Source: a virus. Taken from it: a stretch of 54,394 nt of DNA. Numbering within the stretch: position 1 is the first letter of the stretch; every line of letters starts with the position of its first letter. The DNA lies in IMG/VR virus record IMGVR_UViG_3300032293_001366, positions 1-54,394 of that record; one strand, given 5' to 3'. Position numbers and translations under genes: made by a program. Shown piece after piece: positions 1 through 54,394 of the stretch. The notes beneath the pieces were generated by a model, which had not been told where the DNA came from, did no database searches, and worked only from the letters and a program-made list of their open reading frames with translations.

Positions 1-2209
1 AAGGCACAATCAAAGAATAACTTGCAGATAAAGCTAATGCACTACCAATTATTGCACCTACCTTACCTATTGTTGATAAAATTAAGAGAACATTTGATGT
101 TGCACCATCTGACATTAAACGAGTTTCCTTACCTATATTTAAGTAAGATGACATTAAGGTAGTTTTTAGCTTCTCAAAAGATAGATTTACAAAACCTACA
201 TTGTTTGAGAATGCTCTAAACATACCATCCATAAGACCTTCATTAATTTGTATTGCATTGGATAGTGTCTGTTCAAATTGTTTATATGACTCATCTAATG
301 TAAATACACCTGATTGTATACCTGATAAGATTTCTTGGAAATTACCACCTAAAGTAACCAAGTTAAAGAAGGATAGTAGTAAATCATTACCAAATAAATT
401 GTATGCAAATGATTGAGCACCTAATTCATCTAATTGTTTCTGTATAAATAGTTCTTGATTGCCTGCAAAATCTGCATACGAATAGTTGCCTGAAACACCT
501 TTAGCAATAATAGGCATTTGCTCGCCAATTTTATATTTAGTACCTTGATTAGCAATGGATTTACCTGAATAGAATTTCTTACCATTTTCTTCAACAATCT
601 TAGAGTTTTCACCTATACCCCTAATTAGTTCATATACACCACCACCTAAATCTTTTAATACATTTGATTTAACAAGTTCTGCCGCTAATTCAGGTGTGAG
701 TGATTGTAGACCTTTGCTTAAACTATCCATTTCACCTTTAAGTCCAAGCATAACCTGTGACATAGAGTTCATTGTGCCTTGTTCAAGTGTAATCCCTTTA
801 CCTTTAGCAAATGTTTCAATTAGTGCTGGTATTTGATCAAATTGACCTGTACCTGCAAGATTACTTAATTGTTTAGTAGTATTCTCATCTAACATGATTT
901 GATTTAGTAATTGCTTAAATCCTGATGCATTTGTAAGTTTTAAAATCTCATCATTTTGTAGATTTGCAGTGGATAATGCTTTTGCAGTTTTTCTAACTTT
1001 AGGTTGAAGTGTTAATCCTTGCTTACCTTGTGTTTGTAATTCAACTTGTTTTTCTTCAATTTGCCTATCAATATTTTGTTGCATTAAGATAAAACCTCTT
1101 TGGAATGCATGTAAATATTCACCTGTTTCAGCACCTGATTTTGCATTTAGTAATTTACCTGACATAGCTAGAAATTCAGGGAATGTAGTCGCATAGAATT
1201 TTTGATTTAATCCCATATTTCTAACCAATACATCGCCTACATTCTTAATTGTAAGAGGTGTCTTATTAAATGCAGTAATCATTTGATCAAGATAAGTGCC
1301 TAAATGTTGTGTATTTTCTGCAAAATCAGTTTGGTAACCTGGACTTGCTACATTTAATACTTGGTGAACAAGTTTGCCTGCCTCAAGTAATGCAGTATCT
1401 GCTCCACCAAGTTCATCTGTAAATGTAGCACCTAATTGTACGATTTTATCAAGCATACTAACATTACCATCTTTAGTTTTTACATTCTTTTCTGTAAGTA
1501 CACCTGGATCAATACCCTTAGAGATCATATCAGTGAACATCGCTGTAATTTGACCTTGAGAGAATTTAGTCGTTTGGTATAATCTTTGAATTTCTGTATC
1601 TGCTTTTTTAGCCATATCAATTCTAGATTGTTGTGCATTACTTAATGTTGCATTGATAAAATTGTTTAAATCAGTACCTGTTTTATTATCATATTCAATT
1701 TTAAAGTTCTCTACATCTGCTTGTTTAGCACCTATAAATAACATAGATTTAATTAAGCTATCAAAATCTTTCATATATTTAGGATCAGAATTTGCAAGAG
1801 CCTTAGCCTTAGCAAGATCATTAGAGATGTTTAAACTCATTGTAGGTAATATTTTATCTTTAAATTTTTGCATATCACCAAATGCACCTTGAGTATTAAG
1901 CACAACATCTAAAGATAGTCTTTCTTGTTCATTCTTCTTAAATTGTTCTAGGGATTTATTAAGTAATTCATCTGCAACACCTTTAAGTTTAAGAAAGTTT
2001 TCAACAATTCTTGTAATACCTTGATCAAAGTTCTGTAATTGTTGAGCAACATCACCAAATGCATTACCCATAGATTTAGCAGTATCTTTTGCACCATTTT
2101 CAGTATTGTCTAGTGCTTTCTGTGTATTATCTAGTGATGTTTTTAGTGCATTTAGTGATTGTATTGCCCCTGCAGTATCTACACTGATTGCTATGTTATA
2201 ATTTGCCAT
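1..2209 (-). CDS. tail tape measure protein (C-terminus beyond window)
   Basis: This reading frame is open from an ATG at 2209 to the window edge, giving 736 residues with no stop. It is long, alpha-helical and rich in Gln, Asn, Lys and Leu, and begins with heptad-like coiled coil around residues 15-60. Near the visible end is a hydrophobic stretch (about residues 710-736, with LLILSTIGKVGAIIGSALAL), as in tape measure proteins that insert into the host membrane. It lies directly downstream of the tail chaperone with its frameshift, which is the standard place for the gene that sets tail length. The start is set by a CGGAG ribosome-binding site inside an AAAAAAACGGAG motif nine bases upstream. 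The assignment rests on position, length and composition, not on a catalytic motif. Confidence 0.85.
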   Translation of the reverse strand, partial: MANYNIAISVDTAGAIQSLNALKTSLDNTQKALDNTENGAKDTAKSMGNAFGDVAQQLQNFDQGITRIVENFLKLKGVADELLNKSLEQFKKNEQERLSLDVVLNTQGAFGDMQKFKDKILPTMSLNISNDLAKAKALANSDPKYMKDFDSLIKSMLFIGAKQADVENFKIEYDNKTGTDLNNFINATLSNAQQSRIDMAKKADTEIQRLYQTTKFSQGQITAMFTDMISKGIDPGVLTEKNVKTKDGNVSMLDKIVQLGATFTDELGGADTALLEAGKLVHQVLNVASPGYQTDFAENTQHLGTYLDQMITAFNKTPLTIKNVGDVLVRNMGLNQKFYATTFPEFLAMSGKLLNAKSGAETGEYLHAFQRGFILMQQNIDRQIEEKQVELQTQGKQGLTLQPKVRKTAKALSTANLQNDEILKLTNASGFKQLLNQIMLDENTTKQLSNLAGTGQFDQIPALIETFAKGKGITLEQGTMNSMSQVMLGLKGEMDSLSKGLQSLTPELAAELVKSNVLKDLGGGVYELIRGIGENSKIVEENGKKFYSGKSIANQGTKYKIGEQMPIIAKGVSGNYSYADFAGNQELFIQKQLDELGAQSFAYNLFGNDLLLSFFNLVTLGGNFQEILSGIQSGVFTLDESYKQFEQTLSNAIQINEGLMDGMFRAFSNNVGFVNLSFEKLKTTLMSSYLNIGKETRLMSDGATSNVLLILSTIGKVGAIIGSALALSASYSLIVP

Positions 2210-2278
2210 TTTGTAAATCTCCGTTTTTTTAGTGTATATTATCTAACATGATTTTATACCATATAAACTAGAGATTTA

Positions 2279-3246
2279 TTATTTCTTTTTCATTGCTTGT
2301 TGTTCTTTTTGTATAATTTGTCGTAGTTCTTCTACATAGCGATTTCTACGATAAATAGGCAATGATAATGTATCTGTTTCCGACCAATGCCATCTTTCAG
2401 CAAAAGCAACCACAGTATTTGTAAGATTTTGCCTTATTTTCTCAGCACTCTCTTGCCATTTTGAGTAGTTTTGGTCACTGCTTTCGCCTTTGAATTGAAA
2501 AAACTTGTTACATCAATACCAAATCTATGACGATGACCACATGATTGACACTCTAATTCAATATCAGTTTGTAATCCAGGTGCTTGTTCTGCAATTTGTT
2601 TAAATGCATGCATTCTTTCATCACTAGACATTCTTCTAATTTGTTCATCGCTAGGAACATGATCAAGTCCTACAACGGATTTTAAACCTAAAGAAAGGGA
2701 AGATGTAAGAACTTGTGAGCCTTCAAGTGTTGCCAAGTGTTCTTGTTGCTTACCTGTAAGGAATGACCATGTAGCAAGTTTATGTCTTTGACCGTTTTCC
2801 ATAAATCCTTTGGAAAATTCAATGTCAAGTTGTGTATTTTCTGTATCTGCCCAATCATATACATCTAACTCTGTAATGTCGATTTCATATTCATTATCAC
2901 TATCACATTCAGGGCATACAACCTTACTTAAATCAAGTTTCTCTGTATCACCTAAAGCACGAATACAAAAGAATAGGAAATCTCTATCATAAGAAAACAT
3001 TTCTCTTACAATCTTCTCATCAATCAATTCAGCAGAGTTTCTTTTCTTAGGAATTAAGCCCTTGATTTCTTGAATTGATCTTCTTAGTAAAATGGTCAAT
3101 GCTTTTGCACCATTGTTTTTGATTGCTTTAGATGACATGTTTTCTTCATCATAGCCATTCATTGCATCAATTGTAATTTCTCTATATACTTTACCGTCAA
3201 TACGAATACCAACAGGTAGCACGACTTCATTAGATATTGTAAGCAT
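2279..3246 (-). CDS. tail assembly chaperone, long form by -1 frameshift
   Basis: An open frame from 2512 to 2279 has no plausible start codon, and a TGA lies just upstream at 2513-2515. A -1 slip on T TTT TTC (2503-2497) joins it to residues 1-250 of the upstream protein and gives about 322 residues. The extension begins QFKGESS, contains FAERWHWSETDTLSLPIY and ends in MKKK. An aromatic helix of the form F-x-x-x-W-x-W followed by a leucine-rich helix is typical of the downstream part (T domain) of G/GT-type tail chaperones. The arrangement directly before the tape measure gene matches that of lambda G/GT. The frames and the slippery heptamer can be read directly; frameshifting itself is inferred. 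Confidence 0.75.
2434..3246 (-). CDS. tail assembly chaperone / T4 gp26-like baseplate protein, short form
   Basis: This 270-residue protein resembles the T4 base plate (gp26-like) family found just before tape measure genes: an N-terminal LPVGIRIDG segment, a DR motif near residue 87 and an RAL segment near 96-98. Two CxxC pairs (C111/C114 and C233/C236, the latter in CQSCGHRH) probably form a zinc ribbon. It lies between the tube gene and the tape measure gene, where tail assembly chaperones are normally encoded. The last 20 codons overlap a second open frame that has no start of its own, joined through a TTTTTTC slippery site at residues 249-250. The short form is the product when no frameshift occurs. 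Confidence 0.8.
   Translation of the reverse strand: MLTISNEVVLPVGIRIDGKVYREITIDAMNGYDEENMSSKAIKNNGAKALTILLRRSIQEIKGLIPKKRNSAELIDEKIVREMFSYDRDFLFFCIRALGDTEKLDLSKVVCPECDSDNEYEIDITELDVYDWADTENTQLDIEFSKGFMENGQRHKLATWSFLTGKQQEHLATLEGSQVLTSSLSLGLKSVVGLDHVPSDEQIRRMSSDERMHAFKQIAEQAPGLQTDIELECQSCGHRHRFGIDVTSFFNSKAKAVTKTTQNGKRVLRK
2497..2503 (-). promoter_or_regulatory. -1 programmed frameshift slippery site (TTTTTTC)
   Basis: The heptamer T TTT TTC is in the correct phase (X XXY YYZ) for the zero frame of the chaperone gene. It lies at the beginning of the overlap with the downstream frame, whose upstream stop is only 10 bases 5'. No other in-phase slippery heptamer was found in the overlap. Confidence 0.75.
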
Positions 3247-3303
3247 AGCTTTATCCTATCATTGTGATATGGTTTTTTTAACTTTCCGTTTTTCTATGCT
3301 ATG

Positions 3304-3332
3304 TTTATATAAATTATATTAGTGATTGTCAA
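3304..3332 (-). promoter_or_regulatory. sigma70-like promoter before tail chaperone
   Basis: TTGACA (3332-3327), a 17-base spacer containing ATCACTAATATAAT, and TATAAA (3309-3304) face the chaperone and tape measure genes. The match to a vegetative promoter is near-consensus. Confidence 0.6.
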
Positions 3333-3353
3333 TAATTGTATAAGCTAAAGAAA

Positions 3354-3839
3354 TTATCTACGTTCCCCAACATTAGAGTATTTTGTTTCAAGCATGTCTG
3401 AACAAGCAACTTCTAGTGTTTCCAAAAGAATGTCATTACCTGTTGCATCAAGATCACCAATTTGTCTACTAACAACAAAACAATCTTTAAGTACAATTTC
3501 TCTTTGAATGATATTGTTACGATCTTTAATCTTGATAGTTACATCTCTCATTGGTGATGGTGCATTTGCTATGACTGCATTAGCCGCAGTATCAGGATTA
3601 TAGCTTGCATTGATCCAATCAATCAAATCACTATCACTTGAAAATCCACGTTCAAAAGTAACATTGGAAATGCTTGCTTGACCAGGATATTTTCTAACTA
3701 CTAATTTATCGCTACCTTCACGATATTCAATTTCTTCAATTGTTTTTTCTAAACCTGTTACAGATTGAAATTGAATACTAGTTGAAATACCAGCAATACC
3801 AACTTCAAACTTAAAGTTTCTCATCAATAAATCTGCCAT
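3354..3839 (-). CDS. tail tube protein
   Basis: This 161-residue protein follows the sheath gene. It has the pattern of T4 gp19-like tube proteins: an N-terminal NFKFEVGIAG strand, FQSVTGLEKTIEEIEYREG, a PGQ turn, then a segment of the form TFERGFSSDSDLIDWI. Tube subunits polymerise into the inner tail channel around the tape measure protein. The length is normal for the family. The start at 3839 has an AAAGGA ribosome-binding site. Confidence 0.92.
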   Translation of the reverse strand: MADLLMRNFKFEVGIAGISTSIQFQSVTGLEKTIEEIEYREGSDKLVVRKYPGQASISNVTFERGFSSDSDLIDWINASYNPDTAANAVIANAPSPMRDVTIKIKDRNNIIQREIVLKDCFVVSRQIGDLDATGNDILLETLEVACSDMLETKYSNVGERR

Positions 3840-3879
3840 TTTTGTTTTTCCTTTATCTAGTGTTTATGTAGCTAAGATA

Positions 3880-5712
3880 TTACTCTTGAATGCTACCACC
3901 TGATTGTGTTTGTGTGAAAGTAAAGACAATAAATTCTGCAGGTCTTTGGAATGCAACACCAATTTCACCACTTAGGATACCTTGATTAATATCTTCTTGT
4001 GAATTTGTGCTTGCATCAATCTTTACAAAGAATGCATCTTTAACATTTGAGCCTGCAAGTTGACCATTATTCCACATACCTGTAAGGAATGCAGAAATGT
4101 TATTGCTAAGAATTGACCATAATGCAGGATTATTCTTTTGAAACAGATATTGTTTAGTAGAAAGTCTTACTGTTTCTTGAATAAAATTCATTGTTCTTCT
4201 AAGGGGAATATAGAGATATTGTGGTAATGATGATAATGTTCTAGCACCAAATACAAAAATACCCTTACCACCTGTTGCTAAATCAAGCAAGCGAATGCAA
4301 TTTACACCTGCAGGATTTAAAAATTCTTGTTCAGCATCAGATACGACTCTTTCAAGTGCTACAAGTCCTGACAATTGACCAAATTTATTTAAGCCTGCTG
4401 CTGCACTTGATACACCACCTTCAGGGGCAGGAATACCATCAACCTTAGCAAATAAACCTGCAATATGTCCACAAGGTGGGATAGTAATGGTAGCAGATTG
4501 ACCTGGACGAGCAGGGTCTTGTACCTTGATATGTGGGTAATATAAAGCACCCCAATAGCTATCAACACCTAATGTTGCTTTACGATAGCTATCAATTTCA
4601 GAAGGTGTAAGTCCTTTAGGTGCATCTAAAATAGCAAATTTACCACGAGTTTCAGCATAGCTTAATAATGCACTATGGAAAATTTCATTTGCACGAATAA
4701 GTCCATCTGAATTATCTGTAGATTGTGGAGCTACAATTAAGCTAAAGTCATTGACATTATCAAGAGCATGTAAGCCAAATCCCATAGTAGAATTACCAAT
4801 AAAGCTATCTGAGTCAAAGGATAATTTTTCTGATTGACCAAAGATAAATGCTTGTACAGTTTCAGCAAGAGAAGTAACACCTACAAATTCAGGTGCATCT
4901 AAAGAGTAATCGAATTGAGAATCATCTACCATAATGAAAGAAGAGCCTGCAACATCATCATTGATAACTAATCCAATGTAATCGCTAGCAAATGGATTAA
5001 GAGATACTTGCTTAAATGTTTCAAGTACATTATCCGCACTATCTTTTACTTTAAGATCATAGTGTAAAGAGTTAATTGTGCAAGCTGTAGTAAATGCTGA
5101 GTCAAGAGCAGATGCAAGGAATACCTTATTTTGTACTGCACCTGCAACAACAGTAGTTTCTACCTTAGTGACTTCTAAATATTCAGTAGTGCCACCTTCA
5201 GCAATTTTAAGGATAGTGCCTGCAGAGATACCAATTACTTGTTTCATCAAGATAAACAAAGCACCACCAGATGCATTTGCCTTTAGGTCACCATTTGCAT
5301 TAGCTACATATTTTGAGTTAAGTTTAAGAGATACCTTTAATTTATCCCCTTCTTCCCCAAATGCTTGAAATCCTTTGTAACCTGCTTTGAAAGTAAAATC
5401 ACCAATAGTAGCAGAAGATGGGCTACCTACAAGTGAGTCACCATTGATTGCAGTTAATCTAACGATATAAGCCTTAGAGCCACCGTTATCAAAGAATGCT
5501 TTTACACAAAGATCAAGGTTTTCTGTCTTATAGCAACCACCAAATACTTTTAGGTAATCTTTATATGATGCTACTGCTACGGGTTTTTGTACAGGTCCTT
5601 TTTTTGTAAAGCCAAAGAAAGCAGTTACACCTGTACCCACAGTAATGATAGGGGTAGTTGTAGGATTGCTTTCTTTAATATACACTCCAGGAGTGCCATA
5701 AACTGTTGCCAT
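3880..5712 (-). CDS. contractile tail sheath protein
   Basis: This 610-residue protein opens with the sheath signature YGTPGVYIKE and a GVTAFFGFTKKGP strand. It ends with the conserved C-terminal sheath fold: LWSILSNNISAFLTGMW, a KIDASTNSQEDINQG loop, and a GVAFQRPAEFIVFTF strand that exchanges between subunits. The insertion between roughly residues 100 and 300 is Ala/Ser/Gly-rich and variable, as in other sheaths, where it decorates the outer surface. It precedes the tube gene by 40 bases. The ribosome-binding site is AAAAATGGAG, a one-base variant of the AAAAAACGGAG motif seen at many other starts. Its presence defines the phage as a myovirus. Confidence 0.96.
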   Translation of the reverse strand: MATVYGTPGVYIKESNPTTTPIITVGTGVTAFFGFTKKGPVQKPVAVASYKDYLKVFGGCYKTENLDLCVKAFFDNGGSKAYIVRLTAINGDSLVGSPSSATIGDFTFKAGYKGFQAFGEEGDKLKVSLKLNSKYVANANGDLKANASGGALFILMKQVIGISAGTILKIAEGGTTEYLEVTKVETTVVAGAVQNKVFLASALDSAFTTACTINSLHYDLKVKDSADNVLETFKQVSLNPFASDYIGLVINDDVAGSSFIMVDDSQFDYSLDAPEFVGVTSLAETVQAFIFGQSEKLSFDSDSFIGNSTMGFGLHALDNVNDFSLIVAPQSTDNSDGLIRANEIFHSALLSYAETRGKFAILDAPKGLTPSEIDSYRKATLGVDSYWGALYYPHIKVQDPARPGQSATITIPPCGHIAGLFAKVDGIPAPEGGVSSAAAGLNKFGQLSGLVALERVVSDAEQEFLNPAGVNCIRLLDLATGGKGIFVFGARTLSSLPQYLYIPLRRTMNFIQETVRLSTKQYLFQKNNPALWSILSNNISAFLTGMWNNGQLAGSNVKDAFFVKIDASTNSQEDINQGILSGEIGVAFQRPAEFIVFTFTQTQSGGSIQE

Positions 5713-5734
5713 TTGTTATTCTCCATTTTTAGGT

Positions 5735-5763
5735 TTATAAGTAATCTTATCTATTATGGTAAA
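5735..5763 (-). promoter_or_regulatory. promoter before tail sheath, conserved-spacer class
   Basis: TTTACC (5763-5758), 17 bases ending AGATAAGATTAC, then TTATAA. The -35 box and spacer closely match the promoter at 33926-33954. It drives sheath and tube. The -10 box is poor. Confidence 0.5.
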
Positions 5764-5902
5764 ATATATCAATACTGTTGTGAGATATATTCTATTTTAG
5801 CAAGTAAAATGTAGCTATGATGTCTAAGAGTATATATTTAATATGTATGCTTATGATGTATGTTATATAGGTTTTAAAAGTGATTGTCTAGTCAAATTTA
5901 TG

Positions 5903-6595
5903 TTAATTGCTAGGAAACCAAATTTGAGTTTCATTAAATGCCATAGTTCTATCAGTATATTTGACTGCATTCTCTACAGTAGTTGGTCTATTTAGTGTAT
6001 CAACAGGTTGGTTTGCGATTGTCTTAGCTTGTTTAAAAGTATATTGCATCTGTGTAACACCTTTTTCAATGATGTCAGTATCTTCATTATCAATATCTGC
6101 AAGCACTTCATATGTAAAGATTTTATGGTAGATAATACGATCAGTATCTTCTATGTCTTGAGTGCTAAAGGATAGGCGAAAAATCCAATAATCTTCATCA
6201 CCTACAATTAAGCTATCACGAATATTTAGTCTATTCTCTACCTTACGAATAAGTTCTCTATCTTCTTGTGGTGTAAGTGCATAGGTTTCTATCAAATACC
6301 TTAAACGATACCAATGAGATGTTTCTCTAGTTCTATATGTAGGTGGTGTAGTTGTATAATCTACTTCTATATCTGTTCTAGGTAATGCATGTTCCATTTT
6401 AAAGTCAATTTCCATTTCACTAAGATTGATAGAAATTGCAGGATAGATTGTATCTTGTTGTATCTCTGTTTCAGGATATGCCAAAAATACAGTAACATCT
6501 GTAAGAGTGTTATCATTATCTAGTAGAGATGTTAGCTTTATATCTTTATATATGTCATAGATTGCTTTTTCTATTTCTTTTAATTGTTTAGCCAT
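5903..6595 (-). CDS. putative tail terminator / tail completion protein
   Basis: This 230-residue protein lies between the neck genes and the sheath, where tail terminator or completion proteins are encoded. It has a helical N-terminus (LKEIEKAIYDIYKDIK), a strand with YPAISINLSEMEID, and YRLRYLIETYALTPQEDREL, the general pattern of small alpha/beta tail terminators that cap the tube and join it to the head. The call rests on gene order and size; no motif is decisive. The start at 6595 uses an AAAAAAACGGAG ribosome-binding site with nearly the same leader as 2209 and 11456. Confidence 0.6.
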   Translation of the reverse strand: MAKQLKEIEKAIYDIYKDIKLTSLLDNDNTLTDVTVFLAYPETEIQQDTIYPAISINLSEMEIDFKMEHALPRTDIEVDYTTTPPTYRTRETSHWYRLRYLIETYALTPQEDRELIRKVENRLNIRDSLIVGDEDYWIFRLSFSTQDIEDTDRIIYHKIFTYEVLADIDNEDTDIIEKGVTQMQYTFKQAKTIANQPVDTLNRPTTVENAVKYTDRTMAFNETQIWFPSN

Positions 6596-6619
6596 TTTTG
6601 TAATCTCCGTTTTTTTCTA

Positions 6620-7000
6620 TCAAGGTTTAATGAATGGTGGTGGTTGTACGATTGGTTTTGCTTGTCTTGGTCTTTTATTTTTAAATTGATCATGTATATT
6701 TTGGTATAGCCTATCTGCAACAGCATGAATAGATTGATCTACATCACTTGGTAAGCTAGGGTATGTTTGTTCAAGTGTATTTAAATCCATACTACCATTT
6801 GCAAAGTATTGTATTGTATTTTTAGTTTTACGAATACCTATACCATTATCCATAATGATCTTAATATAATCATTAGTTCCATTATATCGTCTACCTAAAG
6901 ATGGGATTGTTTTTTGTACAGCTCTATCAACACCATCTACAATATCAGTTTTTATACCATCAAAAATATCTAAAAGTTGTTGTTTTGTAGTATCATTCAT
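6620..7000 (-). CDS. putative neck protein (HK97 gp10-like position)
   Basis: This basic protein of 126 residues starts within the stop of the preceding gene (ATGA overlap at 6997-7000), so the two are translationally coupled. It has a helical N-terminus, a middle rich in Asn, Ile and Lys, and a proline-rich C-terminal tail (KPIVQPPPFIKP). Size, charge and position between a head-closure-like protein and a tail-terminator-like protein fit a neck or tail-joining protein. No sequence motif was recognised. Confidence 0.5.
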   Translation of the reverse strand: MNDTTKQQLLDIFDGIKTDIVDGVDRAVQKTIPSLGRRYNGTNDYIKIIMDNGIGIRKTKNTIQYFANGSMDLNTLEQTYPSLPSDVDQSIHAVADRLYQNIHDQFKNKRPRQAKPIVQPPPFIKP

Positions 7001-7464
7001 TTGTTACCTATCTCACTTCTACATTGGAATTCAAATAAGATTGCACCACTACCATCATCTGCATTAGGTCTAATTGTATCAATCTTGTATTCAATACCTT
7101 GATAGATAAATTTATCTTGCATACGAATTTTATCACTAAAGTCAATGTCATTTAGTAATCGTGGATCATCTTCTGCTTCAGGAATTAAGTATTGTATCAC
7201 TTGTGACTGTGACAACATGACAATGATTGTTCTTCTACTCTCTTCACCAATCTTGCTTACATTTTCCTTCCAATATTGTCTATCTGCTACAACAAGTGCC
7301 TTAATATCAACAGGTGGTAAGTAGTTTTTCCTACCACTAAGATATGGTGAGTCTGCTCGTTTAGATGTATTATTGTATCTTACATATTGTATCATAGAGC
7401 CAAACTCATCTATAAATTTGTTTGTTTCTTTTAGGTTTGTTCCAAAATACTTAGACAATTTCAA
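6997..7464 (-). CDS. putative head-closure (stopper) protein
   Basis: This protein has 155 residues. Its C-terminal half carries DKIRMQDKFIYQGIEYKID, which resembles the small beta-barrel of head-closure proteins where the substrate-facing loop reads D-x-I-x-x-x-x-x-Y-x-I/V. It overlaps the upstream adaptor-like gene by 14 bases and the downstream gene by 4, so it belongs to one translationally coupled connector operon. The function is inferred from position and this weak pattern. Confidence 0.5.
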   Translation of the reverse strand: MKLSKYFGTNLKETNKFIDEFGSMIQYVRYNNTSKRADSPYLSGRKNYLPPVDIKALVVADRQYWKENVSKIGEESRRTIIVMLSQSQVIQYLIPEAEDDPRLLNDIDFSDKIRMQDKFIYQGIEYKIDTIRPNADDGSGAILFEFQCRSEIGNK

Positions 7465-8239
7465 TCTCCATTGTAGGTGTATAGCTTTCTAAATCATTTG
7501 TATTGATTAGTCTTAATCTAAAGTAGTATGTGCCTAAAGGTAGATTTTTAGAGATATATTTATGTACTTGATTATCATAAGTAATCCATTCCTGCACAAA
7601 GTTATCAAACAAAGGATTATTTGCTCTATCAATCGCATAATAGCTTAAAAAATCGGAATGGATAACTTCCCATTCAAATCTAACATTGTTACCTATCAAT
7701 TCATAGCTAATATCAGGTGGTGTAAGTGGTCTATCCATTACATAGTGAGAATGTCTACCTGTTCTTAGTGATTTACGATATAAATAACCTACTTGTACTT
7801 GAGATGTACTATCATCATTTAGTAATAATTCTGCATTAAGTAGTTTTTTATATTGATCTTCTAGTGTTTTTGCCAAATTTACCCAATATTTAGGTCCTTC
7901 AAGTCCAAGAAAGTGATTTGTTTTGCTAAATCCATTAGGTAATGCAAGTGTTTGTACAGGTAACTCAGGTAAATCACTAACAATGTTTGATGTAGCACCT
8001 TCTGCTCCTCTAATCATACACATTTCAAGTGTTGCTCTAAGTTCTAACATATATTCAAGTCGTGTAGGAATTGTACCTAAAGTGTATGATTTAGCTATAT
8101 CATAGTTAAGAACAGCAATACCTCTATCTATACAATCATTATAAAATTCATCTGTATATTTAGGTTGTGTTTCCCCTTCAAGTGCAAGAGTGTCATGTAC
8201 TCTTCTTCTAATTTTATTGATTAGTGTGCTTGCTATCAT
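7451..8239 (-). CDS. putative head-tail adaptor with C-terminal FN3-like domain
   Basis: The 262-residue product begins with a helical region (IASTLINKIRRRVHDTL, then DEFYNDCIDRGIAVLNYDIA) of the kind seen in gp6-type connector adaptors that sit below the portal. From about residue 170 it changes to beta sequence (PPDISYELIGNNVRFEWEV, LPLGTYYFRLRLINTNDLES) with the spacing of a fibronectin-III-like fold, an add-on often found on exposed virion proteins. The start at 8239 uses an AAAAAAACGGAG ribosome-binding site. Position between the capsid genes and the head-closure candidate supports a connector role. Confidence 0.5.
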   Translation of the reverse strand: MIASTLINKIRRRVHDTLALEGETQPKYTDEFYNDCIDRGIAVLNYDIAKSYTLGTIPTRLEYMLELRATLEMCMIRGAEGATSNIVSDLPELPVQTLALPNGFSKTNHFLGLEGPKYWVNLAKTLEDQYKKLLNAELLLNDDSTSQVQVGYLYRKSLRTGRHSHYVMDRPLTPPDISYELIGNNVRFEWEVIHSDFLSYYAIDRANNPLFDNFVQEWITYDNQVHKYISKNLPLGTYYFRLRLINTNDLESYTPTMEIEIV

Positions 8240-8273
8240 TTTTTAATACTCCGTTTTTTTCTAAGATATTAAG

Positions 8274-8302
8274 AGTATAGTAAAAAGCACCTAAATATTA
8301 AA
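8274..8302 (-). promoter_or_regulatory. promoter before connector genes
   Basis: TTTAAT, 17 bases, TATACT (8279-8274). It lies 35 bases upstream of the adaptor start at 8239. The spacer lacks the conserved CACTTAGATTGT block. Confidence 0.4.
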
Positions 8303-8316
8303 GCATTATATTCCTA

Positions 8317-8739
8317 TTATTTTACTGCCTCAATTTTCATAAGAAATTCTGCAAACACAGGATCAACATGATAAACCTTGCCCTTTTCTACAAGTAGCTT
8401 GTGATTACCATAGAGTGTTCTTACATCTTTTAATCCAATTACCTTAACTTTACTGTCACCACCATAGGTTGATTTATGACCTTCAGGTTTATAGACAATT
8501 TGTTCTTTAGGTTCTTTTTTTTCATTTTCCCTATTTCCATAAGGTGAGCGATTGATCTTAGGTAGATCAGTTTTTTTAACTTCCGTTTTTACATCGCTAG
8601 AAATGGAAAGATCGTTCTTGATAGCATCTGTATTTAAACCAAATGTATCTTGAACGATCTTACTTACATCTTGTGTTGATGATAAAACAGAAACAGGCTC
8701 ACTTGTGGCAACAGGATTTCGTGGTCTACGAACTGCCAT
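8317..8739 (-). CDS. hypothetical virion-region protein
   Basis: A 140-residue protein just downstream of the major capsid gene. The N-terminal two thirds look disordered, rich in Ser, Pro, Lys and Glu. The C-terminal 50 residues (VKVIGLKDVRTLYGNHKLLVEKGKVYHVDPVFAEFL) look like a small folded beta domain. Genes here often encode capsid decoration, head completion or proximal neck proteins. No family was recognised. The gene contains a short version of the CCGTTTTT word (8583). Confidence 0.75.
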   Translation of the reverse strand: MAVRRPRNPVATSEPVSVLSSTQDVSKIVQDTFGLNTDAIKNDLSISSDVKTEVKKTDLPKINRSPYGNRENEKKEPKEQIVYKPEGHKSTYGGDSKVKVIGLKDVRTLYGNHKLLVEKGKVYHVDPVFAEFLMKIEAVK

Positions 8740-8774
8740 AGCAAATCCCTTTCATGTTTAGTTTAGGCTAGGAA

Positions 8775-9767
8775 TTATGCAGAAATGATATGTACACCAT
8801 AATCAGCTTGCAAAACACCTACACCCCAAATTGCATACCATGCGAGAGAGTGCTTACGACCAAAATCTTCAACACCATTATCTCTTAATTCAACAGGAAG
8901 AGCATCTGCTACTGCAAAGCATTGATCACCAAACAAAGTAGCACGATACAAATCAGCACCTGTATCACCTGTACCATCTAAAGCTAATTCATAACCTGGA
9001 TCAGTAGATGCACAAGCACCATTGCCTTGATGTGTGGTAGATACAAAAATTACATCTTCCCAACGACCAAGTTCACCATTGAATACATTTCTAGTCTGAG
9101 CATAGTTATTAGCAGAAATCCAATCACTATCGCGTCTTAAAGAGAATGCTTGATGTGGGTGAATAAAGCAAACATAATAATCATTGTTAAACTTAGGAAC
9201 ATTAGCAGTTTGCAAAACTTCTACAGCCTTACGGATTTCGCTAATGGTAAGAATATCAGTGCTTGCTACATCGCCAACTGCTGCATTTGAGCTACCTGCA
9301 AAAATAACTTGGCTGATACCTGAAACAAGAACATCACGAAGGCTTAAATCACGAACAACGGCATAATCTCTACCCAAAAGGATAGCTGCTTCAGTCATAA
9401 GATCATCAAAGCTAAGTTGTAAAAGTTTTTCAGAAACTGCAATCGCATTACCCCATTCAGTAACAGAAATGGACTTAACAGATTGGCTCATTGCATAGGT
9501 GCTAAGAGCAGTGCTTTCAGTTAATTGACCACCACGAGAAACATCATTATAAGTAACGAACTTAATGGTTTGACCTGGACCAGCAGACAATTCGGTTTTT
9601 CTCATTGCGAATTGTTCATACATCATTACTCCACGTGCTTTGTGAAGTACCTCAAGGCTATATACATCTAATAATGGGAAAAGATCGCCACCTGATTGGA
9701 TAGCTGTAACACTTGCATAAAGAGAGCCTGCTGCTCCATTTACACCTGTAATGGTATTCATTGCCAT
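8775..9767 (-). CDS. major capsid protein (N4 gp56-like HK97 fold)
   Basis: A 330-residue protein with the layout of the N4-gp56/P22-like capsid family. It has an N-terminal arm, a helix with LLDVYSLEVLHKARGVMMYEQFA, then PGQTIKFVTYNDVSRGGQLTES (E-loop and lead-in to the P-domain), a long helix DLMTEAAILLGRDYAVVRD, and an A-domain with FIHPHQAFSLRRD and WEDVIFVSTTHQ. It follows the scaffold gene by 57 bases. GC content is slightly higher than in neighbouring genes, as expected for a highly expressed gene. The start has a TAGGAG site. Confidence 0.9.
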   Translation of the reverse strand: MAMNTITGVNGAAGSLYASVTAIQSGGDLFPLLDVYSLEVLHKARGVMMYEQFAMRKTELSAGPGQTIKFVTYNDVSRGGQLTESTALSTYAMSQSVKSISVTEWGNAIAVSEKLLQLSFDDLMTEAAILLGRDYAVVRDLSLRDVLVSGISQVIFAGSSNAAVGDVASTDILTISEIRKAVEVLQTANVPKFNNDYYVCFIHPHQAFSLRRDSDWISANNYAQTRNVFNGELGRWEDVIFVSTTHQGNGACASTDPGYELALDGTGDTGADLYRATLFGDQCFAVADALPVELRDNGVEDFGRKHSLAWYAIWGVGVLQADYGVHIISA

Positions 9768-9824
9768 TTTTAATCTCCTAAGGATTATTTAAATTCCGTT
9801 TTTTTTACGGATTAAGGAAAAGAG

Positions 9825-10553
9825 TTATCTTGTAAAACCTGTTCTAGCTTTTTGCAAGGCATCCGCTTTATATTTAGCGAAATCACTAGGGCTCAAGTTT
9901 GCAATCTCATATTTCTTTCTAGGATCAATCAAATTTGATGGACTATTAGGAATAGATGCTGATTGAGATGGCTTAGGTAGTGTAGACACAACTTCTGCTC
10001 TTACTCTCTCTTCAGCTTGTTTGAGTAATAATTGTTCTTTTTCCTTAGCTAGTTTAATTGCATTATCAATTTCATCAACAGAATTGCCACTGACTAACTC
10101 AGGAATGAGAACATTATTCTTAGCAAGTGCTTGTGCTTTATATGCTTTAAGTTCACTCTCTCGTAATCTTTCTTGTGCATTTCTTGCTACTTCTTCAAGT
10201 TGTTTTGAAAGGTAGTCATTTTGTTGCACAAGTTTGTCTACGGTTTGCTTGATCTTTTCTTCTTCAGACATTTGTTGTTCTTTTTGTTTTAGAAGTTGGT
10301 TTGCATATTCTTCAGCTTTTTGCTTTTCTTTATTTAAAAAGTCCTCAAACTGTTTATTCTTATCTTCAAGTTCCTTCATTTTTTGATATAGTTTATCCTT
10401 TTCTTGTTTCCTAGCTTTTTCGATAGCATCAAGTGTATCTTGGACATTGGAAGAAGATGGATTAGCTAGAGAAGAATTTACTTGATTAAGAGAATTGTCT
10501 TGTGTCTTGTCATCATTCTGTGTCATTTGGGTATTTTCTGTCGTTACAGGCAT
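9825..10553 (-). CDS. capsid scaffolding protein
   Basis: This protein has 242 residues. A Ser/Asn/Gln-rich N-terminus is followed by an almost continuous charged coiled coil from about residue 40 to 180 (KQEKDKLYQKMKELEDKNKQ and similar). A basic C-terminus (FAKYKADALQKARTGFTR) is of the type that docks scaffold to capsid protein. Placement directly before the major capsid gene is standard. The identification rests on architecture and order; no protease was seen next to it. Confidence 0.8.
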   Translation of the reverse strand: MPVTTENTQMTQNDDKTQDNSLNQVNSSLANPSSSNVQDTLDAIEKARKQEKDKLYQKMKELEDKNKQFEDFLNKEKQKAEEYANQLLKQKEQQMSEEEKIKQTVDKLVQQNDYLSKQLEEVARNAQERLRESELKAYKAQALAKNNVLIPELVSGNSVDEIDNAIKLAKEKEQLLLKQAEERVRAEVVSTLPKPSQSASIPNSPSNLIDPRKKYEIANLSPSDFAKYKADALQKARTGFTR

Positions 10554-10600
10554 TTTGTTTCCTTAGTATCTCTTGTTATTATAGCTAGATCGTATGGTTA

Positions 10601-10822
10601 TTAGCGAAGTACCTGACTTTGTTTCATCATACGAGCATGTGGACCAGGTACATTCTCAAATCGTTCGATTGATTCATTAACTTGAGCCATAACTCTTGAG
10701 CTAGGAATAGAAGGAACAGAGAAATTTGTATCTTGACCACGAAGATCAGTAGACATTGCTGATGGTTGGTTCATCATAGCACTTGGTGCAGGTGCATTTA
10801 CTTTTTGTGCTTGTTGTAGCAT
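10601..10822 (-). CDS. small RGQD-motif virion-region protein
   Basis: This 73-residue, largely unstructured protein is rich in Pro, Met, Ser and Gln. It shares the pattern RGQD-x-N-F, followed by a PSR and an MAQV/MQVV strand, with the product of the neighbouring gene 10986-11456, so the two look like diverged relatives. It lies between scaffold and the large MuF protein, which suggests an internal or minor capsid component. The leader is AAAAAATCGGAG, a one-base variant of the common motif. Confidence 0.7.
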   Translation of the reverse strand: MLQQAQKVNAPAPSAMMNQPSAMSTDLRGQDTNFSVPSIPSSRVMAQVNESIERFENVPGPHARMMKQSQVLR

Positions 10823-10985
10823 TTTGTAAGCTCCGATTTTTTGAGTTTAATAGAAAGTAACCTAAAGTGTCTTATAATTGCTATATCTAATATGTATTGT
10901 ATCTATTTAGTATCTTTTATTGTTTATATACATCTTTAAATAAGTAGTCAATAATCTTTTTTTAAAAGTCCCGTTTTTTTATAAC

Positions 10986-11456
10986 TTAATCTTCTTCACT
11001 CATAGAAGTATCATCTTCCATAGAATAGTCATAAGAGTATTTTGCTTCTAAATCTTCATATTCTTTAATTTTAGCTAATGCAATTGGTGTTTGGTAGTTT
11101 AGCTTTGCAATACCTTTACCTAGCATAACATCTTTAAGAGTATCCATAGTAGCTTTATTAGATTTATCAGATTGTGTTCTAGGATTTCTATAGGTAATGT
11201 TATCTATTGATCCATCTTCACAACAACATTCTTCTTCATATTTGAGTTTATGATCTAACATATTTCTCATTTGTGGTTTTTTTTCCATAGTTCTTGATTG
11301 TAGTGCTGCTTGGTTAGGTGCTTTTACTACTTGCATTTGGATTTGAGATTTATTTCTAGAAGGTAACTTAGCATCATTGATCTTAAAGTTGATGTCTTGA
11401 CCTCTAAAGGATTTGTTAATAGTAGGATTTGCTACTTGGGAATATTCGATAGCCAT
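10986..11456 (-). CDS. RGQD-motif virion-region protein with cysteine cluster
   Basis: A 156-residue protein. The N-terminal 55 residues carry FRGQDINF, then LPSRNKSQIQMQVV, resembling the 73-residue neighbour. A middle segment contains EEECCCED, an unusual run of three cysteines among acids. The C-terminus is very acidic (MEDDTSMSEED). It is encoded between the giant MuF protein and the scaffold and is probably a minor head protein. Its leader AAAAAAACGGAGATTACAAA is nearly identical to those of 2209 and 6595. No family was recognised. Confidence 0.7.
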   Translation of the reverse strand: MAIEYSQVANPTINKSFRGQDINFKINDAKLPSRNKSQIQMQVVKAPNQAALQSRTMEKKPQMRNMLDHKLKYEEECCCEDGSIDNITYRNPRTQSDKSNKATMDTLKDVMLGKGIAKLNYQTPIALAKIKEYEDLEAKYSYDYSMEDDTSMSEED

Positions 11457-11487
11457 TTTGTAATCTCCGTTTTTTTAAGTCTATGTT

Positions 11488-11516
11488 TTTATACTTTGAT
11501 TATATAACGATGTCTA
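11488..11516 (-). promoter_or_regulatory. promoter before capsid gene block
   Basis: TAGACA, 17 bases, TATAAA (11493-11488), ending 32 bases upstream of the start at 11456. It could drive the RGQD, scaffold and capsid genes. Confidence 0.45.
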
Positions 11517-11537
11517 TCATTTTATCAATTATTTTAC

Positions 11538-14500
11538 TTAAAATGGCACTTCACCACTATCCTCAGCTACAATAATGTTAGCCATAGATAGTAAATATTG
11601 ATCTTGAGTACGATAATTACCAAATGCTTGTTCTAAATTATTCATTGTTGTGCCATCTACAATAGCATATGTATAACACCTACAGTTTGCATGTGTCCTT
11701 TTAGGAATAAGAGATACACTATATAAACCTGCTGTAGGGTAACCACTTTGAGATAGTAGTAGTTTATCTTCAGGTGTAAGATTATTGCCTAAAGAGTAGA
11801 TTTCACAGATTTCCTTACCACCTTCCCATTTGTGAGATGGGTCAAGTCGCCACTGCACTACCCTTACATCTGTAGCTTTATACATATTGATCATCGTTTC
11901 TCTTACAATTTGAGATTGTTGTAGGTTGATAATTGTGTTTAAGTCTTTAGTCTTAAATTTATTACCTGTCATAAGATCAAGTAATCCAGGCATTTTTGGA
12001 TCTTCACCTAAAAGGAATGTTCTAAGGAAGTTTGTTTTATCACTTGCAATAACTCTTCTTCTATCATCATCATTGTAATTGTTAAGTTGAGCTATAGTTT
12101 CAATGCGATTATTTACCCAAGAGTTTAAGTTACCCATAAAATCTTTCATGTTATCCATAAGATCACTTTGGTATTTACCCATCATATCTAACAATTGAGT
12201 ATTTACAAGTTCATCTACTTGTTCTTTGGTGTATTTCTTTCCGCTTTTTTCTAGTGCATAGATTGTAGTTGCTCTAATTATATCTTCATTACTAGAAAGA
12301 ATGTTATTTACAAATTCACTTGCAAATTTAGTGATTGCATTTGTCATAAGTTCTCTAGTTTTTTTAAGTTGACTTTCTTCTACACCTAAAGAAGTAAAGG
12401 ATAAAGTACCTGTATCAAATACGGTGTAGATTGTATTAGCTAAATCAGTCATATTCTTTGTATTTTGCATAATTGTATAGTTCTGTTTTTTATCTGCATA
12501 TGTAAGTAGTGTGTCTGCTGAATAAGTTTGTCTTATATCTCTATCGTCTATATATCCACCTGTAGAGTCGCCAAGTATGATTTCTTCACCTTGATAATTG
12601 AATATTAAATTACCATCTCTTTGTACCAAATCTTTAATCAATCTTGAGTCGTTGGGATCATTTGCATTTTTAGGATTATACATATCTTGTAAAACACTAT
12701 CATCTATATAAGATGTCATAAATCTAACATATTCATCTTTAGCTTTATCAAAGAATTTGATTGTTTCTCTCTTTGTAAAATCATGTTCAATAGATAAGCT
12801 ATGGTATGATCTTAATAGTCGTTTAAATTCAATACTATCCATAACCATTGGGTTTTCTTTTTGATCATAATCAAATTTATCGTCCCATAATTGATTGATT
12901 GTATCTGATATTTCTAAAGAAAGTGCATCATTTTGTAAGAATAGTGCTTGTATATCCGTTTTTGACTCTCTTATCTTTCTAAGTGTATCTTTTACTGCTT
13001 TAGCTTGATTTTCATCTTTATAGCTTGCAAGATTTTCTAGTGTTACAAAGATAGATGATGTCATATCTTTAATTTGTGTATCTGTTGCATTGTATAATTT
13101 ACCAGGATCACTATCTAGCATCTGTGATATTAGTTTTTGGGCAGAGATATTAGCTAAATTCATTGCTTCTGTATCTGTAAGATTAGGTACTGCCATAAAT
13201 GTTGCAAGAATTTTACTAAAGATTTTATCATATACAAGTTTATTTACCTGTTGTAGTTTCTTATTTGCAAGTAAAAGTCGTTCTTCATCTACATATGGCA
13301 TTCTACCACTACCATCACCATATAATTGCAATAATCCAATAATACCACCATAATTATCATTCATAAGTTTAAGCTGATTATCATAGCTAGAGATCATTGC
13401 AGGTGATATATTATCCTGTATGTAATCCCCCATTTTTTCTATGATTGATCTCATTTGATCAAGTTCAGTAATCTTTGCATCAGGTAGTGTACCTTTTTTA
13501 GGTCTACCTGGTTTTCCTGGTACATATAGTGCTTTAGTTGCTTGTTTTAGTAATTCACTATACATTTCCATTTTTTGGTTTATACCAAACCTACCCTTTA
13601 GATCATGTTTCTTAAGTTGACTAATTGACTCTGTATTGATTGTGGGGTTTAGGTATACTTTACCATCATCAAAAATGATTTTAGCTAAGGTATCAAATTC
13701 TTGAGATAGTTCATTCTCTCTTATTTCATTATATGTATCAAAGTTAGCTTGCATATTTGCTTGGTGTCTACCTTTTTCAAGTGCAGAATTAATCTTTGCT
13801 CTATCATTAAGATTGTATTCATTTACTTTCTGTACACCTACATTATAAATAGCCTCTGAGAATGACATTGCAGGCTTAGAAGAGATTGGATTATTTGATT
13901 TAACAAATTCTTTAAAATCTTCTAGTGCTTTCTTTCTTAACATTTCCGCTTTTTTAGATGTTTTTGAATTGACTAAAGTGTCTACATTTTCTTGGTGTTT
14001 TCTTGTAGCATCTTTGATTGTATCACCTAATTGTTTGATTTGTTCATCAAGTTTCTTAACACTCTCACCTAGTTCATTTTTAAGATCAATGTTATCTATG
14101 TCATTATCAAGTACATTCCTAACAAATTCGTCAAATTTTTCATTCTTAACAGTGCCAATTACAGCAAGTGTATCTCTTACAAGTTGTTCATCTAATCCTG
14201 TTTGTTTAGTAATACCTGTAGTCATAGTAGTATCTACCATTACTCTAGATATTGTAGAGCTATCACTATCTAAGATTGGTCTTAAATTCTCTGTGATATG
14301 TTTTTGCATTTGTTCAGCTAGTTTTTCTGCAAATTCTTGATTTTGGCTATCTGCAATTTCTTTATCGCTAAGGTGTTGTAGTTTGTTTTCTGCCTTTAGT
14401 TTTTTATATTTATCATCTATCTCTTTGTGGATTGTTTCATAAAATGCATTTGTGAACATACTTGTATAACTTGCATCTTTTAGTGAGCCTTGTTTTTGAT

Positions 14501-17500
14501 CTTTCGATTTTTTACTAGTAGCAAGTGTTTCTTCTGCAAGCATCATTTGGTTTATGATTTGTTCTTTAACCTTAGACATCACTTTCTCTATATCTTTTGC
14601 ATCAGATTTAAGTCCATGTAGTGTTTGTAGGATTGCAATTTGTCTACTATCTGTAGGGAAGTTTTTATCTAGTAGTTTTGTAAGTAATTCTCTTGTAAAA
14701 TCAGCTCTAAATTGTTCAGATGATTTACCCTTACCTGCCTCACCACTTGATCTAAAGCGAATTGGTTTTGTATCATCTTTAAGCACAATCAAACCCCCAC
14801 CTTTAGAATTATCACCAGCAGTAGCTCGTATTGTTTCTAAGATAAGTGCAGGGGTAATATGTGACTTTAGAGATGCAGACATACTTACCCTACTATTTAC
14901 ACCAATTTGTCTTGCTTTATCTTTAAGATTATCTGTGTTTGATTTTGTATCTTGTTTTGCAATCAGTTCAGTCTTATTATTCTCTAGTTCTTGTTTTCGT
15001 TGGTTTAAATCTTTAAGTTCATCATTTAGTTTTGCTTGTAATTGTTCAGTAGTCTTTTTAATGATGCGATCTTCTAGTTCATCTATTCTTTTTTGTCGTT
15101 CATTTACGGTTTTCTCTGTAAATAGTATCTTTTCATAGTCTTGTGTGTATTGTTTTACAAATCGTTCTTCTGTTGCTCTTCTATCTCTTAATTGTTCTCT
15201 TAGAATTGCATCTTCATTGATTAGTAGGTGTTCAACTGATATATATTTACCATATTCCTTAACAAGTTGTCTTGCTGCACTTAATTCTAAATCATAAGAG
15301 CCTTTTTTATACTCGTCTTTAGTTACTTCTAGTTTATCTCTATATTCTTCTCTTCTTTTATCTGCATCTTTGAGTATTTGTTGTCTAAAGGTTTCATCAT
15401 AGAATTTGTTGGGGTTTTTATCTATTTCCGTTTTTTGTGCATCTGTCAGTAATCGTTTAAGAACGGTATCATAATCCTGTCTTAAATATTTATCTGTAAT
15501 AAAACCATCATCATCTAGTGATCCTTCAGAATATGCATTAAGTAGAATATCATCTAAGTCATTCATTGCTCTATCAAGTTGTATTAGTCTATCATTGATT
15601 TCACTAGAAGATAGTGTATTTGCAATTAGCTTTTTAGCTTTGGGTAAATCTTCATTGTAAATTCGCAATAGTTCTTTATTTTCTTCCATAGATTTCTTAA
15701 CAAGTAAATCATCATAGGTTGCATTGTAATCACTTTTACCCATAGATCGTCTTACAAGGTCTACCATAGTATCAAATGTATGTTGTTGTGTTACCAATTC
15801 TGATCTAATTTCAGAAGAGCTTGTAAATTTAGCTAGAGAGTAGTTACCATTCTTAGTTTTATATGTTTTATCTTTAAGTTCATCATAGATTTTCTGTGCA
15901 TCTTCTATAGAAAGATTATCATCTACCTTATCAAGTTCGGATTTAAGTTTACTGTAGTTATCCATCAATTGATTTACTTTTTTATCCAATTGCTTGATCT
16001 CAAAAGGTGATTGTGTAGGTGTCATGTTGGCAATGCTAGACATCAGTTCTTCTTTTTTTCTCGTAAAGTATTCGCTTGGTTTTTCGTTTTTACCTATACT
16101 TTCTTGGATTTTAGCATCTACATACATCAAATCTCTTACAAATATCTGTTTAAGATCATAGTATTCTTTAGAGCCATATTTTACAGTAGATTTGTCATTT
16201 GTTTGCCATATCTCTTCTATGACACTTATTGTTCTAGTTTTAGGCACATAATTAAAAATAAGATCACCATCAGGTGTTTTCTCAGGTCTACCAAATTGAT
16301 CTAATACCTGTATTTTGTCATATACAATTTTACCATCTTTATCTTTGACTATTTCTTTCTTTGCATTAACAAGTTCATATTTAGGTATAGCAATGTCTGA
16401 ATTTACTTGGAAATTGTGAGAGTACTTCATTGCAGATAGTTGGTAAGCTAAACCATATTTTGTACCCTTTAATTTATCCATATCTTCTATTGTAGTATTA
16501 CCCTTGTTGATACTATTGTAGATTTGATCAGGTGTTTCATTTGCTGGTTTTTGGTATAGTGCTTTCTCTATCTCTTGGAATTCTTTTAGTCTATTTTCAA
16601 AGTCTTTGTTTATGCTATCTGTTTTAATTCCGTTTTTTTGTAGTACCTTTCTTGCTCTATCAAATTTATAATACTCTTGCATAATTTCATTTGAGTAACC
16701 ATCGCTAGAAACAACATCTACATATTTGTCAATCGTTCGTTTAAGGATAGTGTTCTCTAATTGTTTTGTAATGTTCTCTACCTTATACTCTATCACCTTA
16801 TTATTTAGTTTAATTGCTTGTGGGTCTTGTGGGTCTACCTTAGATAATTCAGCAAGTAAATCACTAGAGTTTTTAAGATTATCCTTAAGTTTATCTATGT
16901 TATCATTTAGTTTATCTGCAAGTCGTGTAGCAATTCGTTTCTTACTATCTTCTACTTCCTTTTCCATTCTCATTCTTGCATCATATTCAGCTATCTTTTC
17001 ACGAATACGATCTTGTTGTTCCTGTTCATATTGTAATGCAAATGCTCTATTCTCTTCTTTGATTGCTTGTTGTTCTAGTAAATAGTCAATGTAGTTTTGT
17101 TTTTCTGTTTCAGAAAATGGTATTGATCTATTTTGATTTCTATCTAATCGCTTGTTGATACGAGATTGTTTTCTCTCACCAAATGTAGCTCTCATCTCAG
17201 GTGTAATGATAGGTCTATTTAAGTAAAATTCATTGATTGATCTAGAGATTTCAGCCTTATAATTGTTATCATTGATATATTTATCTGAATTGATGATTTC
17301 TTCTTTCTTTGTAGGATCAGTTTCTCTCATCAATTGGTATTGTTTATTTACAATCAATTGTGTATCTATAAGTAGCTTTCTTTTAACCTCAGGATCAACA
17401 GGTTTATCTAAGACGATTGCAACAACAATACCTTTATATAGCTTTACATCATAAGGTAGGTTTTTAAGTGTATCTTTAAGTTCTTGTTCATAAGCATGAT

Positions 17501-20027
17501 TTTTATGACTCCTATTCTTAGTCTTTACATCTTCTATATGTGATAATTGTAATTGATCTGTATCTTTAGTGACACTCTCTATAAATTTACCATTTGTAAT
17601 TGCAGATCGCATAAATTTAGCAAATTCACTATCTACAAGTTGTTCTATTGCATCATTATCTAGTGATGGATTTCTATCTTTAATATCTTTTCTAAATGCA
17701 GGTTTTACAGTATCTTCTAAATGTTTTTCTGTTGCTAGGATTTCATTGTTTAGTTTTTTTGTAATTTCCGCTTTTTTTAGTTCTTCACTATCACCTGTTT
17801 CAGTGTATAGGTTATCTACAGCCCTTGTAAATTCCTTTTCATTATCTAGTTTAAGTTTGTTAATCAGTTGTATCTTTGATTTCTCATCAAGGTCTATAGG
17901 TCTATTGTAATCTTCTAGTTTTTGGTATGATTTGACTTCAGGCTTATATACTTCCAATTTTACTTTAAGATCAAGGTCAACAGGTTTATTCTCTTTATTC
18001 TTGATAGTGTATTTGATTGCATTAAATCTACCCTTAGAGATTTGATTACCATCTTGATCTAATTTACCCCTATATGCACTCAATTTATCTTTAATTGCAA
18101 ATGCAAGTCTTTGTGTGCCTACTTTATGTTTTTTGGTATCTGTTTTATATTCGCTAGGATCAATTAGAGTATATTGGTTTTTCTTTGTATCTAAATAGAG
18201 TTTTACATCAACACCATTTACTTCTATGATTTTTGAGTGTCGTCTATCCTTAGATGTTTGATCTTCATTTGCTCTATCATAAGGCACAACAGGTAATTGT
18301 GTTTTATCATCTATCTCTGTAACAGGCACACCATTAACTTCTGTGATACCCTTTTCAATTAGTTTTTCTTTCTTTCGTTCAAGTAGCCATTTATCTTGTG
18401 CATCTCTTCTAGCTTGTTTTTGATCAATTTCATATTGTTGTTTATTCTTTTCATATTGTGTAAGAATATCTACCTTAAATGTATCTTTAAATGCAATTGC
18501 ACTTTCTTTAGTAGGTAAGTTTTCACCAAAGATAGCAATAATCTTACCATCATATACCCTTGCATATCCTTGTGGTATTTGTACCCAAGATGATTGTTTA
18601 GCAAATTTCTTTGTATCAAAATCGCTAGGAAATTCGGAAGGGTCAAAAACATCTACAAGTTTATAATCCTTATCCTTATCATATTTAGGTGTTTGAGATA
18701 TAGCACCTGCATAAGCTCTATTTGTGCCATCAAAATCCATCTTCTGTTTAGATGTAAGATTACCAAATAGTTTTTGTTCTCGTTCTAAAGCAAATTGTTC
18801 TTTTCTTTGTTTGTTGAGTTCAATTTGTTTTTCTTTTTCCAGCTTTTTTTGTTGTTGTTCTTTATCTTTTTTTTCTTTTAGTCTTTGTTTCTCTAGTTCA
18901 GCATCTTGTAATTTCTTTTGTCGTTCTTGTTCTTCTAGTTTAGCTTTTTCTTGTTTATCTAAGAGTTCTTGTTTTTTGATATTCTCTTTATCTATTTTCT
19001 CTTGTGCTTTTCTTTCTTTCTCTTTTAATTGCTCTAATCTCTTTCTTTCCTTTTCCGTTTTTTTATCTATAGTTGGCTCTTGTTTTATATCTTCTGTAGT
19101 TTCTTTAGGTTCTTCTACAATCTTAGGTAACTTTAAACTCTCAGGTTTTGTATTATTTAATCTTTCATTTACTTGATTAAGTAGTTTAGTGTTTTGATCT
19201 AATTTTTCTTGTATTCTAATCTTAGTTTGTTCTTCAATTGATATTTTAGTTTCTAAAGAGGTGATATATGAATTTACACTAGATGAATATGCTCTAGGAA
19301 TACCCCTACCAAGTTTTGCTTGTTGTATATCAAATTGTAAGTTTTGTATTACCTTATCTATTAAGTTGATAGCCTTTGTATTATCCTTGATTGTATCTTT
19401 AGTATCCTTTAGTAATTGTTCGTCATCTACAATTTGAATAGTGTTTTTAATCTTATTTGTAATTGCTTGATCTACAATTTGTTTATCTGTAAGTGTTGGT
19501 TGTTTTACCTGTTCAATCTCTATCAATTTTGCAATCGTATCTAATGCACCTGATTTTTCAAGGAAAGATAATCTTGCTTTAAGTTTAATATCTAGCATAT
19601 CTTGAATGTATTTTTGTTGTATATCAAACATTCTTAATTTACTAGCTAAGGTGATTTGTTGTTGTAGTTCTTGTCTAGCAAAATCAGATCGTTCAGTTTC
19701 AAGTCTTGCTTTAAGTTCATCTAAATTATCAAGTTTTGATGCTACATCTTGTTCTATTTGTTTTCTAATTTCACTAGAGATATTGTTTTTTAGTAAATCC
19801 TTAATCTTATCATAGTCAACAACAGGTTTGCTCTCTTTTTCTATTTGTCGTTTAATAGCAGGGATTTTTGTTTTCTCTATATTATCCGAATATGTAGCTA
19901 AAAAGTCAGAAGTATCTACCTTTATTCCCTTTTTTCTAAGTTCTTCAATATAACCTAAAGGATTGTTTTTAATGAATAATTGATCTATAAGCTGTAATTT
20001 ATCGTATGGTATAAAGTTTGATGCCAT
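11538..20027 (-). CDS. giant MuF-like head morphogenesis protein (2829 residues)
   Basis: A single uninterrupted frame of 8.5 kb directly downstream of the portal gene. The C-terminal 130 residues match the MuF (SPP1 gp7-like) pattern: VVQWRLDPSHKWEGG, a CEIY segment and KRTHANCRCYTY, whose histidine and cysteines are conserved in the family. Ordinary MuF proteins have 250-500 residues. The extra 2,600 or so residues are nearly all charged helix, including a Lys/Glu/Gln-rich single-helix stretch around residues 310-420. Two possible small folded islands lie near 590-700 (IIEVNGVDVKLYLD) and near 1,720-1,800 (GGGLIVLKDDTKPIRFRSSG). It may be packed in the capsid and ejected with DNA. No protease, ADP-ribosyltransferase or nuclease motif was recognised. 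Confidence 0.8.
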   Translation of the reverse strand: MASNFIPYDKLQLIDQLFIKNNPLGYIEELRKKGIKVDTSDFLATYSDNIEKTKIPAIKRQIEKESKPVVDYDKIKDLLKNNISSEIRKQIEQDVASKLDNLDELKARLETERSDFARQELQQQITLASKLRMFDIQQKYIQDMLDIKLKARLSFLEKSGALDTIAKLIEIEQVKQPTLTDKQIVDQAITNKIKNTIQIVDDEQLLKDTKDTIKDNTKAINLIDKVIQNLQFDIQQAKLGRGIPRAYSSSVNSYITSLETKISIEEQTKIRIQEKLDQNTKLLNQVNERLNNTKPESLKLPKIVEEPKETTEDIKQEPTIDKKTEKERKRLEQLKEKERKAQEKIDKENIKKQELLDKQEKAKLEEQERQKKLQDAELEKQRLKEKKDKEQQQKKLEKEKQIELNKQRKEQFALEREQKLFGNLTSKQKMDFDGTNRAYAGAISQTPKYDKDKDYKLVDVFDPSEFPSDFDTKKFAKQSSWVQIPQGYARVYDGKIIAIFGENLPTKESAIAFKDTFKVDILTQYEKNKQQYEIDQKQARRDAQDKWLLERKKEKLIEKGITEVNGVPVTEIDDKTQLPVVPYDRANEDQTSKDRRHSKIIEVNGVDVKLYLDTKKNQYTLIDPSEYKTDTKKHKVGTQRLAFAIKDKLSAYRGKLDQDGNQISKGRFNAIKYTIKNKENKPVDLDLKVKLEVYKPEVKSYQKLEDYNRPIDLDEKSKIQLINKLKLDNEKEFTRAVDNLYTETGDSEELKKAEITKKLNNEILATEKHLEDTVKPAFRKDIKDRNPSLDNDAIEQLVDSEFAKFMRSAITNGKFIESVTKDTDQLQLSHIEDVKTKNRSHKNHAYEQELKDTLKNLPYDVKLYKGIVVAIVLDKPVDPEVKRKLLIDTQLIVNKQYQLMRETDPTKKEEIINSDKYINDNNYKAEISRSINEFYLNRPIITPEMRATFGERKQSRINKRLDRNQNRSIPFSETEKQNYIDYLLEQQAIKEENRAFALQYEQEQQDRIREKIAEYDARMRMEKEVEDSKKRIATRLADKLNDNIDKLKDNLKNSSDLLAELSKVDPQDPQAIKLNNKVIEYKVENITKQLENTILKRTIDKYVDVVSSDGYSNEIMQEYYKFDRARKVLQKNGIKTDSINKDFENRLKEFQEIEKALYQKPANETPDQIYNSINKGNTTIEDMDKLKGTKYGLAYQLSAMKYSHNFQVNSDIAIPKYELVNAKKEIVKDKDGKIVYDKIQVLDQFGRPEKTPDGDLIFNYVPKTRTISVIEEIWQTNDKSTVKYGSKEYYDLKQIFVRDLMYVDAKIQESIGKNEKPSEYFTRKKEELMSSIANMTPTQSPFEIKQLDKKVNQLMDNYSKLKSELDKVDDNLSIEDAQKIYDELKDKTYKTKNGNYSLAKFTSSSEIRSELVTQQHTFDTMVDLVRRSMGKSDYNATYDDLLVKKSMEENKELLRIYNEDLPKAKKLIANTLSSSEINDRLIQLDRAMNDLDDILLNAYSEGSLDDDGFITDKYLRQDYDTVLKRLLTDAQKTEIDKNPNKFYDETFRQQILKDADKRREEYRDKLEVTKDEYKKGSYDLELSAARQLVKEYGKYISVEHLLINEDAILREQLRDRRATEERFVKQYTQDYEKILFTEKTVNERQKRIDELEDRIIKKTTEQLQAKLNDELKDLNQRKQELENNKTELIAKQDTKSNTDNLKDKARQIGVNSRVSMSASLKSHITPALILETIRATAGDNSKGGGLIVLKDDTKPIRFRSSGEAGKGKSSEQFRADFTRELLTKLLDKNFPTDSRQIAILQTLHGLKSDAKDIEKVMSKVKEQIINQMMLAEETLATSKKSKDQKQGSLKDASYTSMFTNAFYETIHKEIDDKYKKLKAENKLQHLSDKEIADSQNQEFAEKLAEQMQKHITENLRPILDSDSSTISRVMVDTTMTTGITKQTGLDEQLVRDTLAVIGTVKNEKFDEFVRNVLDNDIDNIDLKNELGESVKKLDEQIKQLGDTIKDATRKHQENVDTLVNSKTSKKAEMLRKKALEDFKEFVKSNNPISSKPAMSFSEAIYNVGVQKVNEYNLNDRAKINSALEKGRHQANMQANFDTYNEIRENELSQEFDTLAKIIFDDGKVYLNPTINTESISQLKKHDLKGRFGINQKMEMYSELLKQATKALYVPGKPGRPKKGTLPDAKITELDQMRSIIEKMGDYIQDNISPAMISSYDNQLKLMNDNYGGIIGLLQLYGDGSGRMPYVDEERLLLANKKLQQVNKLVYDKIFSKILATFMAVPNLTDTEAMNLANISAQKLISQMLDSDPGKLYNATDTQIKDMTSSIFVTLENLASYKDENQAKAVKDTLRKIRESKTDIQALFLQNDALSLEISDTINQLWDDKFDYDQKENPMVMDSIEFKRLLRSYHSLSIEHDFTKRETIKFFDKAKDEYVRFMTSYIDDSVLQDMYNPKNANDPNDSRLIKDLVQRDGNLIFNYQGEEIILGDSTGGYIDDRDIRQTYSADTLLTYADKKQNYTIMQNTKNMTDLANTIYTVFDTGTLSFTSLGVEESQLKKTRELMTNAITKFASEFVNNILSSNEDIIRATTIYALEKSGKKYTKEQVDELVNTQLLDMMGKYQSDLMDNMKDFMGNLNSWVNNRIETIAQLNNYNDDDRRRVIASDKTNFLRTFLLGEDPKMPGLLDLMTGNKFKTKDLNTIINLQQSQIVRETMINMYKATDVRVVQWRLDPSHKWEGGKEICEIYSLGNNLTPEDKLLLSQSGYPTAGLYSVSLIPKRTHANCRCYTYAIVDGTTMNNLEQAFGNYRTQDQYLLSMANIIVAEDSGEVPF

Positions 20028-20075
20028 AATCGTTTTTCCTTAATTTGATGTTTCTATTACACCTATAAGGATATA

Positions 20076-20086
20076 GCATTTATCAC
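20076..20086 (+). repeat. GCATTTATCAC word, copy upstream of giant head gene
   Basis: One of five exact copies of this 11-base word, all outside genes. Here it lies 50 bases upstream of the 20027 start and reads GTGATAAATGC on the transcribed strand, inside a possible TTTAGG/TTATAG promoter. Confidence 0.5.
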
Positions 20087-20113
20087 CTAAAGATACATAA
20101 TTATTTTATTGTT

Positions 20114-21778
20114 TTATTCACCACCACTATCAGTGTTTTCTCGTTTAAGTGATAATCGTTCACCTTGACTATCAGGCATTGGTCTTGTTGGATTTGGATT
20201 TCCACGATTTTGTTTAAATTGAATACCACCTTGATTATCAAATTTCATTACACCTTTACCTACTTGTGATTGTGGTGGATCACCATCATCATCTCTAATA
20301 TTATCACTCTCAAAGCTATCAATGTAATCAGAGAAGTCTTGGTATTCCTTTAGGTGATCTAAATTGATTTGACCTAAATTGTATTGGATTTCTGCATTTA
20401 CACGATTTTCTTCATATTGTTCTTGGATAACTCTACGGATTTCACCTCTTGTCATACCAAGTTTTTCCATTTCCATTTTTTTACTACTTAATCCAAGTCT
20501 TAATCTACCTTCAGACATTTGTAATTCTTGTACTTCATTTCTAGGTAATGCAGGTGGAAATACGACTTCTGTATTATATTTTGCAGTTCTAGGAATGTCT
20601 TTAAATTTATCTGCAAAATCACCATCAATCAATTCAAGCATTCTAAGGATTAAGACATTTACTTCCTTGATACCATAAGAATATGTTTGGATTTTAGCTT
20701 TTCTTGCATTCAAAAGTGGTCCATAAGATAATGCTTGTGCTGATCCTGATTGGTATTGGTGTGTAGGTGCTACAACCTGTTCAGGAATACCTGCAATTTC
20801 AAACATAGCAGATCGAATTTTATTATAAAAACCTATGCTTGCTTCTAGTTCACCTTTTAGCATTAAGTTTTCAATACTAGCATCTGCAGGGATTGACCAA
20901 GTACGATTTGCACCTTTTTCTAAATTTCCGATTTTTGCACCTTTTACAATAGTGATTGGGCTACCATGATAATTGATTACATCTGAAATATCTGTAGCTT
21001 TCTCATTTAGTTCTCTTTGTAGTGATAGAACAGAAAACAAATCTGATCTACCAAAGAAATCACCCACAACAGGATAGTTAGGGATATGTACAACAGGGAT
21101 TATACCTAATACATTCTGTTCTGTAACATCACTACCATCTTCTCTATAATATGTAACACTATCGGAAGTCCATCGTTCTGCATGCCATTCAATATTTCGT
21201 TTTTCTTCACCATATACACCTTGCATAATTACTTGATCTGAATATTTAGGATATGCAATCAATACACTCTCAATCTTCTTTGCAGGTCCATATGGTCCAG
21301 AGAAGGTAGGAAATACAAATTGACTAGGGATAATTTCAATATTTGGCACTTTCTTACCTAAAAGGAAATCATCACGAACAGATACCTTAATAAATACATC
21401 ACCTGTAATACTACCCATTTGTCCCATTTCAAGAGCCATATGATCTCTACGATTTACTTTCCATACTTTCTCAAGTGCATTGGAAATAAACTCTAGTTCA
21501 AAAGGCTCATATTCTTCAGTTTCAGGATCATCAGGAATAGTGACAGAGAAACCACCTTTCATAAGGAAATCTACATGTGTATCTACAATTCTTTGACAAT
21601 AGTTAATAGTCACAAATGAGTCATCTGGTGATCTAGTCCACCCCCATTGATTACCACGATAGAAATTCCAAAATTGATCATATCTTTTAAGTCGCCAATT
21701 ATGTTCAGTTTCAATGCCTTGAATAAGTGAGTAGACCCTTGAGTCTACTTTACCAAATGGTGTTGATCTAATAATCAT
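20114..21778 (-). CDS. portal protein
   Basis: This is the 554-residue portal, the dodecameric ring through which DNA is packaged. Characteristic parts are the N-terminal WRLKRYDQFWNFYRGNQW segment, INYCQRIVDTHVDFLMKGG, a clip and stem region around PQFVFP-like beta strands, FGRSDLFSVLSLQRELNEKA, and the long helices preceding FPPALPRNEVQELQ. The start chosen is the ATG at 21778 because AAGGAG lies five bases upstream. An in-frame ATG at 21832 has no such site and would place the promoter inside the gene. The gene lies upstream of the MuF-like gene, as usual. Confidence 0.92.
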   Translation of the reverse strand: MIIRSTPFGKVDSRVYSLIQGIETEHNWRLKRYDQFWNFYRGNQWGWTRSPDDSFVTINYCQRIVDTHVDFLMKGGFSVTIPDDPETEEYEPFELEFISNALEKVWKVNRRDHMALEMGQMGSITGDVFIKVSVRDDFLLGKKVPNIEIIPSQFVFPTFSGPYGPAKKIESVLIAYPKYSDQVIMQGVYGEEKRNIEWHAERWTSDSVTYYREDGSDVTEQNVLGIIPVVHIPNYPVVGDFFGRSDLFSVLSLQRELNEKATDISDVINYHGSPITIVKGAKIGNLEKGANRTWSIPADASIENLMLKGELEASIGFYNKIRSAMFEIAGIPEQVVAPTHQYQSGSAQALSYGPLLNARKAKIQTYSYGIKEVNVLILRMLELIDGDFADKFKDIPRTAKYNTEVVFPPALPRNEVQELQMSEGRLRLGLSSKKMEMEKLGMTRGEIRRVIQEQYEENRVNAEIQYNLGQINLDHLKEYQDFSDYIDSFESDNIRDDDGDPPQSQVGKGVMKFDNQGGIQFKQNRGNPNPTRPMPDSQGERLSLKRENTDSGGE

Positions 21779-21820
21779 GTTTCTCCTTAGATTATTGCTA
21801 AAGGTAAATTGTATAATAAG

Positions 21821-21849
21821 TATATACAACAATCTAAAGAGAAGATAAA
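21821..21849 (-). promoter_or_regulatory. promoter before portal, conserved-spacer class
   Basis: TTTATC, a 17-base spacer containing CTTTAGATTGT (shifted by about two bases relative to the family), then TATATA. It ends 43 bases upstream of the portal start. Confidence 0.5.
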
Positions 21850-21850
21850 C

Positions 21851-22195
21851 TTAATCTAATTTTTGGATATTATTTTCTTTTGTTCTTTGTGTGAGTTTGT
21901 CTACATTAGCTTGTGCAACTTCTTCAAGGTCAAAATTAGCTTGCTCACAGATTTGTGCAACATACCATAATACATCGCCAAGTTCTGCTTTGATTTGTTG
22001 TCGTAAGCTATCAGGCTCTAAGATTGTTTGGTCTTTTAGAATATCAAATGGCATTTGTTTTCTCACGATTTTCTTAATGATTTCTGCTACTTCACCACTC
22101 TCACCATTTAAACCTAAAGCAAGGTATGGGAATGCTTGATCTTGTGGGTATTTAGCTGTTGTGTTAGTGAATTTTTGGTATGTCTTAAAATCCAT
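21851..22195 (-). CDS. MazG-like nucleotide pyrophosphohydrolase
   Basis: This 114-residue protein has the MazG motifs: GLNGESGEVAEIIKK, the first EExxE-type metal site, and AELGDVLWYVAQI, the second E-x-x-D site. MazG-like enzymes hydrolyse NTPs or dNTPs to monophosphates. In phages they clean or rebalance nucleotide pools or lower host alarmone signals. The length is normal for the single-domain phage type. It starts one base after the stop of the upstream gene and lies between the packaging genes and the portal. Confidence 0.88.
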   Translation of the reverse strand: MDFKTYQKFTNTTAKYPQDQAFPYLALGLNGESGEVAEIIKKIVRKQMPFDILKDQTILEPDSLRQQIKAELGDVLWYVAQICEQANFDLEEVAQANVDKLTQRTKENNIQKLD

Positions 22196-22196
22196 A

Positions 22197-22673
22197 TTAT
22201 CTCTTCTTTGGTTGTGGTTTGTTTGATCTAGCTTTAGGTTGTATCTTAGCTTGATATGTAGGTTGTGATTGTGATTGTTTAGGTGTTTCTACAACAACAT
22301 TCTCATATAGAAATCTTTCATCATCTGCAACAATTTCTTCTAATGGAATGATTTCTAAAGGTTTTTCAATTTCCGTTTTTTGTGTAGTTGTATCTTCAAT
22401 TTGTGTAGTTGTATCTTGTGGTTTTTGGTGTACTCGTTCAAGTTTGTGACCTTTAGCTAAGATATAGTTATCAAAGTTGATCAATTGTTTCTTACCAAAT
22501 TCATCTTTAATCCAAGACCTTAAAACAGACATTGTGAGTGCATATTCATCTGTATCTTCATCATATTGAGCTACAAAAATTGCTGCTGATAACACAGGTG
22601 TTTGACTTTTCTTAAAGTCATTGTTAATTGCATCATTTACTCTAGCAATGCATTGATTTTTATTATCTATCAT
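22197..22673 (-). CDS. hypothetical protein
   Basis: This 158-residue protein has a probable helical folded N-terminal half (VLSAAIFVAQYDEDTDEYALTMSVLRSWIKDE) and a low-complexity C-terminal half with DTTTQIEDTTTQKTE and a basic KPQPKKR end. The start has a TAGGAG site. It is encoded immediately upstream of MazG. No family was recognised. A CCGTTTTTT copy lies inside the gene at 22373, in the KTE repeat. Confidence 0.7.
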   Translation of the reverse strand: MIDNKNQCIARVNDAINNDFKKSQTPVLSAAIFVAQYDEDTDEYALTMSVLRSWIKDEFGKKQLINFDNYILAKGHKLERVHQKPQDTTTQIEDTTTQKTEIEKPLEIIPLEEIVADDERFLYENVVVETPKQSQSQPTYQAKIQPKARSNKPQPKKR

Positions 22674-22756
22674 GTTAATCTCCTAACAAGTAGCATAGAA
22701 TAGTTTATAGTGTTTTGTCATTTAAGACATATACATTTTAGTCATCTATGTGAATT

Positions 22757-22785
22757 TAGTCAATCACTAGAAAACACAGAATAAT
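22757..22785 (+). promoter_or_regulatory. possible plus-strand promoter for the lone plus gene
   Basis: TAGTCA, 17 bases (containing ATCACTAGAAAACACAG), AATAAT. It is followed at 22791 by an AAAAAACGG copy in plus orientation and then the gene at 22826. Neither box is strong. Confidence 0.4.
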
Positions 22786-22825
22786 ACTCAAAAAAACGGA
22801 ATAGTAAAACGAAAGAGAGAATATC

Positions 22826-23218
22826 ATGTCTGCAATTACCTTTAATGACCTAAAGGATTATACCGATTGGTTTGTTAAAATAGCATCATTTACAGTAATC
22901 CCTGCAATTATGTGGATTAGTTCTATTAACTCAACTACATCTAATCAAGAAGTAAAGATTAAGATGCTAGAAGATAAGATTACATCACTAGAAAATCAAT
23001 CTCTTAGTAGAATTAAAGCGATTGAAGAAAATGTGCTACATCTTACAAAGATTATGGAAAATAATTCAACAAAGCTAGAGAGTTTAACATCTGTACTTAC
23101 ACAACAAAATAATCTATTACAAGAAACTCGTAATGACATAAGAGCAATCAATGTAAAGCTATATAATACACCTAATACATATCCACCACCTTATTTAATG
23201 CAGAATGGTGGTAATTAA
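22826..23218 (+). CDS. membrane-anchored coiled-coil protein (only plus-strand gene)
   Basis: This 130-residue protein has one hydrophobic segment near residues 17-34 (VKIASFTVIPAIMWI) followed by about 75 residues of heptad-repeat coiled coil (MLEDKITSLENQSLSRIK and onward) and a short Pro/Tyr tail. The layout recalls small phage membrane proteins such as spanin- or XhlA-like lysis accessories, but no such motif is certain. The ribosome-binding site is GAGAG. It is the only gene transcribed rightward and converges with the gene at 23215-23607, overlapping it by four bases at the stop codons. An AAAAAACGG copy precedes it in its own orientation. Confidence 0.75.
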   Translation: MSAITFNDLKDYTDWFVKIASFTVIPAIMWISSINSTTSNQEVKIKMLEDKITSLENQSLSRIKAIEENVLHLTKIMENNSTKLESLTSVLTQQNNLLQETRNDIRAINVKLYNTPNTYPPPYLMQNGGN

Positions 23219-23607
23219 CCTTTTTTATCTTCCTTAGCCTTCTCATCAAATTCATTCATTTTATTGACAACACTTGTTGCCCATTGTCTACCTGCATCAC
23301 CACCCCAAAGTTGCCAAGAGATATAAGCCTTACTCATTTTATCATCATGGTGTTCTTTGAATGCAGAATGTCTATCAAAAAATGCTTTCATTCGTTTCAT
23401 AGTAGCTGGACTCATTGCATTTGCATTCTTTAAATCACTTGCTCTTTGTACACCACTACCAATAGAGCCACCACCTGCACCTGCTGTACTTGATTGTTTA
23501 GGTGTAAGTCCACCACCACCTTTTTCTTTCCGTCTTTGTAATCCATCTACTGCATTGTTTCTTACTGCTTGTGGTGGTACAAACCATTCTTTAGGATAAT
23601 TTGCCAT
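23215..23607 (-). CDS. conserved phage hypothetical protein
   Basis: This 130-residue protein has VPPQAVRNNAVDGLQRR at the N-terminus, a Gly-rich linker, then GVQRASDLKNANAMSPATM, KRMKAFFDRH and ISWQLWGGDAGRQWA. This spacing is seen in uncharacterised phage proteins encoded near packaging and head genes. The basic, glycine-rich first half could bind nucleic acid. The start has the leader AAAAAAACGGAGAATAACAA. It belongs to the terminase operon between the HTH protein and the convergent plus-strand gene. Its function is unknown. Confidence 0.75.
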   Translation of the reverse strand: MANYPKEWFVPPQAVRNNAVDGLQRRKEKGGGGLTPKQSSTAGAGGGSIGSGVQRASDLKNANAMSPATMKRMKAFFDRHSAFKEHHDDKMSKAYISWQLWGGDAGRQWATSVVNKMNEFDEKAKEDKKG

Positions 23608-23610
23608 TTG

Positions 23611-23949
23611 TTATTCTCCGTTTTTTTGATCATTTGTTTGTGTTTCTTTATCTTCATCTTTTTTACCTACAAATTCAATATATTCTTCTGCCTTTAATCT
23701 ACTAAGAGCAATTTCATCTTCTGTTTTCCACTTATGGTGTCGTTTTACATCTCTATGGTTATACCTATCTTTAGAACTATAACGATCTTTAGACATTTCT
23801 AACATCACAACATAATCTCTTACATTTTCTTCTGTTTGGTCTATCAATCTACCACTTCTTAAATGTTTTTTAATGATTGTTGCATCTATCCCTGTCATAG
23901 AGCTTATTTCTTCTAGTGATACTAACCTAGATGGATTGTATATAGTCAT
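23611..23949 (-). CDS. HTH protein, candidate small terminase subunit
   Basis: The start at 23949 is chosen because CGGAG of an AAAAAACGGAG motif lies at ribosome-binding distance; an upstream in-frame ATG at 23985 has none. The 112-residue product has a helix-turn-helix pattern near residues 11-32 (LEEISSMTGIDATIIKKHLR), a basic middle (DRYNHRDVKRHHKWK) and an acidic C-terminus. It is encoded directly after the large terminase gene. Small terminases have an HTH plus oligomerisation helices, so this is a reasonable candidate. It could equally be a DNA-binding regulator. Confidence 0.6.
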   Translation of the reverse strand: MTIYNPSRLVSLEEISSMTGIDATIIKKHLRSGRLIDQTEENVRDYVVMLEMSKDRYSSKDRYNHRDVKRHHKWKTEDEIALSRLKAEEYIEFVGKKDEDKETQTNDQKNGE

Positions 23950-24062
23950 TTCTTTAATCTCCGTTTTTTCATACATATTATGCAATGTTTTCTTAGTTAT
24001 CTATACATATTTATATACTATTTCCTATATAATTTCTATAGTTATCTAGTATATTATAGTAA

Positions 24063-25844
24063 TTATTCAATACCCCAACGATCTCTACCCTTACTTGTAT
24101 TTCTTCTAGTGATACCACCACGATTATTTCTCATTCGTGAATATGTGTCATCACCTAAAGCAAAGATTGATCTGTCAGATGTTTCTACACTGTAGTTCTT
24201 TCTATGCACAAGCCAACATAATAACATTAAACTATCAGGATAGTCATCATGTGGCTTGTCAATTACTCTATGGTTTTTAGTTGTAGGTGCTTCAATTGCC
24301 ATATATTTACCCTTCCAATTTTTCTCTAAGTCATTGAATTGGTTTATAAATCTTCGCCATTTAGTTAGCTTAGGACAATGTTCACCACTAGGATATGTAA
24401 GTCTACCTTCTACAAGTTCTTGGTATAGGATAGTGTAGCCTTCATGTTTGCTTTTATTTGTAAATATAAATGGGTATACTGCTATGTCTTTCTCTGTATA
24501 GTCTGCATTTAAACGATCATAAATAGGATCACCTCTACCTGTTGCATCTATCACAATTGAGCCTATATTAAACCTAGAAAGAAATTCAACGATCTGTGGG
24601 TATTGTTTTTCATGATCATCACCTTGTAATTCCAACCAATCCATGACATGACAATAATACCTATCTTCACCACTACGATATACAGGATTTTCCCACCATA
24701 CTTTTCCTACAGTTACAATTGTGCTATCAGATGATCTACCAATATCTATACCTGCTACCAAATTATCCGTTAGTTTATCACCACTCACAATATAATCATA
24801 CCTGTGGAATTCCAATTTTTCACCTTTAACACCATGAGATGTTAGTTTATCCCTTTTCTTAATTCCACATTCTGCTAATTGTTCAGGTGATATAAATGTA
24901 CCTCTTTCCAAAATCCAATGCAACCTGTAGGACATTCTAAAGTCATCACTATCAAATCCAAGTCGTTCAATTTCCATTTCTATATAACTTGCATATCTAG
25001 GATTGTAGTTACTTGCTACAGTATAATCAAATTCAAAATGACACTTTAGTTCACTATTAGATTGATTTAATTGTTTCTTTCTATTTCTCTCACATGCCTC
25101 ATAAAATTCACACTTTCTAGGGGCAGGTGTTCCAATCTTAATAATCGTTCCCCCTGTTGCTGCTGCCATTGGGTGTATTGATTTTCTAATCTTATAATCA
25201 CTAATATCCTGTGTTTCTTCACATATAATCAAATGATAGGTTTTACCTTCTATACTTGTCTGTGGACCTGCACTATTTGAATCTACATAACTTCCGTTGG
25301 GTAATCGTAACACCTTCCTACCATGATCTAAATTGATATTGATTTCAGGGTCTTTTAGTATCTCTTCCATTTCTTGAGATGTTATTCTCTTACTCATACG
25401 AGTGTGCATGATACCTGCAAGTTCATAGTTGGGGGCAAAGATACCTACCCAAAATCCATGCTTAAATTTACCTATCCTACGGTCAACACCTATATCAGGT
25501 ATGTTAGCTAATATTGGTAATATCACACATAATCCTGGCACTATCGTTGATACCGTTTCTGTCTTACCACTTTGTCTACTAAACAATGCAGTGATTTCAG
25601 CATTATCTTCTAGTAACAATGATTGGATTATTCTAAGCCCAAATTCCTTTTGGTATGGGTATAGTTCTACACCACTACCCTTTTCACAGAACAAGTAACA
25701 TTTCTCTGCTAAATCCATTATCTCTTGTTTTGTCAGCACAATCCCCGTATCTTTCTTAGGATTGTTCACCTTAACCTTATTTTGACTAGTTGTTCTTATT
25801 GGTTTGTTTTCTTCCACAATTTCTTTTGTCGTCTTATCACTCAT
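24063..25844 (-). CDS. terminase large subunit
   Basis: A 593-residue packaging motor. The N-terminal ATPase has a Walker A segment SRQSGKTE near residues 89-96 and Walker B with catalytic Glu in LIICEETQD near 205-212. The C-terminal RNase H-like nuclease shows its three acidic positions in GIDIGRSSDST, IVIDATGRGD and KPHDDYPDSLML. The protein translocates DNA through the portal and cuts the concatemer. The length is typical. It precedes the small HTH gene and follows RusA. Classifying its packaging type (cos, pac or other) would require a tree. Confidence 0.95.
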   Translation of the reverse strand: MSDKTTKEIVEENKPIRTTSQNKVKVNNPKKDTGIVLTKQEIMDLAEKCYLFCEKGSGVELYPYQKEFGLRIIQSLLLEDNAEITALFSRQSGKTETVSTIVPGLCVILPILANIPDIGVDRRIGKFKHGFWVGIFAPNYELAGIMHTRMSKRITSQEMEEILKDPEININLDHGRKVLRLPNGSYVDSNSAGPQTSIEGKTYHLIICEETQDISDYKIRKSIHPMAAATGGTIIKIGTPAPRKCEFYEACERNRKKQLNQSNSELKCHFEFDYTVASNYNPRYASYIEMEIERLGFDSDDFRMSYRLHWILERGTFISPEQLAECGIKKRDKLTSHGVKGEKLEFHRYDYIVSGDKLTDNLVAGIDIGRSSDSTIVTVGKVWWENPVYRSGEDRYYCHVMDWLELQGDDHEKQYPQIVEFLSRFNIGSIVIDATGRGDPIYDRLNADYTEKDIAVYPFIFTNKSKHEGYTILYQELVEGRLTYPSGEHCPKLTKWRRFINQFNDLEKNWKGKYMAIEAPTTKNHRVIDKPHDDYPDSLMLLCWLVHRKNYSVETSDRSIFALGDDTYSRMRNNRGGITRRNTSKGRDRWGIE

Positions 25845-25886
25845 GATATACCTACTATGTTGTTATATTTCCATTATTTAATCCCT

Positions 25887-25892
25887 ATTATA
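25887..25892 (-). promoter_or_regulatory. TATAAT -10 box upstream of terminase
   Basis: A perfect TATAAT 43 bases upstream of the terminase start. No good -35 element lies at the normal spacing, so it may need an activator or may be chance. Confidence 0.3.
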
Positions 25893-25919
25893 TACTCTTT
25901 ATGTTTAAAATTGCTAGAA

Positions 25920-26423
25920 TTATTTGTTTAGTAACTCTATTAGATTATTTGGCTCTAGCATATAGACATGTAATTGTTCTAGATCACATTCACTTATTAC
26001 TCTTATCACCACTCTCTCTTCTTCTTCAATTTCATTCACTATGTTAGCATAATACTTCATTGTGAGCCCACCAATTACTCTGCAATCACCACCATCCATA
26101 AAACATTGAAATCCATCTAAGACACTCTTTCTTATATTGTCATGATCAGGTTTTATTAAATGTGCTATTCTTTTAGTTCCATATTTATATGTTCCGTTTT
26201 TATACCGTTTGGATAGTTCTTTTGTTCTCTTAAATATACAAATAATATCTACATAGATTAAACCTTTATAGATAGATGCTCCAAGTAATTTAGCAAATTC
26301 TTCCATTACTTTTTGCTCATAATCACGAGTTTTTTTCTTCTTATATAAATTACCATATGCACCTACACCACTTCTCTCTTTTGGTTGTGGGTAGCCTAGA
26401 ACAGTCACATAATCAACTCTCAT
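25920..26423 (-). CDS. RusA-like Holliday junction resolvase
   Basis: This 167-residue protein has the RusA active-site layout: IKPDHDNIRKSVLDGF with Asp93, Asp95 and Asp103, then FMDGGDCRVIGG with Asp110 and Asp113, followed by a lysine (TMKYY, Lys123). RusA enzymes cut four-way DNA junctions as a homodimer. In phages they resolve recombination or replication branches before packaging, which fits the position directly upstream of the large terminase. It overlaps the preceding gene by 11 bases. Confidence 0.85.
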   Translation of the reverse strand: MRVDYVTVLGYPQPKERSGVGAYGNLYKKKKTRDYEQKVMEEFAKLLGASIYKGLIYVDIICIFKRTKELSKRYKNGTYKYGTKRIAHLIKPDHDNIRKSVLDGFQCFMDGGDCRVIGGLTMKYYANIVNEIEEEERVVIRVISECDLEQLHVYMLEPNNLIELLNK

Positions 26424-26814
26424 TTGTTCTTTCCTCTACTAACTTTCTAATTTCATCTGTACTCATCTCTTGTACATTGAAACCAAGCACCCCCATCTTA
26501 TTTACTAACACCTCTTTTTGGTATGCCCACCTAGACCTATTGTAATTCTGTGTCCTCTTCATTGGTATCTTCTCTATAGTATAGTTCCCATTCAACATAT
26601 TTAGAAATACATAAGCAGGTTTCTCATTCTTTATCGTGTAGCAATTCACATACTCTAAATTCATCTCATCACATACCCTTAGTGCCTCTAACCTTTTCTT
26701 AAACCACTTTACACCATCTACAGTATCTAAACTATATACTTGTAAGTAACCTACCGCCTGCTTACCTGTACGACCACTTTCTGTAAATCGCTTTTTTCTT
26801 ACTTTGAATACCAT
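26413..26814 (-). CDS. hypothetical protein
   Basis: A basic, aromatic-rich protein of 133 residues, with the N-terminal KVRKKRFTESGRTGKQAVGY and many Tyr, Asn and Val residues after it. It overlaps both neighbours (PTPS-like upstream by 16 bases, RusA downstream by 11), so it is part of one coupled operon. The first 80 residues could be a small nucleic-acid-binding domain. No family was recognised. Confidence 0.75.
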   Translation of the reverse strand: MVFKVRKKRFTESGRTGKQAVGYLQVYSLDTVDGVKWFKKRLEALRVCDEMNLEYVNCYTIKNEKPAYVFLNMLNGNYTIEKIPMKRTQNYNRSRWAYQKEVLVNKMGVLGFNVQEMSTDEIRKLVEERTNES

Positions 26815-27236
26815 ATCCCCCCACTATTCTTGTCATTCTCACGACACTCTACACTAATTAACCGTACACGATCTCCATATAATTCTTCTAGCTTTTCTTT
26901 TACATAGCTACCAACATACTCTGCACTTCCTTCCATTCCTACATTTTCATAGACAGTTAATTTGCAACCTTCTTGTTGTTCTAAAGCTAAAAACATAGGT
27001 AACAACGGATCACTCTCATCTATCAGTAATGTATGGTCATATTTAGACAATAGCCACTCTTGTAACCATTTTAAACCACCAAAATCAACAACAAATCCCA
27101 TTTCATCTAGATTATCAGACTCAAACCAAAATTCAAATGACCTAGAATACCCATGCACCCACTTACAATGACCGTTGTGTCGCCATCTCCTGTGGGCACA
27201 TGGTAAATTGCCTATCGTTTTTGAACTTCTATACAT
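26799..27236 (-). CDS. queD: 6-pyruvoyl-tetrahydropterin synthase / QueD-like enzyme
   Basis: This 145-residue protein carries the PTPS/QueD signature: LPCAHRRWRHNGHCKWVHGY (zinc-ligand His15, catalytic-type Cys24, His28), FEFWF, then MGFVVDFGGLK, a YDHTLL segment and SAEYVGSYVKEKL. The usual HGH zinc motif reads HGY here, so one ligand is replaced. QueD makes 6-carboxytetrahydropterin on the queuosine/7-deazaguanine route. In phages, members of this pathway often support deazaguanine modification of phage DNA. No QueC, QueE, FolE or DpdA/TGT partner is visible in the window. Its leader has the AAAAAATGGA variant. Confidence 0.75.
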   Translation of the reverse strand: MYRSSKTIGNLPCAHRRWRHNGHCKWVHGYSRSFEFWFESDNLDEMGFVVDFGGLKWLQEWLLSKYDHTLLIDESDPLLPMFLALEQQEGCKLTVYENVGMEGSAEYVGSYVKEKLEELYGDRVRLISVECRENDKNSGGIWYSK

Positions 27237-28436
27237 TCTTTTCTCTTTCTGTCATTCCATTTTTTCTCTATTGTTATTGAATGACATACCTACTTTATCA
27301 TTTTTTCCACTTTATTCAACTTTTTTTTATACCCTTTAGTGTAAAGCTCACTGGGGGCGATTTTCTCCCACTCTCATTTTCCTTATCGAACCTTTTATTT
27401 ACCAAAATAGGCATTTATCACTTAACATTTCATTATCACTTTCTATATTTTCTCTTCTATACATTTTTACAGTTACCATTGCTAAAGACAATTTGAGCCC
27501 TTGTTCTTTTTATACCATTCATTATTTATCTTAGTTTGTTTATGTCATTCTCTTTATTTACCTTTATTTATTTCCCATTTTTTTCATATCCATTTTATTC
27601 ACATTCCATTTTTAGCAATTTATATAGCTAGAACATTCAATCATTGTGCCTGTAGTTTATCCACATTTTTACACCACCATTTTTTATTATCCATTTTTAT
27701 CCATATTTGCTAGAAATTTGAGCATTTATCACATTCACATTTTTTCTTTCTACACCTTTTTTCTCTTTTACTGCATATTCTCTTCACAATTTTATGCATA
27801 TAACTTTTTTTACCTTAGTTTTTTATCATCACATTTTTTTACCTTAGTATTCTTACAGGCACTCTAGTGTAAAGAGTAGGTGCTTGCCACTCACACTACT
27901 TCATCTTTTTTGGTCGATAACCAACCTTTAGTATATCACAATTGAGCCATAACACTTGAGCCATTGCCATAACCATAACCATACCATAGATTGACTATTC
28001 TTTGGATTGACTATTTACTTATATGCTTAACCATTATACTACTTTGATTGTCTACTCTTTAGCTATTACTTATTACTATACTATACTTATATAGCTAGAG
28101 AATTATTGTTTGGATTTTTACCATTCCGTTTTTTAGTATGTTGCTTGATCATGTGCTATTGGTTGACCATTTCATTACCATTCTTTAGCTATCTCTTTAT
28201 CCATCACTTGATTATGTTTATTGTTCTCTTGATTATGTTTGTTGTGCCTTTAGTTTATACCATCATTGTAACTTGATTGACTATTCATTGTTATAATGTA
28301 TCACTTATTATTATATAGCTAGAAGTAGTTTAGTTTTATTGCCTTCCGTTTTTTACCATACCCATTTTTTACCATTTGTGCCTTGAGTACCTGCAGGCAT
28401 ACGATTGTGTTCTTTTCTTTTAATTTTTTTTCTCAT

Positions 28437-28444
28437 GGGGGGGG
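28437..28444 (+). repeat. G8 homopolymer tract
   Basis: Eight consecutive G followed by TATCT in a region of very low GC. It is outside any gene and belongs to the GGGGTATCT set of intergenic words. Confidence 0.7.
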
Positions 28445-28701
28445 TATCTTTTTCTATTATCATTTGTTTTGGGCTCATGTTCAGTATCATGTTCACTAAA
28501 TAGTTTATATTTTACTTCTAGTCGTGTTCAGCCTTTCTCATTTTTCATATGGTCAACATGTTCATTTTATACCTAAACACTACCAAAAAACGGTGCATAT
28601 ATACACCCCCTTAAAAATTTATACCTTTATTCTTACCATCAGTTTCATTCTACTTTTATATCTCTTTCTCTTGTTTATATTGATTTACTACCTTTTAGCA
28701 T

Positions 28702-28743
28702 TTATCACTCTATCATTTTTATGTTATCACTCTATCATTTTTA
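28702..28743 (+). repeat. two 20-bp direct repeats, 22-bp period
   Basis: TTATCACTCTATCATTTTTA occurs at 28702-28721 and again at 28724-28743, exactly. The first copy overlaps a GCATTTATCAC word. Confidence 0.8.
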
Positions 28744-28790
28744 CTTGTGATATACTTAGAACATACTTTTTAAATATTCATTATTGACAA

Positions 28791-29100
28791 GTCACCTTAT
28801 ATCATCTATCAGTTCAAGTCATGCATTCTTATCATATAGCAAGCATTTTAAAGCATTCTTTAAACAATAGATTATGATTGATACTATAATAAGAATGTAT
28901 GCATTTATCACCACAAAAACGAGCTAAAAGGTGGCTTAAATTGAATTTTTGAGCATTGGATTTATCACTTTTGAGCATATATAAACCTATAACTACCTAC
29001 TTGAATTATTGATAGGATTTAAAATTTTAGATCTAAACTATCTTAAATTGAATGTTTTAAAATCTCTTTTTATGTGTTTAGTATGGATTTAAAACACTAG
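28791..29100. other. intergenic AT-rich region left of the iteron array
   Basis: No gene is seen. GCATTCTTAT near 28824 and ATAAGAATG near 28888 are partly complementary. A TATAAT box on the plus strand (28875-28880) has TAAACA 18 bases before it, so a short plus-strand RNA is possible. CACC and GGTG around 28909-28934 could pair. A fifth GCATTTATCAC word is at 28901-28911. Confidence 0.35.
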
Positions 29101-29110
29101 CTAAAAACAT

Positions 29111-29142
29111 GATAAAACACTGATAAAACACTGATAAACACT
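29111..29142 (+). repeat. three tandem GATAAAACACT iterons
   Basis: GATAAAACACT at 29111 and 29122, then GATAAACACT at 29133, head to tail. AAACACTAGCTAA flanks the array on both sides (about 29092 and 29136). Confidence 0.8.
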
Positions 29143-29146
29143 AGCT

Positions 29147-29291
29147 AAGAATGAATGATGATCATTGATTATTCTTATCTGGTCCCAACACTGATTAAAG
29201 ATTGATCACTGATTGAAATTCACTGATTGAGATTGATCACTGATTGAGATTGATTTAAATCATGTTTAGATCATCATCATCATTCATTCTT
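29147..29291. repeat. 16-bp perfect inverted repeats enclosing the iteron array
   Basis: AAGAATGAATGATGAT at 29147-29162 is exactly complementary to ATCATCATTCATTCTT at 29276-29291. The 113 bases between hold the four-copy tandem repeat. The left arm runs into an ATGATGATCAT palindrome. Confidence 0.8.
29189..29254 (+). repeat. four tandem 17-bp iterons (CACTGATTGAGATTGAT)
   Basis: Copies begin at 29189 (18 bases, two differences), 29207 (truncated to 14), 29221 and 29238 (both exact 17-mers), joined without spacers. The head-to-tail order and AT-rich flanks are typical of a replication or partition protein-binding site. Confidence 0.8.
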
Positions 29292-29378
29292 TTACTCTGG
29301 ACACTAGCAACAATTTTAAACTGATTTTATTATATTGTATTGACTTGATTTTTATTTGCTAGCGATGGACTGGACGGC

Positions 29379-30134
29379 TTACTTAATCAATTTGCGATAT
29401 ACATGATTGACTAAATAGTCATGATATTCATACAAAACGAAATCACCAAAACGACCGTAAAAAATCTCACTTCTTGAACGGCTAAACTGAGATGAAATAA
29501 TGAAATTTGATAGCTTATATTCAAGAGTTTTAATTGTTTCTCTTAGACCGTCAATTTCAATTTCTGATAAATTGCCTGATTGAGTTTGATCATGTAGATA
29601 TTTAATTTTTAACTCTAGATCATACATTTCACAAAAAATTTCATGCGATAAACCTTGATAAAAACAAAGTAAATTTTGATCATGTATTTTATCAAGTGAT
29701 CTTTTTTGATCAGGAGCATAAAGACAAGGCAATTCAATTTTTGAAAATTCATATTGAAGGCCGTAAAGACCAAGCCAAGCAAACAAAGATGATTGATTGA
29801 TACGGTGATACGGGATAGCAAAACAGACCACAAACTCAACTTTATCATGAATTGAGTTTAAACCGCTAAAGATCACTTTTTGAGATAGCAAATAATATGC
29901 TTTATCATCACTATCTTTTTCAATGCTGATCTTTTTTTCATCAAAATGAATGACTTGACAATCTTTAATAATTTCTATTTGATCATCATTCTTTACGATA
30001 GCGACAGACTTTTTAAACAATGGATTTACTAAAAAGCATTGACCATTGTTTAAAAGGTCATTTAGATCATAGATAGCTACTAAATAATCTGATGAGTGAT
30101 CTAATAAACTTTTGATTTGTGTTTTAGTTTTCAC
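29379..30134 (-). CDS. hypothetical protein in compositionally distinct cluster
   Basis: This 251-residue protein uses a GTG start with AGGAT nine bases upstream. It is acidic, rich in Asp, Leu, Ile, Tyr and Phe, with a helical segment around residues 170-215 (YDLELKIKYLHDQTQ, then LSEIEIDGLRETIKTLEYKL) and an aromatic C-terminus (FYGRFGDFVLYEYHDYLV). The mRNA-sense strand is U-rich, opposite to most phage genes here. It lies downstream of the hairpin terminator at 30224-30257 and next to the iteron array. It is not recognisable as a known Rep protein, although that position is where one would look for a cognate factor. Function unknown. Confidence 0.75.
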   Translation of the reverse strand: MKTKTQIKSLLDHSSDYLVAIYDLNDLLNNGQCFLVNPLFKKSVAIVKNDDQIEIIKDCQVIHFDEKKISIEKDSDDKAYYLLSQKVIFSGLNSIHDKVEFVVCFAIPYHRINQSSLFAWLGLYGLQYEFSKIELPCLYAPDQKRSLDKIHDQNLLCFYQGLSHEIFCEMYDLELKIKYLHDQTQSGNLSEIEIDGLRETIKTLEYKLSNFIISSQFSRSRSEIFYGRFGDFVLYEYHDYLVNHVYRKLIK

Positions 30135-30223
30135 TAGATTTTATCCTATGGAAACAGGTTTTAAGTTTTTCAATGTTGACACATAGCCGCAGCAGATGAA
30201 AAACGATTTTTTAGCTTAAAATG

Positions 30224-30257
30224 AAAAAAGCCGGCTATCGCGTGGAGATAACCGACT
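30224..30257 (-). terminator. rho-independent terminator
   Basis: On the minus strand an 11-bp stem (30257-30247 with 30239-30229, two G-T pairs) encloses a 7-base loop and is followed by six U. It follows the two-gene unit ending at 30305 and is the strongest terminator in the window. Confidence 0.85.
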
Positions 30258-30281
30258 TTAAACACTACCTAAAGGCAACAA

Positions 30282-30290
30282 GGGGGGGGG
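30282..30290 (+). repeat. G9 homopolymer tract
   Basis: Nine G in the space between the gene ending at 30305 and its terminator, giving C9 in the 3' untranslated RNA. Confidence 0.75.
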
Positions 30291-30304
30291 AGCAAGTCAA
30301 AAAG

Positions 30305-30526
30305 TTAGCGAATGAATGCAACTAATTGACGATTTGAGCAGGTCAGAACGATTTCGATCTTTTCTTTGCCTGAGCGAGTATTTACGATTTGATAACTCAC
30401 TTGACCAAGACAAGAGAAAATTTCGCCGTTCTGATTGATTACATAAGATTTTTCATTGACCTTAAAACAAGAATTTTTAATCAATTCAATCTCATTCATG
30501 CTATAAACCATTTTTAAAGTAGTCAT
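30305..30526 (-). CDS. small hypothetical protein
   Basis: The start at 30526 (MTTLKMVYSM) lies just after the stop of the upstream gene and gives 73 residues. A longer reading from 30577 would begin with an unlikely poly-leucine run inside that gene. The product looks like a small beta-rich domain (KVNEKSYVINQNGEIFSCL, YQIVNTRSGKEKIEIVLTC). A similar 'GKNSYLMKKNG' lead-in is present in the protein at 31953-32234, so the two may be distantly related. The tail (NRQLVAFIR) lies just before the G9 tract and the terminator. Confidence 0.65.
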   Translation of the reverse strand: MTTLKMVYSMNEIELIKNSCFKVNEKSYVINQNGEIFSCLGQVSYQIVNTRSGKEKIEIVLTCSNRQLVAFIR

Positions 30527-30527
30527 T

Positions 30528-31391
30528 TTACTTGCTACTTTCATCAATGGATTGAGCAGGAGCAACAACAGCAGCATTTAAAACAGCATCAAATAAACTT
30601 TGAATTTCAATGTCTAGCAATAAGCCACTTTGATTTAAAGTTTCAATGAGTGAATGATCATATTTTGATTTTAGATGATCAATCTTATTTTGAGCCATTT
30701 TTTCACAACCGAGAGAGATTAAGCATTCAGCAAAACTTGACCAACTCAAAGAAATGAAAGCACATGAAACAGGTGCATGAATTTCTAAACTCTTTTTTGA
30801 TTTTACCGCTTGAGCAATAAGAAGAGTTTTTAAGAACTTTTGAACTTGCCAGCTATACAAGCCCGCATGAGTTTTATCATTCTTATCTTCTGAATAAGCC
30901 TTAGAATAAGCAAAGACTTGAAAATCAGTTAGATTTGTAATTGCACCTTGAAAAATGATCTTACCGCTGAAATTGTCATCACTATCAACGGAGCCGATAC
31001 CATTTTTTGAAATTGCTTGAGAATATGCAAGATCAAAATCACTTGATAAACGGCAAAAACCTTTAATATCATGGAGAGATACTAAAGCACCAAAGACGGA
31101 AAGACCACAACCAGCGAAATCTAAAAATTGATCTTCTAAAGATTTCAATGTCTTTTTTTCAACCTTGATCTTTTGAATTTCTTTTAATACTTTTTGTTTA
31201 GGAGCGGTCAATAAACTCATCATATCTAAAGAGATTGAGCGATTAACAACAACAGGACCAGCAACGGCAAGAGTACCGCCAACAACAGGGGCAACAACGG
31301 CACCACCAACAACGGCACCGCTTGAAATTTCACTAGCAGGCACAACGGCACCGCTTGAAATTTGATTTTTGATTGACTTTTTAGCAGTCAT
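30528..31391 (-). CDS. hypothetical protein with Ala/Val/Gly repeat N-terminus
   Basis: This 287-residue protein starts with low-complexity repeats (SSGAVVPASEISSGAVVGG) encoded by two copies of a 21-bp direct repeat 33 bp apart. A middle region follows with FAGCGLSVFGALVSLHDI and the C-terminal helices DHLKSKYDHSLIETLNQSG. The G+C is visibly higher than in the surrounding phage genes and the mRNA is U-rich, so it looks acquired. It is the first gene of a unit with its own promoter (31520-31548) and terminator (30224-30257). No family was recognised. The abundant short protein it may encode could be structural or an interference factor, but nothing shows which. Confidence 0.75.
   Translation of the reverse strand: MTAKKSIKNQISSGAVVPASEISSGAVVGGAVVAPVVGGTLAVAGPVVVNRSISLDMMSLLTAPKQKVLKEIQKIKVEKKTLKSLEDQFLDFAGCGLSVFGALVSLHDIKGFCRLSSDFDLAYSQAISKNGIGSVDSDDNFSGKIIFQGAITNLTDFQVFAYSKAYSEDKNDKTHAGLYSWQVQKFLKTLLIAQAVKSKKSLEIHAPVSCAFISLSWSSFAECLISLGCEKMAQNKIDHLKSKYDHSLIETLNQSGLLLDIEIQSLFDAVLNAAVVAPAQSIDESSK
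31310..31363 (+). repeat. 21-bp direct repeats, 33-bp period, within gene
   Basis: Identical 21-base copies at 31310-31330 and 31343-31363. The 33-base period keeps the frame and encodes an 11-residue repeat. Confidence 0.8.
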
Positions 31392-31952
31392 TTTTTACCT
31401 CATAAAGAAGAGTAAAGGGGAAAAGAGAAAGCCTAGTTTTATCTATCTTTTGATCATCACTTTCTAAAGCTGAATAAGATAGATCAAAGAACCGGCAAAA
31501 ACGATTTATCTAATTCTTTTATATAAGGCAAATAAAAAACAATGTAAAAGATGATTGAAAATGAATACAACCTCTTGTATTTTACCCCCTAGAAAACCAC
31601 ACTTTTAAAGAAACGGAAGGGACAAAAACAGTCGCAAACCCCGATAAATAGGGCAATTCTTAGAAAATGAGAAGTTGACTTTATTCTTTACTAGGGAAGA
31701 GAATTTTTTTTATTGATCTAAAGTGATGGATTTAGTGTAAAAATTGGGTATTTTTCTTTATTGTGTTTATGGTATTATTACTATACTGTTAATTATATGA
31801 GGGTAACTATCTTATAGAGGGGGGTTTTGTAAAGTTCCGTTTTTTTTAGTGTGTTATTCTTATATTGTATATAGGGGGGTATCTAAAAAGTGTTTTAATA
31901 TTCCGTTTTTTTGATGTTCCGTTTTTTCATGTGGTACCTGTAGTGGTGGTAT
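31392..31952. other. 560-bp intergenic region with promoter, G tracts and three CCGTTTTTT copies
   Basis: No gene is seen. It holds the promoter at 31520-31548, a short hairpin AATACAA-CCTC-TTGTATT near 31563, G6 tracts at 31819 and 31874, GGGGTATCT at 31876-31884, and CCGTTTTTT at 31837, 31903 and 31919. The motif cluster is the densest in the window. Confidence 0.6.
31520..31548 (-). promoter_or_regulatory. promoter of the compositionally distinct gene pair
   Basis: TTTACA, 17 bases, TATATA, with a T-rich spacer lacking the CACTTAGATTGT block, so it is unlike the main phage promoter family. It lies 130 bases upstream of the 31391 start. Confidence 0.5.
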
Positions 31953-32234
31953 CTATTGATGTCTAGAGTATAATTCTACCATCACTCTTAATTCATCATC
32001 AGGTAAGCCATATTCAGCTACTATGTCATTCCCTTGTGAGTGTCTTACTGTTACAAATAGATCATAGGTGTTGTCTTTTTGTTTAGATACCTTGATATTC
32101 TCTGTTTTAAATAATCCACTTTTTAACTGCCCGTTTTTTTTCATCAAGTATGAGTTTTTGCCTATGATGATAAATTGCTCTGTTAGCCAATTCGTATTCA
32201 TATCTAAATATGATAAGTGCTTTAAGTATTGCAT
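31953..32234 (-). CDS. hypothetical protein
   Basis: A 93-residue basic protein with probable beta structure (WLTEQFIIIGKNSYLMKKNG, YDLFVTVRHSQGNDIV). It starts after an AAAAAAACGGAGC leader and carries another CCGTTTTTT copy inside the gene at 32131. A sigma70-type promoter (32349-32376) precedes it. No family was recognised. Confidence 0.7.
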   Translation of the reverse strand: MQYLKHLSYLDMNTNWLTEQFIIIGKNSYLMKKNGQLKSGLFKTENIKVSKQKDNTYDLFVTVRHSQGNDIVAEYGLPDDELRVMVELYSRHQ

Positions 32235-32348
32235 TTTTTAATGCTCCGTTTTTTTGTTGGTTGTGTTGGTTGTGTCTGTTAGTTTATTAGCTAACATTTT
32301 GTCATATCTAAAATATGATTGTTTTTTAATGTGCCGTTTTTTTAACCT

Positions 32349-32376
32349 ATATCATAGGTTTGTTTTGGCTTGTCAA
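32349..32376 (-). promoter_or_regulatory. sigma70-like promoter
   Basis: TTGACA (32376-32371), 16 bases, TGATAT (32354-32349). It precedes the gene at 32234. An AAAAAAACGG copy (32334) lies just downstream of the -10 box, in the leader. Confidence 0.5.
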
Positions 32377-32461
32377 AATCTTTTACATTAGTCTTATATA
32401 AAAATCAACATAATCTTGAATATATACAAACTACTAATCACACGATAATAGCAATGGTATT

Positions 32462-33175
32462 TTAAAACTTGCGAATATCACCAATAAGATCAGGATGCTC
32501 TTCACCATAGAGATTGAAATACTCTTGATAGAATTTAGTGTTTTCACTAATATCATCTGCCAACTCTTTAGCATATAGTCGTTTTTCAAAAAAGCCTTCA
32601 AGATCATCAACATATCGTTGTCTTTTAATTCTAGTGATCATGTCGATTACCACCTGATGTGTGCAACCATAATACACTCTATTATAGAGTTCGACCATTT
32701 GTTCAATAAGAAAGCCATTATTTCTAATCACTTCATGCATTTTACCATTTTGATGTGGTGTTGTCCCAAAGTGAGTGAAATTGATACTGAAGAATTTATC
32801 ATCACTACCATCTTCTGTTTGATTGAACATAGAGAACGAATGACTCATTAACAATGATCTTACAGGTTCAGCTGCTTCATAATAGTTGTTGACACCATCG
32901 AAAATTCGACCTTCAAGTTCAACCAAAATCTCTGATCTATCAAAGTTTGTTTTTTCACAGATGTGTTCTAGGACTAAAGAATTTACATTGTGAACAATAA
33001 CAGCTTCTGCCATAACATAAGGAATATCATCATTATCGCAATCTTCTTCAAATGTATCAGTTTCTTCTAGCAAGATTGTTTTTCTAATGAAGATCATGTC
33101 TGCTGTGCCAAATGGATTTGTTAAGAAATACGAAGTTGTTTTTCTAGTGGTGTTTTCAAAGTCAATATCTGACAT
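32462..33175 (-). CDS. hypothetical protein
   Basis: This 237-residue acidic protein has mixed alpha/beta character, with an N-terminal YFLTNPFGTADMIFIRK segment and a helical C-terminus with KRLYAKELADDISENTKFYQ. It is translated from a leader AAAAAAGGGAAATTACAAA, a relaxed form of the common motif. It follows the gene at 33203-33820 by 27 bases and probably shares the promoter at 33926. No family was recognised. Confidence 0.75.
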   Translation of the reverse strand: MSDIDFENTTRKTTSYFLTNPFGTADMIFIRKTILLEETDTFEEDCDNDDIPYVMAEAVIVHNVNSLVLEHICEKTNFDRSEILVELEGRIFDGVNNYYEAAEPVRSLLMSHSFSMFNQTEDGSDDKFFSINFTHFGTTPHQNGKMHEVIRNNGFLIEQMVELYNRVYYGCTHQVVIDMITRIKRQRYVDDLEGFFEKRLYAKELADDISENTKFYQEYFNLYGEEHPDLIGDIRKF

Positions 33176-33202
33176 TTTGTAATTTCCCTTTTTTGTAGGT
33201 GT

Positions 33203-33820
33203 TTAGGTTAAATCCAAGATTGCATTTTGTAGCATACTTGAAAATTCTTCTGTGTATTGTTGTCTAAAGGTGTGAGCATTGCGAATGTGTTCATTTTGCT
33301 GATCACTTGGTAAAGCATTGTAAATATTGCAATCAACACAAATGGCTAATTCTTCAACAATGTGATCATAGGATTGAACTTGAATACAATTTGATACCAA
33401 TCTAGCGAATTGCATAGGTGTAACTCTATAGAACACATTGCTCCAAATTTGCATTAAAACTTTAATTTGTGCATCGCTTAAAACATCATCACCACAATCA
33501 ATTTTGATGAAAGATGATTTTGTGCTTAAAGTCATAGCTACAAAAGAATGATCAACAGGAACATCATCTAATGTTGTGATGAGATTTGCAGTGTTTTGCT
33601 TATCAGTGATTTTTTCTGCCAATCGGTATGCACCATCATTTGAGCTAGTGAATGAGTCATGCTTTGGTAATACGATGTGCTTGAGAGTATCTGCATCAAC
33701 ATTGGCAACAATTCTAACAGTGTGCATACGATCATTGTGTTGAATGAACACTGCATTTGATTTTGTGCTAGAGAGATGATTATTAAATACGAAAACAGAA
33801 TAGCTTGTTTGTGTAGCCAT
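33203..33820 (-). CDS. hypothetical protein
   Basis: This 205-residue protein has an N-terminal beta-rich half (YSVFVFNNHLSSTKSNAVFI, HTVRIVANVDADTL) and a helical C-terminal half (FRQQYTEEFSSMLQNAILDL). The start has AAAAAACGGAG nine bases away. It is the first gene behind the class promoter at 33926-33954. No family was recognised. Confidence 0.75.
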   Translation of the reverse strand: MATQTSYSVFVFNNHLSSTKSNAVFIQHNDRMHTVRIVANVDADTLKHIVLPKHDSFTSSNDGAYRLAEKITDKQNTANLITTLDDVPVDHSFVAMTLSTKSSFIKIDCGDDVLSDAQIKVLMQIWSNVFYRVTPMQFARLVSNCIQVQSYDHIVEELAICVDCNIYNALPSDQQNEHIRNAHTFRQQYTEEFSSMLQNAILDLT

Positions 33821-33925
33821 TTTTTTAAAACTCCGTTTTTTGTGGAAGGGTGCTACTCATTTGATGAATAGCTAGGGAATTTTTTGTATGTAGTGATTTA
33901 ATCAGCACAACAAATTTATGATATA

Positions 33926-33954
33926 AGTATAACAATCTAAGTGATTATGGTAAA
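33926..33954 (-). promoter_or_regulatory. phage promoter, conserved-spacer class (type example)
   Basis: TTTACC (33954-33949), 17 bases ending CACTTAGATTGT, TATACT (33931-33926). It drives the genes starting at 33820 and 33175. The same layout recurs upstream of at least twelve other units. Confidence 0.75.
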
Positions 33955-34096
33955 TATCCATCAATTTAATCATTAGTCGTTTTTAAGCATTTTAAGGCAC
34001 TTTAATATCAAAATGATATGCAGGTAGCCCAAACACCTTTAAAATCGTTTTTAGATAGGTTTTAGACACATCTGAGAGCATTTTTATCTTTATGAT

Positions 34097-34291
34097 TTAA
34101 TTCATACTTGCATAGAATAAAAACCAATCATATTTTGCTCTTTTATTGTAATTGTGATCACTACTTGACTCTGGGCTATTGCAGATTTCTCTAACATATT
34201 CAAGTGTGTGTCCCTTAGAGATTAGTCGAGCAGGTCTTGTTTCACCTGTTTCTCTACATCTTCTACTTTTATAAATGGCATATAATTTCAT
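34097..34291 (-). CDS. small hypothetical protein
   Basis: A 64-residue basic protein (YKSRRCRETGETRPARLISK). Its ribosome-binding site GGAAGG is formed by the last codons of the upstream gene, within an AAAAAACGGAAGG motif, so the two are coupled. It looks like a small modifier-type phage protein. No family was recognised. Between it and the next promoter lies a 29-codon frame without a ribosome-binding site (34081-33992), not called. Confidence 0.65.
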   Translation of the reverse strand: MKLYAIYKSRRCRETGETRPARLISKGHTLEYVREICNSPESSSDHNYNKRAKYDWFLFYASMN

Positions 34292-34294
34292 TTT

Positions 34295-34669
34295 CTAACC
34301 TTCCGTTTTTTCTGCAAAGTGAGAGAGATAATTGATTTGTGATCTAAACCATACACAAATAAGAGCAACATCATAAGGTACTACGACCTGAGCAACATTT
34401 CTCGTAGATTGACCTGCAAGATATACAGATAATCTACCTTGATAATCAACGGATAGATAGAACACCAAATCATTTAAGCTAAGAGAAAAAGAGATTGACT
34501 CTGTGTGATAACTTTCCATTGGTGGATATTGACTTACAAATCCTGTTTCTTTTACGACAAAGGATTTTGAGAGTTCTAGCTTAATATCATCGTAAATTCT
34601 AAGGTATTGCTCTTTAGATGATTTAGATGTTTTCATTCTTCTAAGAAAGACAGGTGTATATTCTGCCAT
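34295..34669 (-). CDS. hypothetical protein
   Basis: The ATG at 34669 (MAEYTPVFLRR) has AAGGA eight bases upstream and is preferred over 34738, which has no site. The 124-residue product has a basic N-terminus and beta-rich centre (ISFSLSLNDLVFYLSVDYQG). The last codons encode EKTEG through an AAAAAACGGAAGG motif that also serves as ribosome-binding site for the next gene. An AGATACCCC word lies about 110 bases upstream. No family was recognised. Confidence 0.7.
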   Translation of the reverse strand: MAEYTPVFLRRMKTSKSSKEQYLRIYDDIKLELSKSFVVKETGFVSQYPPMESYHTESISFSLSLNDLVFYLSVDYQGRLSVYLAGQSTRNVAQVVVPYDVALICVWFRSQINYLSHFAEKTEG

Positions 34670-34814
34670 TTGTATTTTCCTTGAGAGAGTGGTTGTTGTA
34701 TTAGCCCTAATGTCATTAAAGCTAAAGGGGGATTTCATTAGTTCTCTTTTATTAAAAGATTGTAATGCTTATAGGTGGGGTATCTTTTTTACAATTCCGT
34801 TTTTTTAAGTATGT

Positions 34815-35615
34815 CTAGAAAGAGTCATCATCATCAAAGAAATCCCTTGCATTGAAATCAAATTCTTCCATATCTTCATCATCATGACAAAGTTGGAGAT
34901 CTCTTACCATTTCAAAATATCGTTGTTTTTCTTTGTAGTTCTCAATCAAAGTGTTTGGATTACTCTTATCATACAATGGTCTAGTAGGTGTTAGTTCCTT
35001 TTTGTCAAGTTCTAGAGATGTAGCAAGTGGTACACCTTTTCCCAATTGTTGTACAAGTTCTCTAGTGCTAGGAACATTGACAGTATCATGATCATAATGG
35101 TAGCCTAAAGTGTCATAGGTATACCAATCACCATAGTAAAATTCACCATTTGCATCATTTTGCTTATAGAAATAATCCATAATAGATACAACATGCTGTG
35201 CTTGATCAGGTTGACGAATTACACCTTCTTGTGACCAATATCGTAAAGTCTTGTAATATGTACTAAATAGATTGGATTTGATCACAATGTGTTTACCTAA
35301 AGGTGCACCATGTCTTGTAACAGTATAGAACTCTGCATGATCATCGTGTTTGTCAGTGATCATTACCAAAGCATGGTCAATAAATCTGATACCATCAAGA
35401 TAAATTGGTGTAAAATCAGATACTTGATCTTTAATTTCATGAACTCTAGTGCAAATTTCATCAGCATCTTCAATCCATTGTGTTCTACAGTTTTCATTTT
35501 GTCTGCCAATCTTGTAGGAAAAGATGTGTGAGTATCGTTGTAAATGGCTATAAAATTGTTGACCATAAGTCACATTGTTATTTAAACCACTATGGAAATT
35601 GTAATAGTTTAGCAT
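34815..35615 (-). CDS. hypothetical protein
   Basis: The start at 35615 has a perfect AAGGAG six bases upstream; an in-frame ATG at 35678 would overlap the preceding gene and lacks a site. The 266-residue product is rich in Tyr, His and Asp (YYNFHSGLNN, GEFYYGDWYTYDTLGYHYDH) with a very acidic C-terminus (DDEDMEEFDFNARDFFDDDD), as in DNA-mimic or nuclease-inhibitor-like phage proteins, though no homology is claimed. It is the second gene behind the promoter at 35931. Confidence 0.7.
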   Translation of the reverse strand: MLNYYNFHSGLNNNVTYGQQFYSHLQRYSHIFSYKIGRQNENCRTQWIEDADEICTRVHEIKDQVSDFTPIYLDGIRFIDHALVMITDKHDDHAEFYTVTRHGAPLGKHIVIKSNLFSTYYKTLRYWSQEGVIRQPDQAQHVVSIMDYFYKQNDANGEFYYGDWYTYDTLGYHYDHDTVNVPSTRELVQQLGKGVPLATSLELDKKELTPTRPLYDKSNPNTLIENYKEKQRYFEMVRDLQLCHDDEDMEEFDFNARDFFDDDDSF

Positions 35616-35616
35616 C

Positions 35617-35871
35617 TTAAACTCCTTGTATGCCAAATGGTAATTTGTCAAATTTCTTCTTGTTGACAACCAAAACATTGCCTACAAACTGTGGGTAGTG
35701 TGGATTTTGTGGAAGTCCTATAATTCTTCCTTCTTCATTGAATACAAACAATTCTGCATTACCTTTGTATTGGATTTCTACAATACCACCGACACATTCT
35801 TGTGCATCTGTAAAGGTTTCGATTGTGATTACTTGTGGATCACCATCACATGGGTATAATAAGGCTTTCAT
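35617..35871 (-). CDS. DUF3846-like protein
   Basis: The ATG at 35871 (MKALLYPCDG) has AAGGA six bases upstream and is preferred to 35913. The 84-residue protein follows the DUF3846 pattern: a VGGIVEIQYKGNAELFVFNE strand pair, GRIIGLPQNPHYP, and a GNVLVVNKK strand. DUF3846 proteins are common in phages and plasmids, and their function is unknown. It is the first gene of the unit behind the class promoter at 35931-35959. Confidence 0.75.
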   Translation of the reverse strand: MKALLYPCDGDPQVITIETFTDAQECVGGIVEIQYKGNAELFVFNEEGRIIGLPQNPHYPQFVGNVLVVNKKKFDKLPFGIQGV

Positions 35872-35930
35872 GTTGTCCTTGTGTGTGTGTTGTTGTGTTG
35901 ATTGATCATTCAATCATTTAAGATAGGTTA

Positions 35931-35959
35931 AGTATAACATTCTAAGTGATATTGGTAAA
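35931..35959 (-). promoter_or_regulatory. phage promoter, conserved-spacer class
   Basis: TTTACC, 17 bases ending CACTTAGAATGT, TATACT. It drives the DUF3846-like gene and the gene starting at 35615. Confidence 0.75.
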
Positions 35960-35971
35960 TGTCTTTGAATT

Positions 35972-37099
35972 TCAATCATTTAGCAATAAATTGAATAGGT
36001 GTCTAAAGGCTTTCTCAGCAACATCAGGGATTACACCATTACCAAGTAAAGCTAATTCTTCTTCAATACTTGAAAAATCGACCTTGAGTTCTTCATAGTC
36101 CAACCTATTGGTAACCCCATCAACATTTCTACCCATCTCGGATTGATACTCTCGTTGTAGATTACTAATTTCTTGATCTGTAACATGATCATATCTAGAA
36201 GTGTTATCCGTAGTTGTTGTAGTTTGGTTAGATCGGTTTCTTCTAGCATCAATTTTACTGTTTCTGAAAATGGTTCTAGGTGGTTCAAAAAAGAATTGTT
36301 TGCGATCTCGTCCAACAGGTATTGCAATGGATTTATTGTAATCAAGTGATGCTCTAGTTCTAAGAGATACTTTCTGTAATACATACTTTTTACCACTATT
36401 GATAGGTGACTTCTTACGATCATCTTTTTTGATTTTGTGTATAAGATTTGATAGTTTCCGTTGGCTGTTTCCATCATTTTTAATGGGCTGTCGAAAAAGT
36501 TTGAAAAACTCTTTAAGTTTCTCTTTTTTGATATCAAATCTTTTTCCCAAAATAAACACTCTTTTCCTTGTATGTGGCAAGCCAATTTCTCTCGCTGAGA
36601 ATATTCCAATTTTAACTTGGTAACCAATTCGTTCCAATTCTCTGCATACATGTAGCAATACAGGTGTTCCTTGTGGGTCATTCCAATCTGTTCCTTGCAA
36701 TGTTGATGTGATAATTCCTGGCACATTTTCCAAGAAAACAAAGGCAGGTCTACATTCAATGATACCTTGTTTAATGTATGGGAATAAGTGTCTAGGATCT
36801 GTGTCTGCTCTTGTGTATCCTCCTGTTGAAAAAGGTTGGCATGGGAATCCACCTGATAAGATGTCCACATGTCCAAGAAATTGCTTGAATGGGAAAGTTT
36901 TAAGGTTTGTCCAAATAGGGGCAGGTGTAAGTTGTTCTTGCTCCATTTTGTGTATAAGGTTTTCGATTGCATACTTTTCGATTTCACAAAAAGCGATTGC
37001 TCGCAAACTTGGCAAAACTCGCTCAAGTCCAAGATCAATTCCGCCGTATCCTGTACAAAGGGATAGGTGATTAAATTTTTTGGTATTACTAACATCCAT
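35972..37099 (-). CDS. dcm: DNA (cytosine-5) methyltransferase
   Basis: This 375-residue enzyme carries the ordered C5-MTase motifs: I, LSLCTGYGGIDLGLE (12-26); IV, GGFPCQPFS with nucleophile Cys87; VI, FLENVPG (123-129); VIII, IGLPHTRKRVFILG (172-185); and X, LLGNGVIPDVAEKAF (351-365). The target-recognition region is about 190-330. It transfers a methyl group from SAM to cytosine, in phages usually to resist host restriction or regulate transcription. No partner restriction enzyme is visible. A second frame is open across almost the whole gene and encodes a typical methyltransferase C-terminal motif at 36097-36147 (see findings). The gene starts just downstream of the promoter at 37166. Confidence 0.92.
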   Translation of the reverse strand: MDVSNTKKFNHLSLCTGYGGIDLGLERVLPSLRAIAFCEIEKYAIENLIHKMEQEQLTPAPIWTNLKTFPFKQFLGHVDILSGGFPCQPFSTGGYTRADTDPRHLFPYIKQGIIECRPAFVFLENVPGIITSTLQGTDWNDPQGTPVLLHVCRELERIGYQVKIGIFSAREIGLPHTRKRVFILGKRFDIKKEKLKEFFKLFRQPIKNDGNSQRKLSNLIHKIKKDDRKKSPINSGKKYVLQKVSLRTRASLDYNKSIAIPVGRDRKQFFFEPPRTIFRNSKIDARRNRSNQTTTTTDNTSRYDHVTDQEISNLQREYQSEMGRNVDGVTNRLDYEELKVDFSSIEEELALLGNGVIPDVAEKAFRHLFNLLLND

Positions 37100-37165
37100 A
37101 CTTTTCCTTTAAGTAGTTTTTAGCAGTATTACATATCTAATATAATATTTGTAGTAAATTTCTAG

Positions 37166-37194
37166 AATATAATTCTATTGATTACTATTGTGTA
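37166..37194 (-). promoter_or_regulatory. possible promoter before methyltransferase
   Basis: TACACA, 17 bases, TATATT. It ends 67 bases upstream of the methyltransferase start. The spacer ends CAATAGAAT, a partial match to the phage class. Confidence 0.4.
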
Positions 37195-37232
37195 TATAAT
37201 TGGTTTTTTAACATTCCGTTTTTTTAAGTAAA

Positions 37233-37985
37233 TTATGCCTTACGACTATTATTGAAATCTTCAACCATTTGTTTAATGTTAGTCATAAAGTCAATCATCT
37301 TTTGATCAGCACCTGAAAATCCAAATTCAACGACAATTTCACTTGTTTTCTCTTTATCATAGATAGCATCAATAATAAACATAGCCAAATCTAAATAATC
37401 AAGGCATATGTCTAGTCTATCATGAAAGATAGCAATAATATCTTCTTTATGGTGCTTTAGTCTAGTGTTGTGATTAGCACAAAAACGATCTTGGATAAGT
37501 TTGATATTGTTATACATGACTGCAATATCCTGTTCCATTCTTTGATCAATATCGCTAAAATCATCACAAATATGTAGAAGTTCTTGTAATTCATGCTTGA
37601 TATTTGCAAGTGATGTTTCAACATCTTCTGTGCATTCAATTTCTTCTATTGCTTGATTGTTAAAGTCATATTCATGTTCTGCATAGTGTTTGAGTTCAAT
37701 CTTGATTGTTTTATAGAGTTCAATAAATCTTGCTCTAGCAATACCAAAATATGACTCATGGTGTTCATCTAAGAAATCACGAAACAAGTTAGTTAAATGT
37801 TGATAGCCTTGACCAATATCTCTAAGATAAGATGTAGTGCAATCCAATTTCTCTAAGTCATAGATTGCCTCAAACACAATACCATCACGAATTGCATCTA
37901 GTAATTGAGATTTAGCAGTGCTAGTTGTAATTTTGTTTTGCTCAAGATTGTCTTTAATCAATTGCAATGTATCTAAAGTGTCCAT
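37233..37985 (-). CDS. helical hypothetical protein, paralogue of the 38172-39092 gene
   Basis: Start at 37985 with AAAGGA seven bases upstream; the ATG at 38021 has no such site. The product has 250 residues, nearly all helix, acidic, with many His, Asp and Ile. It shares layout with the next gene upstream: an N-terminal LLDAIRDGI helix, a central LKHYAEHEYDFN (matching LKKYSTEEFDWH there), and a C-terminal paired helix with a hydrophobic patch (CLDYLDLAMFIIDAI). The pair probably arose by duplication. An ATACCCCACATA word lies about 55 bases upstream. Function unknown. Confidence 0.75.
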   Translation of the reverse strand: MDTLDTLQLIKDNLEQNKITTSTAKSQLLDAIRDGIVFEAIYDLEKLDCTTSYLRDIGQGYQHLTNLFRDFLDEHHESYFGIARARFIELYKTIKIELKHYAEHEYDFNNQAIEEIECTEDVETSLANIKHELQELLHICDDFSDIDQRMEQDIAVMYNNIKLIQDRFCANHNTRLKHHKEDIIAIFHDRLDICLDYLDLAMFIIDAIYDKEKTSEIVVEFGFSGADQKMIDFMTNIKQMVEDFNNSRKA

Positions 37986-38171
37986 TTTGTTTCCTTTGTT
38001 GTGGACGAAAAATATACCCATATCATGAGTATGCTAGTATGTGGGGTATTCTAAAATATATGATACTTAGATGCCCTTGATTGTTATTGTTCAAATGTTG
38101 CTGTTTTTGAACACATTCTTAAATTATTGTTTATATTTGACTGTTTTTGAACATTCCGTTTTTTTGAAATA

Positions 38172-39092
38172 TTAACTCTTTTTCATGATGTCTAGGATTT
38201 CAGCAAAACCTTTGACCAAATCTTCTAAATCTTTATTTGCTTGTTTTACGACATCTAATTGTTGTTGTAATTCAGAATTTTGTCTTTCTAACAATTCAAC
38301 ACGATCTAGTTCAGCAATCATGTTTTGAGCAGTCTTTTTCTTTTGTTCTTCAAACTCTACAACACATAGTGGTCTAAGAAACAAAACAAATGCAAACAAG
38401 ATTTCACTGATTTCTTCACAAGCATCATCAAAATAGCCTTCAAGTGTTTTTGCTTGTATGCTTTCGCAATAATCGCTATATGCACCTTCAAGTTGACCAA
38501 TGATATTGTCTGTATCAGCGATCAGTTGCTTTACATCATATCTAAAGCGATCAAATGCATCATTAGCTGTGTGTGTAAGAGCATCTTCTAGTTGTGATTG
38601 AACATCTTCTAGGATAGATGGTAATTCAGAATTAGCTTCTTCAATATCATCTTCACAAGTTTCCATTGCAAAATAGTGCCAATCAAATTCTTCAGTAGAA
38701 TATTTTTTGAGAGCATCTAGTGCATCTTGTGCTTTATTTACAATAAGTGAAATGCTTGTGAAACGATGATCGCTATTGCTATTATCAATAAGTGCATCTA
38801 CGATTTCCATCAAAATATCATCTAGCAATTTATGAGTTTCACCATCAAGCACATCAGTGTAAAATCCCTCAGCCTTATCTTCAATTTGAGTGATTGCTGC
38901 TCTAAGATCAAGTTTGAGATTATATCTACCATTATCATCAACATCACACATAGAAAGCAATACTCTTTGTGCATAGATTGGTAACTGAGCTAAAACGATT
39001 TTGTGCATACGGTCTTGATCATCGCTATAAATTTCTGCAATTTTTGCTAATTCTGCAACGATCTTGGTAAGGTCTTTAAGTGTCTGTGTCAC
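38172..39092 (-). CDS. helical hypothetical protein with C-terminal coiled coil
   Basis: This 306-residue acidic protein is all helix. Core segments (LKKYSTEEFDWH, LPSILEDVQSQLEDAL, YFDDACEEISEILFAFVLFL) parallel those of the neighbouring 37233-37985 protein. The C-terminal 60 residues form a leucine coiled coil (LDRVELLERQNSELQQQLDV). It is driven by the class promoter at 39161-39189. It may be an oligomeric scaffold or inhibitor. No family was recognised. Confidence 0.75.
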   Translation of the reverse strand: MTQTLKDLTKIVAELAKIAEIYSDDQDRMHKIVLAQLPIYAQRVLLSMCDVDDNGRYNLKLDLRAAITQIEDKAEGFYTDVLDGETHKLLDDILMEIVDALIDNSNSDHRFTSISLIVNKAQDALDALKKYSTEEFDWHYFAMETCEDDIEEANSELPSILEDVQSQLEDALTHTANDAFDRFRYDVKQLIADTDNIIGQLEGAYSDYCESIQAKTLEGYFDDACEEISEILFAFVLFLRPLCVVEFEEQKKKTAQNMIAELDRVELLERQNSELQQQLDVVKQANKDLEDLVKGFAEILDIMKKS

Positions 39093-39160
39093 TTGTATTT
39101 TCCTTGTTTTTTGGTTGTTGTTGTGATCAATTTTTTAAAAATCAATCAAGTGATACAATA

Positions 39161-39189
39161 AGAATAGCAATCTTAATGTTATTCGTAAA
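39161..39189 (-). promoter_or_regulatory. phage promoter, conserved-spacer class
   Basis: TTTACG, 17 bases ending CATTAAGATTGC, TATTCT. It ends 69 bases upstream of the 39092 start. Confidence 0.7.
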
Positions 39190-39271
39190 TCACTCATAAT
39201 ATAATTATAAATGCTACGATTGAGTTAAAGGTAGAGTGTTTTAGCAATAGTTCTAAACAATGCTAGGGATA

Positions 39272-39616
39272 TTAAGGACGATAGAAACCTTTACATCCTA
39301 CGATATTGCCCTTACTATCTCTAATTACATCAGGAACAATCACATCTACTCTACCAAGTTGAGATGCTTTTTGTGCTACGACAATGCTAGTGATATAATA
39401 GGTATCTTGCATTTGTGGTGGTAATCCTACGATTTCACCTAATCTTGTTTGTGACAAAGGGATTTCAAATTCCATACTATCAAATGTAGCTGAAATAGTA
39501 GGTAATTGTTCACTGTCAACAGAGCATCGTGCGACTACACCTGTTGGGGGGATACTAATCTTTTTATTATCTAAAAGTAGATCAATACTATGTGGGGTTA
39601 TGTTGATGAACTGCAT
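39272..39616 (-). CDS. conserved phage protein of the NxTPH type
   Basis: This 114-residue protein begins MQFINITPHSIDLLLDN and continues with IPPTGVVARCSV, IVGLPPQMQDTYYITSIVVA, and VPDVIRDSKGNIVGCKGF. This order (an NITPH opening, an I-P-P-x-G-x-V-A-R segment, then a YYI-S-x-V-A strand and an R-D-x-x-G-x-I-V-G-C end) is a recurring small phage protein family of unknown role. It is separated from the upstream gene by the terminator at 39641-39668 and has no clear promoter of its own, so some read-through is likely. Confidence 0.8.
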   Translation of the reverse strand: MQFINITPHSIDLLLDNKKISIPPTGVVARCSVDSEQLPTISATFDSMEFEIPLSQTRLGEIVGLPPQMQDTYYITSIVVAQKASQLGRVDVIVPDVIRDSKGNIVGCKGFYRP

Positions 39617-39640
39617 AACTATCCTATTCTAAATAGTGAT

Positions 39641-39668
39641 AAAAAAAGCCTAACCATATAGATCAGGC
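39641..39668 (-). terminator. rho-independent terminator
   Basis: On the minus strand an 8-bp stem (GCCTGATC with GGTTAGGC, two G-T pairs) has a 5-base loop and is followed by seven U. It lies downstream of the 478-residue gene. Confidence 0.75.
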
Positions 39669-39747
39669 AGGTAATCTTGTTAAGTGTTTTTAGCTAAAGT
39701 GTGGTTTTTATGTTCCGTTTTTTAGGCATATCGCCATAGTGGTCTAG

Positions 39748-41184
39748 TTATTTACCCCATTGTCCCCAAGAGAATGTTGGTACGACCACAGGTTTTTCAG
39801 TCTGTTGTTTTTGTTCATTTGACTTAACAATGTTTTTTAGGCTGTATTTTTCATTGTGTGGGTCTTCATATTCAGGTGTGCCTGGTTTGGGGTGGACGAT
39901 GCTATCTCTACACATATTCATGGTCACCAAGCAATCAATCGCAAGTTCTCTAAGTTCAACTCGTTGTTCAAAGGTAGCACCATCATCAAAGCTAGTAACG
40001 ATTTGCATTGTGCCACGTTTTCGGATTTTACCGTTTTTATCCCTAATTAGCTGAGTAACAACAGGACGATCTCGTTCAGTGTCTATGTTATTGACCTGTT
40101 CATAGATAGTCTTCTGTGTTGTATCATTTTGTCGCTTAAATTCAAGTAAAGTCTTTTTGATTTCAGCTAGACGACGTTTGCTAGGAACAACAGGAATGTC
40201 TTTAGGATCAATGTATTTAGCCTCTATTGCAAGATCAAGCAATTCCTTGATGATAGGATCATTTTGGAACAAGTGCTTGTAATGTAGGAATTTGGTGCTT
40301 GCAGATGCTGTTTTGTTGAAGATTTTTTGGCTTACAACATTAAGCTCACGATCAGAAAGTTTGCCAATGTTAGCTAGGCATTCAACGGCATCCTCAATGA
40401 AGTATTTGTGCTTCTGAACAAAACCTTTAGGAAGATTTACAACGGCTCTGTAGTAATTTTTGGGGCTATGATACAGGGGAAAGTCATATCGCTCAAGTTT
40501 GACACTGTAAGAGAGAAGTCGCTTGTTATAGTAATCAATTTGAGCTTTAGCATCATCAATAGCTGGTTGCATCAAAAGAACACCATTGTAATAAATGTCT
40601 TGAGAGTCATCATAATTTTTGCCGATGCGAGTCTTGTTGAGTGCTTCTTGTTTGGCAAGCAAGTCTGCAAGCATTTCAGTATAGAACTTGATGTTTTGTT
40701 GAGTAGCAACTCGATGACATTCAACATCGTCTGCAATCTCTGCAAGCATGGTGCGACTTGGCATGAATTTCATTTGTAGCCATTCAATAGCAAGTGCCAT
40801 ACGATCATCGAGTGTAGCCATATCATGTAGCATTGAGTAGCTATATTCACCTAAGCGAATTGTGATCTCTTCATGATTTGCAGAATTTAGCTTAATTTCA
40901 ATGTTTAAAGCTAATGTTTCACCATTGATGGTTGGCTTGTTGTCAACGATGTCAATCTTGGATTGTGGTCTGTAAGCAGTGATTTTGCAACCTAAATGTT
41001 GCATTGAGCCTGTAGCATCATCGACATCGAACTCAGCAGTCACTCTAAAGTGAACATCATTGTCTTGTAATTTGCGAATGATCTTGTAGGTGAATTGTGA
41101 TACTCGATCACACATTGTATTCCAACGATTTGCATCACAATCATACTGTGGTGCAGTAAATAAGCCGAACATTTGAACTGTCAT
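39748..41184 (-). CDS. large hypothetical protein
   Basis: This 478-residue protein has no recognised domain. The first 115 residues look beta-rich (VHFRVTAEFDVDDATGSM, ALNIEIKLNSANHEEITI). A long helical middle follows (residues about 130-340) with FYTEMLADLLAKQEALNKTR and LAEIKKTLLEFKRQND. The C-terminus is polar and ends in FSWGQWGK. Several Cys (C16, C25, C66) are spread out. It is preceded by two promoter candidates (41246 and 41301) and followed by a terminator, so it forms its own unit. Its base composition is somewhat higher in GC than that of the small neighbours. Confidence 0.8.
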   Translation of the reverse strand: MTVQMFGLFTAPQYDCDANRWNTMCDRVSQFTYKIIRKLQDNDVHFRVTAEFDVDDATGSMQHLGCKITAYRPQSKIDIVDNKPTINGETLALNIEIKLNSANHEEITIRLGEYSYSMLHDMATLDDRMALAIEWLQMKFMPSRTMLAEIADDVECHRVATQQNIKFYTEMLADLLAKQEALNKTRIGKNYDDSQDIYYNGVLLMQPAIDDAKAQIDYYNKRLLSYSVKLERYDFPLYHSPKNYYRAVVNLPKGFVQKHKYFIEDAVECLANIGKLSDRELNVVSQKIFNKTASASTKFLHYKHLFQNDPIIKELLDLAIEAKYIDPKDIPVVPSKRRLAEIKKTLLEFKRQNDTTQKTIYEQVNNIDTERDRPVVTQLIRDKNGKIRKRGTMQIVTSFDDGATFEQRVELRELAIDCLVTMNMCRDSIVHPKPGTPEYEDPHNEKYSLKNIVKSNEQKQQTEKPVVVPTFSWGQWGK

Positions 41185-41245
41185 AGCTGTACCCCTTAGT
41201 TGCAGGATAAAGAAAAAAAGTCATTGTCATTCATTGACAGGATAC

Positions 41246-41274
41246 ATTATATCATTTCTTAGTGAAAAAGTCAA
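41246..41274 (-). promoter_or_regulatory. phage promoter, conserved-spacer class
   Basis: TTGACT, 17 bases containing CACTAAGAAATGA, TATAAT. Both boxes are near consensus. It drives the 478-residue gene. Confidence 0.7.
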
Positions 41275-41300
41275 ATTTCTTTGTATCAACATTGAAAAGA

Positions 41301-41329
41301 TAAATTAGATACTAAGTGCAAATTGTCAA
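41301..41329 (-). promoter_or_regulatory. second possible promoter of the 478-residue gene
   Basis: TTGACA, 17 bases ending CACTTAGTATCT, AATTTA. The -10 box is poor, but the spacer carries the class block. Confidence 0.4.
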
Positions 41330-41565
41330 GTTTAATCATAAATGTTTTTTAATCTAAAGAATGTTGAATAGTGATTTAAATGATCAGGTTTAGATCAAGT
41401 TTATATTATAGATTATTTATTAAACATAGTTTAAAATTCATGTATAAACATTCAATTTAAGATAGGTTATAAGCATTTTAAAGCATAGTCATTAAGTTTA
41501 AATAGGTATATAAGGGAAATGAACAGGTATCAATTCTTGGTATGTTTCTTAATATATTCTTGATT

Positions 41566-41934
41566 TTATTGTGATTGGTGCTGTTTTAACATATCAATAA
41601 CAGGTACATAATCAAGTTTATCCATACCCGTTTTTTGTAGTAGCTCAATGAGTTGTTGCTCAGTAAGTGATTTGAAATCTTTCCTAATGATGATGTCAAA
41701 GAGTGCTGCTTTAACTGCTTGTCTTAAACAAGTAAAGTATTGGCTTTCTACCATAGAGTAATCAAGCACATCTAAAGTGTTTTTAATTGCTAAAGGTACT
41801 TGTGGTATTCTATGACCAAGTGTCAAAAAAACGGAAGTTTCAAAACAACCTAATTTATATGACTCTATATCTCTAGGTTTAGTTCTCTCTTTATAATTGG
41901 TGTAATCTTCTAGTAGTTGTTTTCCAAGTAGCAT
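41566..41934 (-). CDS. hypothetical protein
   Basis: A 122-residue helical protein (LLGKQLLEDYTNYKERTK, FDIIIRKDFKSLTEQQLIEL). The leader is AAAAAACGGGG. The gene holds both a forward CCGTTTTTT (41628) and an inverted AAAAAACGG (41826), the only gene with the motif in antisense orientation. No family was recognised. Confidence 0.7.
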   Translation of the reverse strand: MLLGKQLLEDYTNYKERTKPRDIESYKLGCFETSVFLTLGHRIPQVPLAIKNTLDVLDYSMVESQYFTCLRQAVKAALFDIIIRKDFKSLTEQQLIELLQKTGMDKLDYVPVIDMLKQHQSQ

Positions 41935-41951
41935 TTTTTAATCCCCGTTTT

Positions 41952-42218
41952 TTATTGAACAATGAATGCATCTATATCAAGGTAATTTACTAAGATATGT
42001 AAGCCTGTTTCATATTCAGCAAATCCATAAGAATTGTCGTCTACTGTTAGCCAATTGTTGATTACACCAAAGTATAATTCAATATGTTGCTCAGGTGATT
42101 TGATAAGCATATATCTCTCAGGATTAAATTCATAGTTTGCATCAAATGTCTTAGCATCCCAAGAGCCATTTAATTCATACACCTGTACGGTTGTTTTTTT
42201 GTTTAAAAAGTATTTCAT
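41952..42218 (-). CDS. small hypothetical protein
   Basis: An 88-residue acidic, aromatic protein (VYELNGSWDAKTFDANYEF, IELYFGVINNWLTVDDNSYG) with probable beta structure. The promoter TTGACA-N17-TACGAT lies 32 bases upstream. No family was recognised. Confidence 0.7.
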   Translation of the reverse strand: MKYFLNKKTTVQVYELNGSWDAKTFDANYEFNPERYMLIKSPEQHIELYFGVINNWLTVDDNSYGFAEYETGLHILVNYLDIDAFIVQ

Positions 42219-42249
42219 TTATACCTTGCTTGTTGTTGGTTGCTCTATT

Positions 42250-42278
42250 ATCGTATCAAGTTTGACTAAATTTGTCAA
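42250..42278 (-). promoter_or_regulatory. sigma70-like promoter
   Basis: TTGACA (42278-42273), 17 bases, TACGAT (42255-42250). The spacer (AATTTAGTCAAACTTGA) contains TTAG but not the full class block. Confidence 0.6.
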
Positions 42279-42357
42279 TATATTTAGCTATATTATATAT
42301 CAATATGCAAGGTCTTTGTTTGCAACCTGTAACTTAAATTTGAATTTTATAAAGTGA

Positions 42358-42873
42358 TCATTGTGGTTTTTGCTTTAGGATTTCCTTAACCATATTGATT
42401 GTTTGTTTAATTTCATCTAAAGGTGCACCAAATTCACTCATAGTGTGATTGTTTAATTCCACAACCAAACGATCATAATCTTCGCATAGGTTATCAATGA
42501 ACATATCAGCGATGCCTACATAATCAAATGGTAATTCTGCTCGTGGTAGAATATTTGTGCCTACATACATATCACATACCTGTGCCATCATAAATGTTGT
42601 AGTAGTGAACATGCTTGTAGATAACTCTTTATCATCATTGTCACCTTCTTTTCTAGCATTTACACATTGCATATAATCTGCCCTTAATTTTTCTAAAGAC
42701 AATTGAATGAACAATGCTTGCTTTTGTGATTTTGCAATCGCACCGAATTTCTGCTTTGCTTGTAGTGCCATTTTGATGTCATTGATGAGATTTTCTGAGA
42801 TGTGTCCAAATTTTTGTTGTAAGACACCAAACCAAATTTCATCTTGATCTCTTGTAATTGAGAAGTCTGTCAT
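42358..42873 (-). CDS. hypothetical protein
   Basis: A helical protein of 171 residues (ENLINDIKMALQAKQKFG, MSEFGAPLDEIKQTINMVKE) with a FTTTTFMMAQVCDMYVG patch that may be buried or membrane-proximal. It begins 11 bases after the upstream gene, with AAAGGA-type spacing, and shares the promoter at 43289. No family was recognised. Confidence 0.75.
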   Translation of the reverse strand: MTDFSITRDQDEIWFGVLQQKFGHISENLINDIKMALQAKQKFGAIAKSQKQALFIQLSLEKLRADYMQCVNARKEGDNDDKELSTSMFTTTTFMMAQVCDMYVGTNILPRAELPFDYVGIADMFIDNLCEDYDRLVVELNNHTMSEFGAPLDEIKQTINMVKEILKQKPQ

Positions 42874-42884
42874 TTGTTTTTCCT

Positions 42885-43223
42885 TTAAAAGAAGGGGCGA
42901 ATGGTAGTTTTAATTTCTTTTTCTTTGACTACAACCAATGTATCAAAAAACTCTCGATATTGTGTATCATTTTCGATCATATCCACCAAGTGTCCATTGT
43001 CAAATACATTTCTAGCTAATCTATAGCAGAATACCAATTGATCAATATGGCGATTATCTAAATCCTGATATAGAGAGATTGTTCCGTTTGATAGTTCTTG
43101 CACGATAGTGTGTAGTCGCTTTGCACCAGCATAAGTTCTATATAAGCGAATGTTATGTGGTACACCTGCATTCTCTAATTCTTGTAGAGTTGCATCAAAT
43201 TCAAAGCTAAGGTCTAAAGACAT
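42885..43223 (-). CDS. hypothetical protein
   Basis: A 112-residue protein, beta then helical (LDLSFEFDATLQELENAG, FCYRLARNVFDNGHLVDMI), first gene behind the class promoter at 43289. The start follows an AAAAAACGGAGC leader. No family was recognised. Confidence 0.75.
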   Translation of the reverse strand: MSLDLSFEFDATLQELENAGVPHNIRLYRTYAGAKRLHTIVQELSNGTISLYQDLDNRHIDQLVFCYRLARNVFDNGHLVDMIENDTQYREFFDTLVVVKEKEIKTTIRPFF

Positions 43224-43288
43224 TTTTTAAAGCTCCGTTTTTTCTGTGGTTGTTGTTGGTTTTTGTCATTGTCATTTAAGACATTTAC

Positions 43289-43317
43289 AGAATAGCAATC
43301 TTAGTGTGTATGGTAAA
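43289..43317 (-). promoter_or_regulatory. phage promoter, conserved-spacer class
   Basis: TTTACC, 17 bases ending CACTAAGATTGC, TATTCT. It drives the genes at 43223 and 42873. Confidence 0.75.
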
Positions 43318-43462
43318 TATCTACAAATTGAATATTAAATTTGATATTGTTTTAATTTATGCTAAATATATCTTGTTTAGTTTAAGTCCAACAAAGAACT
43401 CTTGCTCCTTGTAGTGTAAAACGATCTTCTACTCATTTTTTACCACTTAGGCTAAACCTAAT

Positions 43463-43532
43463 CTGCCATATCTATTCCGTATGGGGTTTTTACACCTTTC
43501 TTACCTGTATGGATAATTTCGCTAGATATGGC
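43463..43532. repeat. 10-bp inverted repeat 50 bp apart, possible RNA element
   Basis: GCCATATCTA at 43463 and TAGATATGGC ending at 43532 are perfectly complementary. The GC content of the enclosed sequence is higher than that of the flanks, with GGTGTAAAAACC able to form an inner hairpin on the minus strand. It is in the 3' region of the gene at 43596-43970. Confidence 0.5.
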
Positions 43533-43595
43533 ACCGATCTTTTGTTTATCAGTTGTGTATTACATAGTGTTTAGTCAAGGCACAATATGTGCTTG

Positions 43596-43970
43596 TTATT
43601 TCATGAAAGACATACCATATAGATATTTAATAGCATTAGCAACAAGGGAAATAAACTCATCTGATCCAATTTCGATTTTGTCGCCAATTGTAAACACTTT
43701 TCCATCTCGAAAACGAGTGAAAGTTTGTGGATTTTTGTAGCCAAGAAGTCTTGAATTATAATCTTCAGTAGAGCCTACAATGGTCAATCGTGTTTCGCCA
43801 TATTCACCTGAGCATGTTAAAAGAAATGTAGCAGTACATGGTTCTTGGCACTTCTCTTCTTTGTAGCCTTTAGGGTACTTCTTAGGAATGATCAAAACAT
43901 TTTCACTTTGTTGTTGCACATTTTCTACTAATGGCAACACTTTTAATTGGGGGATAATGCTATGTAGCAT
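43596..43970 (-). CDS. hypothetical protein
   Basis: The ATG at 43970 (MLHSIIPQLK) has GAGG seven bases upstream and is preferred over the one at 44006. The 124-residue product has a beta-rich centre (TATFLLTCSGEYGETRLTIVG) and a DKIEIGSDEFISLVANAIKY end. Two cysteines in EEKCQEPC could bind metal. Class promoter at 44048 lies upstream. No family was recognised. Confidence 0.7.
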   Translation of the reverse strand: MLHSIIPQLKVLPLVENVQQQSENVLIIPKKYPKGYKEEKCQEPCTATFLLTCSGEYGETRLTIVGSTEDYNSRLLGYKNPQTFTRFRDGKVFTIGDKIEIGSDEFISLVANAIKYLYGMSFMK

Positions 43971-44047
43971 GGTAAACCTCTTTGTTGTGTGGTTTTTGCT
44001 ATTCAATTTTTTATGAGAAAAAAGAAAAATAAATTGAAAGCAAGTAT

Positions 44048-44076
44048 ATTATAACATTCTAAGTGCGAATTGTATA
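44048..44076 (-). promoter_or_regulatory. phage promoter, conserved-spacer class
   Basis: TATACA, 17 bases ending CACTTAGAATGT, TATAAT. It drives the gene starting at 43970. Confidence 0.7.
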
Positions 44077-44133
44077 TGTCTAGGGAATTATTAAATATTC
44101 AGTGTAAATAATATAAGGTATAAAGTATAATGT

Positions 44134-44619
44134 TTAGTAATCAGTCCACCTTGCCTTAAATCCCCTTGTATCATAGTGTACCCAACCATTTGGTCGTGTG
44201 TATAATCCAAGTCCACCTTCAGATAGCTTTTTTTCCCTAATCAATTTGTCAATGATTGCAAACAAATCTTTAGGTGCAATGTCAGTTGCTCTAATATCTG
44301 CTGCCATAGCTTTTGTATGGTATGAATTTTGAGCTCCTTTCACCTTAATGTTAAGTGCTTCATCACGATAACCTGATAAAATAGAAATAGGCTTTCCAAT
44401 ATTAGTTCTAATGATTTGTAAATTCTCTAGTAGTTTAAGTGCATTAGGTCTAAGATTGTCAGGGATTTTACATGCTCGTTCTAATTCAGATAATGTAAAG
44501 TGTTCTGTTCTAAAATCTTCAGCAGTTTCTATCTCTGTTTCATCTAGTTCAATATTATCAAATTTAGGCACTACTCTAGGTGTGATGATAATAGGTGGAT
44601 TAATCTTTTTAATAGTCAT
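44134..44619 (-). CDS. M15-family peptidase (endolysin-type)
   Basis: This 161-residue protein has the M15A D-Ala-carboxypeptidase pattern: LSGYRDEALN, H101 in QNSYHTKAMAADIR, D108, and WVHYDTRG with H148, which together bind the catalytic zinc. It cleaves peptidoglycan peptide cross-links or stems. No signal peptide is seen, so export would need a holin, which was not identified. An N-terminal segment (FTLSELERACKIPDNLRP) precedes the catalytic core as usual. It lies next to the lytic transglycosylase gene. Confidence 0.9.
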   Translation of the reverse strand: MTIKKINPPIIITPRVVPKFDNIELDETEIETAEDFRTEHFTLSELERACKIPDNLRPNALKLLENLQIIRTNIGKPISILSGYRDEALNIKVKGAQNSYHTKAMAADIRATDIAPKDLFAIIDKLIREKKLSEGGLGLYTRPNGWVHYDTRGFKARWTDY

Positions 44620-44695
44620 TATGTTTCTCTCTTTGTTAATTGTATCTAGAGAGTATATATCATTTTTTCTTTTTTACAATCCCGTTTTTTTGTGT

Positions 44696-45259
44696 TTAAC
44701 AACCACATCTATCAAAGTATCTACAATTTACACTATCGTTTAGGAATTGCCTACATTCCATCATTTTTTTAGCATATTGTCTTGTTTTGTTAGTTTTGTT
44801 TTTAGAGCAAAAATTGCTACCACTTGCATATTCACTAAAGACATGACATTCACTTGGTGATCGTTCAATGATTTGTTCTAAGTAATCTACTGCAATTTGC
44901 CAATCTTTCTTCTTAGGGAATTTTTTAAGATTAGATGGCATTACCTGCATGATACCTCTAGCACCGTCAAGGGCAACAACATTGTATGTAAATCTACTCT
45001 CATTAAATGCAATGCAGGTGATATAGGTTAGGTCTACTCTATCGTTGTATGCGACAACATCTGTAAGTAGTTTTCGACAATTTACTTGGAACTTTGATTG
45101 TGTTCCATATTGTTTATATAATTGTTCTTGATAGCTAGGTGTGATATTTCTAACAGAGTTTACTGTCATATCAATGTAGTGTTCAGCTATCATTTCGCAA
45201 AGAAAGTCTATCATTTGGCTCTCACTTGTGAATGGTAAAGAAAATACATACATTTTCAT
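44696..45259 (-). CDS. lytic transglycosylase (SLT domain)
   Basis: This 187-residue protein has an SLT-like core: AFNESRF with catalytic Glu87, then VVALDGARGIMQVMPSNL, the GxMQ substrate-groove motif. It cuts the MurNAc-GlcNAc glycan bond. The C-terminus is cysteine-rich (C138, C152, C169, C178, C184, C186), unusual for this family. The start is uncertain: the -10 box at 45270-45275 is only about 11 bases before the ATG at 45259, so the message would be almost leaderless. A second in-frame ATG at 45214 has GAGAG upstream. Confidence 0.85.
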   Translation of the reverse strand: MKMYVFSLPFTSESQMIDFLCEMIAEHYIDMTVNSVRNITPSYQEQLYKQYGTQSKFQVNCRKLLTDVVAYNDRVDLTYITCIAFNESRFTYNVVALDGARGIMQVMPSNLKKFPKKKDWQIAVDYLEQIIERSPSECHVFSEYASGSNFCSKNKTNKTRQYAKKMMECRQFLNDSVNCRYFDRCGC

Positions 45260-45269
45260 GTATTCAATC

Positions 45270-45298
45270 AGTATATCAATCTAAGTAGTGATTGTAAA
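45270..45298 (-). promoter_or_regulatory. phage promoter, conserved-spacer class, very close to the start
   Basis: TTTACA, 17 bases ending TACTTAGATTGA, TATACT. It would begin transcription within about five bases of the 45259 ATG. Confidence 0.7.
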
Positions 45299-45349
45299 TA
45301 GCTAGAAATTTATGAGAAATTAGAAATATTGCATTGAATATAGAAAAGA

Positions 45350-45937
45350 TTAAAGAATAATATCCACAAAGTTATTAGTAAGTGCCATATTTGCATCCAT
45401 AAATGCATCTCTCTTTAGTAATTCAGTCAGTGGTTTTTTCTTAATCTTTGTATGTTTAGTATAGATTTCTTGGATAGAATTCATAATCATATCTAAAGCT
45501 ACCTTTTCATCTTTTACTTTCTCATATGTCATTGATTGAGATGTGCTAAAGGATACCTGGTGTACCATCATTGTAGCATATTTTTGCATATACCGTTTTT
45601 TACCTGCAACAGATAGGAATGTGCCTGCTGATGCTACAAATCCTTCTACATAGGTGTATACAGGTACTTTACAATTAGCTATGTAATGATAAGCATTAAA
45701 ACCTGCATAAACATCTCCGCCCTCACTAGATATGTGCAAATGAATGGGTAAATATTGTAAAGGTATCTGTGTTCTAAAGTGTACATCAAGCATATCTATT
45801 TCTAGTTCATTGATTAGTTGGATTAACTCTACAACAGTATCATCTGTAATATCGCTATAAAAATAGATATGGTGATCTGCAATTTCAATACGGTGATCTT
45901 TATCTGTATCTTTTGTGTTTTTGTATTTCTTAATCAA
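45350..45937 (-). CDS. ClpP-like serine protease
   Basis: This 195-residue protein has the ClpP core: HLHISSEGGDVYAGFNAY, FVASAGTFLSVAG with catalytic Ser103, MMVHQVS with His126 and LKRDAFMDANMA with Asp177. It begins at a TTG codon (45937) preceded by AAGGAAAC; no ATG is available without losing the core. Head-maturation proteases of this fold are normally encoded next to the capsid gene. This one lies 36 kb away among lysis genes, so it may act on other targets or be a general phage protease. Confidence 0.85.
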   Translation of the reverse strand: MIKKYKNTKDTDKDHRIEIADHHIYFYSDITDDTVVELIQLINELEIDMLDVHFRTQIPLQYLPIHLHISSEGGDVYAGFNAYHYIANCKVPVYTYVEGFVASAGTFLSVAGKKRYMQKYATMMVHQVSFSTSQSMTYEKVKDEKVALDMIMNSIQEIYTKHTKIKKKPLTELLKRDAFMDANMALTNNFVDIIL

Positions 45938-46086
45938 TTTGTTTCCTTATCATTGGTTTTTTATATGGTATCTAAGATAAGGTTTTTGTCAATTCCGTTT
46001 TTTAGTGGTGTATTTTCTTTATATATTTCAAATAGTTATAACTACTCTCGGCATTTTTAGTAGTGTAGTGATGATTTTGCCAGCTA

Positions 46087-46359
46087 TTAACTTGCTGTGA
46101 TCACAAGTTGTTTTGATCTACCATTGTTTTTAGTGAGTGATACATTGATTTCTAGCACAAATTCACGATCACCATATTCTAGTTTAAATGATCTAAAGGT
46201 AGGTGCATTTTCATTGAATGTAATCATTGAGTGTGCTTGACTTAAATCATGTGTCAAAAATCCACTATCAATTACAGATGTGGCAATTTCATTTGCAAGT
46301 TCTTGATCATTGGTGCTCCATGTATTTGCTGATATAGGTGTGATTGTGTAGTTTTGCAT
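46087..46359 (-). CDS. small hypothetical protein
   Basis: A 90-residue protein, beta-rich (FRSFKLEYGDREFVLEINVS). It starts inside the stop of the upstream gene (TAATG), so it is translationally coupled. No family was recognised. Confidence 0.7.
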   Translation of the reverse strand: MQNYTITPISANTWSTNDQELANEIATSVIDSGFLTHDLSQAHSMITFNENAPTFRSFKLEYGDREFVLEINVSLTKNNGRSKQLVITAS

Positions 46360-46820
46360 TATTCTTCTCCTTCAGAAAAGGTTGGTAGTGCTTGTTTAAG
46401 TGTATCTAAAGCAATGTGTGTGGGCATAGGTTTTTGTTCTAAGAAATATGCCTTAAATTCATCATAGCTTGGATCTGTAAGTTGTGTAAGAATGTTGTTG
46501 TATAGTTCTTGAGATTTTTGATCTAAGAAAGAGTATGCATACTTGATTACTACATATGCTGCTTTAGGCATAACATTCACCAAAATTTGATCTCTAGTTA
46601 AAAGAGCAATATGGTTTAAACAAATCGCTCTAAGCATAATCTTTAACTCATCAAATGCTTGATCATCAGGTAATAGTGATAGTGTATGATATACTAAAGA
46701 AATGTGCATTGGCTCTAGTGCTAGTTTAATATCTAAAGCAATTGCATCATATAGATTACTATCAGGATTTAATAGTAATTTAGTAATCGCTTGTTTCTGT
46801 TCTTCAAGGGTTTTATACAT
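46359..46820 (-). CDS. hypothetical protein
   Basis: A helical 153-residue protein (LALEPMHISLVYHTLSLLPD, DELKIMLRAICLNHIALL). The start follows AAGGAAAAAAACGGA, where the motif and ribosome-binding site overlap. A promoter (46855-46883) lies 35 bases upstream. No family was recognised. Confidence 0.7.
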   Translation of the reverse strand: MYKTLEEQKQAITKLLLNPDSNLYDAIALDIKLALEPMHISLVYHTLSLLPDDQAFDELKIMLRAICLNHIALLTRDQILVNVMPKAAYVVIKYAYSFLDQKSQELYNNILTQLTDPSYDEFKAYFLEQKPMPTHIALDTLKQALPTFSEGEE

Positions 46821-46854
46821 TCCGTTTTTTTCCTTGTGTGGTTCGGGGATTTAC

Positions 46855-46883
46855 ACTTTAGCATACCATACTTGATATGTAAA
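46855..46883 (-). promoter_or_regulatory. promoter
   Basis: TTTACA, 17 bases ending AGTATGGTATGC, TAAAGT. A weak relative of the conserved-spacer class. Confidence 0.45.
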
Positions 46884-46890
46884 GATTTTT

Positions 46891-47382
46891 CTATTTATTT
46901 AATCTCTTAAAAATAGATTTCTTTTTATGTACTTGTGGCACAATTTGTTCTTCTTGTGTAGGTTTTTTAGTATCACCTATAAGAATTGTTTCATCTGTAA
47001 GTCTATTTTTTAAATATTTTACAGTTGGATTATACCTATCATAAACATAATAAGTGTGCCTAGAACGGTATAGTTTATTTTCTTTATCCAAATAGTTTGT
47101 AAAGATAAAGTATGATCTATACGGTAAGTTTTTTTTAGAATTAACAATTATTACTACTTCAGAAATGCCTGTGTTACCTAAGGTGATTTCTTCTCGTTCA
47201 TATTCTGCTCTTGTAAATAAGATTTTTGCAGATTGCTCACGATCTCCCATATATCTAACAGTACACATATTACCATGATATTTAGCATTAGGTGCTTTGA
47301 TTAGTATTGTCTGATTTTCAAACAACATAACCTCTGATTTGCTAAAATCAATAGTAAATCGTTTCTTTAGTCGTTTTAACAT
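46891..47382 (-). CDS. hypothetical basic protein
   Basis: A 163-residue protein with a basic N-terminus (LKRLKKRF) and C-terminus (KKKSIFKRLNK) around a beta-rich middle with many Tyr (FIFTNYLDKENKLYRSRHTY). The two basic ends suggest nucleic acid or membrane contact. The promoter at 47426 fronts it. No family was recognised. Confidence 0.7.
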   Translation of the reverse strand: MLKRLKKRFTIDFSKSEVMLFENQTILIKAPNAKYHGNMCTVRYMGDREQSAKILFTRAEYEREEITLGNTGISEVVIIVNSKKNLPYRSYFIFTNYLDKENKLYRSRHTYYVYDRYNPTVKYLKNRLTDETILIGDTKKPTQEEQIVPQVHKKKSIFKRLNK

Positions 47383-47425
47383 TTTGTTCTCTATTGTTTT
47401 TATATATTCCGTTTTATATCTTATA

Positions 47426-47454
47426 GTTTAATAGCATACAGACACTATAATATC
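47426..47454 (-). promoter_or_regulatory. promoter
   Basis: TTGATA, 17 bases ending GTGTCTGTATGC, TATTAA. It ends 44 bases upstream of the 47382 start. Confidence 0.45.
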
Positions 47455-47465
47455 AACATGAAGAG

Positions 47466-47891
47466 CTAAGATATGCTAATCACCATATTACAATCATGGC
47501 TATGGCAAATCACAACAAATCCATTATTATGAATAGTAGTGTATAGCTTGTCAATTTCCTTAACATAGATTTTGATACCATCGTATCTATGCATGAATGT
47601 CTTGTGGATAAAGTCAATTCCTGCAGTGTGATCGCTATCGTTTGTATCAACAGTATATAGCTTACTTGCCGAATGTGCTTGCCAGCCAATATTGTAAGCA
47701 TCAAGGTGAACAGTGGTTGAGTCTGTATTTCTTAGCTTGACCATTGTTTTAAGCAATTCACCAATGGTTTCTGTGCAAAATTCAAGTTGTGCTTCATTTT
47801 CATATTCATCATCTGATTCACCTGAATAATATTCCATATCCAAGATATGATCATCATCTAAATATTGTTTGTAATTGTAGGCATCTCTCAT
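47466..47891 (-). CDS. hypothetical acidic protein
   Basis: A 141-residue protein with a very acidic N-terminus (DDDHILDMEYYSGESDDEYE) and a more normal C-terminal half (YDGIKIYVKEIDKLYTTIHN, then VICHSHDCN). The start has AAGGATAA. It may mimic nucleic acid in its first half. No family was recognised. Confidence 0.65.
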   Translation of the reverse strand: MRDAYNYKQYLDDDHILDMEYYSGESDDEYENEAQLEFCTETIGELLKTMVKLRNTDSTTVHLDAYNIGWQAHSASKLYTVDTNDSDHTAGIDFIHKTFMHRYDGIKIYVKEIDKLYTTIHNNGFVVICHSHDCNMVISIS

Positions 47892-48045
47892 AGAGTTATC
47901 CTTGTGGTTGTGGTTGTGTTTAGCACCATATCATGATGCAGGTGGTCGTGCTTGTATAAGCCATATTCGTACGGTCTAACAAGTCATTATTCTCAAAAAG
48001 GTTTTAATCAGTGTTATAAATCTAAATATCCATAGGTTTATAGTC

Positions 48046-48327
48046 TTAGCACATTTCAACAGAGCCATCACTAAAATCAAGTGTAAATTCATCAAAATTA
48101 CATTCTCTAATGTCTTTGATAGAACTATTTGTTGAGTGGTAGCAACGGTATGTGCCATTGTCTGTTGGCAAAATCTGTACAATATTAGCGATTTGATACT
48201 TTACATAAAAGGGCTCACCATTATGTTCAATACATGATCTTTTGAAATTGATCTCTTGTGTTAAATTGTAGGTATCAAGGTACTGTAGGAAATCAATAGA
48301 GTTATTCTGTAGGGTTTCTGTATTCAT
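48046..48327 (-). CDS. hypothetical protein
   Basis: The start at 48327 (MNTETLQNNS) has GGGAG ten bases upstream and overlaps the preceding gene by 26 bases; longer readings from 48405 or 48363 lack a site. The 93-residue product has beta segments (FYVKYQIANIVQIL, FDEFTLDFSDGSVEM). No family was recognised. Confidence 0.65.
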   Translation of the reverse strand: MNTETLQNNSIDFLQYLDTYNLTQEINFKRSCIEHNGEPFYVKYQIANIVQILPTDNGTYRCYHSTNSSIKDIRECNFDEFTLDFSDGSVEMC

Positions 48328-48547
48328 CAATATATGACTCCCATACTCTATTAGTCCATTCATTTTCTTGTTCGTATTTACGAATGATTTGTTGGATTTC
48401 TTCATCTGTTGGATTGTGTGGAATACCCTTTAATCGTTCATCATTTGGATCTACTAATTCAACGACTGTGATATACCTGCTAGGAAGTACAGGTGGGGGA
48501 TTTTCTTTATCTACAACAGGTAATTCAAGATGTAATTCTTTCATCAT
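48302..48547 (-). CDS. small hypothetical protein
   Basis: An 81-residue acidic protein with a Pro-rich start (VVDKENPPPVLPSRYITVV) and a helical end (DEEIQQIIRKYEQENEW). AAGGA lies upstream, and the class promoter at 48618 is about 70 bases before the start. No family was recognised. Confidence 0.7.
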   Translation of the reverse strand: MMKELHLELPVVDKENPPPVLPSRYITVVELVDPNDERLKGIPHNPTDEEIQQIIRKYEQENEWTNRVWESYIDEYRNPTE

Positions 48548-48617
48548 CTTATATGTCCTTGTGTGTCTTTGGTTGTTGGTATCATAAAAAGAAAGTGTAT
48601 CAATTTATGATAGATAT

Positions 48618-48646
48618 ATAATAACATTCTTAGTGTAGAGTGTATA
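48618..48646 (-). promoter_or_regulatory. phage promoter, conserved-spacer class
   Basis: TATACA, 17 bases ending CACTAAGAATGT, TATTAT. An AAAAAAACGG copy (48670) lies about 25 bases upstream of the -35 box. Confidence 0.7.
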
Positions 48647-48700
48647 GTGCTAAGGATTTTTTTAAAATTCCGTTTTTTTATCAATGATCATGCAATAAAT

Positions 48701-49714
48701 TTACATAATCTCTGTTAAGTTAAGCATAGTATCAAATTCATCATAGCTTAATTCGCCTAAGTCCTTTTTATTGTTTTTAAGGATTGACCAATTTACACCT
48801 GTAACCATAATGGATTTAGCAAGTAATGTAGCAATATGCTTAGAGTTTTCTCTACCTACATCATCATTGTCTAAAAATAATACAACTTCACCTGCAAGTT
48901 TAACAATAGTGATTGCTTGAATATCTGTAAGTCTTGCCCCCATAAGAGCAACAATGCTATAAGTACCTAAGAGATCATGCTGCTTTAGGTATTGATAACC
49001 TTTAAGTAGATCAAACATGCCTTCTGTAATAATCAAGATGTTGTTCTTATGTATAAGGTGTTCGCCCATAAGATATTTACCCTTATTAAATTCCCAATAG
49101 TTTAAATACTTGGGATCAATGTTAGGTACGATTGATCTACCTACAGCACCTCTAAGAATGTTGTTTTTATCATATACAGGTAGCATTACTCGTTTTTTCT
49201 CACGATCATAGCCACTTTCAAAATCCTTACAAGTATCAAGTGTGATACCACGATCTTCAAAGTATTTATGGTATTTCTTCTTGTAAGTATCCCATAGAGA
49301 AGTATCTAAAGGTGTATCTTCTTCATATTTAGGCAATAGGTAATTACCATTATTTCTAGCTTGATTGTTAGTGATGTCATTGATTAGTGATAACACTTCA
49401 TCTTCACTAGGTAATTCAATCAATGTAGCTTGATCAATAGCAACATCAAGTGCTTGATCATCAGGTCTATACTGTTGTAATTCAAGTAGCATTTTAGCTA
49501 AAGAGATATTTTTATACCCACATGTAAAACAGTGAATGATACAAGGCTCTGCATCTTTAACAAGGATACCCATACTTGGTTTATTGTCCTTATTAAATTG
49601 GTGTAGTTCTCTATATTCAGCTAAAGGGCAACAAACAATAAGATTATCACTTGCACCTTGTCTTGAGTATATACCTATGGATTTTAATAGGTTAATGATT
49701 TGTTGTTGTTTCAT
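48701..49714 (-). CDS. DNA primase (CHC2 zinc finger plus TOPRIM)
   Basis: This 337-residue protein has an N-terminal zinc-binding region with C28, C29, H38, C58, C62 and C65 (CIIHCFTCGYK). A TOPRIM domain follows from about residue 210: NILIITEGMFDLLKG with the conserved Glu, and VVLFLDNDDVGRENS with the D-x-D metal site. It makes RNA primers on the lagging strand and normally works with the helicase encoded just upstream (49810-51261). It is shorter than DnaG and lacks the C-terminal helicase-binding domain, like many phage primases. The start has AAAAAACGGA in its leader. Confidence 0.92.
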   Translation of the reverse strand: MKQQQIINLLKSIGIYSRQGASDNLIVCCPLAEYRELHQFNKDNKPSMGILVKDAEPCIIHCFTCGYKNISLAKMLLELQQYRPDDQALDVAIDQATLIELPSEDEVLSLINDITNNQARNNGNYLLPKYEEDTPLDTSLWDTYKKKYHKYFEDRGITLDTCKDFESGYDREKKRVMLPVYDKNNILRGAVGRSIVPNIDPKYLNYWEFNKGKYLMGEHLIHKNNILIITEGMFDLLKGYQYLKQHDLLGTYSIVALMGARLTDIQAITIVKLAGEVVLFLDNDDVGRENSKHIATLLAKSIMVTGVNWSILKNNKKDLGELSYDEFDTMLNLTEIM

Positions 49715-49771
49715 CTTTTACTGTTCCGTTTTTTCAGTAAGAATAAGTGATAGAAAAGAAATTATATATAT

Positions 49772-49800
49772 AGTATAGGTATCTAAGTAAAATCAATCAA
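49772..49800 (-). promoter_or_regulatory. phage promoter, conserved-spacer class
   Basis: TTGATT, 17 bases ending TACTTAGATACC, TATACT. It ends 57 bases upstream of the primase start. Confidence 0.65.
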
Positions 49801-49809
49801 TAGCTTAGA

Positions 49810-51261
49810 TTAAAAATCAATATCACCATCATCATTCATATACCAACCACTTGCATTTGTATTCTGTGTAGTTTGTTGTGTAGTCCATTGTTTAACAATA
49901 GTGTTATTACTATCCCAATCACTAGAAGAATGCATTTGTGTATTGGTCTGTATAGGTTTAACAGGCTCAATGATAGGTTTGTGATCCCAAGTGATAGGTT
50001 GTTGTGCTTTAGGCTCTACAACAGAATAGTCAACATCATGATCAACTTCTTTGATTACACCTTTGGATAATAGCCAATCAAGTTCAATTTGCCCCATCTC
50101 TGTGCCTTCACGATTTTTAAGAATTTTGATTGTAGCTCGTTCGGAATTTTTTTGATCTTCTGAACGGAATAAACCTAATATACAATCAGCTTCTTTTGCA
50201 ACATCACCTAAAGCAATATTGCTTGCATTACCATTTGTGTTTGATGCTTCTTTAGAGAATTGTAATGATACAACAATGGGAATGTTTTTCTGTTTAGCAA
50301 GTCGCTTTAAATCTCTCATGACATTGGTAATTCTTTGCCACTCAGGTGCATTTTGGTTTTTTGATCTATCATCAGGTATCATATATGCACCATCTATAAA
50401 TAGAATACCACCTTTGTATTTATCAATCTTAGATGCAAGTGCCATAACACCACCACTCTCTTCAAGTAGGTGAAATGGTTGGTAATTAAGCTGAGATTGT
50501 TTTTGTAATTCAATATTCCATCTCTGTTCTTCAGATGAGTTGAGATCACCCTTACGAAGTTCTTCATAGGATAGATTGAATTTGAGTGCATCTAATCTTC
50601 TACCGATTTGGTTAATCGGCATTTCTCTAGTATCAAACATAACGATCTTATTTGAACACTCATGAGCATGAATTGCTAGTCTACAAAGTAGCCAGGTTTT
50701 ACCCACACCTTGTCTAGCAACAATGTAATTAAGTGTACCATCTACAAGTTGCATATAACCATTAAGGCTAGGGAAAGGTGTGATGATACCTTCAATACCA
50801 TGTTTTGATTGAATTTGTTTGTATTCATCAAAGCGATCTAAGCCACTTGAACTCCAATTGTCATCTCGTGTTTCAGTAGCAAGAATATCTGCTTTAGCAA
50901 TTGCTGATCTTAATTTATCATCAAGAATTACAAAAGGGTCTTTGTTACCTTTGAGATTGATTGCAATGTCTTTGGATAATGTGAGTAGTAGATTACTAAG
51001 GAATTGTTTTTTAGCTTTAGCAATGTAAAATTCAATAGGCTCATCACACTCTACATACCTATCGGTAAAGGTGGGGAATTCTGAACACAATACATCTGCT
51101 GATGGTTGGCTACCGTAGTTACGATAATAATCTTGGATAAAGGTATAAATATCCCTATCCTTATCTACAAATACTTCAGGTGATAAGCTATCAATAACCT
51201 TTTGAATTGTAGTTTGATCATCTAAAATGATCCTTGAAAAAATGTGACCTGAAATGTCCAT
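49810..51261 (-). CDS. DnaB-like replicative helicase
   Basis: This 483-residue protein has a small N-terminal domain followed by a RecA-like motor. Walker A is ARQGVGKTW (182-190), Walker B is GILFIDGAYMI near 300, and IPIVVSLQFSKEA and VAKEADCILGLFRSEDQ follow, with an arginine-containing KILKNREGTEMG near the C-terminus. It unwinds DNA 5' to 3' as a hexamer at the fork. The last 70 residues are a Gln/Thr/Asn-rich disordered tail. It starts 6 bases after the upstream gene. The loader (51687-52328) and primase (48701-49714) flank it. Confidence 0.93.
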   Translation of the reverse strand: MDISGHIFSRIILDDQTTIQKVIDSLSPEVFVDKDRDIYTFIQDYYRNYGSQPSADVLCSEFPTFTDRYVECDEPIEFYIAKAKKQFLSNLLLTLSKDIAINLKGNKDPFVILDDKLRSAIAKADILATETRDDNWSSSGLDRFDEYKQIQSKHGIEGIITPFPSLNGYMQLVDGTLNYIVARQGVGKTWLLCRLAIHAHECSNKIVMFDTREMPINQIGRRLDALKFNLSYEELRKGDLNSSEEQRWNIELQKQSQLNYQPFHLLEESGGVMALASKIDKYKGGILFIDGAYMIPDDRSKNQNAPEWQRITNVMRDLKRLAKQKNIPIVVSLQFSKEASNTNGNASNIALGDVAKEADCILGLFRSEDQKNSERATIKILKNREGTEMGQIELDWLLSKGVIKEVDHDVDYSVVEPKAQQPITWDHKPIIEPVKPIQTNTQMHSSSDWDSNNTIVKQWTTQQTTQNTNASGWYMNDDGDIDF

Positions 51262-51267
51262 TTAGTG

Positions 51268-51657
51268 TTATCCTTGTCGTAGGTGAGAACGAGAAACCTT
51301 ATATGTTGATAAAAGGCTATCTGTGAATGTTGTTGTTTCTTTACTTGGATTTTCCTCATCTAGTGTTACCAAGTGGAATGGGATTGGTGTTCTTAAAAGA
51401 GTAGCTTGACAATCTAAACGATTATTAAAAACAAGAATATCTAGTTTAATGTTTAGATCATCAAAGCATACATTTATATTATCATACTTAACGATAGTGA
51501 TCGAGTGCTTAATAAGTACACTATGTATAAATAATATTCGTTCTTTGTTAATGACATAGCAATTCTTAGTATGATCTAGTGTAAATAATGTATTTATCTC
51601 AAACCATAATACTAAGCTATCATTTAGTGATTTAAAATCTAAATTACCTTTTAACAT
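51268..51657 (-). CDS. hypothetical protein in replication module
   Basis: A 129-residue protein between helicase loader and helicase, beta-rich (NINVCFDDLNIKLDILVFNN) with a basic end. It has AAAAAAACGGA upstream and an AAGG site. A role in helicase loading or regulation is possible from position only. No family was recognised. Confidence 0.7.
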   Translation of the reverse strand: MLKGNLDFKSLNDSLVLWFEINTLFTLDHTKNCYVINKERILFIHSVLIKHSITIVKYDNINVCFDDLNIKLDILVFNNRLDCQATLLRTPIPFHLVTLDEENPSKETTTFTDSLLSTYKVSRSHLRQG

Positions 51658-51686
51658 TACTATGCCTTTTTATATGTTCCGTTTTT

Positions 51687-52328
51687 TTAGCTAGGATTAA
51701 CGATTGTTTTTTGTATCTCTGCTTGGATTTTAGCACGATTGTCTGTAGATTTAACCTGAATAGCAATCATTGACTCTAGTAAGATAGCCATAGCAGAGTT
51801 TTTGTACCTATCTTTAAATTCATCTGGTGACAAATTTGTAGTGATGATAGTTACCTTTAGATTTCGTGATCTTTTTCGCAAAAGGTTTTCAAAGCATAGT
51901 TCTGCCCAACCACTACCACTAGCATTATACTCTTTACCAATATCCTCAATCAAAAGGATTTCGACATTTTCTACCCATCTAATGATAGAATTATCAGGAT
52001 CGAACATCTGATTGTTTATATAAATTGCTCGAAGTTCATCACCTAAAATAGTGTATGCAGTGTAGCCAATATGAGCAAGTTCTTTAAGAATAGCAGTAGC
52101 AGTCCAAGTTTTACCTGTGGAATTGTTACCCCAAAGAAACAAGCCAATACCTTTAGGCTCATATTTAAGTGCAAATTCTTTAACATATTCTTTAGTGATT
52201 GTGTAGTGTTTGCTTTCTTTAGGTAATGTATCTAGGGACGATTGCCAATATCGTTTACCTATGTTTAATCTATCAAGTACCTTTGGTGTAAGTTCTACTT
52301 TAGGTCTTGAGTATTGTTGTTGTGTCAT
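51687..52328 (-). CDS. DnaC-like helicase loader ATPase
   Basis: This 213-residue AAA+ ATPase has Walker A GNNSTGKTW (67-75), Walker B ILLIEDIGKE (124-133), sensor 1 TIITTNLSPDEF and a trailing arginine region. It belongs to the DnaC/IstB-type family that loads DnaB-like helicases, consistent with the helicase encoded just downstream. The start has AAGGAAAT. Class promoter at 52389 drives it. Confidence 0.9.
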   Translation of the reverse strand: MTQQQYSRPKVELTPKVLDRLNIGKRYWQSSLDTLPKESKHYTITKEYVKEFALKYEPKGIGLFLWGNNSTGKTWTATAILKELAHIGYTAYTILGDELRAIYINNQMFDPDNSIIRWVENVEILLIEDIGKEYNASGSGWAELCFENLLRKRSRNLKVTIITTNLSPDEFKDRYKNSAMAILLESMIAIQVKSTDNRAKIQAEIQKTIVNPS

Positions 52329-52388
52329 CTGTATTTCCTTGAAAAAAACGGAATAGAAAAAAATATATCAATGATTGATATGGTATAG

Positions 52389-52417
52389 AGTATAACGATC
52401 TAAGTGTGATTAGTATA
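52389..52417 (-). promoter_or_regulatory. phage promoter, conserved-spacer class
   Basis: TATACT, 17 bases ending CACTTAGATCGT, TATACT. An inverted AAAAAACGG (52343) lies between it and the gene start, and a direct copy (52441) lies upstream. Confidence 0.75.
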
Positions 52418-52489
52418 TATCTAAGGTATTTTTTAAATTTCCGTTTTTTTTGTTGTTGTTATGTTTATGTTTAAGTTTGAGTGATTATC

Positions 52490-52792
52490 TTACATACCTT
52501 TAACCAAATCTTGGTATTCCAATTCATCTATATTCTTATGTTCATACATAGATGTAAAAATTCTATGCTTAGTTGCAAGTGTAGGGATTGTTCTAAAAGC
52601 ATCATCAGGTGCTAAAAGATTTGCAAATACTCTTGTCCTTGAATTAGTTCGTGAATTAAATGCCTCATAGATTTCCACAAACCATTTATTTTTATATGAG
52701 TATGTTTTCATTAGCTTGTGTCTTGGTTTTTCTTCATCTACCAATAATTGATCAATCAAGCAACCTTTTAAATTTAATGTAGTGATTTGCAT
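52490..52792 (-). CDS. small hypothetical protein
   Basis: A 100-residue basic protein (FVEIYEAFNSRTNSRTRVFA) between the replisome-organiser-like gene and the loader. The start has AGGAGT. No family was recognised. Confidence 0.7.
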   Translation of the reverse strand: MQITTLNLKGCLIDQLLVDEEKPRHKLMKTYSYKNKWFVEIYEAFNSRTNSRTRVFANLLAPDDAFRTIPTLATKHRIFTSMYEHKNIDELEYQDLVKGM

Positions 52793-52858
52793 TATGACTA
52801 CTCCTATGTTGTATTATGCAAGTAGTCATACTATATATAAACAAATATAATCTGTCAA

Positions 52859-53770
52859 TTATTCATCATCTAACTTGATACCAAATCCAACTTCATCACC
52901 ATCATCTCTGTCGTTGTTATCTTTATGGTGTGATCCCCATTTTACATTGTTATCAACTTTTTCGTTCTTGATAGCTTGTGGGAAGATTGAATTTCTAAAA
53001 CCATAGAATAGTCCAATGCTAGGATATGACCAATTGTATTTCTTCTTTAGTTCTTCATAGTTGGTAAAAAACCATTGAATTGTATCTGACAAAACCTTAC
53101 CACCAAAATGATCAGCGAGTTCTTTAAGTGATGTGCGATCTTTCATTGAATGCTTAGGGGGTGGCAAATCAGCAAACTTAGTGCGATATAACTCATCAAA
53201 TAATTCTAAAGCAATAATAACAGCATTAGTGCTACCTTCTTGTATAGCCTTTTGTTTTGGTGCTGCCTTTCGTGTGCTTGCCTTTTTATCAGCAGTAGCC
53301 ATAAGTGTTTTAGTCAGTGTACCTAAAGCATCTGTATTATTGATCAGTTGGATAGGTTTTTCTGTGCTACCAGCAGGCACAAGTTCAATGTATCGTTGTT
53401 CACCACTATCTGTTGTAAGCATGATTGCAGGTGGTGATTGCTCTGTTCTAACAATTGGTTGTTCAGGTGCTACATATTTATCAATGTATACGACTTCCAT
53501 AGCTAGTTCTTGTTGAACAATGTTGAAATCCTTAAAGAATGTATCTTGTAAGTAAATGTGATTACCTTGAACGACAATATAACCTGTACGAGATGCAAGT
53601 AAGTCTACTGCATATTTATTGACACAACATCTAGTAGTAAGGTTATCTACAGTAGTGTTGATACCAATGATTTTATCTGCCAAGCATACACATAGCATAA
53701 GAGAGTGTTGGGGTACGATCTCACCTATAACTGAATGGTATGTAGCTAAGAATTTGATAAGTGCTTGCAC
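52859..53770 (-). CDS. putative replication initiator / replisome organiser
   Basis: This 303-residue protein starts at GTG with AAGGAG upstream. The N-terminal 90 residues have a winged-helix-like alternation (HSVIGEIVPQHSLMLCVCLA, TTRCCVNKYAVDLLASRTGY). A Lys/Ala-rich linker (KKASTRKAAPKQKA) follows, then a helical domain containing SLKELADHFGGKVLSDTIQW, WFFTNYEELKKKYNWSYPSI and LFYGFRNSIFPQ, similar in form to C-terminal domains of phage replication initiators. The tail is acidic. Position before a helicase loader, helicase and primase supports the role. The DNA target is not shown. Confidence 0.6.
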   Translation of the reverse strand: MQALIKFLATYHSVIGEIVPQHSLMLCVCLADKIIGINTTVDNLTTRCCVNKYAVDLLASRTGYIVVQGNHIYLQDTFFKDFNIVQQELAMEVVYIDKYVAPEQPIVRTEQSPPAIMLTTDSGEQRYIELVPAGSTEKPIQLINNTDALGTLTKTLMATADKKASTRKAAPKQKAIQEGSTNAVIIALELFDELYRTKFADLPPPKHSMKDRTSLKELADHFGGKVLSDTIQWFFTNYEELKKKYNWSYPSIGLFYGFRNSIFPQAIKNEKVDNNVKWGSHHKDNNDRDDGDEVGFGIKLDDE

Positions 53771-53819
53771 AATATCTCCTTGTTGTTGAAAAAAAAGAAT
53801 ATCATAAAAGATATAATCA

Positions 53820-53848
53820 ATTATAATGTTCTTAGTGTGTGTTATAAA
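53820..53848 (-). promoter_or_regulatory. phage promoter, conserved-spacer class
   Basis: TTTATA, 17 bases ending CACTAAGAACAT, TATAAT. It drives the putative initiator; an AAAAAACGG copy (53908) lies about 60 bases upstream of it. Confidence 0.7.
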
Positions 53849-53937
53849 TATCTAAGCATATATAAATATGTTCGTATTTTTTTACCTATTATCTATTTTT
53901 TAATATTCCGTTTTTTCTAGTCTAGTTTAGTATGATC

Positions 53938-54351
53938 TTAAATACCCCATAACATATCTTTGGATTTGAGATAATCACTAAAGATTGTGTTTGTCTTAAT
54001 ATTGCCTAAATACTTGTAGATATTTGTGATTTCAATCATTCTACATAGTGCAGTAGTTCTAGGCACATCATCTTTAAATTCCTTACGATCATAGCTTGCA
54101 TGGTTCATATACATATAATCCACTAAAGGGATTATGACTGCCTGTAGCTCATCATTGTCAAGTCCATTTGATTTTGCAATCTCTTGTAAGGTAGCACAAA
54201 TTTCTTCACATTCTTCATATGTTGATTGCTCATGTTGTTTAGCAATAGTCATAGAATTGTAGCTATAATCTACATTTAAGAAATAGAGCTTTTCTTTTTC
54301 AATGTTGAATACTCTTAATCTTAACCTTGTTTTGTATTTTGTGTCTGACAT
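53938..54351 (-). CDS. hypothetical protein
   Basis: A 137-residue protein, beta then helical (RLRLRVFNIEKEKLYFLNVD, ECEEICATLQEIAKSNGLD), at the upstream end of the window. No family was recognised. Its promoter, if it has one, lies outside. Confidence 0.7.
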   Translation of the reverse strand: MSDTKYKTRLRLRVFNIEKEKLYFLNVDYSYNSMTIAKQHEQSTYEECEEICATLQEIAKSNGLDNDELQAVIIPLVDYMYMNHASYDRKEFKDDVPRTTALCRMIEITNIYKYLGNIKTNTIFSDYLKSKDMLWGI

Positions 54352-54394
54352 TTGTTGTTATTGTCTTTCTCTTTGTGTTTCAACAGTTCTGTTG

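Follow-up and report, generated by a model that had tools for sequence, protein, structure and literature searches.

The origin of phage lambda (lambda O/ori-lambda) contains about four direct repeats of 17-19 bp, located beside an AT-rich stretch. The repeat cluster described here resembles the lambdoid iteron origins, including the lambda-type origins of Stx phages, in this arrangement of roughly four direct repeats next to AT-rich DNA. It differs from them in that the array does not lie within an initiator gene, no O-like protein was found in its module, and the units are irregular in length. In the Vibrio cholerae PLE replicon (RepA_N and ori iterons), the repeats are likewise found in a long noncoding region, and the origin repeats co-vary with the binding protein RepA (PMC7145576, PMC8263062). 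The likeness extends to the way in which repeats and encoded protein vary together among close relatives, with exchange of the module. PLE, on the contrary, is a satellite with semi-palindromic repeats of ~30 bp, whereas the present locus belongs to a phage. The pac site of phage ICP1 is located in a 1.3-kb orfless space (PMC7145576), and the present region resembles it in lacking genes over a kilobase scale and in coming from a lytic phage whose genome is in the 100-kb size class; however, the ICP1 site was mapped by virion ends, while here sequence alone was used and the array is allelic. Finally, phased A-tract upstream promoter regions share the 11-bp A-tract period, present here in both alleles and near a composition switch, but no validated promoter lies nearby and the CACTGATT units of this locus are not A-tract repeats. 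Most likely, the array belongs to a replication origin or to a regulatory start region.

The window, i.e., the whole stretch of 54,394 nucleotides that was analyzed, is a linear IMG/VR record representing half of a ~104.5-kb phage genome. Its only close relative, contig 3300044844_000854 (104,574 bp; hereafter G001), is the same genome in circularly permuted form, spans nearly all of the window and is 97-98% identical to it outside 29.1-37.2 kb. The intergenic overlap of the two G001 ends, at window 41.4 kb, gives the genome size. The phage is of the lytic type and myovirus-like, with nearly all genes on one strand. HMMs support the portal, TerL, RusA, QueD, primase, DnaB and DnaC genes, and the sheath, tube and capsid genes were named by eye from their sequences; G001 further encodes a DNA polymerase A, RecA, a B12-type ribonucleotide reductase and a ParB-like gene. 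One ORF of 2829 aa (11538-20027) is placed between the portal and the capsid-side genes, and its end resembles, by eye, a minor-head/MuF-type stretch. The genes folE, queC, queD and a queE-like radical-SAM gene (G001 63.5-69.4 kb and 88.7 kb; window 26799-27236) are accompanied by a candidate DpdA-like gene without a Pfam match. Because of this gene set, the phage probably makes 7-deazaguanine-modified DNA.

The array is situated in a gap of 2.1 kb between QueD (to 27236) and a gene of 251 aa (from 29379), upstream of QueD-RusA-TerL. The gap is AT-rich and gene-free, as the preliminary description had it, and the matching gap in the 104-kb G001 is the longest gene-free stretch of that genome. 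Array A (29111-29142, plus strand) has a period of 11 bp, with phased A-tracts, and consists of GATAAAACACT at 29111 and 29122, head to tail, followed by GATAAACACT at 29133; ACACTAGCTAA words are found on either side. Of the three GATAAAACACT units originally reported, two are exact, but the third is one A short. Array B (29189-29254, plus strand) is composed of four iteron-like units led by CACTGATT, starting at 29189, 29207, 29221 and 29238. The number of units stands, but their uniform length of 17 bp does not: they measure 18, 14, 17 and 17 bp, and only the last two are an identical exact 17-mer. The perfect 16-bp inverted repeat was described correctly, with its left arm AAGAATGAATGATGAT at 29147-29162 (plus strand) and its right arm ATCATCATTCATTCTT at 29276-29291 (minus strand), exactly 113 bp apart, and with arms that enclose the CACTGATT units but not the GATAAAACACT units. 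One repeat search gave 19-nt arms that are 95% complementary. A TGATCTAAACATGATTTAAATCA element occupies 29251-29277 (minus strand), and a similar element is present at 41372-41397 (minus strand) in another intergenic region.

The repeat cluster is real. In 200 dinucleotide shuffles of the 300-bp array stretch, the inverted arms reached at most 12 (16 observed) and the tandem score at most 11 (18 observed). The top tandem-repeat scores of the 54-kb window are those of the noncoding gap with the array, and only the region at ~22.2-22.6 kb equals the array itself. An origin is supported by repeats far beyond those of the shuffles and by their location in the longest stretch of the genome that lacks genes. 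A structural RNA is a weak reading, as the z-score for strand folding is -0.9 for DNA and -1.8 for RNA.

Iteron origins are recognized by several direct repeats of ~17-22 bp with an AT-rich unwinding stretch beside them. Here, four units of 14-18 bp, irregular in length, neighbor a stretch with 25-27% GC (28640-29090; taken at 28.65-29.1 kb for this comparison), which is conserved in G001 and contains AAGCATTTTAAAGCAT and CTATCTTAAATTGAATGTTT. Its 100-bp segment at 28,977 is the eighth least stable in 54 kb, so it is not unique in this respect. The gap also holds a strand-composition switch (28790-28840, minus strand), with the purine/pyrimidine change point at 28,833. The noncoding DNA from 27237 to 28790, purine-rich on the minus strand and upstream of QueD-RusA-TerL, gave no match in an Rfam search and is probably a long leader or start zone before these genes. 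Fine profiling placed the switch 250-450 bp from the arrays, so that the idea of a skew starting exactly at the array was rejected.

The main rival to an origin is transcription control, which we consider rather unlikely. In that case, the array would serve a promoter near 28.8 kb, as its upstream binding region or as upstream curved DNA, and this promoter would drive QueD-RusA-TerL leftwards via a 1.5-kb noncoding leader. A transcription start would agree with the switch at 28,833, with which a weak extended -10-like site, TGaTATAAG, matched by eye only, coincides (at about 28796-28806, minus strand). However, no good -35 is present at 28.8 kb, the promoter-like matches in the array region are not above chance (18 vs. 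24.5 expected from shuffles), and 250-450 bp separate the array from the putative start. Curvature is also in favor of this rival: the 80-bp peak at 29113, in Array A, is at the 99.96th percentile, and both alleles, in the window and in G001, combine 11-bp phased A-tracts with curvature in the top 0.04%, as computed from wedge parameters. Yet the genome has other such peaks.

The main support for transcription control comes from window 41.2-41.6 kb and G001 89.4-89.9 kb, two further intergenic regions that share motifs with the array region and carry a strong sigma-70-like promoter, TTGAyTTTTTCACTAAGAAATGATATAAT. Further copies of the elements AAGCATTTTAAAGCAT, CTATCTTAAATTGAATGTTT and TGATCTAAACnTGAT with TTTAAATCA are found at window 41.4 kb and, in part, also at G001 89.5 kb; these shared motifs and promoters weaken the case for an origin. 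In the G001 copy of the 41-kb region, 11-bp TCTAAACTTGA units are located upstream of the promoter. A CACTTAG/CACTAAG-like spacer element precedes the -10 at short distance at window 41251, 44053 and 45275 (all minus strand) and at G001 186 and 89880; its sharing suggests a contact for a phage-specific activator or sigma factor.

Comparison with G001 reveals that the array belongs to an exchangeable module (29079-31450), with 36-66% DNA identity in 200-bp steps between flanks that are mostly 94-100% identical (85% in the step just beyond the right edge). The drop in identity is abrupt and falls on the left edge of the arrays, at 29,079; the recovery begins at ~31,450, a short way upstream of the 287-aa gene. 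The arrays and the genes of 251, 90 and 287 aa are replaced by another version in an otherwise 97% identical phage. In G001, the array is built of ~6 CATGAAAACAG units of 11 bp and ~23 CAACAG/CGACAG units of 6-7 bases each, words that are strongly enriched within the G001 module, and no inverted repeat longer than 10 bp is present in that allele. Direct repeats are kept at the site, while the repeat words and the inverted repeat are not. The check for an array missing from all relatives had an unexpected outcome: G001, the only close relative, lacks this array sequence but carries a different array at the corresponding position. Every large difference between the window and G001 is clustered in 29.1-37.2 kb, and a 205-aa gene (33203-33820) and a C-5 cytosine methyltransferase gene (35972-37099) of the window are missing from G001.

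The lack of conservation of the array sequence and of the inverted repeat is what would be seen if the tandem repeats were a functionless byproduct of slippage or duplication in a fast-evolving, exchanged module. The CAACAG/CGACAG run of G001 is microsatellite-like, and its words spread into adjacent gaps and a coding end. We nevertheless find this explanation doubtful, as G001 and, with other sequences, two distant relatives also have repeats at this position, and as the left edge of the module coincides with the edge of the array. The allelic exchange also bears on a pac (packaging) or DNA-terminus site beside the terminase genes, an improbable reading. The gene-free DNA just upstream of RusA/TerL is where such a site might be placed, like the ICP1 pac in its orfless space (PMC7145576), and contigs L007-L010 start near the matching skew peak. 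However, both the window and G001 assemble straight across the array, G001 closes at 41.4 kb, and a site for a nearly identical terminase should not be swapped between the two phages.

The 251-aa protein (29379-30134, minus strand) is a candidate binder of the array and shares just 26% identity with its positional counterpart in G001, a protein of 227 aa. The other two module members are better preserved: the 90-aa protein (30305-30577, minus strand) is 36% identical to its 106-aa counterpart, and the 287-aa protein (30528-31391, minus strand) 56-58% identical to one of 297 aa. A different direct-repeat array next to a 26%-identical protein, between flanks of mostly 94-100% identity, supports an origin, even if this co-variation is seen in one pair of close genomes and may be merely joint divergence. 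No match to the module proteins was identified in Pfam, PHROGs or NCBIfam, nothing credible was obtained among PDB sequences, and the structure models (pLDDT 43 and 31) are too poor for a fold search or for recognizing a DNA-binding fold. The lack of a match to any initiator family and the poor models weaken the origin reading, as does the distance of more than 20 kb that separates the array from the genes for helicase loading (DnaC, DnaB and a 303-aa candidate initiator). No repeat array was found near the candidate initiator gene on the DnaC side (52.9-53.8 kb). A further difference from PLE is that RepA_N gave no match in the window or G001, in a search that had no working positive control. 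Searches for further relatives among viral contigs with the 251-aa protein and its alignment, the 287-aa alignment, the 133-aa and 237-aa neighbors and a flank DNA pattern returned only G001 or nothing. A TerL search of genome contigs retrieved no relative, and phage GenBank records contained no match to the array region or the module proteins.

The two distant relatives, G002 and G006, have TerL proteins ~64% identical to that of the window. They are ~73% identical to each other on both sides, but the 4-5 kb upstream of RusA/TerL cannot be aligned. This stretch contains repeats of 23, 17 and 10 bp together with clustered TTGTACAA words, and the proteins beside it are just 29% identical to each other. 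The repeat clusters at the matching place in contigs L004 and L005, of other sequence, support an origin. As no homology between the module proteins of the two phage groups was detected with phmmer or hhalign, the resemblance of G002 and G006 is one of layout and not proof of common descent.

The strand composition at the locus also supports an origin, through the sharp switch at 28,833, an excursion of the skew at 4-fold sites and the skew minima of relatives. The 4-fold-site GC skew of G001 is ~-0.35 genome-wide, rises to +0.40 just downstream of the switch and decays to background over ~12 kb. Cumulative GC skew, a check along the lines proposed in the preliminary description, is lowest in G001 (7,999), G002 (20,562) and G006 (15,949) at or near the matching gap. 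No two-replichore pattern was found in G001 outside the local excursion (p = 0.57), and a global replichore skew was rejected once that excursion was removed. The origin reading is weakened by this local character, by the distance of 2.6 kb between the G001 minimum and the array, and by the window genome, where the skew is confounded with, and inseparable from, the coding strand and may be caused by transcription. In contigs L008 (1278-5131) and L009 (610-2697), however, synonymous sites show a strong preference for G on the TerL strand, whichever way a gene is oriented, a bias that in L008 decays within ~4 kb of the contig start. The same direction in both gene orientations indicates that this skew is positional in these phages, replication-like rather than a coding effect; it supports an origin and argues against transcription control.

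The other two functions first proposed for the locus are disfavored because no ParA, tyrosine integrase or Rep_3 was found. A partition or incompatibility centromere of a phage-plasmid is very improbable. It could draw on the ParB-like protein (ParB_N and HTH_ParB) encoded at G001 83892-84854, in a phage of the lytic type, and on two parS-like sites in the matching region of L005. Yet this gene is ~31 kb away on the circle rather than adjacent, and no parS (up to three mismatches) was found in the window or G001. Both records lack ParA (PF13614; control detected in 14/14 genomes) and the Rep_3 initiator (PF01051; positive control detected). The L005 sites, TGTTTCACGTGAAACG at 5549-5564 and 6881-6896 (G006 14344 and 15676), are one base off the canonical bacterial parS and lie inside the gene-poor region; no ParB is present in the 25 kb examined of that contig, and the other relatives contain no such sites. 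It is possible that the L005 phage uses the ParB of its host. As for a recombinase site, no tyrosine integrase (PF00589, the one recombinase family searched for) was found in the window or G001 (positive control detected), and the inverted repeat is not conserved as a core, as it is missing from the G001 allele.

A replication origin is compatible with the data and the best single reading, in view of the iteron-like repeats, the AT-rich neighbor, the switch and the skew minima of the relatives; our tentative preference is for an array that forms the iteron-like part of a phage replication-start region. The direct repeats would be bound by a phage protein, for which the quickly diverging 251-aa protein next to them is a plausible candidate, and binding would open the adjoining AT-rich stretch (28.65-29.09 kb). 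DNA synthesis would then start at ~28.8 kb and proceed leftwards, across the noncoding DNA and in the direction of TerL. Together with its three genes, the array would constitute one module exchanged between phage strains. A more specific version, speculative and unlikely on present evidence, is a swappable origin module: the 251/227-aa proteins would represent a new initiator family with private iterons, exchanged as a unit between strains, and close relatives would thus differ in origin specificity, perhaps escaping satellites or origin-targeting nucleases.

The start of replication of large lytic phages is unknown in most lineages. Repeat words and a neighboring protein that change together in phages 97% identical would allow a direct test. 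If confirmed, such a pattern would be a sign that origin specificity is under selection in phages, as reported for satellites (PMC8263062).
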